A stretch of DNA of 64,000 nt from Marinitoga sp. 38H-ov (GTDB taxonomy: Bacteria; Thermotogota; Thermotogae; Petrotogales; Petrotogaceae), in NCBI RefSeq assembly GCF_011057715.1, contig NZ_LNGH01000016.1, forward strand, positions 62,001 through 126,000, in the 5' to 3' direction. Below, one piece after another: positions 1 to 64,000 of the stretch; position 1 is the stretch's first letter, and each line of letters starts with the position of its first letter. The notes below the pieces were generated by a model. It did not search any database. It saw only the letters and a program-made list of their open reading frames with translations, and was not told the DNA's origin. The translations under genes were made by a program, and so were the position numbers.

Positions 1-611
1 GATTCATAATATTCCTTTGCTTCTTCAGGAACAATATCTAATTTTTTATCTTTACCACTTTTATCTTTGTCATATTCAAAAGACTCATGAGTTATTAAAT
101 TTACAATACCTTTAAAATCAGGTCCTTCACCAATTGGAACTTGTAATGGAACTACTTTTACTCCATCTTCAAATGTTTCTTTAATAGTAGAAACTAATTC
201 ACCAAAGTTTACTCCTTCTTTGTCCATTTGAGTAATAAATATAAATATTGGTTTTTTATTTTCTCTTGCTATTTTCCATATTCTTTCTGTAGTTACTTCA
301 ATACCTGCAGATGCATTAATTACTAATACTACATTATCTACCGCATTAACAGCAACATCTATATCCCCTAAAAAATCAGCCATTCCAGGTGTATCAAAGA
401 AATAAAATTTTGTATCTTTATAGTCAACTGCTACCACATGATTAGAAAATGATGCACCCTTTTCTTTTTCAATCTCCTCTGAATCCAAATATCTTTGACC
501 AATTCTATCTGCTCCACAATAATTATTTAATATAGCATCCATTAATGTGGTTTTCCCACATCCATGATGGCCAAATAGCCCCACTATCCTTTTTTTGTCT
601 ACGTTTGCCAT
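1..611 (-). CDS. Translation elongation factor G paralogue, N-terminal GTPase part (cut by window edge)
   Basis: Only the first about 203 residues lie in the window; the gene runs off the left edge. The reading frame starts at ATG 609-611 behind a GGGGGTG Shine-Dalgarno. The P-loop is GHHGCGKT (residues 14-21) and the G3 motif is DTPG (73-76), as in EF-G/EF-Tu family translational GTPases. The G4 motif, normally NKxD, reads TQMD (127-130), and the switch I segment before G3 is GASF rather than the canonical GITI. This suggests an EF-G-like paralogue rather than the main fusA, but the domains that would decide this are outside the window. It lies 26 bases downstream of the phosphodiester glycosidase gene, so it is probably the last known member of the tilS-ftsH run. 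Confidence 0.85.
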   Translation of the reverse strand, partial: MANVDKKRIVGLFGHHGCGKTTLMDAILNNYCGADRIGQRYLDSEEIEKEKGASFSNHVVAVDYKDTKFYFFDTPGMADFLGDIDVAVNAVDNVVLVINASAGIEVTTERIWKIARENKKPIFIFITQMDKEGVNFGELVSTIKETFEDGVKVVPLQVPIGEGPDFKGIVNLITHESFEYDKDKSGKDKKLDIVPEEAKEYYE

Positions 612-637
612 ATACTACACCCCCACTGTTAGAATAT

Positions 638-2386
638 CTATTTTTTCTTAAAAACTCCCAAGAAAGCGGGAATTTTATTTCTCCAATTTTCAGATCTATA
701 ATTTAAAAATCTTCCGTTATAATAAAATAAAGATGAACTTCCCCCATCAAGCATCATAGCTTGCCTAATATTGCCTATTTTTTCTAATAATAATTGAGCT
801 TCATCATAATTTATACCAGGATTAGATTCCATATATCCATCAACTACTATAAATAATACCATATTTTCATTATCAATTGCAACTATTGTTCTAGGTGTTT
901 TTCGGTTAATAATGCTAGATGAATAGGATAATTTTTCTTCTTTTAATGCTTCTTGCATTAAATCATCTGTCAATAGCAATGGTCCACCTTCAACCATTTC
1001 TTTAATAGCTATATTTTGATTAATATCTATATCAAATATAACTTCTTCCCCTTCTTCTAAATTAGGTATATACTTTAAATATTTTCTTTCAATCAATAAT
1101 AATTTCTGATCATTTATTGGGATTTTTTTACCTATGTTAATTATATATCCATTCTCTATTAATAAAAATAAGTAATCATCTTCATTTTCTTTTATTTCTC
1201 CCTTATATTCTGAAGTATATAATTTCACATCGCCTTTCCAAGCAGTATTTATTGCTTTAATCCAAAAAGGTACATCTTTTATATATATTTTATATTCCAT
1301 TACAACATTTTTAATATAAGGATTGCCATATTGATCTAATATAAAACTAGGTCTATAATATGACGATATATGTTGAATTTTACCATTTGAAATTATCTTT
1401 CCAATAGGCTCTAAAGAAGAAACATCAAAATACCCTGCATTAATTGCCAATATTGGATTTATTTCATTTAAATATTCTTCTGCATCTATTGTAGCCCCTA
1501 AATTATTAAATATAACTTTAATTTCCAATTCCTTTGGGTTAATTCTAGCAATATGAACAGGAACTATTCTTCCGCCTAAATCAATCATTTTATTTTCGAC
1601 TTTAATTAATTCTGTGTCTATTATTTGATCATTTTTTATTTCTTTTAATTTCTGTTCTAAAGGAGATGCTTTAGGTGTTTCTTCTTTAGTATTTGATTGA
1701 CTTTTTAATGTATTATCTTCTTTTGAACCACTAATTTTATCTTCATTCATATTAAGGATAATAGTTCTATTAGAAATATTTAAATCATAGCTATTAAAAT
1801 TTTTTATTTTATACTTAACAACATTATCAGAAACCATAACAAAATCTATATCTTTAGGAACTGGAAACTCATTAAATGCAGGATATATAACTATACCATC
1901 ATTTTCAACTTTTATCATATTTTCATTTATAATATGACTTAAAGTAAAAATAATTTTATTAAATGAAAACTCTATTTTTATTATTCTAGGAATACTTTTA
2001 TATAAAAATACATTATCTAATTTAAATGTTTTTAAATTAAAGAAATCTGATATAGCATCTATTAAAACATATAACTTTCCATTTTTCTCAAAAACCGCTG
2101 AAGAATATGACTTATTAATATTAAAATTTATTCTTGCTGTTCCTTTAATTAAATCAAGTTCTAATATATCATTATTTTCAGGATTTGATATATATATAAT
2201 ATTTTTTGATGGATATTTTCTTAGATTAAAAAATTCAGCAAATTCTTCAATATCAATATATATATTTTCGGATAAGCTTAAACTATTAAATTCTTTAGGA
2301 TTCTTTGTAACATCGATAAAATATACCCCTGAAAAAGACAATATACTTAATATTAAAAATAATAATATAATAACCTTTTTATACAT
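638..2386 (-). CDS. Exported phosphodiester glycosidase (NAGPA/DUF2233) domain protein
   Basis: The protein has 582 residues. Residues 1-20 form a hydrophobic signal segment. The first 200 or so residues look like a beta-rich copper-amine-oxidase-N or AMIN-like surface domain, followed by a charged low-complexity linker (about 215-245). The C-terminal half (about 265-582) carries features of the NAGPA/phosphodiester glycosidase family: INAGYFD, then RTIVAID, and near the end MLDGGSSS. Family members remove sugar phosphodiesters or act on cell-surface glycans, but the substrate here cannot be read from the sequence. The start codon shares one base with the stop of the nucleoside phosphorylase gene (TAATG), with a strong GGAGG site, so the two are translationally coupled. 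Confidence 0.85.
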   Translation of the reverse strand: MYKKVIILLFLILSILSFSGVYFIDVTKNPKEFNSLSLSENIYIDIEEFAEFFNLRKYPSKNIIYISNPENNDILELDLIKGTARINFNINKSYSSAVFEKNGKLYVLIDAISDFFNLKTFKLDNVFLYKSIPRIIKIEFSFNKIIFTLSHIINENMIKVENDGIVIYPAFNEFPVPKDIDFVMVSDNVVKYKIKNFNSYDLNISNRTIILNMNEDKISGSKEDNTLKSQSNTKEETPKASPLEQKLKEIKNDQIIDTELIKVENKMIDLGGRIVPVHIARINPKELEIKVIFNNLGATIDAEEYLNEINPILAINAGYFDVSSLEPIGKIISNGKIQHISSYYRPSFILDQYGNPYIKNVVMEYKIYIKDVPFWIKAINTAWKGDVKLYTSEYKGEIKENEDDYLFLLIENGYIINIGKKIPINDQKLLLIERKYLKYIPNLEEGEEVIFDIDINQNIAIKEMVEGGPLLLTDDLMQEALKEEKLSYSSSIINRKTPRTIVAIDNENMVLFIVVDGYMESNPGINYDEAQLLLEKIGNIRQAMMLDGGSSSLFYYNGRFLNYRSENWRNKIPAFLGVFKKK

Positions 2387-3702
2387 TATTTACCTCCTAC
2401 TATTCTCTCGTAAATCAATTTCATTTTTTCTTCTTTTGGAGGTACATCTGTTATTTCATATGCTTCATTTAATAATTTTAATGCTTCATCCACATTGCTT
2501 TTTTCTGAAATATACAATTCAGCTATTAAATCTCCCTTATTAACCTTAACTCCTAATTTTTTCAATACTTTTATTCCAACTGAAAAATCTATTATATCTT
2601 CTTTTGTTTTTCTTCCAGCTCCTAAAACCATAGACGCAATTCCAACTTTTTCTGTATCGATATGAGAAATATAACCATCTTTTTCTGCTTTAAATTCAAC
2701 AATTTTATCTGATATTGGTAAGATTTTTGGGTTATCAATAACTCTTTCATCTCCACCTTGAGCTTTTATCCATTTTCTCATAACCTCTAATGCTTTCCCA
2801 TTTTTTATATTTTCTCTTAAAATATCTTTTGCTTTTTCATATGTATATAATCCAGATAAATCTAACATATTAGCCCCTAACTCAACACATAATTCGGTAA
2901 AGTCTTCTGGCCCCTTCCCTTTTAAGGTTTCAATAGCTTCTAAAACTTCTAAAGAATTACCTACAGCTTCCCCTAAAGGTTGATCCATATTTGTAACTAA
3001 AGCTATTATTTTTCTATTATTTAATTCTGCTATTTCTACCATCGACTTTGCTAATTTAATAGCATCATCTATATTTTTCATAAAAGCTCCACTACCCGTT
3101 TTCACATCTAAAACTATACCATCAGATTCTACAGCTAACTTTTTACTCATAATACTTGCTGATATTAATGAAATTTCGTCAACTGTATCTGTAACATCCC
3201 TTAAAGCGTATAATTTCTTATCTGCCGGGGCTATATTTCCAGTTTGACCTGCAACTACCATTCCAATTTCATTTGCAATTCTAAAAAATTCTTCTTTAGA
3301 TATTGCTGTTTTAAATCCAGGTATGGACTCTAATTTATCAATTGTTCCACCAGTATGCCCTAATCCTCTACCAGATAATTTTGAAACTTTTAAACCCGCA
3401 GAAGCTACTAATGGACCTACTGCTAATGTTGTTTTGTCCCCAACTCCACCTGTTGAATGTTTATCGATTTTCACTCCGCTAATACCTGATAAATCAATAA
3501 TATCGCCACTATCTCTCATTGTCATTGTCAAATAATATCTTTCTTCTTTAGTCATTCCATTAAAAAATATTGACATTAACCATGCTGAAATTTGATAATC
3601 TGGAATATCGCCATTTACATACCCATTAACCATGTATTCTATTTCTTCTTTAGTATTTATTCCTCCATTTCTTTTTTTATGAATTATATCAACTGGCCTC
3701 AT
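2386..3702 (-). CDS. pdp: Pyrimidine-nucleoside phosphorylase
   Basis: The protein has 438 residues, normal for the thymidine/pyrimidine nucleoside phosphorylase family. It would cleave uridine or thymidine with phosphate to the base and (deoxy)ribose-1-phosphate in the cytosol. The family signature KHSTGGVGDKTTL is at about residues 81-93, followed by SGRGLGHTGGT. The C-terminal domain (about 330-438) has the usual alpha/beta hammerhead fold sequence. The start is ATG behind GGGAGGAAT and overlaps the last 14 bases of the histidine kinase gene. Sequence alone does not separate pdp (broad) from deoA (thymidine specific); the low-GC relatives are usually pdp. Confidence 0.93.
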   Translation of the reverse strand: MRPVDIIHKKRNGGINTKEEIEYMVNGYVNGDIPDYQISAWLMSIFFNGMTKEERYYLTMTMRDSGDIIDLSGISGVKIDKHSTGGVGDKTTLAVGPLVASAGLKVSKLSGRGLGHTGGTIDKLESIPGFKTAISKEEFFRIANEIGMVVAGQTGNIAPADKKLYALRDVTDTVDEISLISASIMSKKLAVESDGIVLDVKTGSGAFMKNIDDAIKLAKSMVEIAELNNRKIIALVTNMDQPLGEAVGNSLEVLEAIETLKGKGPEDFTELCVELGANMLDLSGLYTYEKAKDILRENIKNGKALEVMRKWIKAQGGDERVIDNPKILPISDKIVEFKAEKDGYISHIDTEKVGIASMVLGAGRKTKEDIIDFSVGIKVLKKLGVKVNKGDLIAELYISEKSNVDEALKLLNEAYEITDVPPKEEKMKLIYERIVGGK

Positions 3703-4972
3703 TTATATTCCTCCCTTTATTAAAAATAATTTTGAACAACGTCCCTTGATTTTCTTCACTATCCACTTCAATATACGCTCTATGTTTTTCTAATATTTGC
3801 TTTACTATATACAACCCTAAACCAGTACCAGGAACCTGCCTTGTTCTGGATTTATCAACTCTATAGAACAAATTAAAGATTTTATTTCTTTCTCTTTCGG
3901 GAATTCCTATTCCTGTATCTTCAAATTCCAAAACAACTTCATCTTCATAATCATATAACCTTACAAATACTTCCTTTTCTCCTGAATCTTTAATATGAGT
4001 AAATTTAATAGAATTATCTAATACATTATATAAAACTTGTATTAATCTATCCTCATCACCTATAATCTTTAAATCCTCTTCAATATCTAAATGTAATTTG
4101 ATATCCATATCTTTAATTAAAGAATTAAAGATCATATATATTTTTTTTACTAAATTAGATAAGTTAACTTCTTTAAAATTATACTCATAATCCTTTCTTT
4201 CTAATCTGGATATATCCAATAAATCATTAATTAATCTCGTTAATCTAGATGACTCATCTTCTATTATATTTAAAAATCTTAATGCTTGAGAAGATAACTT
4301 TTCATCACTCATTAACAAAGTTTCAGAATATCCATGTATTACTGTAAGAGGTGTTTTTAACTCATGAGACATTATAGTTAAAAATTCTCTTCTCATTAAA
4401 TCTAATTCTTTTTCTTTTGTAATGTCTCTTAATACAACAATTCTATAATTTTGATTTTTTTCTGATTCTAATAAAATCTTCTTTATTTCACAATGAAAAA
4501 AGGATTTTTTTGGACTATATACAATAATTTCATCACTAATATTTTCATCTAGCCTATAACTTTTTAGTATTATATCAATAATATTATGATCCTCTAGTAT
4601 TTCAGATAATTTTTTACCCAAAAAATTATCTGAAATAAAAAGATTTTGAGCACTTTTATTTGCATAATCTAAAATTAATGCATTTGAATCTTCAGAATAA
4701 AAAACTAGCATAATTGATTCTGATATATTGTTTAAAACTGAGTATATATTATTTCTTTTAATTTTTTCTATTTCTAGTTTTTTATTTAGTCCATTTATCT
4801 TTTCTTCTAAAGAATGTATTAAATACTCAACTGCTGGATCATTTGCAGAAATAGATAAAACTTTTGATAAAGATGATTTAATTTTTATATTTTCATTTTT
4901 TACTGTAATATAATTTGTAAAAATAATATACATTAGTATAGAAAACAATAAGATTATTAAAACATAGTACAT
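3689..4972 (-). CDS. Membrane-anchored sensor histidine kinase
   Basis: The protein has 427 residues. One N-terminal transmembrane helix (about 3-19) is followed by a coiled coil and a PAS-like region (about 65-185). The HisKA dimerisation domain carries the phosphoacceptor His203 in SHELKTPL. The HATPase domain shows the N box (DNSIKF), G1 (DTGIGIP) and G2 (GTGLGL). It lacks an extracellular sensor domain, resembling PhoR/WalK-type kinases reduced to a PAS sensor. It lies downstream of the OmpR/PhoB-type regulator at 5024-5755, its likely partner, but a hairpin at 4988-5017 sits between them and may reduce kinase expression relative to regulator. The signal sensed is unknown. Confidence 0.93.
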   Translation of the reverse strand: MYYVLIILLFSILMYIIFTNYITVKNENIKIKSSLSKVLSISANDPAVEYLIHSLEEKINGLNKKLEIEKIKRNNIYSVLNNISESIMLVFYSEDSNALILDYANKSAQNLFISDNFLGKKLSEILEDHNIIDIILKSYRLDENISDEIIVYSPKKSFFHCEIKKILLESEKNQNYRIVVLRDITKEKELDLMRREFLTIMSHELKTPLTVIHGYSETLLMSDEKLSSQALRFLNIIEDESSRLTRLINDLLDISRLERKDYEYNFKEVNLSNLVKKIYMIFNSLIKDMDIKLHLDIEEDLKIIGDEDRLIQVLYNVLDNSIKFTHIKDSGEKEVFVRLYDYEDEVVLEFEDTGIGIPERERNKIFNLFYRVDKSRTRQVPGTGLGLYIVKQILEKHRAYIEVDSEENQGTLFKIIFNKGRNINEAS

Positions 4973-4987
4973 TATATCACCTATTTC

Positions 4988-5017
4988 AAAAAAGCGACAG
5001 AAAATCTGCCGCTTTTT
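4988..5017 (-). terminator. Intrinsic terminator or attenuator between response regulator and kinase
   Basis: An inverted repeat (AAAAAGCG at 4989-4996 with CGCTTTTT at 5010-5017, inner CAGA/TCTG) ends in a run of T on the minus strand. It lies in the 51-base gap between the response regulator and its kinase, and the kinase has no obvious promoter of its own there, so read-through is expected. Confidence 0.65.
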
Positions 5018-5023
5018 GTTTTA

Positions 5024-5755
5024 TTAATAGTCTAACTTTTCTTTTCCAGGATCTCTAAATTTATAACCTTTTCCTCTAACAGTAATAATGTATTTTGGAT
5101 TTGATGGATCTTCTTCTATCTTTGTTCTTAATCTTCTTATATGAACATCAACTGTTCTTGTATCTCCAAAATAATCATAACCCCATAATTTATCTAATAA
5201 TACATCTCTACTAAATACTTTACCTTCATTTTTAGCTAAGAATGTTAATAATTCAAATTCTAATGGTGTTAATTCTACAGCATTTCCTCTTATGAGAACT
5301 TCATATCTTTCAGTATCAATTTCTAAATCTTTGGCAATTATTTTCTTTGGACCTTCTTCTTTAATTTGCATTGCTTGTTGTTGTCTTCTAAAAATAGATT
5401 TTATTCTAGCAATTAATTCTCTTACATTAAATGGTTTTGTTACATAGTCATCACTACCTAATTCTAAACCTGCAACCTTATCAGCTGGATCATCTTTTGC
5501 ACTTAATATAAGTACTGGTGAATTTTTAAATTTATCATTACTTTTAACAGATCTAATAAAATCAAAACCATCCATTGAACCAGGTAACATAATATCAACT
5601 ATAAAAAAGTCTACTTCTTTTTCATCTAACATTTTTACTGCTTCATCTGCATCTGAAGCTAAAACTACCTCATACCCTTCTTTTGTAAGATTAAAATTCA
5701 ACATTTCTGAAATAGCAGGATCATCTTCAATAATCATAATAACTTTTTTAGCCAT
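5024..5755 (-). CDS. OmpR/PhoB-family response regulator
   Basis: The protein has 243 residues. The N-terminal receiver (about 4-120) has the acidic pair E10/D11/D12, phosphoacceptor Asp54 in DIMLPG, and the conserved Lys in TKPF. The C-terminal winged helix (about 145-237) has the OmpR-type ending with RTVDVHIRRLR and RGKGYKF. It should bind DNA as a dimer when phosphorylated by the kinase encoded just downstream. The start is ATG behind GGAGGGAGG. Relatives next to a PAS-only kinase include PhoB and WalR; which regulon it controls cannot be told here. Confidence 0.95.
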   Translation of the reverse strand: MAKKVIMIIEDDPAISEMLNFNLTKEGYEVVLASDADEAVKMLDEKEVDFFIVDIMLPGSMDGFDFIRSVKSNDKFKNSPVLILSAKDDPADKVAGLELGSDDYVTKPFNVRELIARIKSIFRRQQQAMQIKEEGPKKIIAKDLEIDTERYEVLIRGNAVELTPLEFELLTFLAKNEGKVFSRDVLLDKLWGYDYFGDTRTVDVHIRRLRTKIEEDPSNPKYIITVRGKGYKFRDPGKEKLDY

Positions 5756-5780
5756 AATTTATTCCTCCCTCCAATATCAA

Positions 5781-6203
5781 TTATATTATTTTTGTTGATT
5801 TTTCATTTGTTCTTCTTTTTAATACATTTTTACTTACTATAATTTTCTTAAATTCCGCTTCAGCAACTTTTTCAACTTCATCAAAGACTTCAGCAAAAAA
5901 TTTAATTTTATTGTCTTTTACATAAACTATTTTAAGTTTTATATATACCTTGAACCCCATTGGTGTTGGAGATATATGCTTTATTCTAGCTGATGAAACT
6001 ACAGATACATGTTCTGGTATTAGTGGATCAAGTAATTCTGTAGATGCTCTAAATATTTCCTCTAATAATGCAGTTGTAGCTAATAAATGAAAATCTTTAA
6101 ATTCTTCTTTCTCAGACCATAAAAAGGATTCGTCATTTACACTAAAAGAATAATTAAATTCCTTCCCCTCTAATTTCTTGAGATTCCCCCAAATCACCTC
6201 CAT
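5781..6203 (-). CDS. Hot-dog fold thioesterase, fluoroacetyl-CoA thioesterase (FlK)-like
   Basis: The protein has 140 residues with the short hot-dog architecture: an N-terminal strand, a central helix rich in Ala/Thr/Leu (LLATTALLEEIF), and then beta strands with ISPTPMGFKVYIK. Proteins of this FlK-like family hydrolyse acyl-CoA thioesters or are of unknown role; the substrate here is not known. The start is ATG behind GGAGGTG, a site that lies inside the end of ftsH, giving a 50-base overlap. The gene precedes the response regulator with a 25-base gap and so belongs to the same transcript. Confidence 0.75.
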   Translation of the reverse strand: MEVIWGNLKKLEGKEFNYSFSVNDESFLWSEKEEFKDFHLLATTALLEEIFRASTELLDPLIPEHVSVVSSARIKHISPTPMGFKVYIKLKIVYVKDNKIKFFAEVFDEVEKVAEAEFKKIIVSKNVLKRRTNEKSTKII

Positions 6204-8040
6204 TTTTTTTCACCTCCACGGTTCCTAATAACTCATTCAATTCCTCACCGCTTAAAGTTTCCTTTTCTAATAATACATTAGCTATTTCATGTAATTTATC
6301 AATATTTTCTGATAAAATTGTTTTTGCTTTTTCATATGATTCTATAATAATCCTCTTTATTTCATTATCTATTTCATTTGCTGTTTCTTCACTATAGTTT
6401 TTCATTTTAGCTAATTCCTTGCCTAAAAATACTTCTTCCTCTTCAGCTCCCCAAGCTATTGGCCCTAATCTTTCACTCATTCCAAATTTTAATATCATAA
6501 TTCTTGCATATTCTGTAGCTTTTTGCAAATCATTCGCAGCACCACTAGTAATTTGATTAAAAACTAATTCTTCAGCCGCTCTACCGCCTAAAATACCTGT
6601 TATTCTATCAAGAATCTCTTCTTTTGTCATTAAATATCTATCTTCTAATGGAAGTTGAAGTGTAAAACCTAATGCTTGATGTCCTCTAGGTATTATCGTA
6701 ACCTTATGAACTGGATCAGCATTTGGCAATAACGCCCCAACTATTGCATGACCTAATTCATGATAAGCTATTATTTTTCTGGTTTTATCAGAAATAACTC
6801 TAGTCTTTCTCGCAGGACCAGCTATAACTCTATCTATAGCTTCTTCCATTTCTTCCATTTCAATTATTTTTTTACCTTTTCTAGCAGATAATAAAGCTGC
6901 TTCATTTATTAAATTTTCTAAATCTGCTCCAGAAAAACCAGGTGTCCTTCTAGCTAAAACCTCTATATCTATATTCGGAGATATAGGTTTTCCTTTCATA
7001 TGTATTTTTAATATTTGTTCTCTACCTTTAACATCAGGCATATCTAATACAACTTTCTTATCAAATCTTCCAGGTCTTAACAAGGCTTTATCTAATATAT
7101 CAGGCCTATTAGTAGCAGCCATTACTACAATTCCAACTCTTGGATCAAATCCATCCATTTCAACTAATAATTGGTTTAATGTTTGTTCTCTTTCGTCATG
7201 TCCGCCACCTAAACCCGCTCCTCTTTGCCTTCCTACAGCATCTATTTCATCAATAAATATAATAGCCGGAGCATTCGCTTTAGCTTGTGCAAATAAATCT
7301 CTAACTCTTGCTGCACCTACACCAACAAAAAGTTCCACAAAATCTGAACCACTTATATAGAAAAATGGCACTTTTGCTTCTCCAGCAACTGCTCTTGCTA
7401 CTAATGTTTTACCAGTACCAGGAGGTCCAACTAATAAGATTCCCTTTGGCATTCTAGCTCCCATCTTATTAAATGATTGAGGATTTTTTAAGAATTTAAC
7501 AATATCTTCTAATTCTTCTTTAGCTTCATCAACTCCTGCTACATCATCAAAAGTAACTCTTTCCTTATCGGGATCATATTTCCTGGCAGGACTTTTAGTA
7601 AAATTCATACCTTGTGGGCCTCTACCAGTTAATGGTCTTAACATTATCATCCAAAGGAATATTAAAATTATAAAAGGAATTATATAACTAAGAATCCCAT
7701 ATAACCAACCCGAAGTAACATCCTGCTTAAAATCTACTTCAACATTTTTTTCTATTAACTTATCAACAAAATTTGAATCCCTTAAAATTATTGGGGCAAA
7801 TAAATCATAACTTTGCCCTTCTATTGTTTTAACAATAACACTCCCTGTATCTTTCACTAATACCTTTGAGACTTTACCTTTATCTACTAATTCTGAAAAT
7901 TCAGTATAGCTAATAGTCGTACTTGCAGTATCTACTGTCATTCCTCTTATAATAAAAAATATTATAAATCCTATAATTAAATAAACTGCAATAATTCCAA
8001 ACAATCTTTTTTTATCATTATTTTCATTTTTATCCGCCAA
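6154..8040 (-). CDS. ftsH: ATP-dependent zinc metalloprotease FtsH
   Basis: This is the membrane-bound AAA+ protease for quality control of membrane and short-lived proteins. Two transmembrane helices flank a small external domain (first about 15-36, second about 110-135). The AAA domain has Walker A GPPGTGKT, Walker B IIFIDEID and the SRH arginines; the M41 protease domain has the zinc motif HELGH (His427 and His431). Length is normal (about 628 residues). Two in-frame TTG codons are possible starts. The one at 8038-8040 is 8 bases from AGGAGGT, whereas the upstream TTG (8046) is only 2 bases away, so the downstream one is preferred. It follows tilS closely, a common neighbourhood. Confidence 0.97.
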
Positions 8041-8055
8041 GAGCAATTACCTCCT

Positions 8056-8991
8056 TCAATTTAACTCTTTAGTTATATATAATTTATCTTTCTTTTTTTC
8101 AATATTTAATTTATTTATTTTTCTTTTTCCAGAATTTTTCATACTTAATATCTTTTCTATTTCCTCTTTTGATGGAGGAAATATATTTGATTTTAAAAAA
8201 ACTAATCTTAATATTTCTTTATCAAAAAAATCATTTTTTATTTCCACTTCATATATATTATTTTTATAAATTACTCTTTCTTTAAAAAGTGATTCTATGT
8301 ATTCCCTATATTCCCACGTTATTTCAGCAAATCTAAAAAGTGATTCTTCATATTTAATATTTATTTCCTCAAATTTTGGTAATATTTCATGTCTAACCTT
8401 GTTACGCATATATTTTGTATCATAATTAGATTCATCAATAACATATTTAACATTGTTAATTGTAACATATTTTTCTAAATTTTCAAAATTTAAAATCAAT
8501 ATCGGTCTTGTAACATTTTTGTATATTGGCAACATACCAGCTATTCCATAAATTCCTGTTCCCTTAGCAAGTCTATATAAAATAGTTTCTGATAAATCTT
8601 TAGAATAATGAGCTACAGCAATTTTTTCATATCTTTTTTTATCCATAATCTCATTAAAAAAATCATATCTTAATTTTCTAGCAGCTTCTTCTATTCCAAT
8701 CTTATTATTTTTAGCGTAATTTAAAACATCTATTTTTTTCGAAAAAAATGGAATATTTCTTTTCCTACACTCATTTTCAACAAATTTTTCTTCATTATCA
8801 GCATTTTTTCTTAATGAATGATTAAAATGAGCTACAGCAATAGATATTTTTAATATATTCTTTAATTTATGAATTATATCTAACATTACCATAGAATCTC
8901 TTCCGCCCGAAACTCCAAGTAATACTCTATCATCTTCTGAATACATATTATATTTCCGAATAAATTTTAATACTTCAAATTCTATTTTCAC
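8056..8991 (-). CDS. tilS: tRNA(Ile)-lysidine synthase
   Basis: This ATP-pyrophosphatase enzyme modifies C34 of the CAU-anticodon tRNA-Ile to lysidine, so that it reads AUA codons. The P-loop SGGRDS is at residues 28-33, followed by the TilS-type helix. HFNHSLRKNAD and RKLRYDFF match the family. At 311 residues it is short compared with E. coli TilS (about 430) and appears to have only a minimal C-terminal region. The start is GTG, 8 bases after GGAG. It heads the ftsH operon, with an extended -10 promoter just upstream. AUA is a frequent codon in this AT-rich genome, so the gene should be essential. Confidence 0.92.
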   Translation of the reverse strand: MKIEFEVLKFIRKYNMYSEDDRVLLGVSGGRDSMVMLDIIHKLKNILKISIAVAHFNHSLRKNADNEEKFVENECRKRNIPFFSKKIDVLNYAKNNKIGIEEAARKLRYDFFNEIMDKKRYEKIAVAHYSKDLSETILYRLAKGTGIYGIAGMLPIYKNVTRPILILNFENLEKYVTINNVKYVIDESNYDTKYMRNKVRHEILPKFEEINIKYEESLFRFAEITWEYREYIESLFKERVIYKNNIYEVEIKNDFFDKEILRLVFLKSNIFPPSKEEIEKILSMKNSGKRKINKLNIEKKKDKLYITKELN

Positions 8992-9018
8992 CTTATCAAC
9001 TCCATTCTTTCTTAATAT

Positions 9019-9027
9019 ATTATAACA
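9019..9027 (-). promoter_or_regulatory. Extended -10 promoter for tilS-ftsH operon
   Basis: Minus strand TGT followed by TATAAT, 28 bases before the tilS GTG start. No good -35 hexamer is seen at the expected spacing. Confidence 0.55.
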
Positions 9028-9051
9028 TAAAATGTAAAAATTTTATATTAA

Positions 9052-9079
9052 AAAAAGATTCCCCTTTCGGAGAATCTTT
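9052..9079 (-). terminator. Terminator of the tRNA-Thr transcript
   Basis: Immediately after the tRNA CCA end, the minus strand forms an AAAAGATTC/GAATCTTTT stem with a GAAA loop and ends in seven T residues. It separates the tRNA from the tilS promoter. Confidence 0.85.
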
Positions 9080-9154
9080 TGGAGCCGGTGAAGGGAATCG
9101 AACCCCCAACCTACTCATTACGAATGAGCCGCTCTACCCTTGAGCTACACCGGC
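9080..9154 (-). tRNA. tRNA-Thr, anticodon CGU
   Basis: A 75-base cloverleaf including an encoded CCA end. The acceptor stem is GCCGGTG/CACCGGC, the D loop starts TAGCTCA, and the T arm contains GGTTCGATTCC. The anticodon loop TTCGTAA has anticodon CGT, read from bases 9122-9120. It decodes ACG codons, which are rare in an AT-rich genome. Confidence 0.96.
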
Positions 9155-9164
9155 AAACATGTAT

Positions 9165-9193
9165 ATTATATTACTCAAAAATAATTTTGTCAA
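9165..9193 (-). promoter_or_regulatory. Consensus sigma-A promoter for tRNA-Thr
   Basis: A perfect TTGACA (9188-9193) and perfect TATAAT (9165-9170) are separated by 17 bases on the minus strand. The -10 ends about 10 bases before the tRNA 5' end. Confidence 0.92.
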
Positions 9194-9231
9194 GATTAAC
9201 TTTTATTTTTTAATTTTTTATAATATAATTA

Positions 9232-9240
9232 TGATATAAT
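9232..9240 (+). promoter_or_regulatory. Extended -10 promoter of the HD-GYP gene
   Basis: TG-A-TATAAT lies 42 bases upstream of the ATG at 9283, with a strong AGGAGAG ribosome binding site in between. No clear -35 hexamer. Confidence 0.5.
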
Positions 9241-9282
9241 ATATTATAATTTGTTTTAAATTTAAAAAAAAGGAGAGATAAT

Positions 9283-10170
9283 ATGGCTTTTGAAACGTAT
9301 AAAATTTATGATTCCACTACTCTTTCAAAAGGAATAATTAATAAATATTTATTTGATTACATTGATGATGTAGATAATGCCCATATTATTATTTCTAATA
9401 AAAAAGAAAACACAGATAAACCATATATTTTATTAGAAAATGAAAAATTAAATTTAATATCAAAAGAAAAAAAATATATCTTAGATTTTTCAAGCGAAAA
9501 TCTTCAATTAGCTTTATTAAAATTAATTTCTAAAACATTTAAGAAAGAACCTTTTGAGTTGCTATATCTATTAGAAGCAAAAAGAAAAGAATTTGCTGAG
9601 TTTATCAAAAATCTTATAGTTCTTTTTGAAGTGGAAGATAAAAGCAATAGCATGAGTCATTCTCAAAGAGTAGCTTATTATGCTAAAGAATTTGCTGAAT
9701 ATATTAAAAAAAATGAAGACGAAATTGAATTTATACAGGATTTAGCAATGTTACATGATGTGGGAAGAATAGGGATTGAACAGCTAATGTTGTTTTCTAA
9801 AACCAGGATTTATGATTTAGAACAATGGGATTTAGAGCACACTAAGGCTGGAACTATATTTTTATCAAATAGAAGAGAATTATGGTATGCCATTGATGTT
9901 GTAAGGCATCATCATGAAAAATGGGACGGTTCTGGTTTCCCAGATAATCTAAAAGGAGAGGAAATTCCTTATTATGCAAGATTTATAGGTATAGTTGACT
10001 GGTTTGATTTAGCAACTCATACAGCTACGTCTGAACATTTTGGAATATTAACTCCTAATGAAGCAATTGAATATATGAAATTGAATTTGGGTAAAATTTT
10101 TGACCCATTACTAGGAAAAGCCTTTATTGATTTTATTAATGATTTTTTATCTAAAAAAGAATTTATATAA
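9283..10170 (+). CDS. HD-GYP-type phosphohydrolase domain protein
   Basis: The protein has 295 residues. The first about 110 residues form an unrecognised domain. Residues about 115-285 are an HD-GYP-type domain: an N-terminal His in HSQRV, the metal-binding HD pair His158-Asp159 in LHDVGRIG, then RHHHEKWDGSGFP from about 208. The signature GYP is GFP here, a conservative change seen in some active family members. Such domains usually hydrolyse cyclic di-GMP, but some act on other nucleotides or none, so activity is inferred only. It is a single-gene plus-strand unit between two minus-strand operons. Confidence 0.88.
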   Translation: MAFETYKIYDSTTLSKGIINKYLFDYIDDVDNAHIIISNKKENTDKPYILLENEKLNLISKEKKYILDFSSENLQLALLKLISKTFKKEPFELLYLLEAKRKEFAEFIKNLIVLFEVEDKSNSMSHSQRVAYYAKEFAEYIKKNEDEIEFIQDLAMLHDVGRIGIEQLMLFSKTRIYDLEQWDLEHTKAGTIFLSNRRELWYAIDVVRHHHEKWDGSGFPDNLKGEEIPYYARFIGIVDWFDLATHTATSEHFGILTPNEAIEYMKLNLGKIFDPLLGKAFIDFINDFLSKKEFI

Positions 10171-10197
10171 GAGCAGCCGCCCGGCTGCTCTTATATA
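10166..10197. terminator. Bidirectional terminator between convergent genes
   Basis: AAGAGCAGCCG pairs with CGGCTGCTCTT almost without a loop, and the T/A-rich flanks serve both directions. It overlaps both stop codons, of the HD-GYP gene and of miaB. Confidence 0.8.
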
Positions 10198-11540
10198 TAA
10201 TACTCTACTTTTTCAAAATTCAAATCTGTTTCTTTTGAAATAATTTCTCCGTATAATGGACCAGCTGATATTTTATTTATTTTAACTTTCACAAATTTAC
10301 CAACTAAATTTTCTTCACTTTCAAATATAACTACTTTATTATTTATTGTTCTTCCTAAATATGCTCCTGATTTAGTCTTATTTTCTTGAATAACTAAAAC
10401 AGTTTTATCTAAATATTTTTCATTTTCTTCATGATTTATTTGTTTTTGAATATTCATTAAATATTGAAATCTCTTATTTTTTATTCTTTTTGGTATATTA
10501 TCTTCATAATATTTTGCTGAAATAGTTCCTTCTCTTGGAGAATATTCGGCAATATTTAACCTTTCATATCTAGCACGTTTTACTAAATCAACTGTTTCCA
10601 TAAAATCTTCATCAGTTTCTCCTGGAAATCCTACTATTATATCACCAGATATTGTAACATTTTCTACATTACTTTTTATCTTATCTAGGAGATCTAAATA
10701 AAATTCTTTTGTATATCTTCGATTCATTTTTTTCAAAATGTTGTCACTTCCTGCTTGTACGGGCAAATGGAAATTTTTAGCTGCTTTTGGATTTTTACTT
10801 ATTTCTTCTATTAAGTCGTCTGTTATATCTGTTGGATAAGAAGTTAAAAACCAAATTCTTTTTATCGATTCAAATTTTGCTGCTTCTCTAATTAAAATAT
10901 TTAGTTTAGGTTTCCCATCACCAAAATCTTTTCCGTAAGAATCAACGTTTTGACCTAAAAAGGTTATTTCCCTATAACCATTATCATTGTAGTATTTTAC
11001 TTCATTCATAATATCTTCAATTGGTCTACTTTTTTCAAAACTTCTTGTATAGGGAACTATACAATATGTACAATATTTATTACATCCATAAATTATATTT
11101 ATCCAACCATGATGTTTACTATATGGATGTTTAGGTAATTCAGCAGTTATATTATCAAATTTATCAGTAAAATCTGAAAATCTTTTCCCCTCTTTTGCTT
11201 TATTATAAAATTCACTAATATCCATATAATTTCTCGTTCCAAATACAAAATCCACTCCATGAAATCTTTTTAATATATTTTTTCTTTCCTTTTCTGCAAC
11301 ACAACCACCTACAGCAATTACTAAATTTTCATTTTTCTTTTTCAATTTTTCATAATAACCAATAGCTCCATATAACTTATGTTCAGCTTTTTCTCTTACC
11401 GCACAACTATTTAAAATTATAAAATCTGCTTCTTGTGGATTTTCTGTCCATTCGAAGCCTTCTTTTTCTAACACTCCTGCCATAATCTCTGATTCATTCA
11501 CATTCATTTGACAACCAAATGTTCTAATAAAAAATTTCAC
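10191..11540 (-). CDS. miaB: tRNA-2-methylthio-N6-dimethylallyladenosine synthase MiaB
   Basis: This radical SAM methylthiotransferase adds a methylthio group to i6A37 in tRNAs reading UNN codons. The N-terminal UPF0004 domain has its three Cys for the auxiliary iron-sulfur cluster (Cys10 in FGCQMN, one in NSCAVR, one in GGCVAE). The radical SAM motif is Cys153, Cys157 and Cys160 in GCNKYCTYC, and a TRAM domain ends the protein. Length 449 is typical. The start is GTG behind GGAGGTG. It follows rpsB but is separated from it by a terminator hairpin. MiaB is preferred to MtaB or RimO from the RTFGCQMN start, with moderate certainty. Confidence 0.93.
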   Translation of the reverse strand: MKFFIRTFGCQMNVNESEIMAGVLEKEGFEWTENPQEADFIILNSCAVREKAEHKLYGAIGYYEKLKKKNENLVIAVGGCVAEKERKNILKRFHGVDFVFGTRNYMDISEFYNKAKEGKRFSDFTDKFDNITAELPKHPYSKHHGWINIIYGCNKYCTYCIVPYTRSFEKSRPIEDIMNEVKYYNDNGYREITFLGQNVDSYGKDFGDGKPKLNILIREAAKFESIKRIWFLTSYPTDITDDLIEEISKNPKAAKNFHLPVQAGSDNILKKMNRRYTKEFYLDLLDKIKSNVENVTISGDIIVGFPGETDEDFMETVDLVKRARYERLNIAEYSPREGTISAKYYEDNIPKRIKNKRFQYLMNIQKQINHEENEKYLDKTVLVIQENKTKSGAYLGRTINNKVVIFESEENLVGKFVKVKINKISAGPLYGEIISKETDLNFEKVEYYI

Positions 11541-11564
11541 TTTTTCACCTCCATTATTAATAAA

Positions 11565-11587
11565 ATCCCGGAGAAAATCCCCGGGAT
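11565..11587 (-). terminator. Terminator downstream of rpsB
   Basis: The stem ATCCCGG/CCGGGAT has a nine-base loop and is followed on the minus strand by TTTTATTAA. It ends the rpsB transcript ahead of miaB; some read-through into miaB is likely because no clear miaB promoter is seen. Confidence 0.8.
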
Positions 11588-11600
11588 AAAATTTATTTAA

Positions 11601-12404
11601 TTATTCTTCATCTTCTTCAATAATTTCTCCGTATTTTTCTTCAGCCTCCACTTTAGCTTTTGTAACTTCTTCTACATCATCTACAACTTCTTCTTTTTCT
11701 TCAGGAGTTTCTTCTCCCATTCTTCCTTCTCTTCCTTCAATATATGCATCAGCAATCTTAGATGCAATTAATTTTATTGCTCTTATAGCATCATCATTTC
11801 CAGGAATTACAATATCAATTGGATCTGGATCACAGTTTGTATCAACTAAAGCAATAATTGGAATACCTAACATATTTGCTTCAGCTATAGCTATTTGTTC
11901 TTTTCTAGGATCAACTAAGAAAATAAAATCTGGAATTCTTTTCATACCCCTTAAACCACCAAGGTTTTTATTTAATTTATCGTATACTTTCTTGATTTTA
12001 CTTTGTTCCTTTTTAGGTAATTTTTCAAATTCTTCAGAATTTACATATTCATCTAATTCTTCTAATTTTTTAATTCTTTTCTTGATAGTTGGGAAGTTTG
12101 TTAATAATCCACCTAACCACCTGTTGTTTACATAATATGCTCCTGCTCTTTTTGCTTCCTCCTCTGTTATTTGTTGTGCTTGTTTTTTTGTCCCAACAAA
12201 TAATAACACTTTACCTTGTGAAGCTTGATCTCTTACAAATTCATATGCTTCTTCTACTGCTTTTAATGATTTTTGTAAATCAATAATATAAATACCTTTT
12301 CTTTCTGTGAAAATGTATGGTTTCATTTTAGGGTTCCATCTTCTTGTTCTGTGACCAAAGTGAACCCCAGCTTCTAAAAGTTGTTTCATGCTAATAACTG
12401 ACAT
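11601..12404 (-). CDS. rpsB: Small ribosomal subunit protein S2
   Basis: The protein has 267 residues. The start [19 protein letters not shown] is the classic S2 N-terminus, and [23 protein letters not shown] and IVIPGNDDA match the family. An acidic tail follows residue 235 or so. An in-frame ATG at 12441-12443 would add 13 residues that no S2 has; the ATG at 12402-12404 sits 7 bases after TTGGAGGTG and is chosen. Between rsfS and this start lies a structured RNA element (12449-12488). Unlike many bacteria, tsf does not follow rpsB here; it is 24 kb away with pyrH. Confidence 0.97.
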
Positions 12405-12429
12405 ACTACTACACCTCCAAGTTTTGGTT

Positions 12430-12495
12430 TTTACCTCCACCATCTTACGTTTCCGACCCTGCGGGCACCGAGGAAACTACTAACGGTGTGTGAGG
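12430..12495 (-). promoter_or_regulatory. Candidate S2 autoregulatory mRNA leader with pseudoknot
   Basis: On the minus strand two helices interlock. CACCG (12488-12484) can pair with CGGTG (12470-12466), and GTTTCC (12477-12472) with GGAAAC (12454-12449); CCC/GGG (12465-12463, 12459-12457) can form a small inner stem. The upstream ACCUC segment could alternatively pair with the GAGGU of either Shine-Dalgarno site. Its place directly before rpsB and its unusually high GC for the genome suggest a ribosomal-protein leader. Binding by S2 is inference from location. Confidence 0.5.
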
Positions 12496-12852
12496 TTATA
12501 TTTTAATTTCTTCTGCTTCATTCCATAATCCTTCTAAATCATAAAATTCTCTTGCTTTCTCTGTAAACAAATGAACAATTATACTTCCACCATCAACGAT
12601 TAACCATTCATATCCTTTATCTTTATCATAATATAATAAATCATGATTTTTTTCTTTGAACTTTTCAACAACAGATTCCTTTAAAGCATTTAAATGTGTA
12701 TCTGAATTACCTGTAGCTATTATAAAATAATCAACTAGTAGTGGTGTATTTTTCATGTTAAGAACTTTAATATCTATTGCATCTTTTTCATCTAATACAT
12801 TATATATCTCTTTAGCTATTTCAAAAATTTCCTCTTCTGATTTTAACTTCAC
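12496..12852 (-). CDS. rsfS: Ribosome silencing factor RsfS
   Basis: The protein has 118 residues, the usual size for RsfS (formerly iojap/YbeB). It binds L14 on the large subunit and blocks subunit joining when nutrients are scarce. Family marks are DAIDIKVL near residue 25, DYFIIATGNSDTHLNAL in the middle, and WLIVDGGSIIVHLF near the end. The gene lies 15 bases downstream of glmS and directly upstream of the structured rpsB leader, with no terminator in between, so rpsB may be partly transcribed through it. Confidence 0.95.
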   Translation of the reverse strand: MKLKSEEEIFEIAKEIYNVLDEKDAIDIKVLNMKNTPLLVDYFIIATGNSDTHLNALKESVVEKFKEKNHDLLYYDKDKGYEWLIVDGGSIIVHLFTEKAREFYDLEGLWNEAEEIKI

Positions 12853-12867
12853 TAATTTTCACCTCCA

Positions 12868-14694
12868 TTACTCTACTGTAACACTTTTAGCTAAATTTCT
12901 AGGTTTATCAGGATCTAATTTTCTTAATATCGCTACATTATATGCAAACATTTGAATTATCGGTGCCATTACTAACGGATATAGAGATTCATGAGTTTCA
13001 GGAACAAATAAATATTCATTTGTCAATTGCTCTATTTCTTTATTCCCATTTGTAGTTATAGCTATTATATTAGCATTTCTTGCTTTTGATTCCATCAAAT
13101 TAGATTTCATCTTTTCATACAATGAATCTTTAGGAATTATAGCAAAAACTGGGAACTGTTCGTCTAATAAGGCTATTGGGCCATGTTTTAACTCACCTGC
13201 TTGATAACCTGCCGCATGTATATAACTTATTTCTTTTAATTTTAATGCTCCTTCTAATGCAGTAGGAAATCCAAAGCCTCTTCCAATATACATCATATGT
13301 TGATAATTTACATATTCTCTTGCCAATTCCTTAGTTCTCTCATTTAAATTCAATACTTCTTTATATATTTCAGGCATTTTTTCTATACCTTTTAAAATTT
13401 CGATTATTTCTTCGTTTAACCCCTGAGTTAATTCTATTATCTTTGCGCCTACTGCATATAATATTGCTATTTGTGCAGTATATGTTTTAGTTGCAGCTAC
13501 CCCTATTTCTGGTCCTGTATTCATATATATTGCCCCATGAGATTCTCTAGGAATTGTAGATCCAAAAACATTACTTATTGTTATTACTTTTGCTCCTTTT
13601 TCTTTTGCTATTCTTATTCCCTCTAATGTATCTATAGTTTCACCTGATTGAGATATAGCTAGTACCAATGTATTTTCATCTACATGCGGATTCATATATC
13701 TAAATTCAGAAGCTACTTCTATATCAACATCTATCTTGGAATATCTATTCATAAAATACTTAAATGTTAATCCTGCATGATAACTTGTGCCACAAGCTAC
13801 TATATATATCTTTTTTAATTCTTTTGAAATAAATTCATTTAAATTATCTAATTCAGATAATAATGGTTTCCCATCTTTTATTCTACCTGTTATAGCAGCT
13901 TTTAATGCCTCTGGTTGTTCATTAATTTCTTTTAACATGAAATGATCATATCCACCTTTTTCAGCTGCTTGTTCATCCCAGTTTATATATACTGAATTTT
14001 TTTCTATTTTTTCTCCATTTATATTAAAAAATGTTATATTTCCTGGTTCTAATAATGCTATTTCATTATCATTCATAAAATACACGTTCTTTGTATATTT
14101 TATTATAGGTGTTATATCAGAAGCTAAAAATGCATAATCATTATTATAAGCCACTACTAATGGGCTTCCTTTTCTAACAGATACGATTTTATTTTCATCT
14201 GTATGTATTACTCCAATTGCATACGCACCATCTAATCTTTTTATAGCCTTTAGAACAGCTTCAAATAAGTCTCCATTATAATATTCTTCAACTAAATGTG
14301 CTATTACTTCAGTATCAGTTTCTGATTTAAATACATGCCCTTTTTCTATTAATTCTTCCCTTAATTCTTGAAAATTTTCTATTATACCATTATGAACTAA
14401 CGCTATTTTACCTGTACAATCTGTATGAGGATGAGCATTTACGTCTGTTACTCCTCCATGCGTTGCCCATCTTGTATGAGCAATACCTATTTTTATATTT
14501 TCTTCTAACTTATCATTCAATTCATTTTGTAAATTTATTATTTTGCCTGTACTTTTTACCAATTCAACATGACCATTCTTTGAAAAAGCAATCCCCGCTG
14601 AGTCGTATCCTCTATATTCTAATTTTTTTAATCCTAATACTACATCTTTTACTTTAATATTTTCCTTCCCAACAACTCCCACAATTCCACACAT
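12868..14694 (-). CDS. glmS: Glutamine-fructose-6-phosphate aminotransferase (isomerizing)
   Basis: The enzyme makes glucosamine-6-phosphate from fructose-6-phosphate and glutamine, the first step to UDP-GlcNAc for peptidoglycan. The N-terminal class II glutaminase domain begins MCGIVGVVG with nucleophile Cys2. Two SIS domains follow; the first has CGTSYHAG and SQSGET, and the C-terminus ends in the characteristic LAKSVTVE. Length 608 is normal. The start is ATG, with a 15-base gap to plsX, so the genes are co-transcribed. No glmS ribozyme is visible upstream, where plsX occupies the space. Confidence 0.97.
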   Translation of the reverse strand: MCGIVGVVGKENIKVKDVVLGLKKLEYRGYDSAGIAFSKNGHVELVKSTGKIINLQNELNDKLEENIKIGIAHTRWATHGGVTDVNAHPHTDCTGKIALVHNGIIENFQELREELIEKGHVFKSETDTEVIAHLVEEYYNGDLFEAVLKAIKRLDGAYAIGVIHTDENKIVSVRKGSPLVVAYNNDYAFLASDITPIIKYTKNVYFMNDNEIALLEPGNITFFNINGEKIEKNSVYINWDEQAAEKGGYDHFMLKEINEQPEALKAAITGRIKDGKPLLSELDNLNEFISKELKKIYIVACGTSYHAGLTFKYFMNRYSKIDVDIEVASEFRYMNPHVDENTLVLAISQSGETIDTLEGIRIAKEKGAKVITISNVFGSTIPRESHGAIYMNTGPEIGVAATKTYTAQIAILYAVGAKIIELTQGLNEEIIEILKGIEKMPEIYKEVLNLNERTKELAREYVNYQHMMYIGRGFGFPTALEGALKLKEISYIHAAGYQAGELKHGPIALLDEQFPVFAIIPKDSLYEKMKSNLMESKARNANIIAITTNGNKEIEQLTNEYLFVPETHESLYPLVMAPIIQMFAYNVAILRKLDPDKPRNLAKSVTVE

Positions 14695-14709
14695 TTTCCT
14701 TTACCTCCA

Positions 14710-15696
14710 TTACAACATTTCCTTAATTTTATCAACTATTTTCTCTTCTGTTGCTTTATTTGCAACGGATAATGCATTAGCAATAGCTTCGCTATCTGAA
14801 GAACCATGAGCTTTTATTAATATCCCATTAATTCCTAAAAAAAATGTTCCACCATATTGTCTATAGTCTAAACTGGATTTTAAACCTTTTAATGATTTTT
14901 TCATTAAAAGAGCTCCTATTTTAGTTAAAATACCGCCATTAGATACTTTTTCTTTTAATTCTGATAATATATAATATGCGGTTCCTTCTATAGTTTTTAA
15001 CATGTTATTACCAGTAAACCCATCAGTAACAATAACATCAATATTATTTTCGAAAATATCTCTTCCTTCTATAAATCCCATATAATTTATTCTTTCATCA
15101 CTAGATAAATGTTCAGCTGCTTCTTTTACTAATTTTGTCCCTTTACTTTCTTCTGTACCTATATTTAGTATATATACCTTTGGATTATCAATTCCTAGAA
15201 ATTTAGCGAAGGCAATTCCCTCTTTTGCTAAATCTAAAAAATGAATTGGCTTTAATTCTGCATTAGCACCTCCATCTACTAAAACCCTAGGTTTTCCCCC
15301 TTTACCAGGTAATGGTATTACTAATGCAGGTCTTGTTATACCTTTAATTCTTCCAGTAATAAATGTACCAGCAGCGAGCAATGCTCCTGTATTCCCAGCA
15401 CTCACAAAAGCATCTAACTCACCATTTTTCATCATTTCATTTCCTATATATATAGAACTATTCTTTAATTTAATAACTTCTGTAGGTTTGGTATGATTAT
15501 CAACCAAATTCTCTGCCTTAATAAGCTTTATTCTATTTTTTAATTCCTTAGGTATTTCTAAACTTTCGTCTCCCCCAATTAAATACAATTCCTCTAGAAA
15601 GTTGTTTTTTAAAGCAAAAATCGCGCCCTCTAAATTCGAGTGGGGCGCGTTATCTCCGCCGAATAAATCTAAGCCTATTTTGGCTTTTCTAGACAT
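14710..15696 (-). CDS. plsX: Phosphate acyltransferase PlsX
   Basis: PlsX converts acyl-ACP to acyl-phosphate, the donor used by PlsY for glycerol-3-phosphate acylation at the membrane. The start KIGLDLFGGDNAPHSNLEGA is a variant of the usual DAMGGDxAP motif, and SAGNTGALLAAG and VTDGFTGNNMLK are typical. At 328 residues it has the normal length. The gene lies two bases after rpmF, the classical yceD-rpmF-plsX order. Its partner plsY is at 28468-29058 in this window. Confidence 0.96.
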   Translation of the reverse strand: MSRKAKIGLDLFGGDNAPHSNLEGAIFALKNNFLEELYLIGGDESLEIPKELKNRIKLIKAENLVDNHTKPTEVIKLKNSSIYIGNEMMKNGELDAFVSAGNTGALLAAGTFITGRIKGITRPALVIPLPGKGGKPRVLVDGGANAELKPIHFLDLAKEGIAFAKFLGIDNPKVYILNIGTEESKGTKLVKEAAEHLSSDERINYMGFIEGRDIFENNIDVIVTDGFTGNNMLKTIEGTAYYILSELKEKVSNGGILTKIGALLMKKSLKGLKSSLDYRQYGGTFFLGINGILIKAHGSSDSEAIANALSVANKATEEKIVDKIKEML

Positions 15697-15698
15697 TA

Positions 15699-15884
15699 TT
15701 ATTCTCCTATTTCTAATATTTGTTTTCCATTATAATATCCACAGTTCAAACAAACCCTGTGGGGGAGTTTTGGTTCACCACAATTTGGACATTTTGATAC
15801 ATTTACTTTAATTGCTTTGTATAAATTTGCTGCTCTTCTTCTGTGTGTTCTAGTTCTTGATGTTTTTTGCTTTGGTACAGCCAT
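15699..15884 (-). CDS. rpmF: Large ribosomal subunit protein L32
   Basis: The protein has 61 residues, starts MAVPKQKTSRTRTHRRRA as expected for L32, and has a zinc-ribbon with Cys32, Cys35, Cys45 and Cys48 (CPNC and CLNC), so it is the zinc-binding form. It is encoded between yceD and plsX, the widely conserved order linking ribosome and phospholipid synthesis. The start is ATG behind AGGAGGG. Confidence 0.97.
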   Translation of the reverse strand: MAVPKQKTSRTRTHRRRAANLYKAIKVNVSKCPNCGEPKLPHRVCLNCGYYNGKQILEIGE

Positions 15885-15906
15885 TTATAATCCCTCCTAA
15901 AATTTA

Positions 15907-16476
15907 TTATTTTTCTTCATTAAATATATCCAATAATTTTGCAAACCTTGGATCTATATATTCTTCTTCATGCTTATGATCAGGATTTTCATTTAAATCA
16001 ATACCACATACTGCACATAGTCCTTTACAATCTTCACCACATAACGGTTTTTCAGGAATTTCCATTAATATTGATTCTATGATCCTATCTGTTACATCCA
16101 CTTTAGATTCATCAAAAAAAATAATATTATCTAATGAATCTAATTTTTCATTTTTTGTATATTTATCTGATAACTTACTATTTATATAATAAGCTTCTAT
16201 TTCACCTATTATATTTTGATTATATTTATTTAAACATCTTGAACATTCTAATTCTAACTTAGTTTTCACATTTCCTTTTATTAAAAATCCTTCGGAATTT
16301 TTTTCAATATAAAATCTCACATCAACCTTATCTATTATATTAAACAACCCTTCTGGCGTATCTATTTTACCCCAATCCAACTGAAAGGCAAATTCTTCTT
16401 TTTCTTCAATCTTATCTAAGTCATATATTAATTTAGTATCCCTCAATTTATCATTCAAATTTTTTTCAACTTTCAT
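15907..16476 (-). CDS. yceD: YceD/DUF177 family protein
   Basis: The protein has 189 residues. It carries the DUF177 hallmark: a central CSRCLNKY and a C-terminal cysteine cluster, CGEDCKGLCAVCGIDLN, that looks like a metal-binding ribbon, followed by DPRFAKL. YceD homologues are linked to 23S rRNA accumulation and sit next to rpmF in most bacteria; the biochemical role is not settled. The start is ATG after GAGGTG. It is the first gene of the rpmF-plsX-glmS run. An 8-base inverted repeat lies in the 98-base gap upstream. Confidence 0.9.
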   Translation of the reverse strand: MKVEKNLNDKLRDTKLIYDLDKIEEKEEFAFQLDWGKIDTPEGLFNIIDKVDVRFYIEKNSEGFLIKGNVKTKLELECSRCLNKYNQNIIGEIEAYYINSKLSDKYTKNEKLDSLDNIIFFDESKVDVTDRIIESILMEIPEKPLCGEDCKGLCAVCGIDLNENPDHKHEEEYIDPRFAKLLDIFNEEK

Positions 16477-16517
16477 GATAACACCTCGCGCTTTATTTTA
16501 CGATAATATTTTTTAAT

Positions 16518-16550
16518 ATATAACAAGAGTATGTTAATTTTCTGTTATAT
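16518..16550. repeat. Inverted repeat upstream of yceD-rpmF-plsX
   Basis: ATATAACA at 16518-16525 is mirrored by TGTTATAT at 16543-16550, with 17 bases between. It lies where the operon promoter should be and could be an operator, although the sequence is so AT-rich that chance is possible. Confidence 0.35.
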
Positions 16551-16574
16551 TTTTTATGGCCCATAATTAATATT

Positions 16575-17486
16575 TTATTTTGACAATGTTATAATAGCTT
16601 TTTTAAAATCATCAGGTATAGATGCTACAAACTCCATCCATTCATTTGTACGTGGATGAAATAATCCTAATTTTAATGCATGTAACATTTGCCTATTAAT
16701 CCCTAAATCAATATCAGAAGTACCATAAATCTCATCTCCAAATAGTGGATGTCCTATATATTTAAAATGTACTCTGATCTGATGAGTACGTCCAGTCTTT
16801 AAATTAATCCAAGCCAACGATCCACTCTTAAACTCTTTTATTATCTTATATTGAGTTATTGATTCTTTTCCACCAGGAACAACAGCCATTTTTATTCTGA
16901 TATTTGGATGTCTCCCAAGCGGTTGATTTATTTCACCTGTTTTTTTATTCAAATGGCCTTTAACCAATGCTATATATGTTTTTTTTGTTTTTCTATCTTT
17001 AAACTGTTTGCTCAATGATTGATGAGCTAAATCATTTTTTGCTATAACTATAGCCCCTGATGTATCTTTATCCAATCTATGTACAATACCTGGTCTTAAT
17101 TCTCCACCAATCCCTTGTAAATCCTTACAATGATACAATAGAGCATTAACCAATGTTCCGGTAACCTTATTAAATACAGGATGAACAATCATATTTGGAG
17201 GTTTATTTACTATAATAATATCTTTATCTTCATATATAATATTTAATGGAATATCTTCAGGTAATACTTCAATAGATGGCGGTTTATCTGGTACCTCAAT
17301 TGTAACAACTTCTCCGTTTTTTAATTTATACGAAGGTTTCTTTAAATCACCATTTACAATAATTTGTCCTTGTTTTATTGCTTTTTGTACATATGTTCTA
17401 GAAATCCAATCAGGAACTTTTTCTACAACATATTTATCTAATCTCCATCCATTTTCTCTATTCGTTACTAAAAAACTTTCTTCCAC
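16575..17486 (-). CDS. RluD-family 23S rRNA pseudouridine synthase
   Basis: The protein has 303 residues. An N-terminal S4 RNA-binding domain (about 14-75) includes YVQKAIKQGQIIVNG. The catalytic domain (about 90-300) has the RluA/RluD motif HRLDKDTSGAIVIAK with the catalytic Asp, and later KTGRTHQIRVH. It would isomerise uridines in rRNA; family members differ in target (RluA, RluC, RluD), and the S4 domain plus gene order next to lspA favours the RluD group. The start is GTG after AGGAG and lies within the last 19 bases of lspA, so the pair is translationally coupled. Confidence 0.92.
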   Translation of the reverse strand: MEESFLVTNRENGWRLDKYVVEKVPDWISRTYVQKAIKQGQIIVNGDLKKPSYKLKNGEVVTIEVPDKPPSIEVLPEDIPLNIIYEDKDIIIVNKPPNMIVHPVFNKVTGTLVNALLYHCKDLQGIGGELRPGIVHRLDKDTSGAIVIAKNDLAHQSLSKQFKDRKTKKTYIALVKGHLNKKTGEINQPLGRHPNIRIKMAVVPGGKESITQYKIIKEFKSGSLAWINLKTGRTHQIRVHFKYIGHPLFGDEIYGTSDIDLGINRQMLHALKLGLFHPRTNEWMEFVASIPDDFKKAIITLSK

Positions 17487-17920
17487 GGATATTTACTCCT
17501 TTTGTAATAATAAATAGCTAAGAGTATTCCACCTATAGTCACAAAAGAATCTGCAACATTAAAAACTGAAAAATATTTTACACTAAACGTGTCAACTACA
17601 TAATTAAACCTTATTCTATCATATATATTCCCCAGTGCACCGCCTATAATAAAAACCGTAGATAAATCAAATAATATAGAATTTTCTTTAGATAAATAAT
17701 TTTTTCTAAAAACCCATATAATAGTAACAACTATGGTAGAAATAATACCATGTAAAAAAGAATAACCTTGAAACATTCCAAAAGCTATTCCTGTATTTTT
17801 TACATATGTTAAAGATAAAAAATCTCCTAAAATATTAATGGTTTTCCCACTTAAATATTCTTGAGTAATCTTTTTTATTATTTGATCAAAAAGCATAATT
17901 AATGGAATTAACCAATCCAT
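17468..17920 (-). CDS. lspA: Lipoprotein signal peptidase (signal peptidase II)
   Basis: This integral membrane aspartyl protease removes signal peptides from diacylglyceryl-modified prolipoproteins. At 150 residues with four hydrophobic segments it matches the family. Conserved motifs are FDQIIKK near the N-terminus, VKNTGIAFGMF, GALGNIYDRIRF with one catalytic Asp, and FNVADSFV with the other. The window contains at least one clear lipoprotein substrate, the LysM/3D protein at 32725. Gene order lspA-rluD is common in bacteria. Confidence 0.95.
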   Translation of the reverse strand: MDWLIPLIMLFDQIIKKITQEYLSGKTINILGDFLSLTYVKNTGIAFGMFQGYSFLHGIISTIVVTIIWVFRKNYLSKENSILFDLSTVFIIGGALGNIYDRIRFNYVVDTFSVKYFSVFNVADSFVTIGGILLAIYYYKRSKYPWKKVF

Positions 17921-17932
17921 TTTATCACCGCA

Positions 17933-18751
17933 TTATTCCTTTACTTTTTGATAAAAGAATGGTTCTATAACTTCTAGCCCTAAACTTTTATAATTAAATA
18001 TTCTCTCTGTTGATCCAACAAATAAAACTCCACCAACTCTCAACGATTTAACAAAATTCTTATATAAATTATTTTTTGCTTCCATATCAAAATATATTAC
18101 TACATTTCTACATGATATCAAATCCACATTACTTTCAAATGGATCCATTAATAAGTTATGTTGTTTAAAAATTACTCTATTTTTTACAAATGATAATATT
18201 TCATAATTGTTATTGTCAGATTTTCTAAAATATTTTTTCTTTAAATCTTCAGAAACATTCACCAAAGAACGCTCTGTATAAATACCTTTTTTAGCTTTTT
18301 CTATAACAAATTTGTCCAAATCAGTTGCTAAAACTTTAACGGTCTTAGGGGCATTTAATTCTTCCAATAAAATAGCGTGTGTATATGGTTCTTCGCCAGT
18401 AGAACAACCTGCACTCCAAATTTTTGTTTTTGATCCACTCTCTTTTAAAATTCTAGGTAAAATTTCTTTTTTTAAATAATTCCATTTTTCAGGATTTCTA
18501 AAGAATTCTGTTACATTTATGGTTAATTTATCTAAAAATTCATCCCATAATTTCGAATCTTTTTTCAAATCATTAAAATAATCTTTATAGCTATTATACG
18601 AATATTTTCTCATAATCATATCTATTCTTCTTCTTACTCTATGTTGTTTATATCCTCTTAAATCCAATTGAAAATGTTTTGCAATATTTTCTAATAACCA
18701 TACATACTCGTTATCATTATATGGTGAATTATATAAGCTGTTTTCGTTCAT
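17933..18751 (-). CDS. cheR: Chemotaxis protein methyltransferase CheR
   Basis: The protein has 272 residues with the CheR layout: an N-terminal helical domain (about 10-85) and a SAM-dependent methyltransferase domain containing IWSAGCSTGEEPYT, then CRNVVIYFD. It methylates glutamates of chemoreceptors using S-adenosylmethionine. No cheB, cheA or receptor gene lies nearby, so it works with partners elsewhere in the genome. It sits 12 bases upstream of lspA and 13 bases downstream of the exported unknown protein gene, and all are on the same strand. Confidence 0.94.
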   Translation of the reverse strand: MNENSLYNSPYNDNEYVWLLENIAKHFQLDLRGYKQHRVRRRIDMIMRKYSYNSYKDYFNDLKKDSKLWDEFLDKLTINVTEFFRNPEKWNYLKKEILPRILKESGSKTKIWSAGCSTGEEPYTHAILLEELNAPKTVKVLATDLDKFVIEKAKKGIYTERSLVNVSEDLKKKYFRKSDNNNYEILSFVKNRVIFKQHNLLMDPFESNVDLISCRNVVIYFDMEAKNNLYKNFVKSLRVGGVLFVGSTERIFNYKSLGLEVIEPFFYQKVKE

Positions 18752-18764
18752 ATTTTCTCCTCCA

Positions 18765-19529
18765 TTAAAAAGATAGATTAAATTTTAAACCATATTTTTT
18801 TTCTGAATTAAATATAAAATATATTTTATCCCTAATTATAGGTAAATTAATTTCAAATTCATTAGCTTTCATTTCGTAAAATTTATTTTTAATATACTTA
18901 TTATTATCTTTAAAATTGAAATATAAATTAATATTTTTATTTATCAGTTCAACAAAAAAATTGTTTTTGGATATTGTTATTATACCATTTGAAAAAACTA
19001 AAAAAACACCAATGTCATTATTTGAATTTATAAAACTACCTACCTTAATATTTTTTCCATAATAGTAACCAAAAAAAGTTTCTGACAAATTATTTATATT
19101 TATCCAATAAAAATAGTTATTATTATTTTTATTGAAATTCAAACCTAACATACCATTAGAAACTACATATATTATAGGCACATTAAAATATATATTTTCA
19201 AAAGAAATCATAAAAGATTCTTTTGATAATAAAAAATAATTTGGATCATTAAATTTATCATTTTTATAATTAAATTCTATACTAAACCCTGGCTGATGAA
19301 ATCTTAAATAATTTAAAATATCTTTAGAAACTTCTATATTATTTATTGATTGCGGTTTTATAGTATGATAAAACGATAAATTTGCAACATATAAACCTGT
19401 TGCTTCAAAATCAAAACTATATTCTAATTTTAAATCGCCGCTATTCATATAATTTAAAAATATATTATTTGAAAAATATATATTAAAAAATATTATGTTT
19501 AATAACAAAATTAGTATACGTTTTTTCAT
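18765..19529 (-). CDS. Exported protein of unknown function
   Basis: The protein has 254 residues and I do not recognise it. It begins with a clear hydrophobic signal segment (about 4-20). The rest is rich in Asn, Tyr, Phe and Ile, with alternating patterns suggesting beta strands, and ends in GLKFNLSF, reminiscent of an outer-membrane barrel whose last residue is Phe. It could be a small outer-membrane (toga) protein, but this is inference. The start is ATG after AAAGGAG. It is downstream of the yebC terminator and upstream of cheR. Confidence 0.7.
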   Translation of the reverse strand: MKKRILILLLNIIFFNIYFSNNIFLNYMNSGDLKLEYSFDFEATGLYVANLSFYHTIKPQSINNIEVSKDILNYLRFHQPGFSIEFNYKNDKFNDPNYFLLSKESFMISFENIYFNVPIIYVVSNGMLGLNFNKNNNNYFYWININNLSETFFGYYYGKNIKVGSFINSNNDIGVFLVFSNGIITISKNNFFVELINKNINLYFNFKDNNKYIKNKFYEMKANEFEINLPIIRDKIYFIFNSEKKYGLKFNLSF

Positions 19530-19546
19530 TTTTCTCCTTTATTAAA

Positions 19547-19565
19547 AAGGGGCTATAAGCCCCTT
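19547..19565 (-). terminator. Terminator downstream of yebC
   Basis: AAGGGGCT pairs with AGCCCCTT around an ATA loop, with TTTTTAAT following on the minus strand. It ends the yebC transcript before the exported protein gene. Confidence 0.88.
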
Positions 19566-19568
19566 AAT

Positions 19569-20321
19569 TTACATATTTTGTGCTAATCTTTCCATTTCCT
19601 CATCATCTATTTCAAAGTTAGCAAAAACTTCTTGAATATCATCACTATCTTCTAATGCATCCATTAATTTTAACATTTTTTCTGCATCTGAACCAGAAAT
19701 TTTTACTGTTGTTTTTGGTATATAAGTTAAAGATGCTTTCACTGAAAAACCATTATCTTTTAAAGTATCTCTAACTTGAGCCATATCATCAGGTGAAGCT
19801 ATTACTTGAATATTTTCATCTTCCACAACATCTTCTGCTCCAGCATCTAAAGCTGTCATCATAAATTCATCTAAGTCGGCTACTTCTTCTTTAGGAATTT
19901 CAATTAATCCTTTCCTTTCGAAATTCCATGCAACAGCTCCACTTTCAGCTAAACTTCCACCATGTTTTGAAAGAATATGTCTTACTTCTTGAGCTGCTCT
20001 GTTTTTATTATCAGTTAGTGCCCTCATAATTATAGCAACTCCAGCTGGGCCATAACCTTCATACATAATTTCTACGTAAGAATCTGCTTCTGTCCCTCCA
20101 GCTCCTTTTTTAATAGCTGCATCAATCTTATCTTTTGGCATATTTGCTTCTTTTGCCTTTTCAATAGCAGTTCTTAACCTCGGATTTGATTCTGGATCAG
20201 CTCCACCCTCTTTAGCTGCTACTGTTAATTCTCTAATTAATTTAGTAAAAATCTTTGATCTTTTAGCATCTTGGGCTGCTTTTCTGTGTTTAATATTTGC
20301 CCATTTGTTATGCCCTGACAT
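19569..20321 (-). CDS. yebC: YebC/PmpR family transcription or translation factor
   Basis: The protein has 250 residues and starts [21 protein letters not shown], the family signature. YebC-type proteins are known as regulators of gene expression, and some members relieve ribosome stalling at proline stretches; which applies here is unknown. [13 protein letters not shown] and an acidic second half are typical. The start is ATG behind AGGAGGT. It lies 12 bases after the SpoIIE-type phosphatase gene and ends at a strong terminator. Confidence 0.94.
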
Positions 20322-20333
20322 ATCATAACCTCC

Positions 20334-21737
20334 TTATAATATTGATTTTATTATCATTATTGTTGTATCATCATGTTGAGATGCTTCTCCAACAAATTTA
20401 TCTAATTCATCAATAATAATTTTAGTAATTTCTTTAGATGATTTATCTTTATTATTTTTAAATATCTCTATCAATTTATCTAACCCAAATTCCTCTATAT
20501 TTTTATTTCTTGCTTCAGTTATACCATCAGTATATAAAACAAAACTTATTTCATTATTATAACTTAATTCTTGACTTTCAAAAATAAATCCGTCCATAAT
20601 TCCTATTGGCATATATTCTGCTTCAAACGAAAGAAGCTCACCATCTTTATATATTATTGTTGGATTATGCCCACAATTTATCATTTCAATTTTTTTATTT
20701 TTTATATCAAACATTATAAAAATTGCAGTAACAAATCTATCCTGAGGAATTTCTTTTGAAATATAATTATTTAAATTGGTCACTATTGATGTTAAGTCTT
20801 CATTTTTCTCTAATTCATAACGCAATATTGATCTAAATGATGTCATAATTAATGCAGCAGGTACGCTTTTGCCAGAAACATCAGCTAAAACCATAAATAC
20901 TTTTTCTCCCAAATCTACAACATCATAATAATCTCCACCAATATCATACGCCGGCCTATAAAAAGCTTCTATGTCAAGTTCTCTAAATTCAGGAATTTCG
21001 CTTGGCAATAATGACTTTTGTATTTCTGAAGCTATTCTCAATTGCTCTGCAAGTTTTTCTTTCTCTATTTTTTCATTTAAATAATTTAAAGTATCATAAC
21101 TAAAAGCTATTTGCTCGGCAATAGATTCCATTATTTTTCTATTACCTGCGGTAAATATACCTTTTTTTGATCCATAAAATAAGAAAAAACCCCAAATTTT
21201 CATTTTGGATTCTATCGGTATAAACATTATAGGAACTTCATTATTTAAAATAGGATCTCTTTCTAAAATTATCGGTTTTATTTTATTACTCTTTTTAAGA
21301 ACATCTATTATTTCTACAACTTTTTCAAAATTAATATTTTTTAATTCAGCATGTAATATTTTAAAATCTTTTTGTGGAGGAAAATCAGAAAATTCACCTA
21401 CAAGTATATCATCAAAAGATATTATATCCCTAATTCTTTCCAATACTTCTTCAATAGCTGTCCTTGGATCTATCGCCATATGAAGCATTTTCCCAATATC
21501 CAAAACAGCAGTAAGTTCTTCGTATAATTTAGACAATTCCTCAACCTGAGCTTCTAATTGCAAAGAAAACTCTTCTAGCTGAGTCCTATATGTTTCACTT
21601 TCATTAAATAATACATCTATTAAATATTTTACTCGATCCCTTATTTCATGAAGATCTTTAGGTTCATCATTATAATACTTTAATTTTTCATTTAAAAAAT
21701 TATATATTTCTAATCCATATAGGGTGGCTTTATCCAT
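20334..21737 (-). CDS. GAF-like plus SpoIIE-type PP2C serine phosphatase
   Basis: The protein has 467 residues. A coiled-coil start (about 45-75) leads into a GAF-like sensory domain (about 80-220). A second short coil is followed by the PPM/SpoIIE phosphatase domain (about 245-467), recognised by [35 protein letters not shown] and the final [12 protein letters not shown]. These supply the metal-binding aspartates. RsbU- and SpoIIE-like enzymes dephosphorylate anti-sigma antagonists, but no antagonist or anti-sigma gene is seen in this window. The start overlaps the receiver gene upstream by 8 bases. Confidence 0.9.
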
Positions 21738-22098
21738 TCCCCCCCACCGCCTGTTTAATAATATCTACAATATTTTTAGGGCTAAATGGTTTTGTAGCAA
21801 CTTTAAAAGCACCGAGAGATATTGCAAGTTTTTCATCTTCTTCTCCACCTTTTGCCGTTAAAACCAAAATAGGTAAAGAGATATTTTCTTCTTTTAATTT
21901 TTTCAATACAGTAAACCCATCCATCTTTGGCATCATAATATCCAAACAAACAGCATCTGGACTAATTTCTTTTATTTTTTTTATTCCTTCTTCACCATCT
22001 TTAGCTTCAAATACTTCAAATCCTTCTTTTTGAAAATTAAAGGACAATATTTTTCTTAACACATCAGAATCATCAACAATAAGTATTTTTTTTGACAT
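21730..22098 (-). CDS. Stand-alone CheY-like receiver protein
   Basis: The protein has 122 residues and is a single receiver domain with acidic residues Asp9 and Asp10, phosphoacceptor Asp53 in [10 protein letters not shown], a Thr in LTAKGG, and the Lys in TKPFSP. There is no output domain. Because its gene overlaps the SpoIIE-type phosphatase gene by 8 bases, the two probably act as a split receiver-phosphatase pair, like the fused RssB/RsbU-type regulators. Its kinase is not obvious here. The start is ATG after GGGGGG. Confidence 0.93.
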
Positions 22099-22638
22099 TT
22101 AATCCCCCCAAATCACATCTTCTACAATAGGATAAAATAAGAAATCTTCATTTATACCTGAAAAAATCTTCCATATATTATATATTTTATTATATTCTTG
22201 TTTATATTTTAACACATATATATCTTTTCTGTTATTTTCATAAGAAAAATCTATAAAATTTTCAGACATATTAAAAGAATTGAATATTTCAAATAAATTT
22301 TTAGATATATATACTTTAAACTTATAATATTTTATATTAAATTTATAATTTTCATCTATTTGTTTATACTCAATTAATTTAAACCCTTCAGATACAAAAT
22401 TGTTAAATTTTGAAAAGTCATATTCTTTATAGGTATTTAATATTATAAATAAAGCTCTATTAATATATCCCAATGGAACAGCTTGAGAAATACTTAATTT
22501 TATTTTTGAATGAAATCCTTGTGTATATTCAATAGGAACTTTAGCTCTTCTAATTATTCTTTCAATTTCTTCTAAAGTATCATTATGTGAAATATACATT
22601 GACTTCCCATATTTTTTAAATTTTAAAAGATATTTCAA
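22099..22638 (-). CDS. DUF2344 (TIGR03936) radical SAM-associated protein
   Basis: The protein has 179 residues. The start MKYLLKFKKYGKSMYISH, then RRAKVPIEYTQGFHSK and QAVPLGY, matches DUF2344, a domain often encoded beside or fused to radical SAM proteins and rng/rpl genes. Function is unknown. Two starts are possible: GTG at 22647 sits inside the Shine-Dalgarno, whereas TTG at 22638 is 8 bases behind GGAG and gives the family N-terminus, so TTG is chosen. The partner radical SAM gene is not adjacent here. It heads the minus-strand run and is divergent from the penicillin-binding protein gene. Confidence 0.8.
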   Translation of the reverse strand: MKYLLKFKKYGKSMYISHNDTLEEIERIIRRAKVPIEYTQGFHSKIKLSISQAVPLGYINRALFIILNTYKEYDFSKFNNFVSEGFKLIEYKQIDENYKFNIKYYKFKVYISKNLFEIFNSFNMSENFIDFSYENNRKDIYVLKYKQEYNKIYNIWKIFSGINEDFLFYPIVEDVIWGD

Positions 22639-22656
22639 ATTACTCACTCCATTATA

Positions 22657-22665
22657 TGATATAAT
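22657..22665 (+). promoter_or_regulatory. Extended -10 promoter of the penicillin-binding protein gene
   Basis: TG-A-TATAAT lies in the divergent gap, 61 bases before the TTG start. No good -35 hexamer is seen. Confidence 0.5.
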
Positions 22666-22726
22666 ATATTTGTATTATATACTACTTTTATTAAAATCAT
22701 TTTAAAGTTAATTGGAGGTATTTAAA

Positions 22727-24724
22727 TTGAAGTTTTTTTTATCTGGATTATTAATTTCTATTATGATTGGCATAAGTCTTTTTATATATACAAAAAATAT
22801 TTTTTCAGAAAAATCCATTTTTTCTATAAATAGTAACTATAATACATACCTTTTTTCAGATAATTCAGAAATAAGCCCACCAAAGTTCCAATATGTTAAT
22901 TTAAAGGATGCTCCTATAGATTTAATATTTGTTTTATTATGGTCTGAAGATAGAGATTTTTTTGGACATCCCGGTTTTGATTTAAAAGGATTGATTAGAT
23001 CTATAATAATAAATTTAAAAAACGGAACTTCCTTTGGAGGAAGCACTTTAACTCAACAAATAATAAAAAATATTTATCTAAGTCAAGAGAAATTAATTAC
23101 TAGAAAAATTCTAGAAATATTTCTTTCTTTTTGGGTTGAAAAAAGTTACACCAAAAATGAAATACTGGAATCGTATATTAATATGGCTTATTTAGGAAAT
23201 GATATAACCGGTTTTGGCGCAGCTGCAAAAAGATATTTTGGAAAAGATTTAAAAGATTTAAATTTAACTGAAATATCTATTTTAGTTGGTATTTTAAATT
23301 CTCCGGAATATTATAATCCATATAAGTATCCTCTAAAGGCTAAAAAACAAGGATTAATAATATTAAATTCATTGCTTGAGAAACAAATCATAACAAATGA
23401 AGATTATAAAAAATATACATATATATTAAATAATATCTCATTTAAAAAAAGCTATCTTGATGATAGTAATTTACAGATTTTATTAGCTATAAAAAGTGAA
23501 GAGGCTAATATTAATTTAAACGGCGGAGGATATATTGTTAAATCCACTATAAATAGAGATTTGTTTGAAATGACTAAAAATTCCTGGGAAGCTTCACAAA
23601 GTGCAATTGTTTTAGATAATAAAACAGGAAAAATTCTTACTTTTTTAGGTAGTCAATACGATGTATTCTATTCTAATAGACAAATTGGTTCTACAATTAA
23701 ACCCTTTTATTACCTTTTAGCTATTGAAAAAGGATACAATTTTGATACCAAATTGTTAGACGAACCTTTTAAGATAGGAGACTGGGCTCCAAAAAATTTT
23801 GAAAAAACTTTTAAGGGATATGTGACACTAAAAGATGCTTTAATTAATTCTATTAACATCCCTTCCATACACTTGTTTTTAGACTTAGAAACTAATCCAA
23901 CAAAATCTGTTGAAATTGTAGAAAAATTTTTAAATGATATAGGTATAGAAGGATATTATCCTCACGATATCACAATATCTCTAGGTACAGTTGAAAGTAA
24001 TGTATATAATATTGCTAAAGCTTATTCTATATTTCCAAATTACGGACTAATACCAGAGTATTATATTATTCAAGAAATTTATGATAAAAATGGAAATATT
24101 ATATACAAAAAAACTCCTAAAATAGATAAAAAAATTACTTCTATTAGCAATAAATCATATAGTTTAATGAATGAATTATTAGAAAGTGTTGTAAAGGAAG
24201 GTACAGCAAAAAATTTATTTGTTGAAAATTTAAACTTTCATGGAAAGACAGGAACATCCGACAATTCAGTATGGTTTTCCGGATATGACGGAAAAATTAA
24301 TATTTCTGTAAGAAAAGATGGTAAATTTTTGCTATCAACTACTCATGCTATCCCAATTGCAAAAAATATTTTAAAAAATTATTTTTACTATAACTCAAAT
24401 ATAAAAGTTCCAAAATATAACTTTGATGGATTTGTAGATTTAGAAAATTCTTTTGAGGAATTATTAAACATTTTTAATAATAAAAATTTATCTAAAAATT
24501 TATACTTAAAAAATATTCAAAATTATGAGTTTTTATTCCCGGATTTATTTTTAGAAAATTACAAAAATAATCTTGATAAAAAATTATTTGAATTTGATAT
24601 TTCAAATATTAATTCGTATATTCAAAATTTAGATTTAGGTGATAAAAAAATATTTAATAAATTTATAAAAGAAAAGTTATTTATAGATATATATTTCCCA
24701 GAATTATATTACAATATTAAGTAG
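22727..24724 (+). CDS. Class A penicillin-binding protein (glycosyltransferase 51 plus transpeptidase)
   Basis: The protein has 665 residues from TTG at 22727, chosen because GGAGGT lies 7 bases ahead; the TTG at 22712 is inside that ribosome site. An N-terminal membrane anchor is followed by the GT51 domain with its catalytic Glu in SEDRDFFGHPG and GGSTLTQQIIKN. The transpeptidase domain has nucleophile Ser322 in STIK, SIN as the second motif, and KTGTS from Lys507. It polymerises and cross-links peptidoglycan. The transpeptidase domain is short after KTG, and about 110 extra residues with no recognisable domain follow. It resembles PBP1A/PBP1C types, but the subtype is uncertain. Confidence 0.92.
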   Translation: MKFFLSGLLISIMIGISLFIYTKNIFSEKSIFSINSNYNTYLFSDNSEISPPKFQYVNLKDAPIDLIFVLLWSEDRDFFGHPGFDLKGLIRSIIINLKNGTSFGGSTLTQQIIKNIYLSQEKLITRKILEIFLSFWVEKSYTKNEILESYINMAYLGNDITGFGAAAKRYFGKDLKDLNLTEISILVGILNSPEYYNPYKYPLKAKKQGLIILNSLLEKQIITNEDYKKYTYILNNISFKKSYLDDSNLQILLAIKSEEANINLNGGGYIVKSTINRDLFEMTKNSWEASQSAIVLDNKTGKILTFLGSQYDVFYSNRQIGSTIKPFYYLLAIEKGYNFDTKLLDEPFKIGDWAPKNFEKTFKGYVTLKDALINSINIPSIHLFLDLETNPTKSVEIVEKFLNDIGIEGYYPHDITISLGTVESNVYNIAKAYSIFPNYGLIPEYYIIQEIYDKNGNIIYKKTPKIDKKITSISNKSYSLMNELLESVVKEGTAKNLFVENLNFHGKTGTSDNSVWFSGYDGKINISVRKDGKFLLSTTHAIPIAKNILKNYFYYNSNIKVPKYNFDGFVDLENSFEELLNIFNNKNLSKNLYLKNIQNYEFLFPDLFLENYKNNLDKKLFEFDISNINSYIQNLDLGDKKIFNKFIKEKLFIDIYFPELYYNIK

Positions 24725-24732
24725 GTGTTCTT

Positions 24733-25581
24733 ATGAAAGAGTTTTTTAATCCAGGTGATATTATTTTTAAAGAAAATGAATCATATGATTATTGTTACTA
24801 TATAATTTCAGGAAAAGTTCATTCTTCTCTTAGAATGAGAGAGTTTTCATCTAATGAATTTATTGGAGTTATGAGTTTTTTAACGGGAAAGCCACTGTTA
24901 GAAACATATACAGCTAATTCAAAGGTAGAAGCTTTAAAATTAGATAAAAAAACTATTTTAAGTATTATAGGAGAAGAAGAATTTTCGCTATTATTAGAAA
25001 ATATATCAACAATATATGTTAATTTATCTTATAAAAGTTTACTTAATATCACTCCTAATATATACGATTTAATTATAAAAAAGGCTAAATTAAAAAATAG
25101 AAAAGATTTAGTAGAAGAAACTCAATTAAACGAAGTTGATAGCATATTGGCAGAGTTAGATCAAATTTTAAACGCCGGAGAAATATTTGAAACAGAGATA
25201 CCAGAAGACATTGAAATTTTAGAAGAAAATTTTAAATCTTTATTTAACAAAGAAAATATAGATTTAGCAGGAATAATTGTTTTTACTGCAAATTATATAA
25301 GAAAAAATAAAGATAATAAAAAATTATGCGAAGACCTAAAATATGGTTTTGAAAAATCTATAGAAATAGAAGACAGAGCTTTAGTAAAGTATTTTTTATA
25401 CTTAATATGTTTAAATTGTAAAGATAAAAATGAAATAAAAAACATTTTAGAGCAATACTTAGAATTATTAAGATTTTGGGGAGTCCCTTCTTGGGGAGAA
25501 ATGCTAATCAGAATAGAGAATTATGAATCATACTTAGAAATAATAAGCAAAAAAGGTGAGGATAAAGAAAATGAAATATGA
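24733..25581 (+). CDS. Cyclic nucleotide-binding-like domain protein without DNA-binding domain
   Basis: The protein has 282 residues. Residues about 1-100 form a CRP-type beta roll, recognisable from FNPGDIIFKENE, YYIISGKV and the following IGVMSFLTGKP. The canonical phosphate-binding cassette is not clearly present. Residues about 120-282 are helical and charged, possibly TPR-like, and no helix-turn-helix is seen. It may be a ligand- or protein-binding sensor rather than a transcription factor. It lies 8 bases downstream of the penicillin-binding protein gene and overlaps the next gene by 11 bases, so all three form one operon. Confidence 0.75.
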   Translation: MKEFFNPGDIIFKENESYDYCYYIISGKVHSSLRMREFSSNEFIGVMSFLTGKPLLETYTANSKVEALKLDKKTILSIIGEEEFSLLLENISTIYVNLSYKSLLNITPNIYDLIIKKAKLKNRKDLVEETQLNEVDSILAELDQILNAGEIFETEIPEDIEILEENFKSLFNKENIDLAGIIVFTANYIRKNKDNKKLCEDLKYGFEKSIEIEDRALVKYFLYLICLNCKDKNEIKNILEQYLELLRFWGVPSWGEMLIRIENYESYLEIISKKGEDKENEI

Positions 25582-26074
25582 ATTGATAAATAATTTAGCT
25601 AAAGATGTAAAAGAAATTGGATATATCCAAAATGGAATAGTTGTATCTATTATAAAATATGATGAATATCCACCTAAATTAGGTCAAGTTTTTTGTGATG
25701 GCGAATTTTTTGGTTTAGATGCTCTTGCATTCGGTATAGCCTTAATAGACTATTATAAAATAGGTAATACTAAATTTAAAAAAAATTCATATAATCTTTT
25801 TCTTCAATTATTACAAGATGAAAATTTTTATGAAAAATTTTTTTTGAGTGTAAAAATTACTTTTTTAGAAGTTGCATCTTTTATAAAGAAAAAAGATGAA
25901 GAAATTTTATTGTTAAATCTAAAGAAAATATATAACAGAAGTTCTAATATAAAAGGTCTTCCAAAAAATTTTATACTAAACTATGTCGATAAAAATTCTA
26001 TAAATAATCTTTTAGATAAAAAATTAATATACGAAGATGAAGAATTTTATTATTATAATTCTGAGCAAATCTAA
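25571..26074 (+). CDS. Protein of unknown function, possible degenerate CRP-fold regulator
   Basis: The protein has 167 residues from ATG at 25571 (AAGGTGAGGAT upstream); a longer reading from 25556 would add five residues without better support. The first about 60 residues look like a short beta roll (GIVVSIIKYDEYPPKLGQVF, then GEFFGLDAL). A long helix follows, then a segment (about 125-165) that could be a winged helix ending in a hairpin. I do not recognise a family. The pairing with the CRP-like protein just upstream suggests that the two work together. Confidence 0.6.
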   Translation: MKYELINNLAKDVKEIGYIQNGIVVSIIKYDEYPPKLGQVFCDGEFFGLDALAFGIALIDYYKIGNTKFKKNSYNLFLQLLQDENFYEKFFLSVKITFLEVASFIKKKDEEILLLNLKKIYNRSSNIKGLPKNFILNYVDKNSINNLLDKKLIYEDEEFYYYNSEQI

Positions 26075-26121
26075 CCATTTTGAAGATTTTTAAAGAAAAT
26101 AAGAAATAATAATCAATAACG

Positions 26122-26150
26122 TGAAAAAAATGACATTGAAATTTTTTTCA
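26122..26150. repeat. AT-only inverted repeat upstream of tdh
   Basis: TGAAAAAAAT (26122-26131) and ATTTTTTTCA (26141-26150) can form a 10-base-pair hairpin with a 9-base loop. It may be a weak terminator for the upstream operon. Confidence 0.4.
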
Positions 26151-26152
26151 TT

Positions 26153-26169
26153 TATAAGTTAAACTTATA
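26153..26169. promoter_or_regulatory. Perfect 17-base palindrome in the tdh promoter region
   Basis: TATAAGTTAAACTTATA is a perfect palindrome around its central A. It covers the expected -35 region of the TATAAT at 26179-26184. Such a position fits a repressor operator for threonine catabolism; the regulator is not known. Confidence 0.5.
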
Positions 26170-26178
26170 TAAAGAATA

Positions 26179-26184
26179 TATAAT
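26179..26184 (+). promoter_or_regulatory. -10 hexamer of tdh-kbl
   Basis: A perfect TATAAT lies 17 bases before the tdh start. The -35 position is occupied by the palindrome and shows no TTGACA-like sequence, which fits a regulated promoter. The leader would be short, about 10 bases. Confidence 0.45.
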
Positions 26185-26201
26185 AAGGATGGTGAATAAA
26201 G

Positions 26202-27248
26202 TTGGGGACAATGAAAGCTATAGTAAAAAAAGAACCAAAAAAAGGATTTGTCTTAGAAGAAGTTGAAATACCTGAAATCAAAGAACCAACTGATGTAAAA
26301 GTAAAAGTATTAAATGCATCTATTTGCGGAACAGATTTACATATTTGGAAATGGGATGATTGGTCAAAACAAAGAATTAAAACACCTCAAATTGATGGTC
26401 ATGAATTTGTTGGTGAAGTAGTCGAAGTTGGATCAATGGTAAAGGGTTTAAAACCTGGAGACATTGTTGCAGCAGAAACTCATATTCCTTGTGGAGTTTG
26501 TAAACAATGCAAAACTGGAAATATGCACGTATGTAAAGATATGCAAATTTTAGGTGTTGACAGAGATGGAGTTTTTGCTGAATATGTTGTTGTACCTGAA
26601 ATTGTATTATGGAAATTAGATCCTTCTATACCAAAAGAATTTGCTTCTGTCATGGAACCATTAGGAAATGCAATTCATTCTGCTACAGCTACAGATTTAA
26701 GAGGAAAAACTGTATTAATTACCGGAGCTGGTCCAATTGGCGCAGTATGCGTTCAAGTTGCTAAATTATCTGGCGCTTCTACTGTAATCGTTAGCGAAGT
26801 TTCAGAATATAGAATTAATATGGCTAAAGAAATGGGTGCTGATTATATCATCAATCCTGCTGAAAAAGATTTAGTTGAGGAAATTATGAAATTAACTGAT
26901 GGTAATGGCGTTGATGTATTATTAGAAATGTCAGGAAACCCAAATGCTTTAAATGGTGGAATAGAGTCTTTAACCAATGCAGGCGAGGCAATTATTTTAG
27001 GGGTATTTCCAACAAATCCTGTTCCATTTGTAATGAACACCGCAGTATTTAAAGGTATAAAAATACATTGTATAACTGGAAGAAAAATGTTTGAAACATG
27101 GCAAATTGCCTCTGAATGGTTAAGAACAAAAAAGATTGACTTATCAAAATTAATTACACATATATTACCTATGGAAGAATTTGAAAAAGGATTTGAACTT
27201 ATGGATTCAAAACAAAGTGGTAAAATTGTTTTAAAAATATCTGAGTAA
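26202..27248 (+). CDS. tdh: L-threonine 3-dehydrogenase
   Basis: This zinc-dependent medium-chain dehydrogenase oxidises L-threonine with NAD+ to 2-amino-3-ketobutyrate. The catalytic zinc Cys is in ICGTDLHIW, the GHE motif is in DGHEFVG, and four structural-zinc Cys sit in [16 protein letters not shown] Rossmann segment, [14 protein letters not shown], follows. Length 348 is typical. The start is TTG at 26202 with GGTGA 6 bases upstream; the ATG at 26211 gives the family N-terminus MKAIVK but a poorly placed ribosome site, so either is possible. The next gene is kbl, its pathway partner, 11 bases downstream. Confidence 0.95.
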
Positions 27249-27259
27249 GGGGGAATTCT

Positions 27260-28444
27260 ATGAACTTTTATGAACAATTGATTTCTGAAATGAACGAATT
27301 AAAGGAAAACGGCCTTTTTGTTACAATTAGAACTTTAAACAGCGCACAAGGTGCTTGGTTTGAAGTGGATGGAAAAAAAGTTTTAAATTTATGCTCTAAT
27401 AATTATTTAGGTTTTGCTAACAACGAAAGACTTAAAAAAGCCGCAATTAAAGCAGTAGAAGAATACGGTGTAGGTCCCGGCGCTGTTAGAAGCATTGCTG
27501 GTACAATGGATATTCACACAAAATTAGAAAAGGAACTTGCAGAATTCAAAAAAGCAGAAGCTACTTTAGTCGTACAATCTGGATTTAACGCAAACCAAGC
27601 AGTTATTCCGGCTATAACAACTGCAGAAGATGCTATCCTATCAGATGAACTAAATCATGCAAGTATTATTGATGGAGTTAGACTATCAAAAGCTAAGAAA
27701 TATGTATGGAAACATAAGGATGTAAAAGACTTAGAAGAAAAATTAAAAGAAGCAAAATCAAATGGTGCTAGAAGATTATTAATTATAACAGATGGTGTAT
27801 TTAGTATGGATGGAGATTTAGCTCCATTACCAGAAATCGTAGAAGTTGCAGAAAAATATAATGCTATTGTTATGGTCGATGACGCTCATGGTGAAGGTGT
27901 TTTAGGAGATAGCGGAAGAGGAATTGTTGATCATTTCCATCTACATGGGCGAGTTGATATAGAAGTTGGTACATTATCTAAAGCTTTTGGTGTAGTTGGT
28001 GGATTTGTTGCTGGAAAAAAAGAATTAATTGAATATTTAAAACAAAAAGCTAGACCTTTCTTGTTTAGTAGTTCATTATCTCCAGCAGAAGCAGGAGCTG
28101 CTCTAGAAGCTGTTAGAATATTGAGTGAAAGTGGAGAAGTTGTAGAAAAATTATGGGAAAATGGAAGATACTTTAAAGAAAAATTGAATGCGTTAGGTTT
28201 TGATACATGGCATAGTGAAACACCAATAACTCCAGTTATGTTATACGATGCTAAAGTAGCAAAAGAATTTAGTTTAAAACTATTTGAAGAGGGTATTTTT
28301 GCACAATCTATTGGATATCCTACTGTTCCAAAAGGATTAGCTAGAATTAGGGTAATGATTAGTGCTGCCCATACAAAAGAAGATTTAGATTTTGCTGTTG
28401 AAAAATTTGAGAAAATTGGAAAAGAATTAAATATAATAAAATAA
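27260..28444 (+). CDS. kbl: Glycine C-acetyltransferase (2-amino-3-ketobutyrate CoA ligase)
   Basis: This PLP enzyme splits 2-amino-3-ketobutyrate with CoA into glycine and acetyl-CoA, completing threonine degradation with Tdh. Fold type I alpha-oxoamine synthase marks are [21 protein letters not shown] and the PLP-lysine in [11 protein letters not shown]. Length 394 is typical. The start is ATG behind AAGGGGG. The operon ends at a strong bidirectional hairpin shared with plsY. Confidence 0.96.
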
Positions 28445-28469
28445 AAAAGCAGGCCTGGCCTGCTTTTTT
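28443..28469. terminator. Bidirectional terminator between kbl and plsY
   Basis: AAAAAAGCAGG and CCTGCTTTTTT form a near-perfect stem around CCTGG, with T runs in both directions. It overlaps the plsY stop codon. Confidence 0.92.
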
Positions 28470-29058
28470 ATTCGGCTTTATCCAATCGTTCAGTAACTTT
28501 TATTTCAGTTTTATTTATTATTCTAATGAGATTTTCTATATGTTTAGGAAGTATTATAACAAACATAAGAGAAAGCAATAACGGATCCATATTAAATATT
28601 TTAAAATATGAGAAAAACATTATTATAAATAAACTTACAACATTTCCTAATGCTATATATTTTGTAATATAAGTAATAATAGCTGATATACCCGCAAACA
28701 TTAAACCAACTATAGGATTATATGCCATTAATACCCCTAACAATGTAGCTATACCTTTGCCACCTTTAAATTTCAAAAAAATACTCCAATTATGTCCAAT
28801 TACTACTAATAATGATGCTAAATATACATATATATTCTCCGTTTTTAGAATATGAGAAAACAAATAATATACAAAAAAACCTTTTGAAAAATCTCCAACT
28901 AAACACAAAAGACCAACTTTTAAATTTGTAATATAAACCGCATTTGATGTCCCTACATTCTTTGATCCATACTTTCTAACATCTCTCCCTGTTAAAATAT
29001 ATGGAAAAATAAAACTAAAAGGAATACTACCAATAATATAAGCTAAAAATAAATACAT
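28468..29058 (-). CDS. plsY: Glycerol-3-phosphate acyltransferase PlsY
   Basis: This multi-pass membrane enzyme transfers acyl groups from acyl-phosphate (made by PlsX) to glycerol-3-phosphate. Characteristic motifs are IGSIPFSFIF, GSKNVGTSNA, and FKGGKGIATLLG. It has 196 residues. ATG at 29058 follows AGGAG by 4 bases and is chosen; the GTG at 29070 is within the upstream gene and overlaps the ribosome site. It partly overlaps the promoter-distal end of the ABC-2 permease gene's transcript, so the pair is co-transcribed. Confidence 0.95.
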   Translation of the reverse strand: MYLFLAYIIGSIPFSFIFPYILTGRDVRKYGSKNVGTSNAVYITNLKVGLLCLVGDFSKGFFVYYLFSHILKTENIYVYLASLLVVIGHNWSIFLKFKGGKGIATLLGVLMAYNPIVGLMFAGISAIITYITKYIALGNVVSLFIIMFFSYFKIFNMDPLLLSLMFVIILPKHIENLIRIINKTEIKVTERLDKAE

Positions 29059-29066
29059 AATGCTCC

Positions 29067-30242
29067 TCACTTTCTTTCAATATGAGTTAAAAATATATAA
29101 CTTATAATAAATGATATAAATGTAAATAGCATCATTATATATATATTATTTATAACCATTGATAAATCATAATTTAATAATGCTATTTTTCTTAAAGAAT
29201 CTATAGAATATTTTATAGGTAAGGCATATGTCCATCTATACCAAATAGAATCTTTTGGAATAGATATTAAAACATCTCCAAATAATACCATTGTACCTAT
29301 AAATATTGCTAATAAAAATGTTGTTGTTCTTGTAGTTTTTGATATAGAAGAAATTAACATTCCAAATGATGCAAACATTATTACATTTAATAATATTAAA
29401 ATCAAAATATCTATTTCTTTCCCTGCAAAATTGCTTCCAAAATTTTTAAATACATAATAAGTAATAACACTAGATATTAATCCAAGTATTGAATAAGTTA
29501 ATAGCTTATATAATGAAAACTCCCAAATTTTTAAACCATTTGCTCTATATATGTCTAATAACCCATTTTCTCTTGTTTGAGAAATTGATATCCCTATTCC
29601 GCCCATAGAAAAAATAAGTATTAATACCAATATTGCAGACGGAGCTAGCATATCTTGAAAATCTAAAGATGCATTTTCAATATTTTTTAAACTTCCATCT
29701 TTGACATTTGGAATTTGTATTTCTATTTCAGGTGGTTTCCTATCTTTATCTACAGATATACCACCTTTTAATAAAAATTGCGTTGTTGAACCTGTTGATA
29801 TTTCTGGTATTCCAGATAATTCACTAAATAGTGCTTTTACAACAGTATAAATAGCAACACTGCTATCTAAATCATTGGGATTAGGAACTAAAATTAATTT
29901 AGTATCTTTATAATCTTTTAAATTATTCATAAACCCTTTTGGCACAATTAATATAGAATCAAATTCATTTGTTTTTATTGCTTCAATTAATTCTTTTTGT
30001 GTAGTTAATTGAACGGCATCTTTCCATTTAAAAAACTGACTTAAAAAGAGAAAACCAAATTTTCCAAGAAAAGAATTATCTTCATTATAAACTGCTATTT
30101 TATAATTTGATAGCATATTTTCAGGAAATAGGTTTGAACCCAAATAAGATAAAAGAAAAGGAATTAAAATAAGAGAAATTAAAAAACCTTTATTTCTAAA
30201 AATTTTTACTAATTCATATTTCATCAAAGATAATATCTTCAT
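29067..30242 (-). CDS. ABC-2 type transporter permease
   Basis: The protein has 391 residues. The first membrane helix (about 20-36) is followed by a large extracytoplasmic domain (about 45-200). Five further helices lie at about 205-385, the layout of NatB/YhaP-type ABC-2 permeases. FRNKGFLISLILIP at the start and SQTRENGLLDIYRANG in the first cytoplasmic loop are typical. No ATP-binding protein gene is adjacent, so its ATPase must be elsewhere. The substrate is unknown. It is divergent from upp. Confidence 0.85.
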   Translation of the reverse strand: MKILSLMKYELVKIFRNKGFLISLILIPFLLSYLGSNLFPENMLSNYKIAVYNEDNSFLGKFGFLFLSQFFKWKDAVQLTTQKELIEAIKTNEFDSILIVPKGFMNNLKDYKDTKLILVPNPNDLDSSVAIYTVVKALFSELSGIPEISTGSTTQFLLKGGISVDKDRKPPEIEIQIPNVKDGSLKNIENASLDFQDMLAPSAILVLILIFSMGGIGISISQTRENGLLDIYRANGLKIWEFSLYKLLTYSILGLISSVITYYVFKNFGSNFAGKEIDILILILLNVIMFASFGMLISSISKTTRTTTFLLAIFIGTMVLFGDVLISIPKDSIWYRWTYALPIKYSIDSLRKIALLNYDLSMVINNIYIMMLFTFISFIISYIFLTHIERK

Positions 30243-30315
30243 ACTTCACCTCTACAATATTTTCTAAATCTTTATATATTCTACCAAAAAATTTAAAATG
30301 TTCAAAGCTTTTTTA

Positions 30316-30990
<675 letters not shown>

Positions 30991-30992
<2 letters not shown>

Positions 30993-31015
30993 AATAGCGG
31001 AAAAACCGCTATTCT
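30991..31015. terminator. Bidirectional terminator between upp and ftsY
   Basis: AGAATAGCGG pairs with CCGCTATTCT around an AAAAA loop. The T tracts are short on both sides, so strength is uncertain. It includes the stop codon of ftsY. Confidence 0.8.
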
Positions 31016-31914
31016 TCTATATCTAATAATGCATTACAATAATCATTGGGATCAAAAAGTTGTAAATCATCTTCTTTTTCTCCTACTCCTATTAATTTAA
31101 TAGGTATTTTTAATTCTTGATTAATTGCAAAGGCTATTCCACCTTTTGCAGTTCCATCTAATTTTGTAACCACTATCCCACTTAAATCTATAGCCTCTTT
31201 AAAAACCTTAGCTTGAACAATGCCGTTTTGCCCTGTTGTTCCATCTAAAACCAGTAATGTTTCATGTGGTGCATCTGGTATAACTTTTTGAATAACTCTT
31301 TTAATTTTTTTCAATTCTTCCATTAAATTACTTTTTGTATGTAGCCTCCCCGCTGTATCTATAATAACAACATCTTTATTTTTAGAAATTGCATGATTTA
31401 ATGCATCATATGCAACAGCTGCAGCATCTGATCCATGAGAATGAGCTATTACATTAATACCAAGTCTATTTCCCCATTCTTTTAATTGCTCTATTGCAGC
31501 AGCTCTAAATGTATCCCCTGATGCAAATACTACTTCATTCCCATTCTCTTTATATATTTTTCCTAATTTAGCTATTGTAGTAGTTTTACCTGTACCATTA
31601 ACTCCTACTACTAAAATAACATATGGTTTTTTTTCTGGTTTTAGAATTATAGGTTTATTATCCAGATGTTCAACCATAATGTCCCTTAATAACAATAATG
31701 GATCATCTGTCTTTTCTTTTTTATATCTTTCTTTTAATTTTTCTATAATATCCTTTGATGCCTCAACTCCCATATCGGATAATATCATTATTTCTTCAAG
31801 TTCTTCTAGAACATCATCATCTAATGTTCTTCCAGAAAATATAGTTTTTATATTCCCAAAAAATTTATCTCTTGTTTTTTTCAATCCTTCTTTTATTTTA
31901 TTAAAAAAACCCAT
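31009..31914 (-). CDS. ftsY: Signal recognition particle receptor FtsY
   Basis: This SRP-family GTPase docks SRP-bound ribosomes at the membrane. It has 301 residues with NG domains only: the N domain (about 1-95) and the G domain with P-loop VGVNGTGKTTTIAKL, DTAGRLHTK, TKLDGTAKGG and the closing GVGEKEDDLQ. The acidic A domain of E. coli is absent, as in most thermophiles. ATG at 31914 is preferred because GGAGGTG lies just ahead; the in-frame ATG at 31941 would add nine unusual residues. It is a single-gene unit convergent with upp. Confidence 0.97.
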   Translation of the reverse strand: MGFFNKIKEGLKKTRDKFFGNIKTIFSGRTLDDDVLEELEEIMILSDMGVEASKDIIEKLKERYKKEKTDDPLLLLRDIMVEHLDNKPIILKPEKKPYVILVVGVNGTGKTTTIAKLGKIYKENGNEVVFASGDTFRAAAIEQLKEWGNRLGINVIAHSHGSDAAAVAYDALNHAISKNKDVVIIDTAGRLHTKSNLMEELKKIKRVIQKVIPDAPHETLLVLDGTTGQNGIVQAKVFKEAIDLSGIVVTKLDGTAKGGIAFAINQELKIPIKLIGVGEKEDDLQLFDPNDYCNALLDIEE

Positions 31915-32004
31915 ACAGCACCTCCATATACAAATTTTCAATATATTTTATCACTATTTTTTTAAATTTCAAAGATCTTAGAAAACATTTCTGAAAACAA
32001 TTAT

Positions 32005-32033
32005 TTGGAAAAAATGCAATTAAATGGTAAAAT
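32005..32033 (+). promoter_or_regulatory. Promoter of the DUF2225-lipoprotein operon
   Basis: TTGGAA (32005-32010), a 17-base spacer and TAAAAT (32028-32033), with an extended TGG before the -10. It is 35 bases ahead of the ATG. Confidence 0.65.
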
Positions 32034-32068
32034 ATCTTTAGTATAATTACATTTAAAGAGGTGTAAAA

Positions 32069-32725
32069 ATGGGAGATTTTTGGGAAGATTCTACAAATTG
32101 TCCTTTATGTGGAAAATCATTTTTTTATACAAAAGTAAAATATGATAGTATAGTGATTAATAAATACGATGATGATTTAAAACCAAATTTTAAGGGACCT
32201 AATCCACAAAATTTTTCTATATTAACCTGTCCAAAATGCGGTTTTACATTTTTCTCTGATGATATCAATGTTTTAAAAAGAATAAAAAAAGAAAAAAAAG
32301 AAGAATTAAAAGAATACTTAAAAATTGCAAAACTAAGATTAGGAAAAATAGATAATTCATATGAAAAATCTTCTGAGTTTATAAAAAAACAACTTGCATT
32401 AGCCTCAATAATTTATAAAATTATTGAAAACCCAGAAAACATGGCAAAAAGTTTAATAAGACTAGCTTGGATATTTAGAGATGAAAATAAAGAAAAAGAA
32501 GAATTAAAAATGATATATTCTGCTGTAAATTACTTAGAAGAAAAATTCAAAGATTTAACAACAGATGAAGAACTTATAATGTATTATTTTTACAAAGGAT
32601 ATTTAAACTTAAGACTAGGCAAGAAAAAAGATGCAAAAGAAAGCTTTAATAAATTAATATCAAGGTATAAGAATTCTAGTAATCCATATATAAAAAAAGC
32701 AGAATATTTAAAGGGTGATTTATAA
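32069..32725 (+). CDS. DUF2225 family protein with zinc-ribbon
   Basis: The protein has 218 residues. The N-terminal part has two CxxC pairs, CPLCGKSFFY and CPKCGFTFF (about residues 10-13 and 54-57), which would bind one metal. The remainder (about 80-218) is helical and TPR-like. This matches DUF2225, found in Firmicutes and Thermotogota, function unknown. Its stop overlaps by one base the start of the LysM lipoprotein gene, so the two are translationally coupled, pointing to a role with the cell-wall protein. Confidence 0.85.
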   Translation: MGDFWEDSTNCPLCGKSFFYTKVKYDSIVINKYDDDLKPNFKGPNPQNFSILTCPKCGFTFFSDDINVLKRIKKEKKEELKEYLKIAKLRLGKIDNSYEKSSEFIKKQLALASIIYKIIENPENMAKSLIRLAWIFRDENKEKEELKMIYSAVNYLEEKFKDLTTDEELIMYYFYKGYLNLRLGKKKDAKESFNKLISRYKNSSNPYIKKAEYLKGDL

Positions 32726-34683
32726 TGAAAAAAATAGTGTTATTCCTATCAATTTTATTTATATTTACTTCATGTTCTTTATTCCAAATGACACCAACTA
32801 ATGATAGAATTAACAATATTGAAAAAGAAATTTCTTCAATAAAATTAACTTTAAATAATCAAGAACAAATTATTAAAAATTACTATAATCTCGAGGTTAA
32901 ATTCAACGAATTATCTAATGAAATTTCATTATTAAAAACTAAAATAGAATCGTTTGACAAATCAGATAACAACAAGTTAATTAATTTAGAAAATCAATTA
33001 ACGGACATTGAAAATTCTATAGTTAAAATTAAAAACGATATTCCGCAAATAAAAGATTATAATGAAATTCTAAGTGCATTTGAGAAAAAAATTAATGATA
33101 TTGAAAAAAATATTCAGTCATTAAATAACGAAAACGCAAAAAAGGAAGAATTAAATATATTGAATGATAGTATAGAATCTCTTAATTCAAGTATTACAAA
33201 TATTGAAACTAATATTTATTCGTTAAAATCTAATTTTTCAACTTTTTCATTAGATTTTAATAAAAAATATGTTTCACTTGAAGGGAAAATTAATACTTTA
33301 GAAAATAATTATAGTTCTATAGGTTTAACTATAGATTCATCTGAAATACAAAAAAAGATAGATGATTCTGTAAAATATAATATTGATGCTCTTTTAAAAA
33401 CAGTGAATTCATTAGATAAAATATGGCAAATTAATTTTGAAACACTAGAGAAGGATTTAGATTCTTTAAAAAATGATTATTCTATTTTCAAAGAAAATGT
33501 ATCTGGTATTATAAATGAAGAAAATTTAAAAAAATATGTATATGAATCTGTTGAAACAGAAACTCAAAGGGAAGTTGCAAAATTATTCTATAAAACAAAA
33601 AGTGAAGAGCTATTAAAAATTAAAAATTTAGAAGAACAATTCAATATATTGAATAATAATATTTCTAAACTCCAAAACTCATTTGAATTATTATCTTCAA
33701 GACCTTTGAGCACTTTGGATGAAAAATATAAAACAAAATTAGCTGAATTAGAAAGAGAACTTACAAATGCTTTGATTTCCTTTTCTAATGCAGAAATCAA
33801 AGAGCTATTTGGTTCAGGAGATCAAATTATATATAAAGTTAAATCCGGAGATACTTTAAGTCAAATCGCCTTAGCTTTTGGCCTAGGATACAATGGAGTG
33901 GATTTAATTAAAGTTGCTAATAATATTGACGATCCAAGAACAATACGTGTAGGTCAAGATATAATAATACCTGTGAATAATATTGAAGAATTTTTAAGTT
34001 GGCCTTTAGAATATACTTCGCCTTCTGATTATGAAAGAATTGTAATTAGATTTGGAGATAGAATATCTACTGGAATTTCTGTTGGTTTAGGAATCTTACC
34101 TTTAAAAGATGAAAATGTAAAATCCGTATTACCAGGAAGAATAATAGAAATTGGAAAATCACAAAATGATTCAAATTACATTAAAATAGATCATGGAAAC
34201 GGCGTAATTACAGTATATTCTAACTTAATATCTATTTTAATAAAAGAAGGAAAATGGGTGGATTCAAATACAGTTATAGGAAAAGTACAAAAAGACAAAC
34301 TATTCAATTTTGAGATTTGGAAAAACGGAGAACCAAAAGATCCTATGAGACTTTTTTTTAAATATATTGGAAACTTTAAAGCAACTTTCTATACAGAATG
34401 GGATGATAAAATAATATATTATCCAGCTTTTAGACTTACAAAATCTCAAAATGTTCCTAGACCATGGGTTACTGTTGCTGCAGATCCTAATTATTTACCT
34501 TTAGGAACCATTGTATATATTCCTGAATTTAGAAATTCTCCAAATTTTGGTTTTTTTGAAATCGAAGATATTGGTGGAAAAATTATAGGTAATCGCTTAG
34601 ACATATATATAAATGATGTTAGACTTGCCCAAAATTCTTATGATGTTGACGTTTATATTGTTGGACAAAAAACTAGGAGGTAA
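32725..34683 (+). CDS. Lipoprotein with coiled coil, LysM, degenerate M23 and 3D domains
   Basis: The protein has 652 residues. The lipobox FIFTSC marks a lipoprotein, with Cys at about residue 16. Residues about 25-360 form a long coiled coil. A LysM peptidoglycan-binding domain (about 369-417) starts YKVKSGDTLSQIA. A LytM/M23-like beta fold (about 435-540) lacks the zinc ligands: the first His/Asp motif reads STGISVG, the expected YxHL is YSNL, and the HFE motif is FNFEIW. The C-terminal 3D domain (about 551-650) shows AADPNYLPLGT and EDIGGKIIGNRLD. It probably anchors or regulates peptidoglycan hydrolysis; catalysis by the 3D domain is possible. Confidence 0.88.
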   Translation: MKKIVLFLSILFIFTSCSLFQMTPTNDRINNIEKEISSIKLTLNNQEQIIKNYYNLEVKFNELSNEISLLKTKIESFDKSDNNKLINLENQLTDIENSIVKIKNDIPQIKDYNEILSAFEKKINDIEKNIQSLNNENAKKEELNILNDSIESLNSSITNIETNIYSLKSNFSTFSLDFNKKYVSLEGKINTLENNYSSIGLTIDSSEIQKKIDDSVKYNIDALLKTVNSLDKIWQINFETLEKDLDSLKNDYSIFKENVSGIINEENLKKYVYESVETETQREVAKLFYKTKSEELLKIKNLEEQFNILNNNISKLQNSFELLSSRPLSTLDEKYKTKLAELERELTNALISFSNAEIKELFGSGDQIIYKVKSGDTLSQIALAFGLGYNGVDLIKVANNIDDPRTIRVGQDIIIPVNNIEEFLSWPLEYTSPSDYERIVIRFGDRISTGISVGLGILPLKDENVKSVLPGRIIEIGKSQNDSNYIKIDHGNGVITVYSNLISILIKEGKWVDSNTVIGKVQKDKLFNFEIWKNGEPKDPMRLFFKYIGNFKATFYTEWDDKIIYYPAFRLTKSQNVPRPWVTVAADPNYLPLGTIVYIPEFRNSPNFGFFEIEDIGGKIIGNRLDIYINDVRLAQNSYDVDVYIVGQKTRR

Positions 34684-34686
34684 AAT

Positions 34687-35166
34687 ATGGGATTAACTGT
34701 AAAAAGTAGTTATGCTTTAAGAGCTTTGTATGAATTGGCTAATTTTCATTATAATGGTATAAAAAGAGTTTCAATAAATGACTTATCTAAGAAACAAAAA
34801 ATACCTAAAGATTTTTTAGAAAAAATCTTTAGTGAGTTAAGAGAACATGGAATAGTCGACTCTGTAAGAGGTAGATATGGCGGATATGCATTAACCAAAA
34901 ATCCAAAAGATTTAAAATTAAGCGAAGTGATATATGTATTGGATAAACCATTCCAATCATATGAGTGTGTTATAACTGGAAAATGTGAAACTTTAGGATC
35001 AGATTGCGCTGTAGGATATGTATGGAAAATGGTAAACACTGTTTTAATGAAAGAATTATCTAAAATAACTTTAGCTGATTTACTTGAAATTGGAAAAAAA
35101 TTAGAATTAATGGGAGGCAATACAGTTGAAGAAAAGATTAATAATGCTGATGAGCGGGGGAGTTGA
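34687..35166 (+). CDS. Rrf2-family transcriptional regulator with three cysteines
   Basis: The protein has 159 residues. An N-terminal winged helix begins GLTVKSSYALRALYELA and includes RGRYGGYAL, as in IscR/CymR/RsrR proteins. The C-terminal part has Cys94, Cys100 and Cys107 (spacing CX5CX6C), close to the IscR cluster ligands, so it may sense Fe-S status. Its last 41 bases overlap the start of mnmA. The usual iscS gene between Rrf2 and mnmA is missing here. It probably regulates sulfur or Fe-S functions, but which is not known. Confidence 0.9.
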   Translation: MGLTVKSSYALRALYELANFHYNGIKRVSINDLSKKQKIPKDFLEKIFSELREHGIVDSVRGRYGGYALTKNPKDLKLSEVIYVLDKPFQSYECVITGKCETLGSDCAVGYVWKMVNTVLMKELSKITLADLLEIGKKLELMGGNTVEEKINNADERGS

Positions 35167-36211
35167 TAGTTCAGTTGCCGCTTATTTGGCAATCAAAGAA
35201 GGATATGAAGTAATTGGGGTCCATTTTAAAACTATTCCCGATGAAGTCTTTTTAAAAATACCTGAAAAGAAAAAAATTTGTTGTAGCCCATCAGATACAT
35301 ATGATGCAATGAGAATAGCTAAAAAACTAGGTTTTGAGCTAAAAGTTATTAAAGTATATGAAGATTTCAAAGAAAAAATTATTGACTATTTTATTAACGA
35401 ATATAAAAGTGGTTATACACCAAATCCTTGTATGTTATGCAATAAGTTCTTTAAATTTGGTTTAGCTATTGACTTATTAGAAAAATTCAATGCAGATATT
35501 GTAGCTTCAGGACACTATGCTATACAGGAATTTTCCAAAAAATATAATAAAAATATAATAAAAAAAGGTATAGACAAATCTAAAGATCAATCTTATTTTT
35601 TAGCATATATAAATAAGGATTATATTCCGAAAATATATTTTCCTAACGGAAAATATACTAAAGATGAAATTAGAAAAATAGCAGAAACTTTAGATATGAA
35701 CATTTCAAAAAAAATAGACAGTCAAGAATTATGTTTTATACCTGATAATGACTATAGAAGATTTCTAAAAGAAAATAATGTAGAAATAAGTAAAGGAGAA
35801 GTTTTAAACTTAGATGGTGAAGTTATTGGCGAACATACAGGATATACTAATTACACTATTGGTCAAAGAACAGGAATTACATATTTTAAAAATCCTAATA
35901 TAAAAATGCATGTATATAAAATTCTTCCCGATAAGAATCAAATTATAGTTGCACCTACTGATAAGGTTTATTTTAATGGATTAATTGCTAATGATTTTAA
36001 TTTTTTAGTTGATTTTGAAAAAATTGAAGCAAAATGTAGAATTAGAAAGAAAAATGAAGAAAAAGAAGCATATATTGAAAAGATTGACAAAAATAAAATA
36101 AAAGTTATTTTTAAAGAACCTATATTCGCAGTTACTCCTGGCCAATTTGCTGTTGTTTATGATAATGAGGGGGTAATCTTAGGTGCCGGTAAGATAGAAA
36201 GCTATTTATAG
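35126..36211 (+). CDS. mnmA: tRNA-specific 2-thiouridylase MnmA
   Basis: This enzyme transfers sulfur to U34 of tRNA-Lys, -Glu and -Gln using ATP and persulfide. It has 361 residues. The PP-loop is [11 protein letters not shown]; the catalytic Cys pair lies in NPCMLCN and SQELCFIP, and [11 protein letters not shown] matches the family. The start is TTG at 35126, placed 7 bases after GGGAGG, inside the end of the Rrf2 gene. A cysteine desulfurase is required as sulfur donor but is not encoded nearby. coaD follows 10 bases later. Confidence 0.95.
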
Positions 36212-36221
36212 GAGGCGAAAT

Positions 36222-36710
36222 ATGTTAAGAGCTATTTATCCCGGAAGCTTTGATCCAATTACATATGGGCATATAAATTTAATTAAAAGAGCCTCTAAGG
36301 TTGTTGATGAATTATATATAGCAATACTTAATAATATTAATAAAAAATATTTTTTTTCATGTGAGGAAAGATTAGAATTAACCAAAATGGCTTTAAAAGA
36401 ATTTAATAATATACATGTCGAAAGTTATTCAGGATTATTAGTAGATTATGCTAAAAAAAAGGAGATAAATGTAATTATACGAGGTCTTCGTGCTGTTTCT
36501 GATTTTGAATATGAATTACAACTCGCAAATGCTAACAGGTCCCTAAACAAAGATATAGAAATATTATTTCTTATGACTGATACTGAATATTCTTTTATTT
36601 CTTCTTCAATTGTTAAGGAAGTTGCAAAATATGGTGGTAATATTTCTCAGTGGGTACCTAAAAATGTGGAAGATGCTATAATTAAAAAAATTAGTAATAA
36701 CAATGTCTAA
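36222..36710 (+). CDS. coaD: Phosphopantetheine adenylyltransferase
   Basis: The enzyme makes dephospho-CoA from 4'-phosphopantetheine and ATP in CoA synthesis. It has 162 residues, starts [18 protein letters not shown] with the nucleotidyltransferase HxGH variant TYGH, and shows [14 protein letters not shown] and SSSIVKEVA. It complements the type III pantothenate kinase CoaX elsewhere in this window. The start is ATG behind TAGGAGGCG. Confidence 0.96.
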
Positions 36711-36727
36711 AAAAAGAAAAGTAATTA

Positions 36728-36736
36728 TGTTAAAAT
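36728..36736 (+). promoter_or_regulatory. Extended -10 promoter of tsf
   Basis: TG-T-TAAAAT lies 38 bases before the tsf ATG, in the 64-base gap after coaD. No good -35. Confidence 0.5.
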
Positions 36737-36774
36737 ATTTTTGAATTTAAATATATTATTAGGAGGGAATTGAA

Positions 36775-37374
36775 ATGAATATTTCTGCTGCAGATGTAAA
36801 AAAATTAAGAGATGCTACCGGTGCTGGAATGATGGATTGTAAAAAAGCTTTAATTGAAGCTGAAGGTGATTTTGATAAAGCTGTTGATATCTTAAGAATA
36901 AAAGGAGCTGCAAAAGCTGCAAAAAAAGCTGGAAGAGGTACTGGTGAAGGTATAGTATATTCTTATATTCACCATAATGAAAGAGTTGGAGTTTTATTAG
37001 AATTAAATTGTGAAACAGATTTTGTTGCTAGAACTGAAGATTTCCATGAATTAGCAAAACAAATTTCATTACAAATTGCAGCTATGAAACCAAGATGGGT
37101 TAAAAGAGAAGATGTTCCAGAAGAAGTTATTGCAAAAGAAAAAGAAATATATACAGAAGAAATGAAAGAATCTGGAAAACCTGCACATATTGTTGAAAAA
37201 ATTGTAGAAAATAAATTAAATAAATTCTTTGAAGATAATTGTTTATTAGAGCAAGAATTCGTATTTGCTGATGAAAAGGGTACAAAAATACAAGATCTTA
37301 TTACATCTGCTATTGCTAAAATAGGAGAAAATATACAAGTTTCAAGATTTGCAAGATTTGAAATTGGTGAATAA
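36775..37374 (+). CDS. tsf: Translation elongation factor Ts
   Basis: EF-Ts is the nucleotide exchange factor of EF-Tu. It has 199 residues, a short single-core form common in thermophiles. The start [26 protein letters not shown] with the TDFV-like segment [13 protein letters not shown] is diagnostic, and a further helical dimerisation region follows. tsf is here with pyrH and eno rather than with rpsB. A strong terminator sits between tsf and pyrH. The start is ATG after AGGAGGG. Confidence 0.97.
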
Positions 37375-37379
37375 TACAG

Positions 37380-37406
37380 GGGTGGTGTTTGTCCACCCTT
37401 TTTTTT
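37380..37406 (+). terminator. Terminator downstream of tsf
   Basis: GGGTGG (37380-37385) pairs with CCACCC (37393-37398), followed by eight T residues. pyrH starts 21 bases after the T run, so partial read-through is likely. Confidence 0.9.
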
Positions 37407-37426
37407 AAGGAAAAGGGGGGAATATT

Positions 37427-39432
<2,006 letters not shown>

Positions 39433-39435
39433 ATT

Positions 39436-39465
39436 AATGAGGTCTTGAAAAAGACCTCATTTTTT
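39436..39465 (+). terminator. Terminator of the pyrH-eno transcript
   Basis: AATGAGGTCTT (39436-39446) pairs with AAGACCTCATT (39451-39461) around GAAA, followed by TTTT. Confidence 0.92.
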
Positions 39466-39498
39466 AATATGAACTTTCTATTTAATATGAACTTTCTA
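39463..39498. repeat. Perfect 18-base tandem duplication across a stop codon
   Basis: TTTAATATGAACTTTCTA occurs twice in a row (39463-39480 and 39481-39498). On the minus strand this duplicates the last codons and the TAA of the Cache sensor gene. A further similar but imperfect copy lies at about 39499-39513. Confidence 0.85.
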
Positions 39499-41140
39499 TT
39501 TCATCATATGAACTAGATAAAATTCTTTCAACTTCTTTAATAAGTTTTTTCTTCTTTGAATCATATTTAGGAATTTTTAATTGTATAATCTTTACCTCTA
39601 TATTATTTAAATCGCATAAAATCTCTAAACTCTCTATTATTTCATCATTCATCTTTTTACTATATGTATTTAAAAATATCAAATTATTGTCTTTTTTAAA
39701 TGTATAGCATTTAAATTCAATAAATTTTAAATTAAATTCCTCTTTAAACTTAGCTATAATTAAATTTTTAAAATTATATCCAAAGTAATAATTCATAAAA
39801 TTTTCAAATTCTAATATGTTATTGATCTTTATATAATAATTATATATCATTTGTTTTATACCATTAAATATTAGATTTTTTTCTAATTCACTTAATTTAT
39901 TTTCTTTAATCACTAAAAAATGATCTATTCCAAGTAATTGAGATGGTATTTTAAATTCATATATTTCCTTAGTATTTTTTAAAATATTGATAATTTCATC
40001 TGATATCTTATATTCTCCTGAATTATAAATTTCATATAACTCATGTATTTTAGTATAAAATCCTATAAAAAGTATATCATCATATACTTTCAAAGAATTT
40101 AAGATATTGTTTTCAATTTCTTCAAATGTATTTATTTCTTTAAATATAGTATTTGCGTTAAATTTTATTATTTTTATTTTTTTAATTATATCTTTAGAAT
40201 CATCTATTTCAAGCTCTTTATTAATTTTAAAAAGATTATCTGAAATTCTATTTTCAAACTTTATATATCTTTTTAACCAAAAAAATAATATTAATGAAAT
40301 AAATAATGATATTAATAAGAAATACATTAATGAATATCTTTCAAACATTTTATTTTCAAATATAGATAATAAATATACATTATTTCCAAAATCTGTCTTT
40401 TTTAAATAATAAAAGTTTCCATTAAATTTAATTTTTTCCTCTATCTTATTTGATAGAAATATCTTAGAATATATAAAATATGGTAAAGAGATTTTAGGCC
40501 AAATTAACTTTGTATCTTTATCTATAATATAAAAATTAAGATTATCTATATTAAAACTCATTAAATTTTTTAAATCAACATTTATTTCTAAAGTTATATA
40601 TCCTATAGGAACATTATCTATATGAAAAATAAATGAAGATAGATATAAATAATTTTCACCATCTACATTAAATATAGGTGAAACTACAACTAAATCAGTA
40701 CTTTTTTTTAATACACTTAAATTCCTTTCATATAAAGTATAGTTTTTGATATTTGGATATTTTGGATAAAATATATTACCATTAAAATCGCTTATAATTA
40801 TTTCGCCATTAAAATTGGTTAAACTCTTTTTTTCTAAAATATTTTTTTCAAATTCTATATACTGTTTATTGTCAAATACATACTTTAATTCACTACTTTT
40901 TAAAATATAATTAAAATAATATATTTTTGTACTGATATGCAAATCATTATTAAATGTATTTATTATATTTTTATATTCATAATTATAATTATTAATTATA
41001 TTAAAAACAGAAAGAGAAGAACGGTTTACTATATTTTCAACCGTTCTTTCTATATATTTTAAATTTAAAATTATAAAAAATGAAAAAATCATCAAAAACG
41101 TAATTAAAGAAAAAAACAAAAATTGTTTAAAGGAATTCAT
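39482..41140 (-). CDS. Membrane sensor-like protein with extracytoplasmic Cache-type domain, no known output domain
   Basis: The protein has 552 residues. A transmembrane helix (about 7-28) and a second (about 268-286) flank an extracytoplasmic domain of about 240 residues, the layout of dCache sensors. A cytoplasmic half of about 260 residues follows. It contains a HAMP-like helix and perhaps a worn GAF domain, but I find no histidine kinase, GGDEF, EAL or methyl-accepting signature. It is the last gene of the minC-M42 operon, 4 bases after an M42 gene. The function is unknown. A tandem duplication at its end repeats the stop codon. Confidence 0.7.
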   Translation of the reverse strand: MNSFKQFLFFSLITFLMIFSFFIILNLKYIERTVENIVNRSSLSVFNIINNYNYEYKNIINTFNNDLHISTKIYYFNYILKSSELKYVFDNKQYIEFEKNILEKKSLTNFNGEIIISDFNGNIFYPKYPNIKNYTLYERNLSVLKKSTDLVVVSPIFNVDGENYLYLSSFIFHIDNVPIGYITLEINVDLKNLMSFNIDNLNFYIIDKDTKLIWPKISLPYFIYSKIFLSNKIEEKIKFNGNFYYLKKTDFGNNVYLLSIFENKMFERYSLMYFLLISLFISLILFFWLKRYIKFENRISDNLFKINKELEIDDSKDIIKKIKIIKFNANTIFKEINTFEEIENNILNSLKVYDDILFIGFYTKIHELYEIYNSGEYKISDEIINILKNTKEIYEFKIPSQLLGIDHFLVIKENKLSELEKNLIFNGIKQMIYNYYIKINNILEFENFMNYYFGYNFKNLIIAKFKEEFNLKFIEFKCYTFKKDNNLIFLNTYSKKMNDEIIESLEILCDLNNIEVKIIQLKIPKYDSKKKKLIKEVERILSSSYDEIESSY

Positions 41141-41144
41141 TGAA

Positions 41145-42143
41145 TCACCAATTTGATAAGGCTAAAACAAATTTAACACTTTCTTCAACATCAAAAATAG
41201 AAACCATTTCATGAGGAGTATGTATATATCTTGTAGGTATAGATATTGTTCCAGACGGGATACCAGATTTTGTTGTTTGATATCCTCCAGCATTAGTGCC
41301 ACCAAATAATAACACTTCCATTTGATATTTTATATTATTTTCTTTAGCAACATCTTTTAGAGTATCAACTACAAACTTATCACTTACTGTATAACCATCT
41401 TTTATTTTGATACATGGACCTTCATCTAATCTCATTGACATTCTTTTAAATGCTTTTGGGGTATCTGCAGAAGCAGTTACATCTAATGCAATAGCCATAT
41501 CTATATCATAATTATAACCAGCTACCGTAGCACCAATTAACCCTACTTCTTCTTGTACTGTAAATGCAAATATTAAATTATTTTTTGGATTTTTTATTCT
41601 TTTTAATGCTTCAATCATTATTGCACAACCTATTCTATCATCTAAAGCTTTTGAGACAACTTTTTCACCTAAATCATTAAAATGTGAATAGTATGTTCCA
41701 AATGTTCCTATAGGAGCTATTTTCTCTGCTTCTTCCTTAGAATTTACACCTATATCAACATATAATATATCAAAATTAATATTATTCATATTTTTTGAAT
41801 ATTCTTCCATTGTTTCTCCTTCAAATCCTACTACTCCAATATGACCATTAAATTGAACTTTTGTCCCTATTAAAACTCTAGGATTAACTCCACCTACTGG
41901 TTCAATTCTCAAAAAACCTTCTTCAGTTATATGGGTTACAACTAAACCTATTTCATCCATATGTGCATCAAATAATATTGTTTTATCTGATTCGCCCTTT
42001 TTTATTGCTATTAAATTACCTAATCTATCGACCTTATATTCATCAACATAATCTTTTATTTCATTTATAATAACCTCTCTAATTGCATGTTCTCTTCCAC
42101 TTGGTGAATTTACCTCAGTTAGTTTTTTTATTAATTCTTTCAT
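41145..42143 (-). CDS. M42 family metallo-aminopeptidase, copy 1
   Basis: The protein has 332 residues. M42 motifs: AHMDEIGLVVT (first metal His and Asp), KALDDRIGC (bridging Asp), QEEVGLIGA (catalytic Glu), LDVT with the next Asp, and RYIHTPHEM with the last His. These enzymes form tetrahedral dodecamers (TET) that trim peptides from the N-terminus in the cytosol; some relatives are annotated as endoglucanases, which is doubtful. The start overlaps by one base the stop of copy 2 (TAATG). It is the last of three tandem paralogues. Confidence 0.93.
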   Translation of the reverse strand: MKELIKKLTEVNSPSGREHAIREVIINEIKDYVDEYKVDRLGNLIAIKKGESDKTILFDAHMDEIGLVVTHITEEGFLRIEPVGGVNPRVLIGTKVQFNGHIGVVGFEGETMEEYSKNMNNINFDILYVDIGVNSKEEAEKIAPIGTFGTYYSHFNDLGEKVVSKALDDRIGCAIMIEALKRIKNPKNNLIFAFTVQEEVGLIGATVAGYNYDIDMAIALDVTASADTPKAFKRMSMRLDEGPCIKIKDGYTVSDKFVVDTLKDVAKENNIKYQMEVLLFGGTNAGGYQTTKSGIPSGTISIPTRYIHTPHEMVSIFDVEESVKFVLALSNW

Positions 42144-43183
42144 TATTTTAAAATCCTCCCTTCAAGTATTAATAACTCTAATAATCTATATCCATTTATA
42201 TAATCATTTAAATCTATTATAGAATTAGGTGAATGAATATATCTTGACGGAACAGCTAAAATCCCTGAAGGAATTCCATCTAATGTAATTGCTAATCTTC
42301 TTGCATCTGTTCCCCCTGCTGTTCTCATTTTAAATTGTAATTTTATATTATTTTCTTCTGCTATACTTACAATTTTATCAAATATTTCTTTTGATAATAC
42401 AACACCAGAATGCATAAAAAATGTTGCTGGTCCATTACCTAGATGAGTAGCCCATTTGTCTTTATCTAGCAAAGGATAATCACCAGCTGTTGTTCCTTCT
42501 AAAACTATAGCAACATCTGGATTTATTTGATGTGCAGCAACTCCACTACCTCTTAATCCTACTTCTTCTTGTACAACAAAAGAAAAATATGTATCGTATT
42601 CTGGTCTTTCACTTTCATTTATCTTATCTATTAAATTTATCATCCATGAACAACCTGCTCTATCATCAAATGCTTTTGATACCGCTCTATTACCATTTTC
42701 ATAGTATTTCGTATCAAATGTAACCATATCTCCTAATTTTACTTTTTTACTCAATTCATCCTTATTAAACCCAGTATATACTTTAAAACTATTATAATCT
42801 GGTTTGTTTTTTCTTTCGGATGGGCTTAACAAATGTATAGGCTTTATTTGAACAACGCCTAATATTTCATCATTAACTTTTAATCTTTGAGCAAAAACTA
42901 CTCTTGAATCAACCCCGCCAACGGGAGAAATATGAAATGTCCCATCATCATTTATTTTTGTTACCATAAACCCTACTTCATCCATATGTGCAAGAACCAT
43001 TATTTTTTTTGATGAATCTTTACCTTTAATTTTACTAATTAAATTACCCATCGCATCAATATGATATTCATCAACTTTATCTTTTATTTTTTCTAATATG
43101 TACTCTCTAACTTTTTCTTCTCTACCTGATATACCAGATATCTCAGTTAACTCGGGTAGGTATTTTAACAATTCTTTATTCAT
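42143..43183 (-). CDS. M42 family metallo-aminopeptidase, copy 2
   Basis: The protein has 346 residues. It keeps the family metal ligands: AHMDEVGFMVT, SKAFDDRAGC, QEEVGLRGSG, and RYIHSPNS near the end. The ordering of the three copies and their coupling by overlaps suggests mixed or cooperating TET complexes with different peptide specificities, as known for such paralogue sets in thermophiles. Its start lies within the final codons of copy 3 (8-base overlap). The substrate preference cannot be read here. Confidence 0.93.
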   Translation of the reverse strand: MNKELLKYLPELTEISGISGREEKVREYILEKIKDKVDEYHIDAMGNLISKIKGKDSSKKIMVLAHMDEVGFMVTKINDDGTFHISPVGGVDSRVVFAQRLKVNDEILGVVQIKPIHLLSPSERKNKPDYNSFKVYTGFNKDELSKKVKLGDMVTFDTKYYENGNRAVSKAFDDRAGCSWMINLIDKINESERPEYDTYFSFVVQEEVGLRGSGVAAHQINPDVAIVLEGTTAGDYPLLDKDKWATHLGNGPATFFMHSGVVLSKEIFDKIVSIAEENNIKLQFKMRTAGGTDARRLAITLDGIPSGILAVPSRYIHSPNSIIDLNDYINGYRLLELLILEGRILK

Positions 43184-44198
43184 TCATTTCACCTTCTTTT
43201 GAATAATCAGCAATAAATTGAGCTATTAATCTCGCAGATAAATCTATATCTATTGGATCTGCAACTTCTACAGAAGAATGCATATTTAAAATCGGAATAG
43301 ATATACCTATTGTTTTAATCCCTTCTCTTACAATTTGGATAATATCTGCTTCTGTTCCACTACGTATAGGAAGTGGTTCAATCTGGTGTTTTATATTATA
43401 TTTTTTTGCAATCTCTATAATTTTTTCTGTAATTTCTGTATTAAATGATGGTCCAATAGCAATTGCTGGTCCTTTTCCCATCTCAATTTTCTCAAAATGT
43501 TGTGGTGTATCACTCCCAAATGTAACATCTACAACTATTCCTATTTCAGGATTAATTTCGAAACTTGTTCTTTTTGCACCTTTTAGACCTATTTCCTCAC
43601 CTTGATTAAATAATAAATAAACAGTCTTATCATCAATTCTATATTTTTTTAAATATTCTATTGTTTTTAATAATACAGCACAACCTGCTCTGTCATCTAA
43701 AGCTTTACCTGTTATTTTTCCATTTAATTCTTCAGATTTTACTTCCACAACGCCTATATCTCCAACTTCTAAACCTTCAGTACCACCTGAAATAGAAAAA
43801 TCAATATATAAATTATCAAAATCAGGAGCAGCGCTTCTATGTTCTTGTTTTTGTAAATGGGGTGCCAACATACCAACAACCCCTATCTTATCCTTAACTT
43901 TAACCCTTTTTGATATTAAAGTTCTGGGATCCACCCCTCCAATTGTTTGAACCATAACAAATTCTTCATTTACAATCTTAGATATAACTATACCAATTTC
44001 ATCAATATGGGCAAATAATGCTATTTTTGTTTTTCCATTTCCATATTTTATCCCTAAAGATCCTTTTCCAACATCTAATATTTTCAAATCTGTTGATAAC
44101 TCATTAGCAATCTCTATAATTCTATCCTTAACTTCATTTTCATACATAGAAATACCAACTGCATCACTCAGTTTTTTTATTATTTCTTTACTTTCCAT
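43176..44198 (-). CDS. M42 family metallo-aminopeptidase, copy 3
   Basis: The protein has 340 residues. It is the most divergent of the three: AHIDEIGIVI, GKALDDRAGCAV, FNQGEEIGLKGAK and a final MHSSVEV instead of the RYIH ending. Metal ligands and the catalytic Glu are retained, so it is probably active. It is the first peptidase gene after minC, with a 13-base gap. Confidence 0.92.
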   Translation of the reverse strand: MESKEIIKKLSDAVGISMYENEVKDRIIEIANELSTDLKILDVGKGSLGIKYGNGKTKIALFAHIDEIGIVISKIVNEEFVMVQTIGGVDPRTLISKRVKVKDKIGVVGMLAPHLQKQEHRSAAPDFDNLYIDFSISGGTEGLEVGDIGVVEVKSEELNGKITGKALDDRAGCAVLLKTIEYLKKYRIDDKTVYLLFNQGEEIGLKGAKRTSFEINPEIGIVVDVTFGSDTPQHFEKIEMGKGPAIAIGPSFNTEITEKIIEIAKKYNIKHQIEPLPIRSGTEADIIQIVREGIKTIGISIPILNMHSSVEVADPIDIDLSARLIAQFIADYSKEGEMNE

Positions 44199-44211
44199 TT
44201 GAATACCTCCA

Positions 44212-44817
44212 TCATAATTCTATAGGTTCTACATTTATTTGATCATTATCATAATGAATAGAAACAGGTCCTTGTGGCCATGCATAATTATTCAATACAA
44301 TACCACAAATTTCTACTAATGGTGAATCCATTTCAGCTGCAACTATAAATGTATTTTTATTTTGAGTCATTCCTACTCTTATTGTTCCTTTTACTTTTCC
44401 GAAAACAATGACGCTTCCTCCTGCTCTAATTTCTGCCCCTTGATTAACATTACCAAAGATTATTATATCACCTGGATTATCTAAAATTTGTCCAGATCTT
44501 ACATGTTTTTTATAAATATTTGTGCCGCTTAATCTAAATTCTTTTTTCTTCTTTTTAATTTCTGGTAAATCTTCAAAATATGCCCCAGATAAAAATAATT
44601 TTTTTTCTTTTGCTAATTTTCCAATTTTCGGGACAATTGAATACATTTCTGGATTTTTTATTAATACATAAAATCCATCTCCATCCTCAAAAAAATTATT
44701 AAGCTTATCAAGGTTTTCGGAAAGCTCTTCTAAAAGTTGTTTTTGAGTAACATTATTTTCCATAAAAAATATAATATCCCCGTCTATAAATTTGGGATAT
44801 ACAGATTCCGAAGCCAT
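44212..44817 (-). CDS. minC: Septum site-determining protein MinC
   Basis: The protein has 201 residues. The C-terminal part (about 95-200) is the MinC beta-helix: VRSGQILDNPGDIIIFGNVNQGAEIRAGG written across strands and VFGKVKGTIRVG, then NNYAWPQGP. The N-terminal about 90 residues form a MinC_N-like domain. It inhibits FtsZ ring formation away from midcell; no minD is adjacent. ATG at 44817 is chosen because GGGAGGTTG lies 4 bases ahead; ATG 44841 would add eight residues upstream of the ribosome site. It leads the M42 operon. Confidence 0.92.
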   Translation of the reverse strand: MASESVYPKFIDGDIIFFMENNVTQKQLLEELSENLDKLNNFFEDGDGFYVLIKNPEMYSIVPKIGKLAKEKKLFLSGAYFEDLPEIKKKKKEFRLSGTNIYKKHVRSGQILDNPGDIIIFGNVNQGAEIRAGGSVIVFGKVKGTIRVGMTQNKNTFIVAAEMDSPLVEICGIVLNNYAWPQGPVSIHYDNDQINVEPIEL

Positions 44818-44857
44818 ATAACAACCTCCCGTAATTTTCAATTAATATCTATATAAT

Positions 44858-44887
44858 ATAATATCATATATTTAAAACTAATACCAA
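44858..44887 (-). promoter_or_regulatory. Promoter of the minC-M42 operon
   Basis: Minus strand TTGGTA (44882-44887), an 18-base spacer and TATTAT (44858-44863) with an extended TGA. Confidence 0.55.
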
Positions 44888-45027
44888 TTTATTATTCTTA
44901 TCATATTAAAGATAATCCTTAATTATTACATAAAATTAGCTTATATGGGCTTTTTTTTAATTAGCAAAATTAAAAAAAATGTTGTAAAATATACTATGAA
45001 AAATTATTCATATAGTGGAGGTGTATT

Positions 45028-46710
45028 ATGTTTAAAGAAGATAAATTAAATGAAATTTCTAATAAGAAAAAACAATGGGAAGAATCCACCTTAAAGAAGG
45101 CAATAGAAAAATTTCCTGAAAGGAAAGAATCATTTAAAACTACATATAACGAAGAGTTAAAACGCGTATACACTCCTGAAGATATTAAAAATATTGATTA
45201 TTTAGAAGATATTGGTTTTCCAGGAGAATACCCATACACTAGAGGTGTTCAACCAACAATGTATAGGGGAAGATTCTGGACAATGAGACAATACGCAGGC
45301 TTCGCTACTGCCGAAGAATCAAATAAAAGATATAAATATCTTTTAGAACAAGGTCAAACCGGATTATCTGTAGCTTTCGATTTACCTACACAAATAGGAT
45401 ATGATTCTGATCATTCAATGTCCGAAGGTGAAGTTGGTAAAGTTGGTGTTGCTATAGATTCTTTAAAAGATATGGAAATATTATTTGATGGCATTCCATT
45501 AGATAAAGTTAGTGTTTCAATGACAATTAATTCCACAGCTTCAATATTATTATCTATGTTAATAGCAGTAGCGGAAAAACAGGGAGTTTCTCAAGATAAA
45601 CTAAGGGGAACTATACAAAATGATATTTTAAAAGAATATATTGCAAGAGGAACTTATGTTTTACCTCCTGAACCTTCAATGAAGATAATTGTGGATATAT
45701 TTGAATACGGATCAAAAAACTTACCAAAATTTAATTTAATAAGTATAAGTGGTTATCATATTAGAGAGGCTGGCGCAAATGCTGTTCAAGAAGTAGCTTT
45801 CACTTTAGCAGATGGAATTGCATATGTAGAAGCTGCTATTAAAGCAGGCTTAGATCCAAACGTATTTGGTAAAAATTTATCTTTCTTCTTTAACGCTCAT
45901 AATAACTTTATAGAAGAAATTGCAAAATTTAGAGCTGCAAGAAAATTATGGGCAAAAATAATGAGAAATAGATTTAATGTTACTAATCCAAATGCTTTAA
46001 AATTAAAATTCCATACTCAAACTGCAGGATCCACATTAACCGCTCAACAACCTTTAAATAATATAATACGTGTTACTATACAAGCATTATCTGCTGTTTT
46101 AGGTGGAACTCAATCTTTACATACTAATTCATATGACGAAGCTTTAGGGCTACCAACAGAATTATCAGCAACGATTGCATTAAGAACTCAACAAATAATC
46201 GCATATGAATCTGGTGTTACTGAAACAATTGATCCATTTGCCGGTTCATATGTAATAGAAGCATTAACTAAAGATATTGAAGAAAAAGCTATGAATTATA
46301 TTGATAAAATAGAAAAAATGGGTGGAATGGTAAGAGCAATAGAAGATGGTTATGTACAAAAAGAAATATTAAATTCAGCATATGAATCACAATTAGCTGT
46401 AGAAAATAATGAACAAATTATTGTTGGTTTAAATAAATTTACAATAGAAGAAGAACAAAAATCAGGTTCCATATTAAAGGTTGATCCAGAAGTTGAAGAA
46501 AGACAAAAACAAAAATTAAAAGAATTAAGAAAAGAGAGAAATAATGAATTAGTAAAGAAAAACTTATTAAAATTAAGAAATGCCGCAGAAAATAATGAAA
46601 ATTTAATGCCATTTATTTTAGAAGCTGTAAAATCTTATGCTACTTTAGGAGAAATAACAGACGTATTAAGAGAAGTTTACGGTGAATATCACGAAGCTGT
46701 AATATTATAA
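45028..46710 (+). CDS. Methylmalonyl-CoA mutase, large (catalytic) subunit
   Basis: The protein has 560 residues and is a TIM-barrel catalytic chain without the B12 domain, which is encoded by the next gene. Motifs are [20 protein letters not shown], with the active-site Tyr region, then [12 protein letters not shown], and later [14 protein letters not shown] and [13 protein letters not shown]. It interconverts succinyl-CoA and methylmalonyl-CoA using adenosylcobalamin. The split-chain form is common in anaerobes and archaea. The start is ATG after GTGGAGGTG. It leads a seven-gene operon with tight spacing. Confidence 0.96.
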
Positions 46711-46727
46711 TCAAAGGAGGACTAAGA

Positions 46728-47120
46728 ATGGGAAAAATTAGGGTATTAGTTGGTAAACCCGGTTTAGATGGACATGATAGAGGAGCTAAGGTTGTTGCTA
46801 GAGCATTAAGAGATGCTGGAATGGAAGTTATATATACCGGAATAAGACAAACCCCTGAAGATATTGTTAATACCGCATTAGAAGAAGATGTTAATGTAAT
46901 TGGATTATCTATATTATCAGGCGCTCATATGAAATTATGTGAAAAAATATTAAATCTTTTAAAAGAAAAAAATGCTCAAATTCCTGTATTTTTAGGAGGA
47001 ATTATTCCAGAGGATGATATTCCTGAATTGAAAAAAATGGGAATTTCTGAAGTTTTTGGACCTGGAACATCTCTTGAAAAAATTACTAGTAAGGTGAAAG
47101 AAATTGCAGGAGATAATTGA
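46728..47120 (+). CDS. Methylmalonyl-CoA mutase, B12-binding subunit
   Basis: The protein has 130 residues. The DxHxxG cobalamin motif is DGHDRG, with His16 as the lower axial ligand; GLSILSGAH and [11 protein letters not shown] follow the flavodoxin-like pattern. It forms the mutase with the 560-residue chain. The last 17 bases overlap the start of the MeaB gene, so levels are coupled. Confidence 0.96.
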
Positions 47121-48018
47121 AAAATTTAAAAATGGTGACAAATATGCTTTAGCAAAAATAATTTCATTAGTTGAAAATAATATCAATTATGCTTGGGAAA
47201 TTATTAATAAATTACCAAAACCAAAAAAAGACGCTCAAATAATTGGAATAACAGGTAGTCCCGGAGCTGGAAAAAGCACTACATTATCAAAAATGGTTAA
47301 TAAATGGGTTAATCAAGGTTTAAAAATTGGTATTATAGCAGTTGATCCATCTAGTCCTTTTTCTGGAGGTGCTTTTTTAGGCGATAGAATTAGAATGAGA
47401 AGTTTATCGGGAAAAGAAAATGTTTATATAAGAAGTGTTGCTTCACGTGGAAGTGTTGGTGGATTATGCGATTCTATATATGATATAGTTGATGTAATGA
47501 AATCTTTTGGCTTTGACAAAATTATTATTGAAACTGTTGGAGCAGGACAATCAGAAATTGAGGTAATATTTGTTGCTGATACTATATTATTGGTTTTATC
47601 ACCTAATAATGGTGATGAAATACAAATGTTTAAGGCAGGTATAATGGAAATTGCTGATGCGTATATTGTTAATAAAATGGATTTACCAGAATCAGATAAA
47701 TTTATTTTGCAACTAAAAAATACATTATCTTTAGAAAGCGACTCTAAATCAAAAGTTATTCTTCCAGTAAGCGCTATACGCAATGAAGGAATTAATGAAA
47801 TTATACAATGGATTGATAATCATTTTGATACTATAAAAAGTAGTGGAGAATATGAATTTAGAAAAAAAAGAAGAACAAAACGAAGAGTTAGAAGTTCTAT
47901 AATAAGAAATATTGATGATATAATTGAATCAGGAGATTTTGAATTTAAAAATATGGAAGATTTAAAGAAAAAAATTATGAATTTTATTTGTGAGGTGAAT
48001 AATAATGAAGAAAATTGA
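47104..48018 (+). CDS. meaB: MeaB/ArgK-type GTPase, methylmalonyl-CoA mutase chaperone
   Basis: The protein has 304 residues. Its G3E-type P-loop GSPGAGKS is at residues 51-58, followed by [28 protein letters not shown], and NKMD for guanine recognition. It protects and reactivates the mutase by gating cofactor loading. The start is TTG at 47104, 8 bases after AAGGTG, overlapping the B12 subunit gene. The last bases overlap the epimerase gene. Confidence 0.95.
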
Positions 48019-48403
48019 TCATATTGGAATTGCTGTAAGATCTATTGAAAATGCATTAAAATTATATAATGATCTTCTTGGATTAGAAATTACAGGCGAA
48101 GAAATTCTTGAAGATAGAGGACTAAAAGTTGCTTTTATTAAAGTAGGAGATACTAGAATAGAGCTTTTAGAACCCCTTCATGAAAAATCAGAAATTTCAA
48201 GTTTTTTAGAAAAAAAGGGTGAAGGCATGCATCACATTGCATATGAAGTTGACGATGTAAAAAGTATGATTGAAAAGGCAAAATCATTAGAATTAAAACC
48301 ATTAAGCGATGAACCAAAGGATGGAGCTCATAATACAAAAGTTGTATTTTTACATCCAAAAACAACTAACGGAGTGCTTGTTGAATTAGTTGAACATAAA
48401 TAA
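48005..48403 (+). CDS. mce: Methylmalonyl-CoA epimerase
   Basis: The protein has 132 residues of the glyoxalase/VOC fold. HIGIAVRSIENAL and HHIAYEVDD supply metal-binding His residues, and VLVELVEH near the end supplies a Glu. It interconverts the R and S forms of methylmalonyl-CoA, linking the mutase to the carboxyltransferase. The start is ATG in the last 14 bases of meaB. Confidence 0.95.
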   Translation: MKKIDHIGIAVRSIENALKLYNDLLGLEITGEEILEDRGLKVAFIKVGDTRIELLEPLHEKSEISSFLEKKGEGMHHIAYEVDDVKSMIEKAKSLELKPLSDEPKDGAHNTKVVFLHPKTTNGVLVELVEHK

Positions 48404-48422
48404 TCCGAAAGGAGTGTAATAA

Positions 48423-49976
48423 ATGGATGAAAAATTTCAAGAAATTTATGATGAATTTTTAAAACGAAAAGAAAAACTTCTTAAAGGCGGTGGAGCTGAT
48501 AAAGTTGAAAAACAACATAAACTTGGAAAATTAACCGCTAGAGAAAGAATAGAATTATTAGTTGATGAAGGATCATTTGTTGAAACAGATTTATTTGTAA
48601 AACATAGAAGCACATATTTTGGTCTTGATAAAAAGAACTTTCCATATGATGGTGTCGTAACTGGAATAGGTACTATAAATGGTAAAAAAGTAGCAATTTA
48701 TTCACAAGATTTTACTGTTCAAGGTGGATCTTTAGGTGAAATGCATGCAAAAAAAATTATGAAATTGCAAGATATGGCTATGAAATATGGAATCCCTATT
48801 ATTGGAATAAATGACTCTGGTGGTGCGAGAATTCAAGAAGGCGTTGATTCATTATATGGTTATGGTGGAATTTTCTATAGAAATACTTTAGCTTCTGGTG
48901 TAATTCCACAAATAACTGTTATTGCTGGACCATGTGCTGGTGGAGCTGTTTATTCTCCTGCTATTACGGATTTTATAATTATGGTTGATCAAACATCACA
49001 AATGTTTATAACAGGCCCACAAGTAATTAAAGCCGTTACAGGAGAAGATGTAGATAAAGATGCATTAGGCGGTGCTATGGCTCATAATGTTAAAAGTGGT
49101 GTTGCTCATTTTGTTGCATCATCTGATCAAGAAGCTTTAGAAATAACTAAAAAAATATTATCTTATATTCCTTCAAATAATTTAGAAATACCAGAAGATT
49201 TAGAATTTGATAACAATGTAGATTTACCTGAAGAAATTTATAATATAGTTTCTCCAAATCCTAAAAAAGGATATGATGTAAGGGATATTTTAAATTTAGT
49301 ATTAGATAATAATTCATTCTTTGAAGTACATAAGCATTTTGCTCCAAATATTGTTGTTGGTTTTGGAAGATTAGGTGGAAAAAGTGTAGGAATTATTGCT
49401 AATCAACCTAAAGTATTAGCTGGTTCCTTGGATATTAATTCATCTGATAAGGCTGCTAGATTTATTAGATTTTGTGATGCCTTTAACATACCAATAATCA
49501 CATTTGTTGATACTCCTGGATTTCTTCCAGGTGTTAATCAAGAACATGGTGGAATTATTAGACATGGAGCAAAATTATTATATGCATATAGTGAAGCTAC
49601 TGTGCCAAAATTAACTGTAATTTTACGAAAAGCATATGGTGGAGCTTACATTGCAATGGCTTCACAACATATAGGTTCGGATTTTGTTTTTGCTTGGCCA
49701 ACAGCTGAAATAGCCGTAATGGGATCCGAAGGTGCAGCTAATATAATATTTAGAAAAGATATATCAAATTCAGAAAATCCAGAAAAAACAAGAATGGAAA
49801 AAATTGAAGAATATAAAAAAGAATTTGCTAATCCTTATGCTGCAGCTGGAAGAGGTTATATTGAAGATGTTATTGACCCAAAAGAAACAAGAAAAATATT
49901 AATACAAAGTTTATTTGTTGCTGAAACTAAAGCAGAATCAAGACCAAACAAAAAACATGGAAATATTCCATTATAA
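48423..49976 (+). CDS. mmdA: Methylmalonyl-CoA decarboxylase alpha / propionyl-CoA carboxylase carboxyltransferase subunit
   Basis: The protein has 517 residues with two crotonase-like carboxyltransferase domains. It shows GKLTARERIELL, SQDFTVQGGSLGEMHA, INDSGGARIQEG, FVDTPGFLPG and AYGGAYIAM. It moves CO2 between methylmalonyl-CoA and biotin. The OadG-like and biotin carrier genes follow directly, the usual order in sodium-pumping methylmalonyl-CoA decarboxylases, but no membrane beta subunit is here. A biotin carboxylase gene is also absent, so whether it works as a decarboxylase or with partners elsewhere is not shown. Confidence 0.95.
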   Translation: MDEKFQEIYDEFLKRKEKLLKGGGADKVEKQHKLGKLTARERIELLVDEGSFVETDLFVKHRSTYFGLDKKNFPYDGVVTGIGTINGKKVAIYSQDFTVQGGSLGEMHAKKIMKLQDMAMKYGIPIIGINDSGGARIQEGVDSLYGYGGIFYRNTLASGVIPQITVIAGPCAGGAVYSPAITDFIIMVDQTSQMFITGPQVIKAVTGEDVDKDALGGAMAHNVKSGVAHFVASSDQEALEITKKILSYIPSNNLEIPEDLEFDNNVDLPEEIYNIVSPNPKKGYDVRDILNLVLDNNSFFEVHKHFAPNIVVGFGRLGGKSVGIIANQPKVLAGSLDINSSDKAARFIRFCDAFNIPIITFVDTPGFLPGVNQEHGGIIRHGAKLLYAYSEATVPKLTVILRKAYGGAYIAMASQHIGSDFVFAWPTAEIAVMGSEGAANIIFRKDISNSENPEKTRMEKIEEYKKEFANPYAAAGRGYIEDVIDPKETRKILIQSLFVAETKAESRPNKKHGNIPL

Positions 49977-49990
49977 TTGGTGGTGTAATT

Positions 49991-50359
49991 ATGGGTGAAG
50001 TATTATCTATAACTTTTGTAGGTATCGTAATTGTATTTTTAGTTTTAGCAATACTTAGTTTATTTTTCATTTTATTTAAATATATATCTTCTACAGAAAA
50101 AAAAGTGAAAAAAGAAATCAATATTCCTCACACAAATCCTGCACCATTAAATTCTAATACTACAAAAAATGAAGATAATGATGAGGAAATTATTGCTGCT
50201 ATTATGGGAGCTATTGCTGCTACTATGGGAAGTAAAACATATAGAATTAAAAATATTAAACCTATTAACAATATAAATAAAACCTCTAAGATGAGCATGT
50301 GGGGAATGTTACCACCTGCTGTAACCTGGAGAGCTAGAAGATTAGGAGGGAGAAAATGA
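49991..50359 (+). CDS. OadG/MmdD-like small membrane subunit
   Basis: The protein has 122 residues. One transmembrane helix (about 5-31) starts soon after the N-terminus, followed by a charged linker with IIAAIMGAIAA and ending in an Arg-rich tail WRARRLGGRK. This is the layout of the gamma/delta subunit of biotin-dependent sodium pumps, which holds the complex together. It lies 14 bases after mmdA and overlaps the biotin carrier start by 4 bases (ATGA). Confidence 0.8.
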   Translation: MGEVLSITFVGIVIVFLVLAILSLFFILFKYISSTEKKVKKEINIPHTNPAPLNSNTTKNEDNDEEIIAAIMGAIAATMGSKTYRIKNIKPINNINKTSKMSMWGMLPPAVTWRARRLGGRK

Positions 50360-50757
50360 TTAGGAAATTTAATGTAAAAGTAAATGGAAAATCATATGAA
50401 GTTGAAGTTGAAGAATTAAATGGAAATATTTCAGAACCAGTCACTCATACATCTCAGCCAGAAAAACCAGCTCCACAACCCAAAGAAATCCCAGTAAAAA
50501 AAGTTGAACCAGAGAAGGTTAGTCCTGCTGTAACTAGTTCTGGAAAAAATGTAGTTAAAGCACCATTACCAGGAGTCATTGTTGACATAAACGTTTCTGA
50601 AGGAACTAGAATTTCAAAAGGTCAAAAATTATTAATAATAGAAGCAATGAAAATGGAAAATGAAATATTAAGTGATTATGATGGAGTTATTGAAAAAATA
50701 TTAGTTAAAAAAGGCGATAATGTAGACGGCGATCAAGAGTTAATAATTATTTCATAA
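50356..50757 (+). CDS. Biotin carboxyl carrier protein of the methylmalonyl-CoA module
   Basis: The protein has 133 residues. A KFNVKVNGKSYEVEVEE start is typical of MmdC/OadA-type carriers, followed by a Pro/Lys-rich hinge (about 30-60) and a biotinyl domain with EAMKMEN, where Lys99 is the biotin attachment site. It shuttles carboxyl groups for the adjacent carboxyltransferase. It is the last gene before a strong terminator. Confidence 0.95.
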   Translation: MIRKFNVKVNGKSYEVEVEELNGNISEPVTHTSQPEKPAPQPKEIPVKKVEPEKVSPAVTSSGKNVVKAPLPGVIVDINVSEGTRISKGQKLLIIEAMKMENEILSDYDGVIEKILVKKGDNVDGDQELIIIS

Positions 50758-50788
50758 TAAATGAGAGAGGTCATCCTCTCTCATTTAT
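50757..50788. terminator. Bidirectional terminator between biotin carrier and rRNA methyltransferase genes
   Basis: ATAAATGAGAGAGG pairs with CCTCTCTCATTTAT around a TCAT loop; it serves both convergent genes. Confidence 0.9.
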
Positions 50789-51881
50789 ATTCATATATAT
50801 ATAATGTTTGTTTACCATTTACTATTTTTTTCTTTTTATCAGACTTATAACCAAAATAATCTTCAAATTTTTCATGTGATGTTATAATTGAGTATTTAAA
50901 ATTAGGATAATTTTTTTTCAAATATCTCATTTGTTCATATAATTTTTCTGCATGTTTTTTATCTCCTAATCTATCTCCATATGGTGGATTAGTTATTATA
51001 TATCCTTCATCATAATCTAATTTAATGCTCTCCATATTATTCTTTTCAAAGTGTATATATTCTTCTAAATTAACTGCATTTTTTTTAGCTATTTCTATCA
51101 TTTTAAATTCTTTATCAAAACCATATATTTTTAAATCATTATATTTTATTTCACTAATGGCTTTTTTCCTAAAGTTTTCAAATTTTTCACTATTAAAATT
51201 ATGCCAAGTTTCAAAAATAAAATTCCTATTTAACCCAGGAGCAATATTTAATCCATATAATGCAGCTTCAATTGGTATCGTTCCCGAGCCACAAAAAGGA
51301 TCAATTAACACATGTTTCCTTTTCCAACCTGCCATTAATATCATAGCTGCAGCTATGGTTTCTCTCAATGGTGCTTCACTAACTAATTTTCTATATCCCC
51401 TCTTATGCAATCCTTCGCCAGTTGTATCTAATGTAATTGTTACTTTATTTTTTTTAATATATACTCTAAATTTATATATGCCTTTTTCTTCATTGTACGA
51501 ATTTATTCTATATTCTTTTTTTAATTTATCTATCATGGATTTTTTTACTATAGATTGTATTACAGATTGATTATATAATGAAGACTTTGAAGTTCTTACC
51601 TTATCAATTATAATTTTTCCATTTTTTGGTAAATAATATGATAATTTAACATCTTTAATTCCTTCATACAATTCATCGAAAGTTTCGGCATAAAATTCAG
51701 CTATTTTTATATATATTCTCTCTGCAGTTCTTAATCTTAAATTAAGATTATAATAATCTAAATCTTCTCCAGAAAATTCTACCATTCCTTCATTTGCATT
51801 TTGAATAGTATAATTTAGTTTCTTTAATTCATTTGAAAGGATTTTTTCTAAACCTAATGAACATAATGCTATATAATTCAT
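50781..51881 (-). CDS. THUMP-domain 23S rRNA (guanine-N2)-methyltransferase, RlmL/YpsC type
   Basis: The protein has 366 residues. The N-terminal THUMP region (about 45-155) precedes an N6/N2-methyltransferase Rossmann domain with LIDPFCGSGTIPIEAA (SAM-binding) and the catalytic ITNPPYGDR. GEGLHKRGYR is the family linker. It would methylate guanine N2 of 23S rRNA, by homology to the N-terminal half of E. coli RlmKL; the exact base is uncertain. Single gene with its own promoter. Confidence 0.9.
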   Translation of the reverse strand: MNYIALCSLGLEKILSNELKKLNYTIQNANEGMVEFSGEDLDYYNLNLRLRTAERIYIKIAEFYAETFDELYEGIKDVKLSYYLPKNGKIIIDKVRTSKSSLYNQSVIQSIVKKSMIDKLKKEYRINSYNEEKGIYKFRVYIKKNKVTITLDTTGEGLHKRGYRKLVSEAPLRETIAAAMILMAGWKRKHVLIDPFCGSGTIPIEAALYGLNIAPGLNRNFIFETWHNFNSEKFENFRKKAISEIKYNDLKIYGFDKEFKMIEIAKKNAVNLEEYIHFEKNNMESIKLDYDEGYIITNPPYGDRLGDKKHAEKLYEQMRYLKKNYPNFKYSIITSHEKFEDYFGYKSDKKKKIVNGKQTLYIYEYK

Positions 51882-51906
51882 ACTAACACCTCTTTTATTT
51901 TTTTTT

Positions 51907-51915
51907 ATTATAACA
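51907..51915 (-). promoter_or_regulatory. Extended -10 promoter of the THUMP methyltransferase gene
   Basis: Minus strand TG-T-TATAAT, 26 bases before the ATG; AGAGGTG ribosome site between. No clear -35. Confidence 0.55.
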
Positions 51916-51969
51916 TTTTTTTATTAACATAAATATATTGTTTATTATTACACAAAATCACTTATTTTA

Positions 51970-51978
51970 TGTTATAAT
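51970..51978 (+). promoter_or_regulatory. Extended -10 promoter of malF-malG
   Basis: TG-T-TATAAT lies 65 bases before the malF ATG in the divergent gap. A weak -35 TTACAC is at 51948-51953, with 19 bases spacing. Confidence 0.5.
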
Positions 51979-52042
51979 AATTAAGAATACCCTATTATTG
52001 TAAAAAATCTAAATTTTTCATACATTTTAAGGGAGGGAAACC

Positions 52043-53815
52043 ATGAAAGTCCTTGGAAAGTTGTTGTTATATACAGTCATATCTCTAATGAACGCTGGTT
52101 TAGTATGGTCTATATTTATACTTTCCGGCTTAGGAAATTACGGTTTAGCTATTGTTATAGGTGCATTTGTAGTATTAGCTAATCTAGCCATTTTTTCTAA
52201 AAAGGGTTATCCATACAGATACACCTTACCTGCAATGTTTTTTTTATTTATTTTGACAGTTTATCCCATATATTATACAGTTAGAACAGCATTTACAAAT
52301 TATGGGACAGGGCATTTATTTACCAGGGATCAGGCAATGCAAATATTATTAAATGATCCAAATTATTTGTATGAGCCAGAAAATGCAAATAGTTATAATT
52401 TTAAAATCTTTGTAAAACAAAAAGATTTTAAACCTACTGAAGAGTTTTTAATTGTTTTGTATAATGATAAGGAAATATTATTAACTGAAAAACCAAAAGA
52501 TATTATTTATGATTCAAAAGGAAATGCCAAAAATGCTTCTTCGGATTTAAAAAAAGTAAATGAAAATTCTTTATCAGTTTCATTTAACGGAAACACTTAT
52601 ACTGCATTTCTAAAAAAAGAATTAAATAATTTAAGTACTATTGAAGAAAAGATAGAAAATATTTTGGGGTTTGAAGATAACAATGGTGAAAAATACGTGT
52701 ATTTTTACTCTCCAAATGATTCTAGTACATTTAAAAATTCTGCATATTATAATTCGGTATTAAGACAAAAATATATAGGTATGCTAGAATTAAAAAATTA
52801 TGATGGAAAAGTATATAGATTATCCTCAAGATATATATATAAGAAGTTTTCTGAAGCATATAGAATATATGAGTTAAAAGTTAAACCTATATTTGAAAAT
52901 AACAAGAAAAAATATAAAACGGTTATATATAATACTAGAACAAATACTGAATTAATTGAAAAAGATAGTGCTTTTTGGGATTATAATGAAAAGGGCGAAT
53001 TAAATCGTTTAATAGGTTTTTCATCTTTTGTTGGAGCATATCAATTTAACAGAATTAAAGATGATCCCAAAATATCAGGACCTTTCTTAAAAATATTTTC
53101 TTGGACATTTACTTATGCTGCTTTAAGTGTATTGTTTAGCTTTATAATAGGAATGGTATTAGCTTTAATGCTAAATGATAAATTTATGAAAGGTAGAATT
53201 TTATATAGAACTCTCTTAATAATACCATGGGCAGTCCCTGGTTTTATTTCTGTTTTAATATGGAGAAATGGATTCTTTAATGAAACATACGGTATTTTAA
53301 ATAGATTTGTTATATCAAATCTAGGACTAGAACCTATAAAATGGTTAAATGATCCTTTCTGGGCTAAGGTAGCCGTTTTAATAGTTAACACATGGCTTGG
53401 ATTTCCATATATGATGACAATTACTTTAGGTGCATTGCAAAGTATTCCTGATGAATTATATGAAGCTTCCTCTATTGATGGAGCTACAAGATGGACTCAA
53501 TTTAGAAAAATTACATTACCATTATTAATGGTATCTTTAACACCATTATTAGTAAGTAGTTTTGCTTTTAATTTTAATAATTTTGTTAATATTTATCTTT
53601 TAACAGGCGGAGGACCTGCAATGCCAGGTGCTACAACCCCAGCCGGTTCTACAGATATTTTGATTTCATACACATATAAACTTGCATTTGAAGGTTCAAG
53701 AGGCCAAGATTTTGGATTTGCAAGTGCAATTTCTATATTAATTTTTGCTATAGTTTCTGCAATAAGTTATTTCAACTTTAAATTATCAGGGGCATTTGAA
53801 GAGGTGAGCAGATAA
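52043..53815 (+). CDS. malF: MalF-type ABC sugar transporter permease with large external loop
   Basis: The protein has 590 residues. Three N-terminal helices (about 5-85), a large extracytoplasmic loop (about 95-345), then the binding-protein-dependent transport domain (about 350-580). The EAA loop reads YEASSIDGATRWTQFRKITLP, for contact with the ATPase. The loop is comparable to or longer than the P2 loop of E. coli MalF. It imports maltose/maltodextrin-type sugars by homology. malG follows with a TAATG overlap. No malE or malK is adjacent. Confidence 0.9.
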   Translation: MKVLGKLLLYTVISLMNAGLVWSIFILSGLGNYGLAIVIGAFVVLANLAIFSKKGYPYRYTLPAMFFLFILTVYPIYYTVRTAFTNYGTGHLFTRDQAMQILLNDPNYLYEPENANSYNFKIFVKQKDFKPTEEFLIVLYNDKEILLTEKPKDIIYDSKGNAKNASSDLKKVNENSLSVSFNGNTYTAFLKKELNNLSTIEEKIENILGFEDNNGEKYVYFYSPNDSSTFKNSAYYNSVLRQKYIGMLELKNYDGKVYRLSSRYIYKKFSEAYRIYELKVKPIFENNKKKYKTVIYNTRTNTELIEKDSAFWDYNEKGELNRLIGFSSFVGAYQFNRIKDDPKISGPFLKIFSWTFTYAALSVLFSFIIGMVLALMLNDKFMKGRILYRTLLIIPWAVPGFISVLIWRNGFFNETYGILNRFVISNLGLEPIKWLNDPFWAKVAVLIVNTWLGFPYMMTITLGALQSIPDELYEASSIDGATRWTQFRKITLPLLMVSLTPLLVSSFAFNFNNFVNIYLLTGGGPAMPGATTPAGSTDILISYTYKLAFEGSRGQDFGFASAISILIFAIVSAISYFNFKLSGAFEEVSR

Positions 53816-56403
53816 TGGCTATGATACAAAAGAAAAATTATGTATTAAGACATATTTTTTTAATTATTGTTTTAATTATTGTTCTTTTCCCTTTAGTTTG
53901 GGTTGTAACTACATCTATTAGAAGAGATAATGCGGCTTTTTCTCCAAAATTATTCTCTTCTAGAATCACATTAAATTATTATAGGGACTTATTATTCCCT
54001 AGAGCAACAGTTCCAGAATTAATAAAAGATATAAATGGTACTTTACATTTCATAGGCGAAAATTCAGATCTTAGTATAGATGAAGCACAAAATAAACTTA
54101 CTGATGAATTAAACTCTTTTAAATCCTATATTTCTCAAACCAAAGACTATCTTAATAGTATTGAAACAAGATTTACTAACCTAAAAAACTCTTTAAATGA
54201 TAAAAATATTATTTTAGATATTAACAAGGCTAGAGAGTTGGAATATGATAATTTACTAGAACTAGAAGAAAAGAACAATTTCAATAAAGATTATATTAAA
54301 AGTATTAAAGATAAAATAAATGAATTAAATTATCAAATAAAAAAATACATTGATTTGCGTTCAAGTATAATAAATGTTTTAAATAATATTGAAAGAAATA
54401 ATGAAAATATGGATTATTATGATGCTTCAATTGAAACTATATACTCCACAAAACCAAACTATACACTTTGGAAGATTAAAACATACAAAAAATGGTTAAA
54501 AATTGAATCAAATGATAATCTTTTAAAATTAGATCCTATGATTAAAGACTTATCAAATAATTGGAAAGAAATATTAAATATTGCATCTAAGATTGATGAA
54601 TATTTTGCTAATTTAGAAAAAGAAACTATAGGCGAAGATTTAGATATAATGGTTAATTTAGAAAAAGAAATTAATGATACTCAAAAAGATATTTCATTAA
54701 TAAAAAATAAATTATCAAATATTGAAAGCTTATTATTAAAGTATAATAATGATTTAACTGCATTATTAGAATTATACATTCCTAATAGTTCAAAGATAGA
54801 GTCTGCTAAAAATATATTAGACAAAAATATTAATACCGTTATATCTTCACCAGAAGTAATGATTTTATCAGAAAAAGTTACTATGTTTTATAATGCTTTC
54901 TCTCAAATATATGATAATATACTAAAGTTAGCTGATTTTGATGTTTATAAAGATGCTATAAAGAAATATTACGATGCTTTTGGATGGTTGAAAGATAATC
55001 TAAAATACATTAATCCTAATTTAGAAAAAACAAATCCAGCATTTAAAACTATAGTTAGCGTTATTGATGAATATGAAGATACGTTATTTACTTTAAATAA
55101 TTTAATTTTAAATCTATCGCTTAAATTAGACGAATTTAATACATATCAAAATAATTTAGATGATTTAAATTCAAAACTTAACGAATTAAATTCAAGGTAT
55201 AACAAAATATATACCAAAAACAAAGATATATTAGAAAATTTTGATAAACTAAAAAAATATGGTGAATTCACTATTTTAAAAGAATTTACAAATATTCCAA
55301 TAAATAATTATTATGAATCTGAATTCCTTGCAAATATATTAAGTTCAAAATTAGTTGAATATTATAAGCCTTATAAAAAAGACTTAAATATTTTTACATT
55401 ACGAAAAGATATTTTTGAAGCTTCGGAAAAATTTTACTCTAGTAAAATAGCTTTTAATGATATTATGTTAAATATTGAAGATAAAATTAATGATATAGAA
55501 AATAATTCAGAAAACTATTTAAAAATAAATTACGCTGGTTATACTGCAGATATTTTACCTATTACGGAAATATCGTCTATATATAACTCTAAATTTGGTC
55601 CAGCTAAAGCGAATATTTCTAGATCATCTAGAATCATTTCAGATTTAGCTGATTCTGTAAAATATAAATCATTAAAAAATGATTTAAGAGAAATAGATAA
55701 AAATATATACAATCTTTTAGATAATTGGAATCCAAAACAAAGAAAGCCTTTCTTAAGATGGTTATTAAATTCTATTATAGTAGCTGGTATAACTTCAATT
55801 TTAACTGTTATGATCACCGCAGTTGCAGCTTATCCTTTCAGCCGTATGAGATTTATAGGAAGAAAAGAAGGTTTATTGTATTTAATGCTAATTCAAATGT
55901 TCCCTGCAATTATGTATATGATTGCATTATACGGAATGTTAAAATTCATGGGAGATTATTTTGGTGTAATTGGACTTGATACATTATCTGGTTTGATATT
56001 TGTATATCTTGGTGGAGTTTCATTTAATATGTGGCTTATAAAAGGGTATTATGATACAATTCCAGATTCACTTGAAGAATCTGCTATGATTGATGGAGCT
56101 ACAAGATTTCAAACATTTTGGAGAATAGTACTACCATTAGCATCACCTATATTAGCTGTTGTAACTATATTATCTTTCATGGGGACATTTAATGAATTTG
56201 TATTAGCAAGAATTGTATTATCTAGTGAAACTAATTATACATATGCAGTCGGATTACAAACATTTACATCTGGACCATTTGAAACTGAATGGGGATTATT
56301 CACTGCTGCTGCATTATTAGGAGCTGTTCCAATGGTATTACTATTCTTATCAATGCAAAAATATTTAGTTGGCGGATTAACTCAAGGTTCTGTAAAAGGA
56401 TAA
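53815..56403 (+). CDS. malG: MalG-type ABC sugar transporter permease with about 590-residue coiled-coil insertion
   Basis: The protein has 862 residues, against about 296 in E. coli MalG. A first helix (about 14-32) and VVTTSIRRDN are followed by an insertion (about 60-635) of predicted coiled coil, rich in Asn, Lys, Glu and Ile. The normal permease domain then follows (about 640-862), with five helices, MFPAIMYM and the EAA loop LEESAMIDGATRFQTFWRI. Similar long MalG proteins are known in Thermotogota. The insertion should lie outside the cytoplasmic membrane. The start overlaps the malF stop. Confidence 0.92.
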   Translation: MAMIQKKNYVLRHIFLIIVLIIVLFPLVWVVTTSIRRDNAAFSPKLFSSRITLNYYRDLLFPRATVPELIKDINGTLHFIGENSDLSIDEAQNKLTDELNSFKSYISQTKDYLNSIETRFTNLKNSLNDKNIILDINKARELEYDNLLELEEKNNFNKDYIKSIKDKINELNYQIKKYIDLRSSIINVLNNIERNNENMDYYDASIETIYSTKPNYTLWKIKTYKKWLKIESNDNLLKLDPMIKDLSNNWKEILNIASKIDEYFANLEKETIGEDLDIMVNLEKEINDTQKDISLIKNKLSNIESLLLKYNNDLTALLELYIPNSSKIESAKNILDKNINTVISSPEVMILSEKVTMFYNAFSQIYDNILKLADFDVYKDAIKKYYDAFGWLKDNLKYINPNLEKTNPAFKTIVSVIDEYEDTLFTLNNLILNLSLKLDEFNTYQNNLDDLNSKLNELNSRYNKIYTKNKDILENFDKLKKYGEFTILKEFTNIPINNYYESEFLANILSSKLVEYYKPYKKDLNIFTLRKDIFEASEKFYSSKIAFNDIMLNIEDKINDIENNSENYLKINYAGYTADILPITEISSIYNSKFGPAKANISRSSRIISDLADSVKYKSLKNDLREIDKNIYNLLDNWNPKQRKPFLRWLLNSIIVAGITSILTVMITAVAAYPFSRMRFIGRKEGLLYLMLIQMFPAIMYMIALYGMLKFMGDYFGVIGLDTLSGLIFVYLGGVSFNMWLIKGYYDTIPDSLEESAMIDGATRFQTFWRIVLPLASPILAVVTILSFMGTFNEFVLARIVLSSETNYTYAVGLQTFTSGPFETEWGLFTAAALLGAVPMVLLFLSMQKYLVGGLTQGSVKG

Positions 56404-56410
56404 ACAATTA

Positions 56411-56457
56411 AAAAACACCCCCAAAAGTAATAAAATAAAAGTAGGGGGTGTTTTTTT
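56411..56457 (+). terminator. Terminator downstream of malG
   Basis: AAAAACACCCCC (56411-56422) pairs with GGGGGTGTTTTT (56444-56455), followed by more T. The 21-base loop is long. Confidence 0.85.
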
Positions 56458-56695
56458 ATATAAAAGAAAATATTCAGATGTGTTAAAAAAGAAGTAATGA
56501 GATATAAGAGAACTGTATTAATGGTAAATATGTACGATAAAAATAGATGAAAAATATAATAAGGAAGATATGCTAAGGTTATTAAATGATCCTAAAATAA
56601 AATTAGACCTATCCAATGTAAAATAAATAGACACAAAAGTGGATTAAGAAGTATATTTTAAATGTAAAGCATCCTAATCATTCATAAAATATTTT
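56458..56695 (+). pseudogene. Gene-free stretch with possible decayed reading frames
   Basis: No intact gene is present between the malG and fba terminators. A short plus-strand frame starting at ATG 56499 stops after about 17 codons. A neighbouring frame gives DEKYNKEDMLRLLNDPKIK and stops soon after; it is followed by more broken pieces. This looks like the worn remains of a gene, but I cannot name it and chance coding-like text is possible. Confidence 0.3.
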
Positions 56696-56743
56696 AATAA
56701 AGATTAAAGGCCCCAGAGAGTACTGGAGCCTTTAATCTTTATT
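56696..56743 (-). terminator. Terminator downstream of fba
   Basis: AATAAAGATTAAAGG (56696-56710) pairs with CCTTTAATCTTTATT (56729-56743); inner bases CAG/CTG add to the stem. The flanks are AT-rich with T on the minus strand. Confidence 0.85.
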
Positions 56744-56765
56744 TTTAATTTTCCAAGCGTTAATT

Positions 56766-57713
56766 TTAGAATAAATCTGCTTTTCCAGCTGATCCTAAAA
56801 CTTCCATTCTATCAGTAATTACTTTTATTGTATATTCTCTAGCTAATTTGAAATAATTTCTTGGATCAAATTCTTTTGGATTACCATTTAAGAATTCTCT
56901 TAAACCAGCAACAAAAGCAATCCTTAAATCTGTATCAGTATTAACCTTATTAATTCCATATTTTACTGCTTCTTGTAAAATTTCTGATGGAACACCTTTA
57001 GCTCCTCCAAAATCTGCTCCATGTTTTTCTGCAATTTCAACAAACTCAGGAACTACAGAGGATGCTCCATGTAATACTAATGGTCTTTTTACATATTCTT
57101 TTACTTTCTTTATTCTATCATAGTCTATTTTTGCAGCTCCTTTAAATTTAAAAGCACCATGTGATGTTCCTACTGCAGGAGCTAAGAAATCTACATCTGT
57201 TTCTTCAACAAATATTTTTGCTTCTTCTGGATCAACTAATACATTTTCAGCTGCTACAGCTTCATCTTCAACTCCAGCTAATTGACCTAATTCAGCTTCT
57301 ACAGATACACCAGCTGCATGAGCAATTCTAACTATTTCTTTTGTAATTCTCATATTTTCTTCAAATGGATGTTCAGAAGCATCAATCATTACTGATGAAT
57401 ACCCTGCTTTAATAGCAGCAATTATATACTCAAAACTTTTACCATGATCCAAGTGTAATGCTACAGGGATATCTACTTCATCTGCAAATGTTTTTACCAT
57501 TTTTACAAAAATTTCTGCACCTTTTCTAAAATCTCCATTACCTGCATATTTCATTGCACCTTGACTTGTTTCTATAATCACAGGTGAATTCATTCTTACT
57601 CCAGCTTCAATTATATAATGCAAAAATTCAAGATTATTAATGTTTAAAGCTGGAACTCCATAACCATTTTTATCAGCATTTTCCAAAATAACTTTTGTAT
57701 TTACATAAGGCAT
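56766..57713 (-). CDS. fba: Class II fructose-bisphosphate aldolase
   Basis: This zinc-dependent glycolytic/gluconeogenic enzyme splits fructose-1,6-bisphosphate. It has 315 residues. The catalytic Asp and zinc His are in LHLDHGKSFE, SVMIDASEHPFEEN follows, further zinc His in GTSHGAFKF and LHGASSV, with the substrate-binding NKVNTDTDLR near the C-terminus. The start is ATG behind GGGAGGGG, from its own extended -10 promoter. Confidence 0.96.
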   Translation of the reverse strand: MPYVNTKVILENADKNGYGVPALNINNLEFLHYIIEAGVRMNSPVIIETSQGAMKYAGNGDFRKGAEIFVKMVKTFADEVDIPVALHLDHGKSFEYIIAAIKAGYSSVMIDASEHPFEENMRITKEIVRIAHAAGVSVEAELGQLAGVEDEAVAAENVLVDPEEAKIFVEETDVDFLAPAVGTSHGAFKFKGAAKIDYDRIKKVKEYVKRPLVLHGASSVVPEFVEIAEKHGADFGGAKGVPSEILQEAVKYGINKVNTDTDLRIAFVAGLREFLNGNPKEFDPRNYFKLAREYTIKVITDRMEVLGSAGKADLF

Positions 57714-57754
57714 ATTTAACCCCTCCCATTAGGAATTTAAAGATTTCAACTAAT

Positions 57755-57763
57755 ATTATACCA
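57755..57763 (-). promoter_or_regulatory. Extended -10 promoter of fba
   Basis: Minus strand TG-G-TATAAT, 41 bases before the ATG. No good -35 hexamer. Confidence 0.6.
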
Positions 57764-57771
57764 TAGTTCTG

Positions 57772-58860
57772 TTAAATCTCTTCTAACCAATTTACATTAT
57801 CCAAAACAATTGCCAACTCTTCAAACAATTTTTCAAAAAAAGCTTTTTTTAAACCTTTATTTTTATTAGCAAAATGATCTATATTTCTCAATATAGAATA
57901 AGCTGAATCTTTTGAAATTATTTTAGATAATTCCTTTATATTTTTTGCCATTAATTTATGTTCAGAATTATCTAAAATGCTTACCATTTCATCCTCTTCC
58001 AATAATTCAAAATACTTATTTAATCTTAAAATAATAGAGTTTTTCTCATCTATACTCATTTCTTTTATTCTATTAATTAATATTTCATCCATCTCAAATA
58101 ATACTTTCTCAGGCGTAGGTATATTACTTTTACTTTCAATAAAATTTAAAAATGTTCTAGCGGCTTCAGGTCCAACTATTCCTGAAGCTAAAATATATGC
58201 ATACTCTTTTATTTCATCTTCATTTAAATTTTTTAAAACATTACTAAGTTTATACCAACTTCTAGGGCTAGGCTTTAAATCTAACCTATATGATACACTT
58301 TTTCCATTAGAAATAAATTCCGGATATTCTTTAATAAAAGATATAATTTCATTTGAAACTTTTTCGTTTTGTGCCCATTTAATCCACTCATTCACTTCAG
58401 GGTTTAAACTTAAATGAAAAAATCTAGACATAAATGCTGGATCTGTTATTAAATCCACTTGATCATAATCATCATCTGGTGGATTTGCTGCAGCCATTAT
58501 CCATGTACCTTCAGGTAAAACATGATTATGAATTCTTCTATCTAATAACAATTGCATTATGGCATTTCTAATAGATCTATGTGCTCTGTTTATTTCATCA
58601 ATCATAATTATAGTATTATTATTTTCTGGCCACCAATCTGGTTTTAAAAAAACAGTTTTATCTTCTTCTTTTGAAGGTAATCCAATTAAATCACCTGGTT
58701 CCATTTGAGAAATTATTAAAATTATTAATTCTCTATTTGTTTCTTTTGCTATATCTTTTGCTATATCAGTCTTACCAACCCCAAAATGTCCCCATATTAA
58801 GGGTATTTCTCCTACTTCCATTATTTTTTTGGATAAGAATTTTATATCTCCTGGTTTCAT
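57772..58860 (-). CDS. MoxR-like AAA+ ATPase
   Basis: The protein has 362 residues. Walker A GHFGVGKTDIAK is at about residues 24-35, Walker B IIMIDEINRAHRSIRNAIMQLL follows, then AAANPPDDDYDQ and the arginine finger region in FMSRFFHL. The C-terminal about 130 residues are helical. MoxR-type ATPases work with VWA-domain proteins to load cofactors or assemble complexes. No VWA gene is adjacent. It follows the FliT-like gene and the radical SAM gene on the same transcript. Role unknown. Confidence 0.85.
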   Translation of the reverse strand: MKPGDIKFLSKKIMEVGEIPLIWGHFGVGKTDIAKDIAKETNRELIILIISQMEPGDLIGLPSKEEDKTVFLKPDWWPENNNTIIMIDEINRAHRSIRNAIMQLLLDRRIHNHVLPEGTWIMAAANPPDDDYDQVDLITDPAFMSRFFHLSLNPEVNEWIKWAQNEKVSNEIISFIKEYPEFISNGKSVSYRLDLKPSPRSWYKLSNVLKNLNEDEIKEYAYILASGIVGPEAARTFLNFIESKSNIPTPEKVLFEMDEILINRIKEMSIDEKNSIILRLNKYFELLEEDEMVSILDNSEHKLMAKNIKELSKIISKDSAYSILRNIDHFANKNKGLKKAFFEKLFEELAIVLDNVNWLEEI

Positions 58861-58868
58861 TCTTTCAC

Positions 58869-59231
58869 CTACCCATTAGAATTAAATCTTCTTTTTGCTA
58901 CCTCATCCTGTACTTTCATATAACCATTTTTTATGGCAATTTTACCTTTATTTGTAGTTTTCAACATTTGTTTTATTTTTTCCATTTCTGGTTTAATAAT
59001 TTCTATTCTTTTTTTATCGTCTTCAAGTAATTTATCTATCCTATCTTGTATTAATTGTGACGATGAAAAAATTAACATTTTTTCTAGAATGCTTTTTCTC
59101 TGATCTAATATTTTAGGCAATGTTTCAAAATCTCCATTATATATAATTCTATCTATTAAATTTTCAATTTTATCAAGATTTTCAATTAAAATTTTTATAT
59201 CTTTTATATTTTCATCATTTAAACTTTCCAT
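58869..59231 (-). CDS. Small helical protein, possibly FliT-like
   Basis: The protein has 120 residues, all predicted helical. The pattern of a long helix with KILDQRKSILEKML, then EKIKQML and a final KIAIKNGYMK, recalls flagellar chaperones of the FliT family, but the match is weak and no flagellar genes are adjacent. It overlaps the radical SAM gene by 13 bases and lies 8 bases ahead of the MoxR-like gene. It may be an adaptor for one of them. Confidence 0.6.
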   Translation of the reverse strand: MESLNDENIKDIKILIENLDKIENLIDRIIYNGDFETLPKILDQRKSILEKMLIFSSSQLIQDRIDKLLEDDKKRIEIIKPEMEKIKQMLKTTNKGKIAIKNGYMKVQDEVAKRRFNSNG

Positions 59232-60553
59232 TTTAATACCCTCTTTTTATTTAAATATGCTTTAATATATTCTATTTGCTCTACATTCATTCCATATTTC
59301 CACCAATATGGCAAAAATGTATTGTTTAATAGCAATGGATCAATATCATAATCTAACCAACTTCTTTGAACTAACTCATTATATTGAGGTGTATTAGGAA
59401 TAGGAGTAAATTCATTTACTGAAGGGATTATACCTAAATCCATACAAAAATCTATTCCTTTAATTACATCTTCAACCTTTTGATCAGGTAAATTAGCCAT
59501 AATATATGCAGATGTTTCGTTTAACCCTTCATTTAATAAATAATTAGAAGCTCTAACTAAATCTTCATTTGTTACTTTACCACCAGTTTTTTTCTGCATC
59601 TCTTCATTTGATGTTTCATACCCTAATTTTATTACTTTAAAATTAGCTTTTGAAAATAATTTTGCAATTTTTTTATTTACTAATTTTGCATGAATACCAT
59701 TTGGAAGATGATACCTTACATTAAATTTAGACAATTCTTCTAATAATTTCTCTCTTTCAGGGTGTATTAAAAAGGCATCATCAAAAAACACCACATCGTC
59801 TACTGGTTTATAGTTTAGTATTTTTTCTAAGCCTTTAATTATATTTTTTATACTTCTTCTTTGATATTTCCACATTCTAGGAGTTACGCAATATGTACAT
59901 TTATACGGACAACCTATCGAAGATGTAATAACTATATTAGGCAATTCTCCTTCATATAATTCATATGCAGGTTCTAATTCTTCAAACCAATCTAATTCAT
60001 TTAATGTTTCATCGTAATAATCAAGTAATTTTTTTGCTGCAACATTACCAGTTCCATTAATTATATTTACATTTAATTTTTCAAATGTTTTTTTTGCATG
60101 GAGAGGCATTATGTTTACATATATACCTCCAAGAAATATTGGCTTTTCAGGAAAAACCTCTCTAATTGTTTCTATGGTTTTATATACTCCATAATACCAA
60201 TATGTCATTACTGAGGTAACTAAAATCCCATCAACATTATTATATTCTTTTAATCTATTTATAAACTCTTGCTTGGGAAGTCCATATCTTTTAAACTTTC
60301 TTGGTATATTTTTAATAATATCTGGTCTTTCAACTTCTTCATAATAAAACTTTCCAGTTCCATAATATTTATCTTTAATTAGATTTTTTTCTACAAAATA
60401 CTTATCATATCTATTCATTAAGTCTATTAAAAATACATCATATCCTTGATTTTTTAATATACTTCCTAAATATAATAATCCTAAAGGCTTTAACCAGAAA
60501 TCATATGCTGCAGAATCATATATCCATGGATTAATTAGCAAAAATGATGCCAT
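59219..60553 (-). CDS. B12-binding domain radical SAM protein
   Basis: The protein has 444 residues. The N-terminal part (about 20-150) is a cobalamin-binding Rossmann-like domain with VLVTSVMTYWYYGV and IFLGGIYVN. The radical SAM core has CPYKCTYC (CX3CX2C) at about residue 218. The C-terminal part follows the B12-rSAM pattern with TPIPNTPQYNEL. Family members catalyse methylations or complex rearrangements; the substrate is unknown. The start overlaps the coaX stop by one base (TAATG). Confidence 0.88.
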   Translation of the reverse strand: MASFLLINPWIYDSAAYDFWLKPLGLLYLGSILKNQGYDVFLIDLMNRYDKYFVEKNLIKDKYYGTGKFYYEEVERPDIIKNIPRKFKRYGLPKQEFINRLKEYNNVDGILVTSVMTYWYYGVYKTIETIREVFPEKPIFLGGIYVNIMPLHAKKTFEKLNVNIINGTGNVAAKKLLDYYDETLNELDWFEELEPAYELYEGELPNIVITSSIGCPYKCTYCVTPRMWKYQRRSIKNIIKGLEKILNYKPVDDVVFFDDAFLIHPEREKLLEELSKFNVRYHLPNGIHAKLVNKKIAKLFSKANFKVIKLGYETSNEEMQKKTGGKVTNEDLVRASNYLLNEGLNETSAYIMANLPDQKVEDVIKGIDFCMDLGIIPSVNEFTPIPNTPQYNELVQRSWLDYDIDPLLLNNTFLPYWWKYGMNVEQIEYIKAYLNKKRVLKWKV

Positions 60554-61320
60554 TAATCTACTCCTTTCAATATTTCATAGAAAACGTTGACTCCTTTAAG
60601 TGTTAGATATGGATCATAGTTATTAAATTCAGGAATTATACCTTGTAATGATTTTCCTATTCCTCCTGTAATAACTATATTAAAATGAGTGTTATATTCA
60701 TTTTTTATATCTAATAATAATCTTTGAATTCCATATACAACTGTTTTAATAATACCTATTTGAATATTATCTATTGTGTTTTTACCAACTGAATAATCAA
60801 GAAATTTTAATTCAACTTGAGGCAATTTAGCTGTTTTAGAGAATAATGCCATCATTTGAGTATTTATTCCTGGTATTATTGAACCACCTATGAAATTACC
60901 ATTATATAACACATCTATTGTTATAGCAGTTCCAAAATCTATTGCTATAGCATTTTCACCATAATATTTTTTTAGCGCTAAGGCATTGGCTATTCTATCA
61001 GCACCCACTTCATTTGGGTAATCAACATTTAATTTCATATTATTTAAATTTTTTGAATTAACAAAAATTGCTTCTGTATTAAAATATTTTTGTGCAAATT
61101 TCCCTAATATATAATTTATTGAAGGCACGACAGATGATATAATAACTGAATTAATTTCAATTTCATCAATTTGTTCCCTTTTAAACAATGGATATAAATG
61201 TGAATATAATTCATCTTCTGTTTCAAATGATTTAGTACCTATTCTCCATGTATTTATAAAATTATCTTTAAATAACCCTATAACTATGTGAGTATTTCCT
61301 ACATCAAATAATAATCTCAA
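60553..61320 (-). CDS. coaX: Type III pantothenate kinase
   Basis: The protein has 255 residues. LLFDVGNTHIVIGL is the phosphate-binding start and GADRIANALALKK and DFGTAITID are family motifs. It phosphorylates pantothenate, the first step of CoA synthesis, and complements coaD in this window. TTG at 61320, just after the Sua5 stop and behind GGGGTGA, gives the canonical N-terminus and is chosen over GTG 61329. Confidence 0.95.
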   Translation of the reverse strand: MRLLFDVGNTHIVIGLFKDNFINTWRIGTKSFETEDELYSHLYPLFKREQIDEIEINSVIISSVVPSINYILGKFAQKYFNTEAIFVNSKNLNNMKLNVDYPNEVGADRIANALALKKYYGENAIAIDFGTAITIDVLYNGNFIGGSIIPGINTQMMALFSKTAKLPQVELKFLDYSVGKNTIDNIQIGIIKTVVYGIQRLLLDIKNEYNTHFNIVITGGIGKSLQGIIPEFNNYDPYLTLKGVNVFYEILKGVD

Positions 61321-61321
61321 A

Positions 61322-62350
61322 TTATTCACCCCATATTTCAGTAGAAGCTTTTCTTAATCTATTCATTATAGAAATACCTAGCCCTTTATCTTCTACACCT
61401 TCTATTATTATTACATCATTATTTGTCTTATCTGCATTTCTTAAAATAGAAAATAAGTTCACCGCAATCTTATAATAATCATTTTCTCTACCTGAAACAA
61501 TTATATCATATTCATTAAAATATACCTTATCTTCTTCAAATAAAACTAACAAAGGATTTTTATAATTCTTTATTTTTTCTTTAATTATATTAATTCTATC
61601 TCTTGAATATTCAACTAAAATAGTTTTCTTATCTGGAGCATAATGCCTATATTTCATACCTGGTGCTTTTGCTATATCAACTTTAGCTTTACCATATATA
61701 AATTCTGGAATTTTAATCTCTCCAAATACTTCTTTTAATTTTTCTGGTGTTATTGGGCCAGGTCTTAATATAGAAGGTGTTTCTTCTGTCAAATCTATAA
61801 CTGTAGATTCTAAACCAAAGTCTACATTCCCACCATCTATAATTGTATCAACTCTTCCTAACATATCTTCAATAACATGTTCTGCTATCGTTGGACTAGG
61901 TTTCCCAGATAAATTAGCACTTGGGGCCGCAATTGGTACTCCAGACATTTCTATTAACTTATTTGCTATAGGATGTGCTGGAATTCTAACAGCTACAGTA
62001 TCCATATTTGCAGTTATTATATCTGGAACTATATTTTTTCTTTTTAATACAAAAGTAATTGGGCCAGGAACAAATACTTTTATTTTTTCATATAACTCTT
62101 TAGTAATATAAACATAATCTTTTATTTTTTCTAATTTATCAAAATGCATAATAAGTGGATTATCTGAAGGTCTGCCTTTAGCTTCATATATTTTTCTTGC
62201 CGCTTTTTCATTTAATGCATTTGCACCTAATCCATACACAGTTTCTGTAGGAAAAACAACTAATCCTCCCAGTTTAATAATATCTGCTGCTATATTTATT
62301 TTATTTAAATCTATATCAAATGGATTAATTTTCAATAATTTGGTTTTCAT
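61322..62350 (-). CDS. L-threonylcarbamoyladenylate synthase (Sua5/YrdC)
   Basis: The protein has 342 residues. The N-terminal YrdC domain (about 15-205) has GLVVFPTETVYGLGANA, KGRPSDNPL, and IAAPSANLSGKPSPT. The C-terminal Sua5 domain (about 220-340) follows the linker APGMKYRHYAP. It makes threonylcarbamoyl-AMP for the t6A37 tRNA modification. ATG at 62350 is chosen with AGGTGA ahead; GTG 62359 would lie within the upstream gene's end. Confidence 0.95.
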   Translation of the reverse strand: MKTKLLKINPFDIDLNKINIAADIIKLGGLVVFPTETVYGLGANALNEKAARKIYEAKGRPSDNPLIMHFDKLEKIKDYVYITKELYEKIKVFVPGPITFVLKRKNIVPDIITANMDTVAVRIPAHPIANKLIEMSGVPIAAPSANLSGKPSPTIAEHVIEDMLGRVDTIIDGGNVDFGLESTVIDLTEETPSILRPGPITPEKLKEVFGEIKIPEFIYGKAKVDIAKAPGMKYRHYAPDKKTILVEYSRDRINIIKEKIKNYKNPLLVLFEEDKVYFNEYDIIVSGRENDYYKIAVNLFSILRNADKTNNDVIIIEGVEDKGLGISIMNRLRKASTEIWGE

Positions 62351-62351
62351 T

Positions 62352-62702
62352 TTATTCACCTATAATTTCTTTTTTTGCTTCTTCTAAAAATGCTACAGCT
62401 TCTCTTAAGTGTGGAATTACTATAGATCCTCCAACTATTAAAGCTATATCAAATACTTCATAAAATTCTTCATCTGTTACCCCTTCTTCAAGACATCTTT
62501 TAATATGATATGCAATACACCCTTCACATCGTAAAACCATAGATGCTACAAGACCTAACATTTCCTTATACTTTGTTGGTATTGCTCCATCTTTATACAC
62601 AGCACCATCCAAATTAAAAAATCTTTTTGTATTTAATGTCCCATTATTCAATATTTTTTCATTCATTTTTTCTCTAAATTCATTAAATTCTTTTAAGTTC
62701 AT
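62352..62702 (-). CDS. AhpD-like carboxymuconolactone decarboxylase family protein
   Basis: The protein has 116 residues. The conserved CEGCIAYHIKRC includes the CxxC redox pair and a His, as in AhpD-type peroxidase partners and related small CMD-family proteins. MVLRCEGC and VIPHLREA are typical. It may be involved in peroxide or disulfide handling, but the partner is unknown. The start is ATG after AAGGAGG. It leads the Sua5-coaX-radical SAM-MoxR run. Confidence 0.9.
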   Translation of the reverse strand: MNLKEFNEFREKMNEKILNNGTLNTKRFFNLDGAVYKDGAIPTKYKEMLGLVASMVLRCEGCIAYHIKRCLEEGVTDEEFYEVFDIALIVGGSIVIPHLREAVAFLEEAKKEIIGE

Positions 62703-62913
62703 TATAAAACCTCCTTCATATTCTTTTAAATATTTTTATATACTATATTAATATATTATTATTATAATGTTAATAAATTTATTAACGAAATAAAATTAAA
62801 CACTTTATTTTATATAATAATAGTTTATATATATTTTGAAATAATTATTTTTTTGTAAATTTTTTTCTATATATATTTTTTCACATTTTTTAATAAAATC
62901 AGGAGGTGATATT

Positions 62914-63484
62914 ATGAAAAAAATTTTTTTATCATTTCTTTTTTAATATTAGTTACCTTTTCTTTTTCAAATTATATAGTTGGTGGTTATTATTGGACTG
63001 ATATTTTCATTGGCTTCTCTGGTTATTCCATTTATGGTGGCATTCAAAATAATATACCTATTGAAAAAATATATGATTTAGAAAATTTAGGGTTTAGTAA
63101 TGACTCCGTCTTAATAGAAAACAATAATGTAGTTGGTATCTCATATGCTGGTTTTGACTCAAGTGTTTTAGAGGATGTTGATTTCAGTTCTTAAAATGTA
63201 CATTCAAAAATTTCTATAGGTTTAGATATTATAAATTTTGCTATTTTTGGTTATAGGGTTATTCCTGCTATATATACTGGAATTGACATAAACTACTTTT
63301 TTCAAAAATAGCAAAAAGTTACATTAAAGATTCTTTAGGATTTGCTTTAAATGATAATCTATCATTAGAATTAATCTATGGATTTACCTCTGTTATTAAA
63401 CCTTTAAATAAAGAAAATAAATTTATATTAATTCCAAGATTTTTCCCATGGCCATTATTAATAGGAGCCGAAATAGTATTTTAA
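62914..63484 (+). pseudogene. Exported protein gene broken by frameshifts and an internal stop
   Basis: A perfect ribosome site AGGAGGTGAT precedes ATG 62914 and a signal-like start MKKIFLSFLF, which ends at TAA after 10 codons. A one-base shift at about 62938 restores a long frame reading GGYYWTDIFIGFSGYSIYGG, then a TAA interrupts it at 63192-63194. A second shift at about 63300 leads to a final frame ending PLLIGAEIVF at 63484. The pieces look like a beta-rich exported protein, possibly an outer-membrane barrel ending in Phe. With three lesions it is probably a true pseudogene rather than a sequencing error. Confidence 0.8.
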
Positions 63485-63497
63485 ACTATATTTTTTT

Positions 63498-63533
63498 AAA
63501 TCCATGCAACAAATGTTGCATGGATTTTTTAAA
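63498..63533 (+). terminator. Terminator downstream of the pseudogene
   Basis: AAATCCATGCAAC (63498-63510) pairs with GTTGCATGGATTT (63515-63527) around AAAT, with six T residues in all. It remains intact although its gene is broken. Confidence 0.92.
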
Positions 63534-63539
63534 TAATTA

Positions 63540-63548
63540 TGGTAAAAT
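63540..63548 (+). promoter_or_regulatory. Extended -10 promoter of the VanZ-like gene
   Basis: TG-G-TAAAAT, 19 bases before the ATG; the -35 position falls in the preceding terminator hairpin. Confidence 0.45.
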
Positions 63549-63567
63549 AATATAAAAGGAGGTTGTC

Positions 63568-63945
63568 ATGATTAAAAAAATAAAGACTATATTTTGGGAT
63601 ATACTTTTTATATTATATTTAATAATATTAATATATTTTGCAACTACGCCAAGGGCTCCTTTTAATTATTCTAGATTTAAAGGAGAAGATAAAATTTGGC
63701 ATTTTTTAGCATATGCTGGTGGAATGTTTTTATTTTTAAAAAGCTACTTTCATAGAAAATTCTTTTTATATTTTTTTGGAGCTATAATTTTTATTCTTCC
63801 AATTGGAAGTGAGTATATACAGGCATTATCTCCGTATAGATATTTTTCTATATATGATGCTTTAGCGAGTTATGCTGGTATTTTAACTATAATAATTTCT
63901 TTAATTATTTATAGAACTTTTATAAAGAAAAATAAAGCTATATAA
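63568..63945 (+). CDS. VanZ-like family membrane protein
   Basis: The protein has 125 residues with four predicted helices (about 9-25, 47-59, 66-82, 97-117). DKIWHFLAYAGGMF, then IGSEYIQALSPYRYFSIYDALASYAG, are the VanZ-like motifs: an Asp/His pair, Glu and Gln, and a late Asp. VanZ confers low teicoplanin resistance in enterococci, but most relatives have unknown functions. The start is ATG after AAAGGAGGT. Confidence 0.9.
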   Translation: MIKKIKTIFWDILFILYLIILIYFATTPRAPFNYSRFKGEDKIWHFLAYAGGMFLFLKSYFHRKFFLYFFGAIIFILPIGSEYIQALSPYRYFSIYDALASYAGILTIIISLIIYRTFIKKNKAI

Positions 63946-64000
63946 TATATTCTTTAAAAAGTTTAAAAAAATCAAAAATATTCTAAGATTATATTCTTAA

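Follow-up and report, generated by a model that had tools for sequence, protein, structure and literature searches.

The rsfS-rpsB gap of Marinitoga sp. 38H-ov carries a Thermotogota form of the S2 (rpsB) leader with a short predicted pseudoknot beside the Shine-Dalgarno site

What lies in the short gap between rsfS and rpsB of Marinitoga sp. 38H-ov, and could it act on the S2 gene that follows? Within the window, that is the whole stretch of 64,000 nucleotides analysed here (contig NZ_LNGH01000016.1, positions 62,001 to 126,000), a preliminary description had marked this gap as a candidate S2 autoregulatory leader with two interlocking helices, CACCG with CGGTG and GTTTCC with GGAAAC. The GC content is indeed far above that of the flanks, as had been claimed, with 0.53 in the segment 12440-12499 as compared to 0.20-0.40 on both sides, and the stop codon of rsfS (12498-12496) abuts the leader (Table 1). 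An ATG at 12443 lies inside the leader and an ORF caller could start rpsB there, which would give a protein of 280 amino acids; the true start is probably the ATG at 12404. We consider it highly probable that the gap holds an S2 (rpsB) leader of the known kind in its Thermotogota form, in which excess S2 would stabilise a pseudoknot and block ribosome loading.

Table 1. Coordinates of the leader, its parts and the neighbouring features in the window
Feature	Position	Strand	Remarks
rsfS (ribosome silencing factor), upstream gene	12496..12852	-	ORF; name from the preliminary description
S2 leader element	12494-12424	-	gap between rsfS and rpsB
ACCUC	12492..12496	-	able to pair with either GAGGU; genus-level, outside the conserved core
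P1	12438..12488	-	CACCGUU 12488-12482 with GAUGGUG 12444-12438; 7 pairs, two G-U
P2	12449..12477	-	GUUUCC 12477-12472 with GGAAAC 12454-12449; second helix of the preliminary description
P3 hairpin	12456..12466	-	GCCC 12466-12463, loop GCA, GGGU 12459-12456; minimum-energy fold and pair counts
Predicted pseudoknot, 5' strand GGU	12467..12469	-	between P2 and P3
Predicted pseudoknot, 3' strand ACC	12426..12428	-	after P1, in conserved AAACCAAA
Upstream GGAGGU	12433..12438	-	first G closes P1; counterpart of GUGGAGG in the t44 consensus
rpsB Shine-Dalgarno GGAGGU	12413..12418	-	7 bases after ACC; sequence and spacing in relatives
rpsB (ribosomal protein S2)	11601..12404	-	267 amino acids from ATG 12404, MSVISMKQ...
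Terminator-like stem-loop 3' of rpsB	11565..11587	-	consensus match only

The element belongs to a class that has already been described, a point on which the preliminary description could not decide, namely t44 (RF00127) or the rpsB motif (PMC2704228). The Rfam search that had been proposed finds t44 at 12428-12510 on the minus strand over the full length of the consensus (1-95), with an E-value of 0.0015 and a score of 26.5 bits that lies below the curated gathering threshold of 44 bits, and we file the element under the S2 leader class rather than as a curated Rfam t44 member. Homology to t44 is nevertheless supported by the E-value, the full-length match and the reciprocal search. Across Thermotogota, t44 matches at rpsB in 34 of 103 genomes and in the T. 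maritima control, scoring above the curated cut-off in a single one of the 103. DNA upstream of rpsB was gathered from 95 Thermotogota genomes, and a first covariance model seeded with seven leaders, six from the genus itself and one from another family, matches 93 of these regions and also recovers the leader of E. coli, a sequence outside its seed (E 2.2e-5). The refined model R2, built on Thermotogota leaders, places the element at rpsB in 91 of the 103 genomes, essentially once per genome; several of its misses are explained by seven assemblies that gave no rpsB match at all. A wider set comprised 80 rpsB loci, of which 78 carry the label of a lineage outside Thermotogota, and here R2 matches 61 loci at E<=1 and 59 at E<=0.01, always just upstream of rpsB. 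All in all the leader is nearly universal in Thermotogota, where the Rfam cut-off mostly misses it. Its place before rpsB in nearly the whole phylum and its homology to t44 and the rpsB motif give the proposal of an S2 autoregulatory leader good support.

In the window itself, R2 has one significant match (12424-12494, 68.9 bits) and none at the tsf locus. Since tsf (36775-37374) lies on the opposite strand, 24 kb from rpsB, and is not matched by R2, the leader belongs with rpsB. In a related genus, two genomes (loci L178 and L182) retain rpsB and, on the minus strand, the leader's 3' half (CCGGAGGTAAACCAAAACGGAGG), the 5' half being replaced by different sequence; they may have lost or modified the control by S2. 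A second, weak R2 match away from rpsB (G085:C1:201922-201959, E 0.019) is probably due to chance.

How well founded is the fold? The minimum-energy fold of the single sequence yields P1, P2 and P3. By energy the 59-nt core stands out only mildly (z -2.1), and it is conservation, not fold energy, that puts the element far beyond chance. A MAFFT-only alignment misregistered P2 through bulges, and a covariance model was used instead. In the alignments behind the pair counts (A3 and A4), whose fitting to P1-P3 inflates these counts, 96.5% of the P1-P3 pair cells of 92 distinct Thermotogota leaders are standard and 14 of 16 pairs change on both sides, while in the wider set 94.4% are paired and all 16 pairs have changed on both sides. 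Covariation in the 92 leaders amounts to 0.766 as compared to 0.213 with shuffled partners and to at most 0.15 with slid partners; in the wider set it is 0.862, against 0.211 after shuffling. P1 is paired to 97% over the 92 leaders, with compensatory changes at five of its six modelled pairs and, in the wider set, at all six, and an alignment made from sequence only recovers P1, compensations included, as well as P3. In P2 all six pairs change on both sides, in Thermotogota as in the wider set, and GTTTCC/GGAAAC is thus a real helix by the covariation yardstick that had been fixed beforehand. The leader hence contains three nested helices backed by abundant compensatory changes. Could it still be a chance GC-rich spacer, or coding sequence of an rpsB that starts at ATG 12443? 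The open frame from 12443 and the modest z-score would allow for this, but covariation, with pair compensation across the 92 leaders, and the essentially single R2 match per genome contradict it; moreover, the S2 matches of relatives begin at the second start codon, and leader lengths of close relatives differ by non-multiples of three. We regard the chance of either as negligible.

The other helix of the preliminary description did not stand. Its strands CACCG (12488-12484) and CGGTG (12470-12466) are both present on the minus strand and can pair in principle, but they are paired in 75.1% of cases as compared to 75.6% with shuffled partners in the same alignment, and one of the five pairs changes on both sides, as in the shuffles. 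CGGUG is nearly fixed, whereas changes in CACCG are matched by changes in the 3' strand of P1, as is seen within the genus from CAUCG/CGAUG and GCCG/CGGC (L115 and L113); within P1, the partner with which CACCG pairs and co-varies is the GGUG that sits at the first GGAGG, not CGGTG. We reject this helix. What holds of the two interlocking helices is P2 and the existence of a pseudoknot, and the pairing scheme has to be corrected: CACCG is a part of P1, and the true pseudoknot, as far as comparison of sequences tells, pairs GGU with ACC, a strand that falls just outside the coordinates given before.

Of the 93 aligned Thermotogota leaders, 91 are not gapped at the GGU position and every one of these carries GGU; ACC is fixed in all 93. 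Since the three pairs are invariant in Thermotogota, the covariation of GGU/ACC rests on other phyla, and there compensation is clear. In a swap test on the wider set without its Thermotogota, 57 distinct leaders in all, the summed length of the pseudoknot stems is 202 as compared to 162 +/- 4.8 with swapped partners, a value reached in 0 of 2000 swaps; for the 18 leaders that lack GGU it is 66 as compared to 48 +/- 3.3, with again 0 of 2000 as high. Compensated pairs of strands are CUUGU/ACAAG (L035), CUCGU/ACGAG (L076) and CAAAGG/CCUUUG (L088), and in E. coli GGGGU, judged by eye, faces ACCCC. The distance from the 3' strand to the Shine-Dalgarno is 3-15 nt in Thermotogota and 7 nt in the leader studied here; in other lineages the 3' strand lies within 3 nt of an SD-like site or overlaps it in 40 of 57 leaders. 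Overlap is seen in five leaders from other lineages (L035, L076, L040, L045 and L088), for example by ACGAG in ACGAGGAGG, and is apparently a case of direct sequestration. A further observation concerns the bases directly before the conserved GGU, which are CUC in 51 of 90 Thermotogota leaders (12473-12467 in the window, and relatives); with the preceding base this gives CCUC, which could pair with the Shine-Dalgarno site.

Masking of GAGGU by ACCUC, another suggestion of the preliminary description, fared unevenly. The upstream GGAGGU is probably not the rpsB ribosome site. When the 98-nt leader is folded for minimum energy, ACCUC pairs with GAGGU, and six of the seven leaders of the genus, for which masking is possible, have ACCUC or CCUCC upstream; in other genera such segments are sporadic, and outside the genus we reject an anti-SD switch as a conserved feature. 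Could the same leader nonetheless work as such a switch, with ACCUC/GAGGU in one state and a CACCG/CGGTG pseudoknot in the other? The fold and the six leaders just mentioned would fit, but the ACCUC pairing is missing from most other genera, and CACCG/CGGTG shows no compensation and competes with the strongly supported P1, so that we hold this to be very improbable. ACCUC/GAGGU may be local tuning at most, not the conserved mechanism.

But how would S2 act on its own leader? One of the contacts of S2 on the ribosome is helix 26 of 16S rRNA; for a resemblance to this helix the 16S stretch of the organism was inspected, and nothing testable was seen. The homology to known leaders, the three helices, the cross-phylum pseudoknot and its short distance from the Shine-Dalgarno, all observed in this analysis, are the frame for the following model. 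The RNA would fold into P1-P2-P3, with GGU pairing with ACC downstream of P1, beside the rpsB Shine-Dalgarno. Once more S2 is made than 30S assembly takes up, the free protein, perhaps together with S1 as in E. coli, would bind and stabilise the pseudoknotted fold; the closed pseudoknot beside the Shine-Dalgarno would then keep 30S from loading, and translation of rpsB would drop. By analogy to E. coli, S2 probably lowers its own production through this leader: the roles of S2 as the repressor and presumptive ligand, and of S1 as a helper, are taken over from work on that organism (PMC10931766), whereas blocking through closeness to the ribosome site is suggested by the spacing between the pseudoknot 3' strand and the Shine-Dalgarno. 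The leader might instead bind another factor, such as S1 alone or an assembly factor, or enhance ribosome loading, and not be a repressor site for S2. Pseudoknots are among the RNAs that S1 can bind, in E. coli S1 is required together with S2 (PMC10931766), and an rpsA-like gene, with a score below the family cut-off, is present here; however, the element accompanies rpsB throughout the phylum and its homologue in E. coli does respond to S2 (PMC10931766), and we think it unlikely that S2 is not the repressor.

With this, a control element of ribosomal-protein synthesis already known from other lineages is traced through nearly the whole of a deep-branching phylum in which the Rfam model misses it. 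The short pseudoknot beside the Shine-Dalgarno offers a simple idea for self-repression by S2, the mechanism of which is called unclear for E. coli (PMC10931766). More speculatively, and as a view that we do not yet favour over its opposite, the S2 leader might be an ancient, near pan-bacterial element whose pseudoknot closes on or beside the rpsB Shine-Dalgarno, so that S2 would occlude the ribosome site directly in most phyla; E. coli, with its longer gap, would then be the exception on which the unclear mechanism was studied.

How does the leader compare with the systems that have been described? The rpsB motif reported in 2009 (Meyer et al., PMC2704228) includes a pseudoknot, and the text of that paper names Proteobacteria, Cyanobacteria and some Firmicutes and notes a three-pair pseudoknot for Firmicutes. 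The leader likewise lies in the 5' region of rpsB, has a long P1 that ends in a junction bearing short, variable further stems, whose helices here carry compensations, and pairs a junction strand with the 3' extension after P1, GGU/ACC being invariant in Thermotogota and compensating across phyla. Measured against that text, the long P1 of PMC2704228 probably corresponds to P1 plus P2 here and its P3 to our P3; its P2 would then probably be missing here, as is reported there for several groups. Different from that account, the pseudoknot here is a fixed GGU/ACC, and Thermotogota, absent from that text, are an addition to the taxonomic range it gives. The Rfam family t44 stands for the element that precedes rpsB in E. 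coli, where it is annotated as tff. It aligns with the leader end to end, in CACAC..., in GGUGCC-hairpin-GGUCGG and in GUGGAGG, and the search is reciprocal on the E. coli leader; it differs in that our score stays below its gathering threshold, in that Rfam shows its structure without a pseudoknot and types it as an sRNA and not as a leader, and in its pseudoknot strands, GGGGU/ACCCC, which by eye are longer. Finally, S2 is reviewed as a translational repressor of the E. coli rpsB-tsf operon that requires S1 (PMC10931766, 2024), and according to the review the operator there does not include the ribosome binding site, which counts against explanations by blocking of the Shine-Dalgarno. With this operator the leader shares its anatomy and the first gene, but it differs in that tsf is not adjacent to rpsB.
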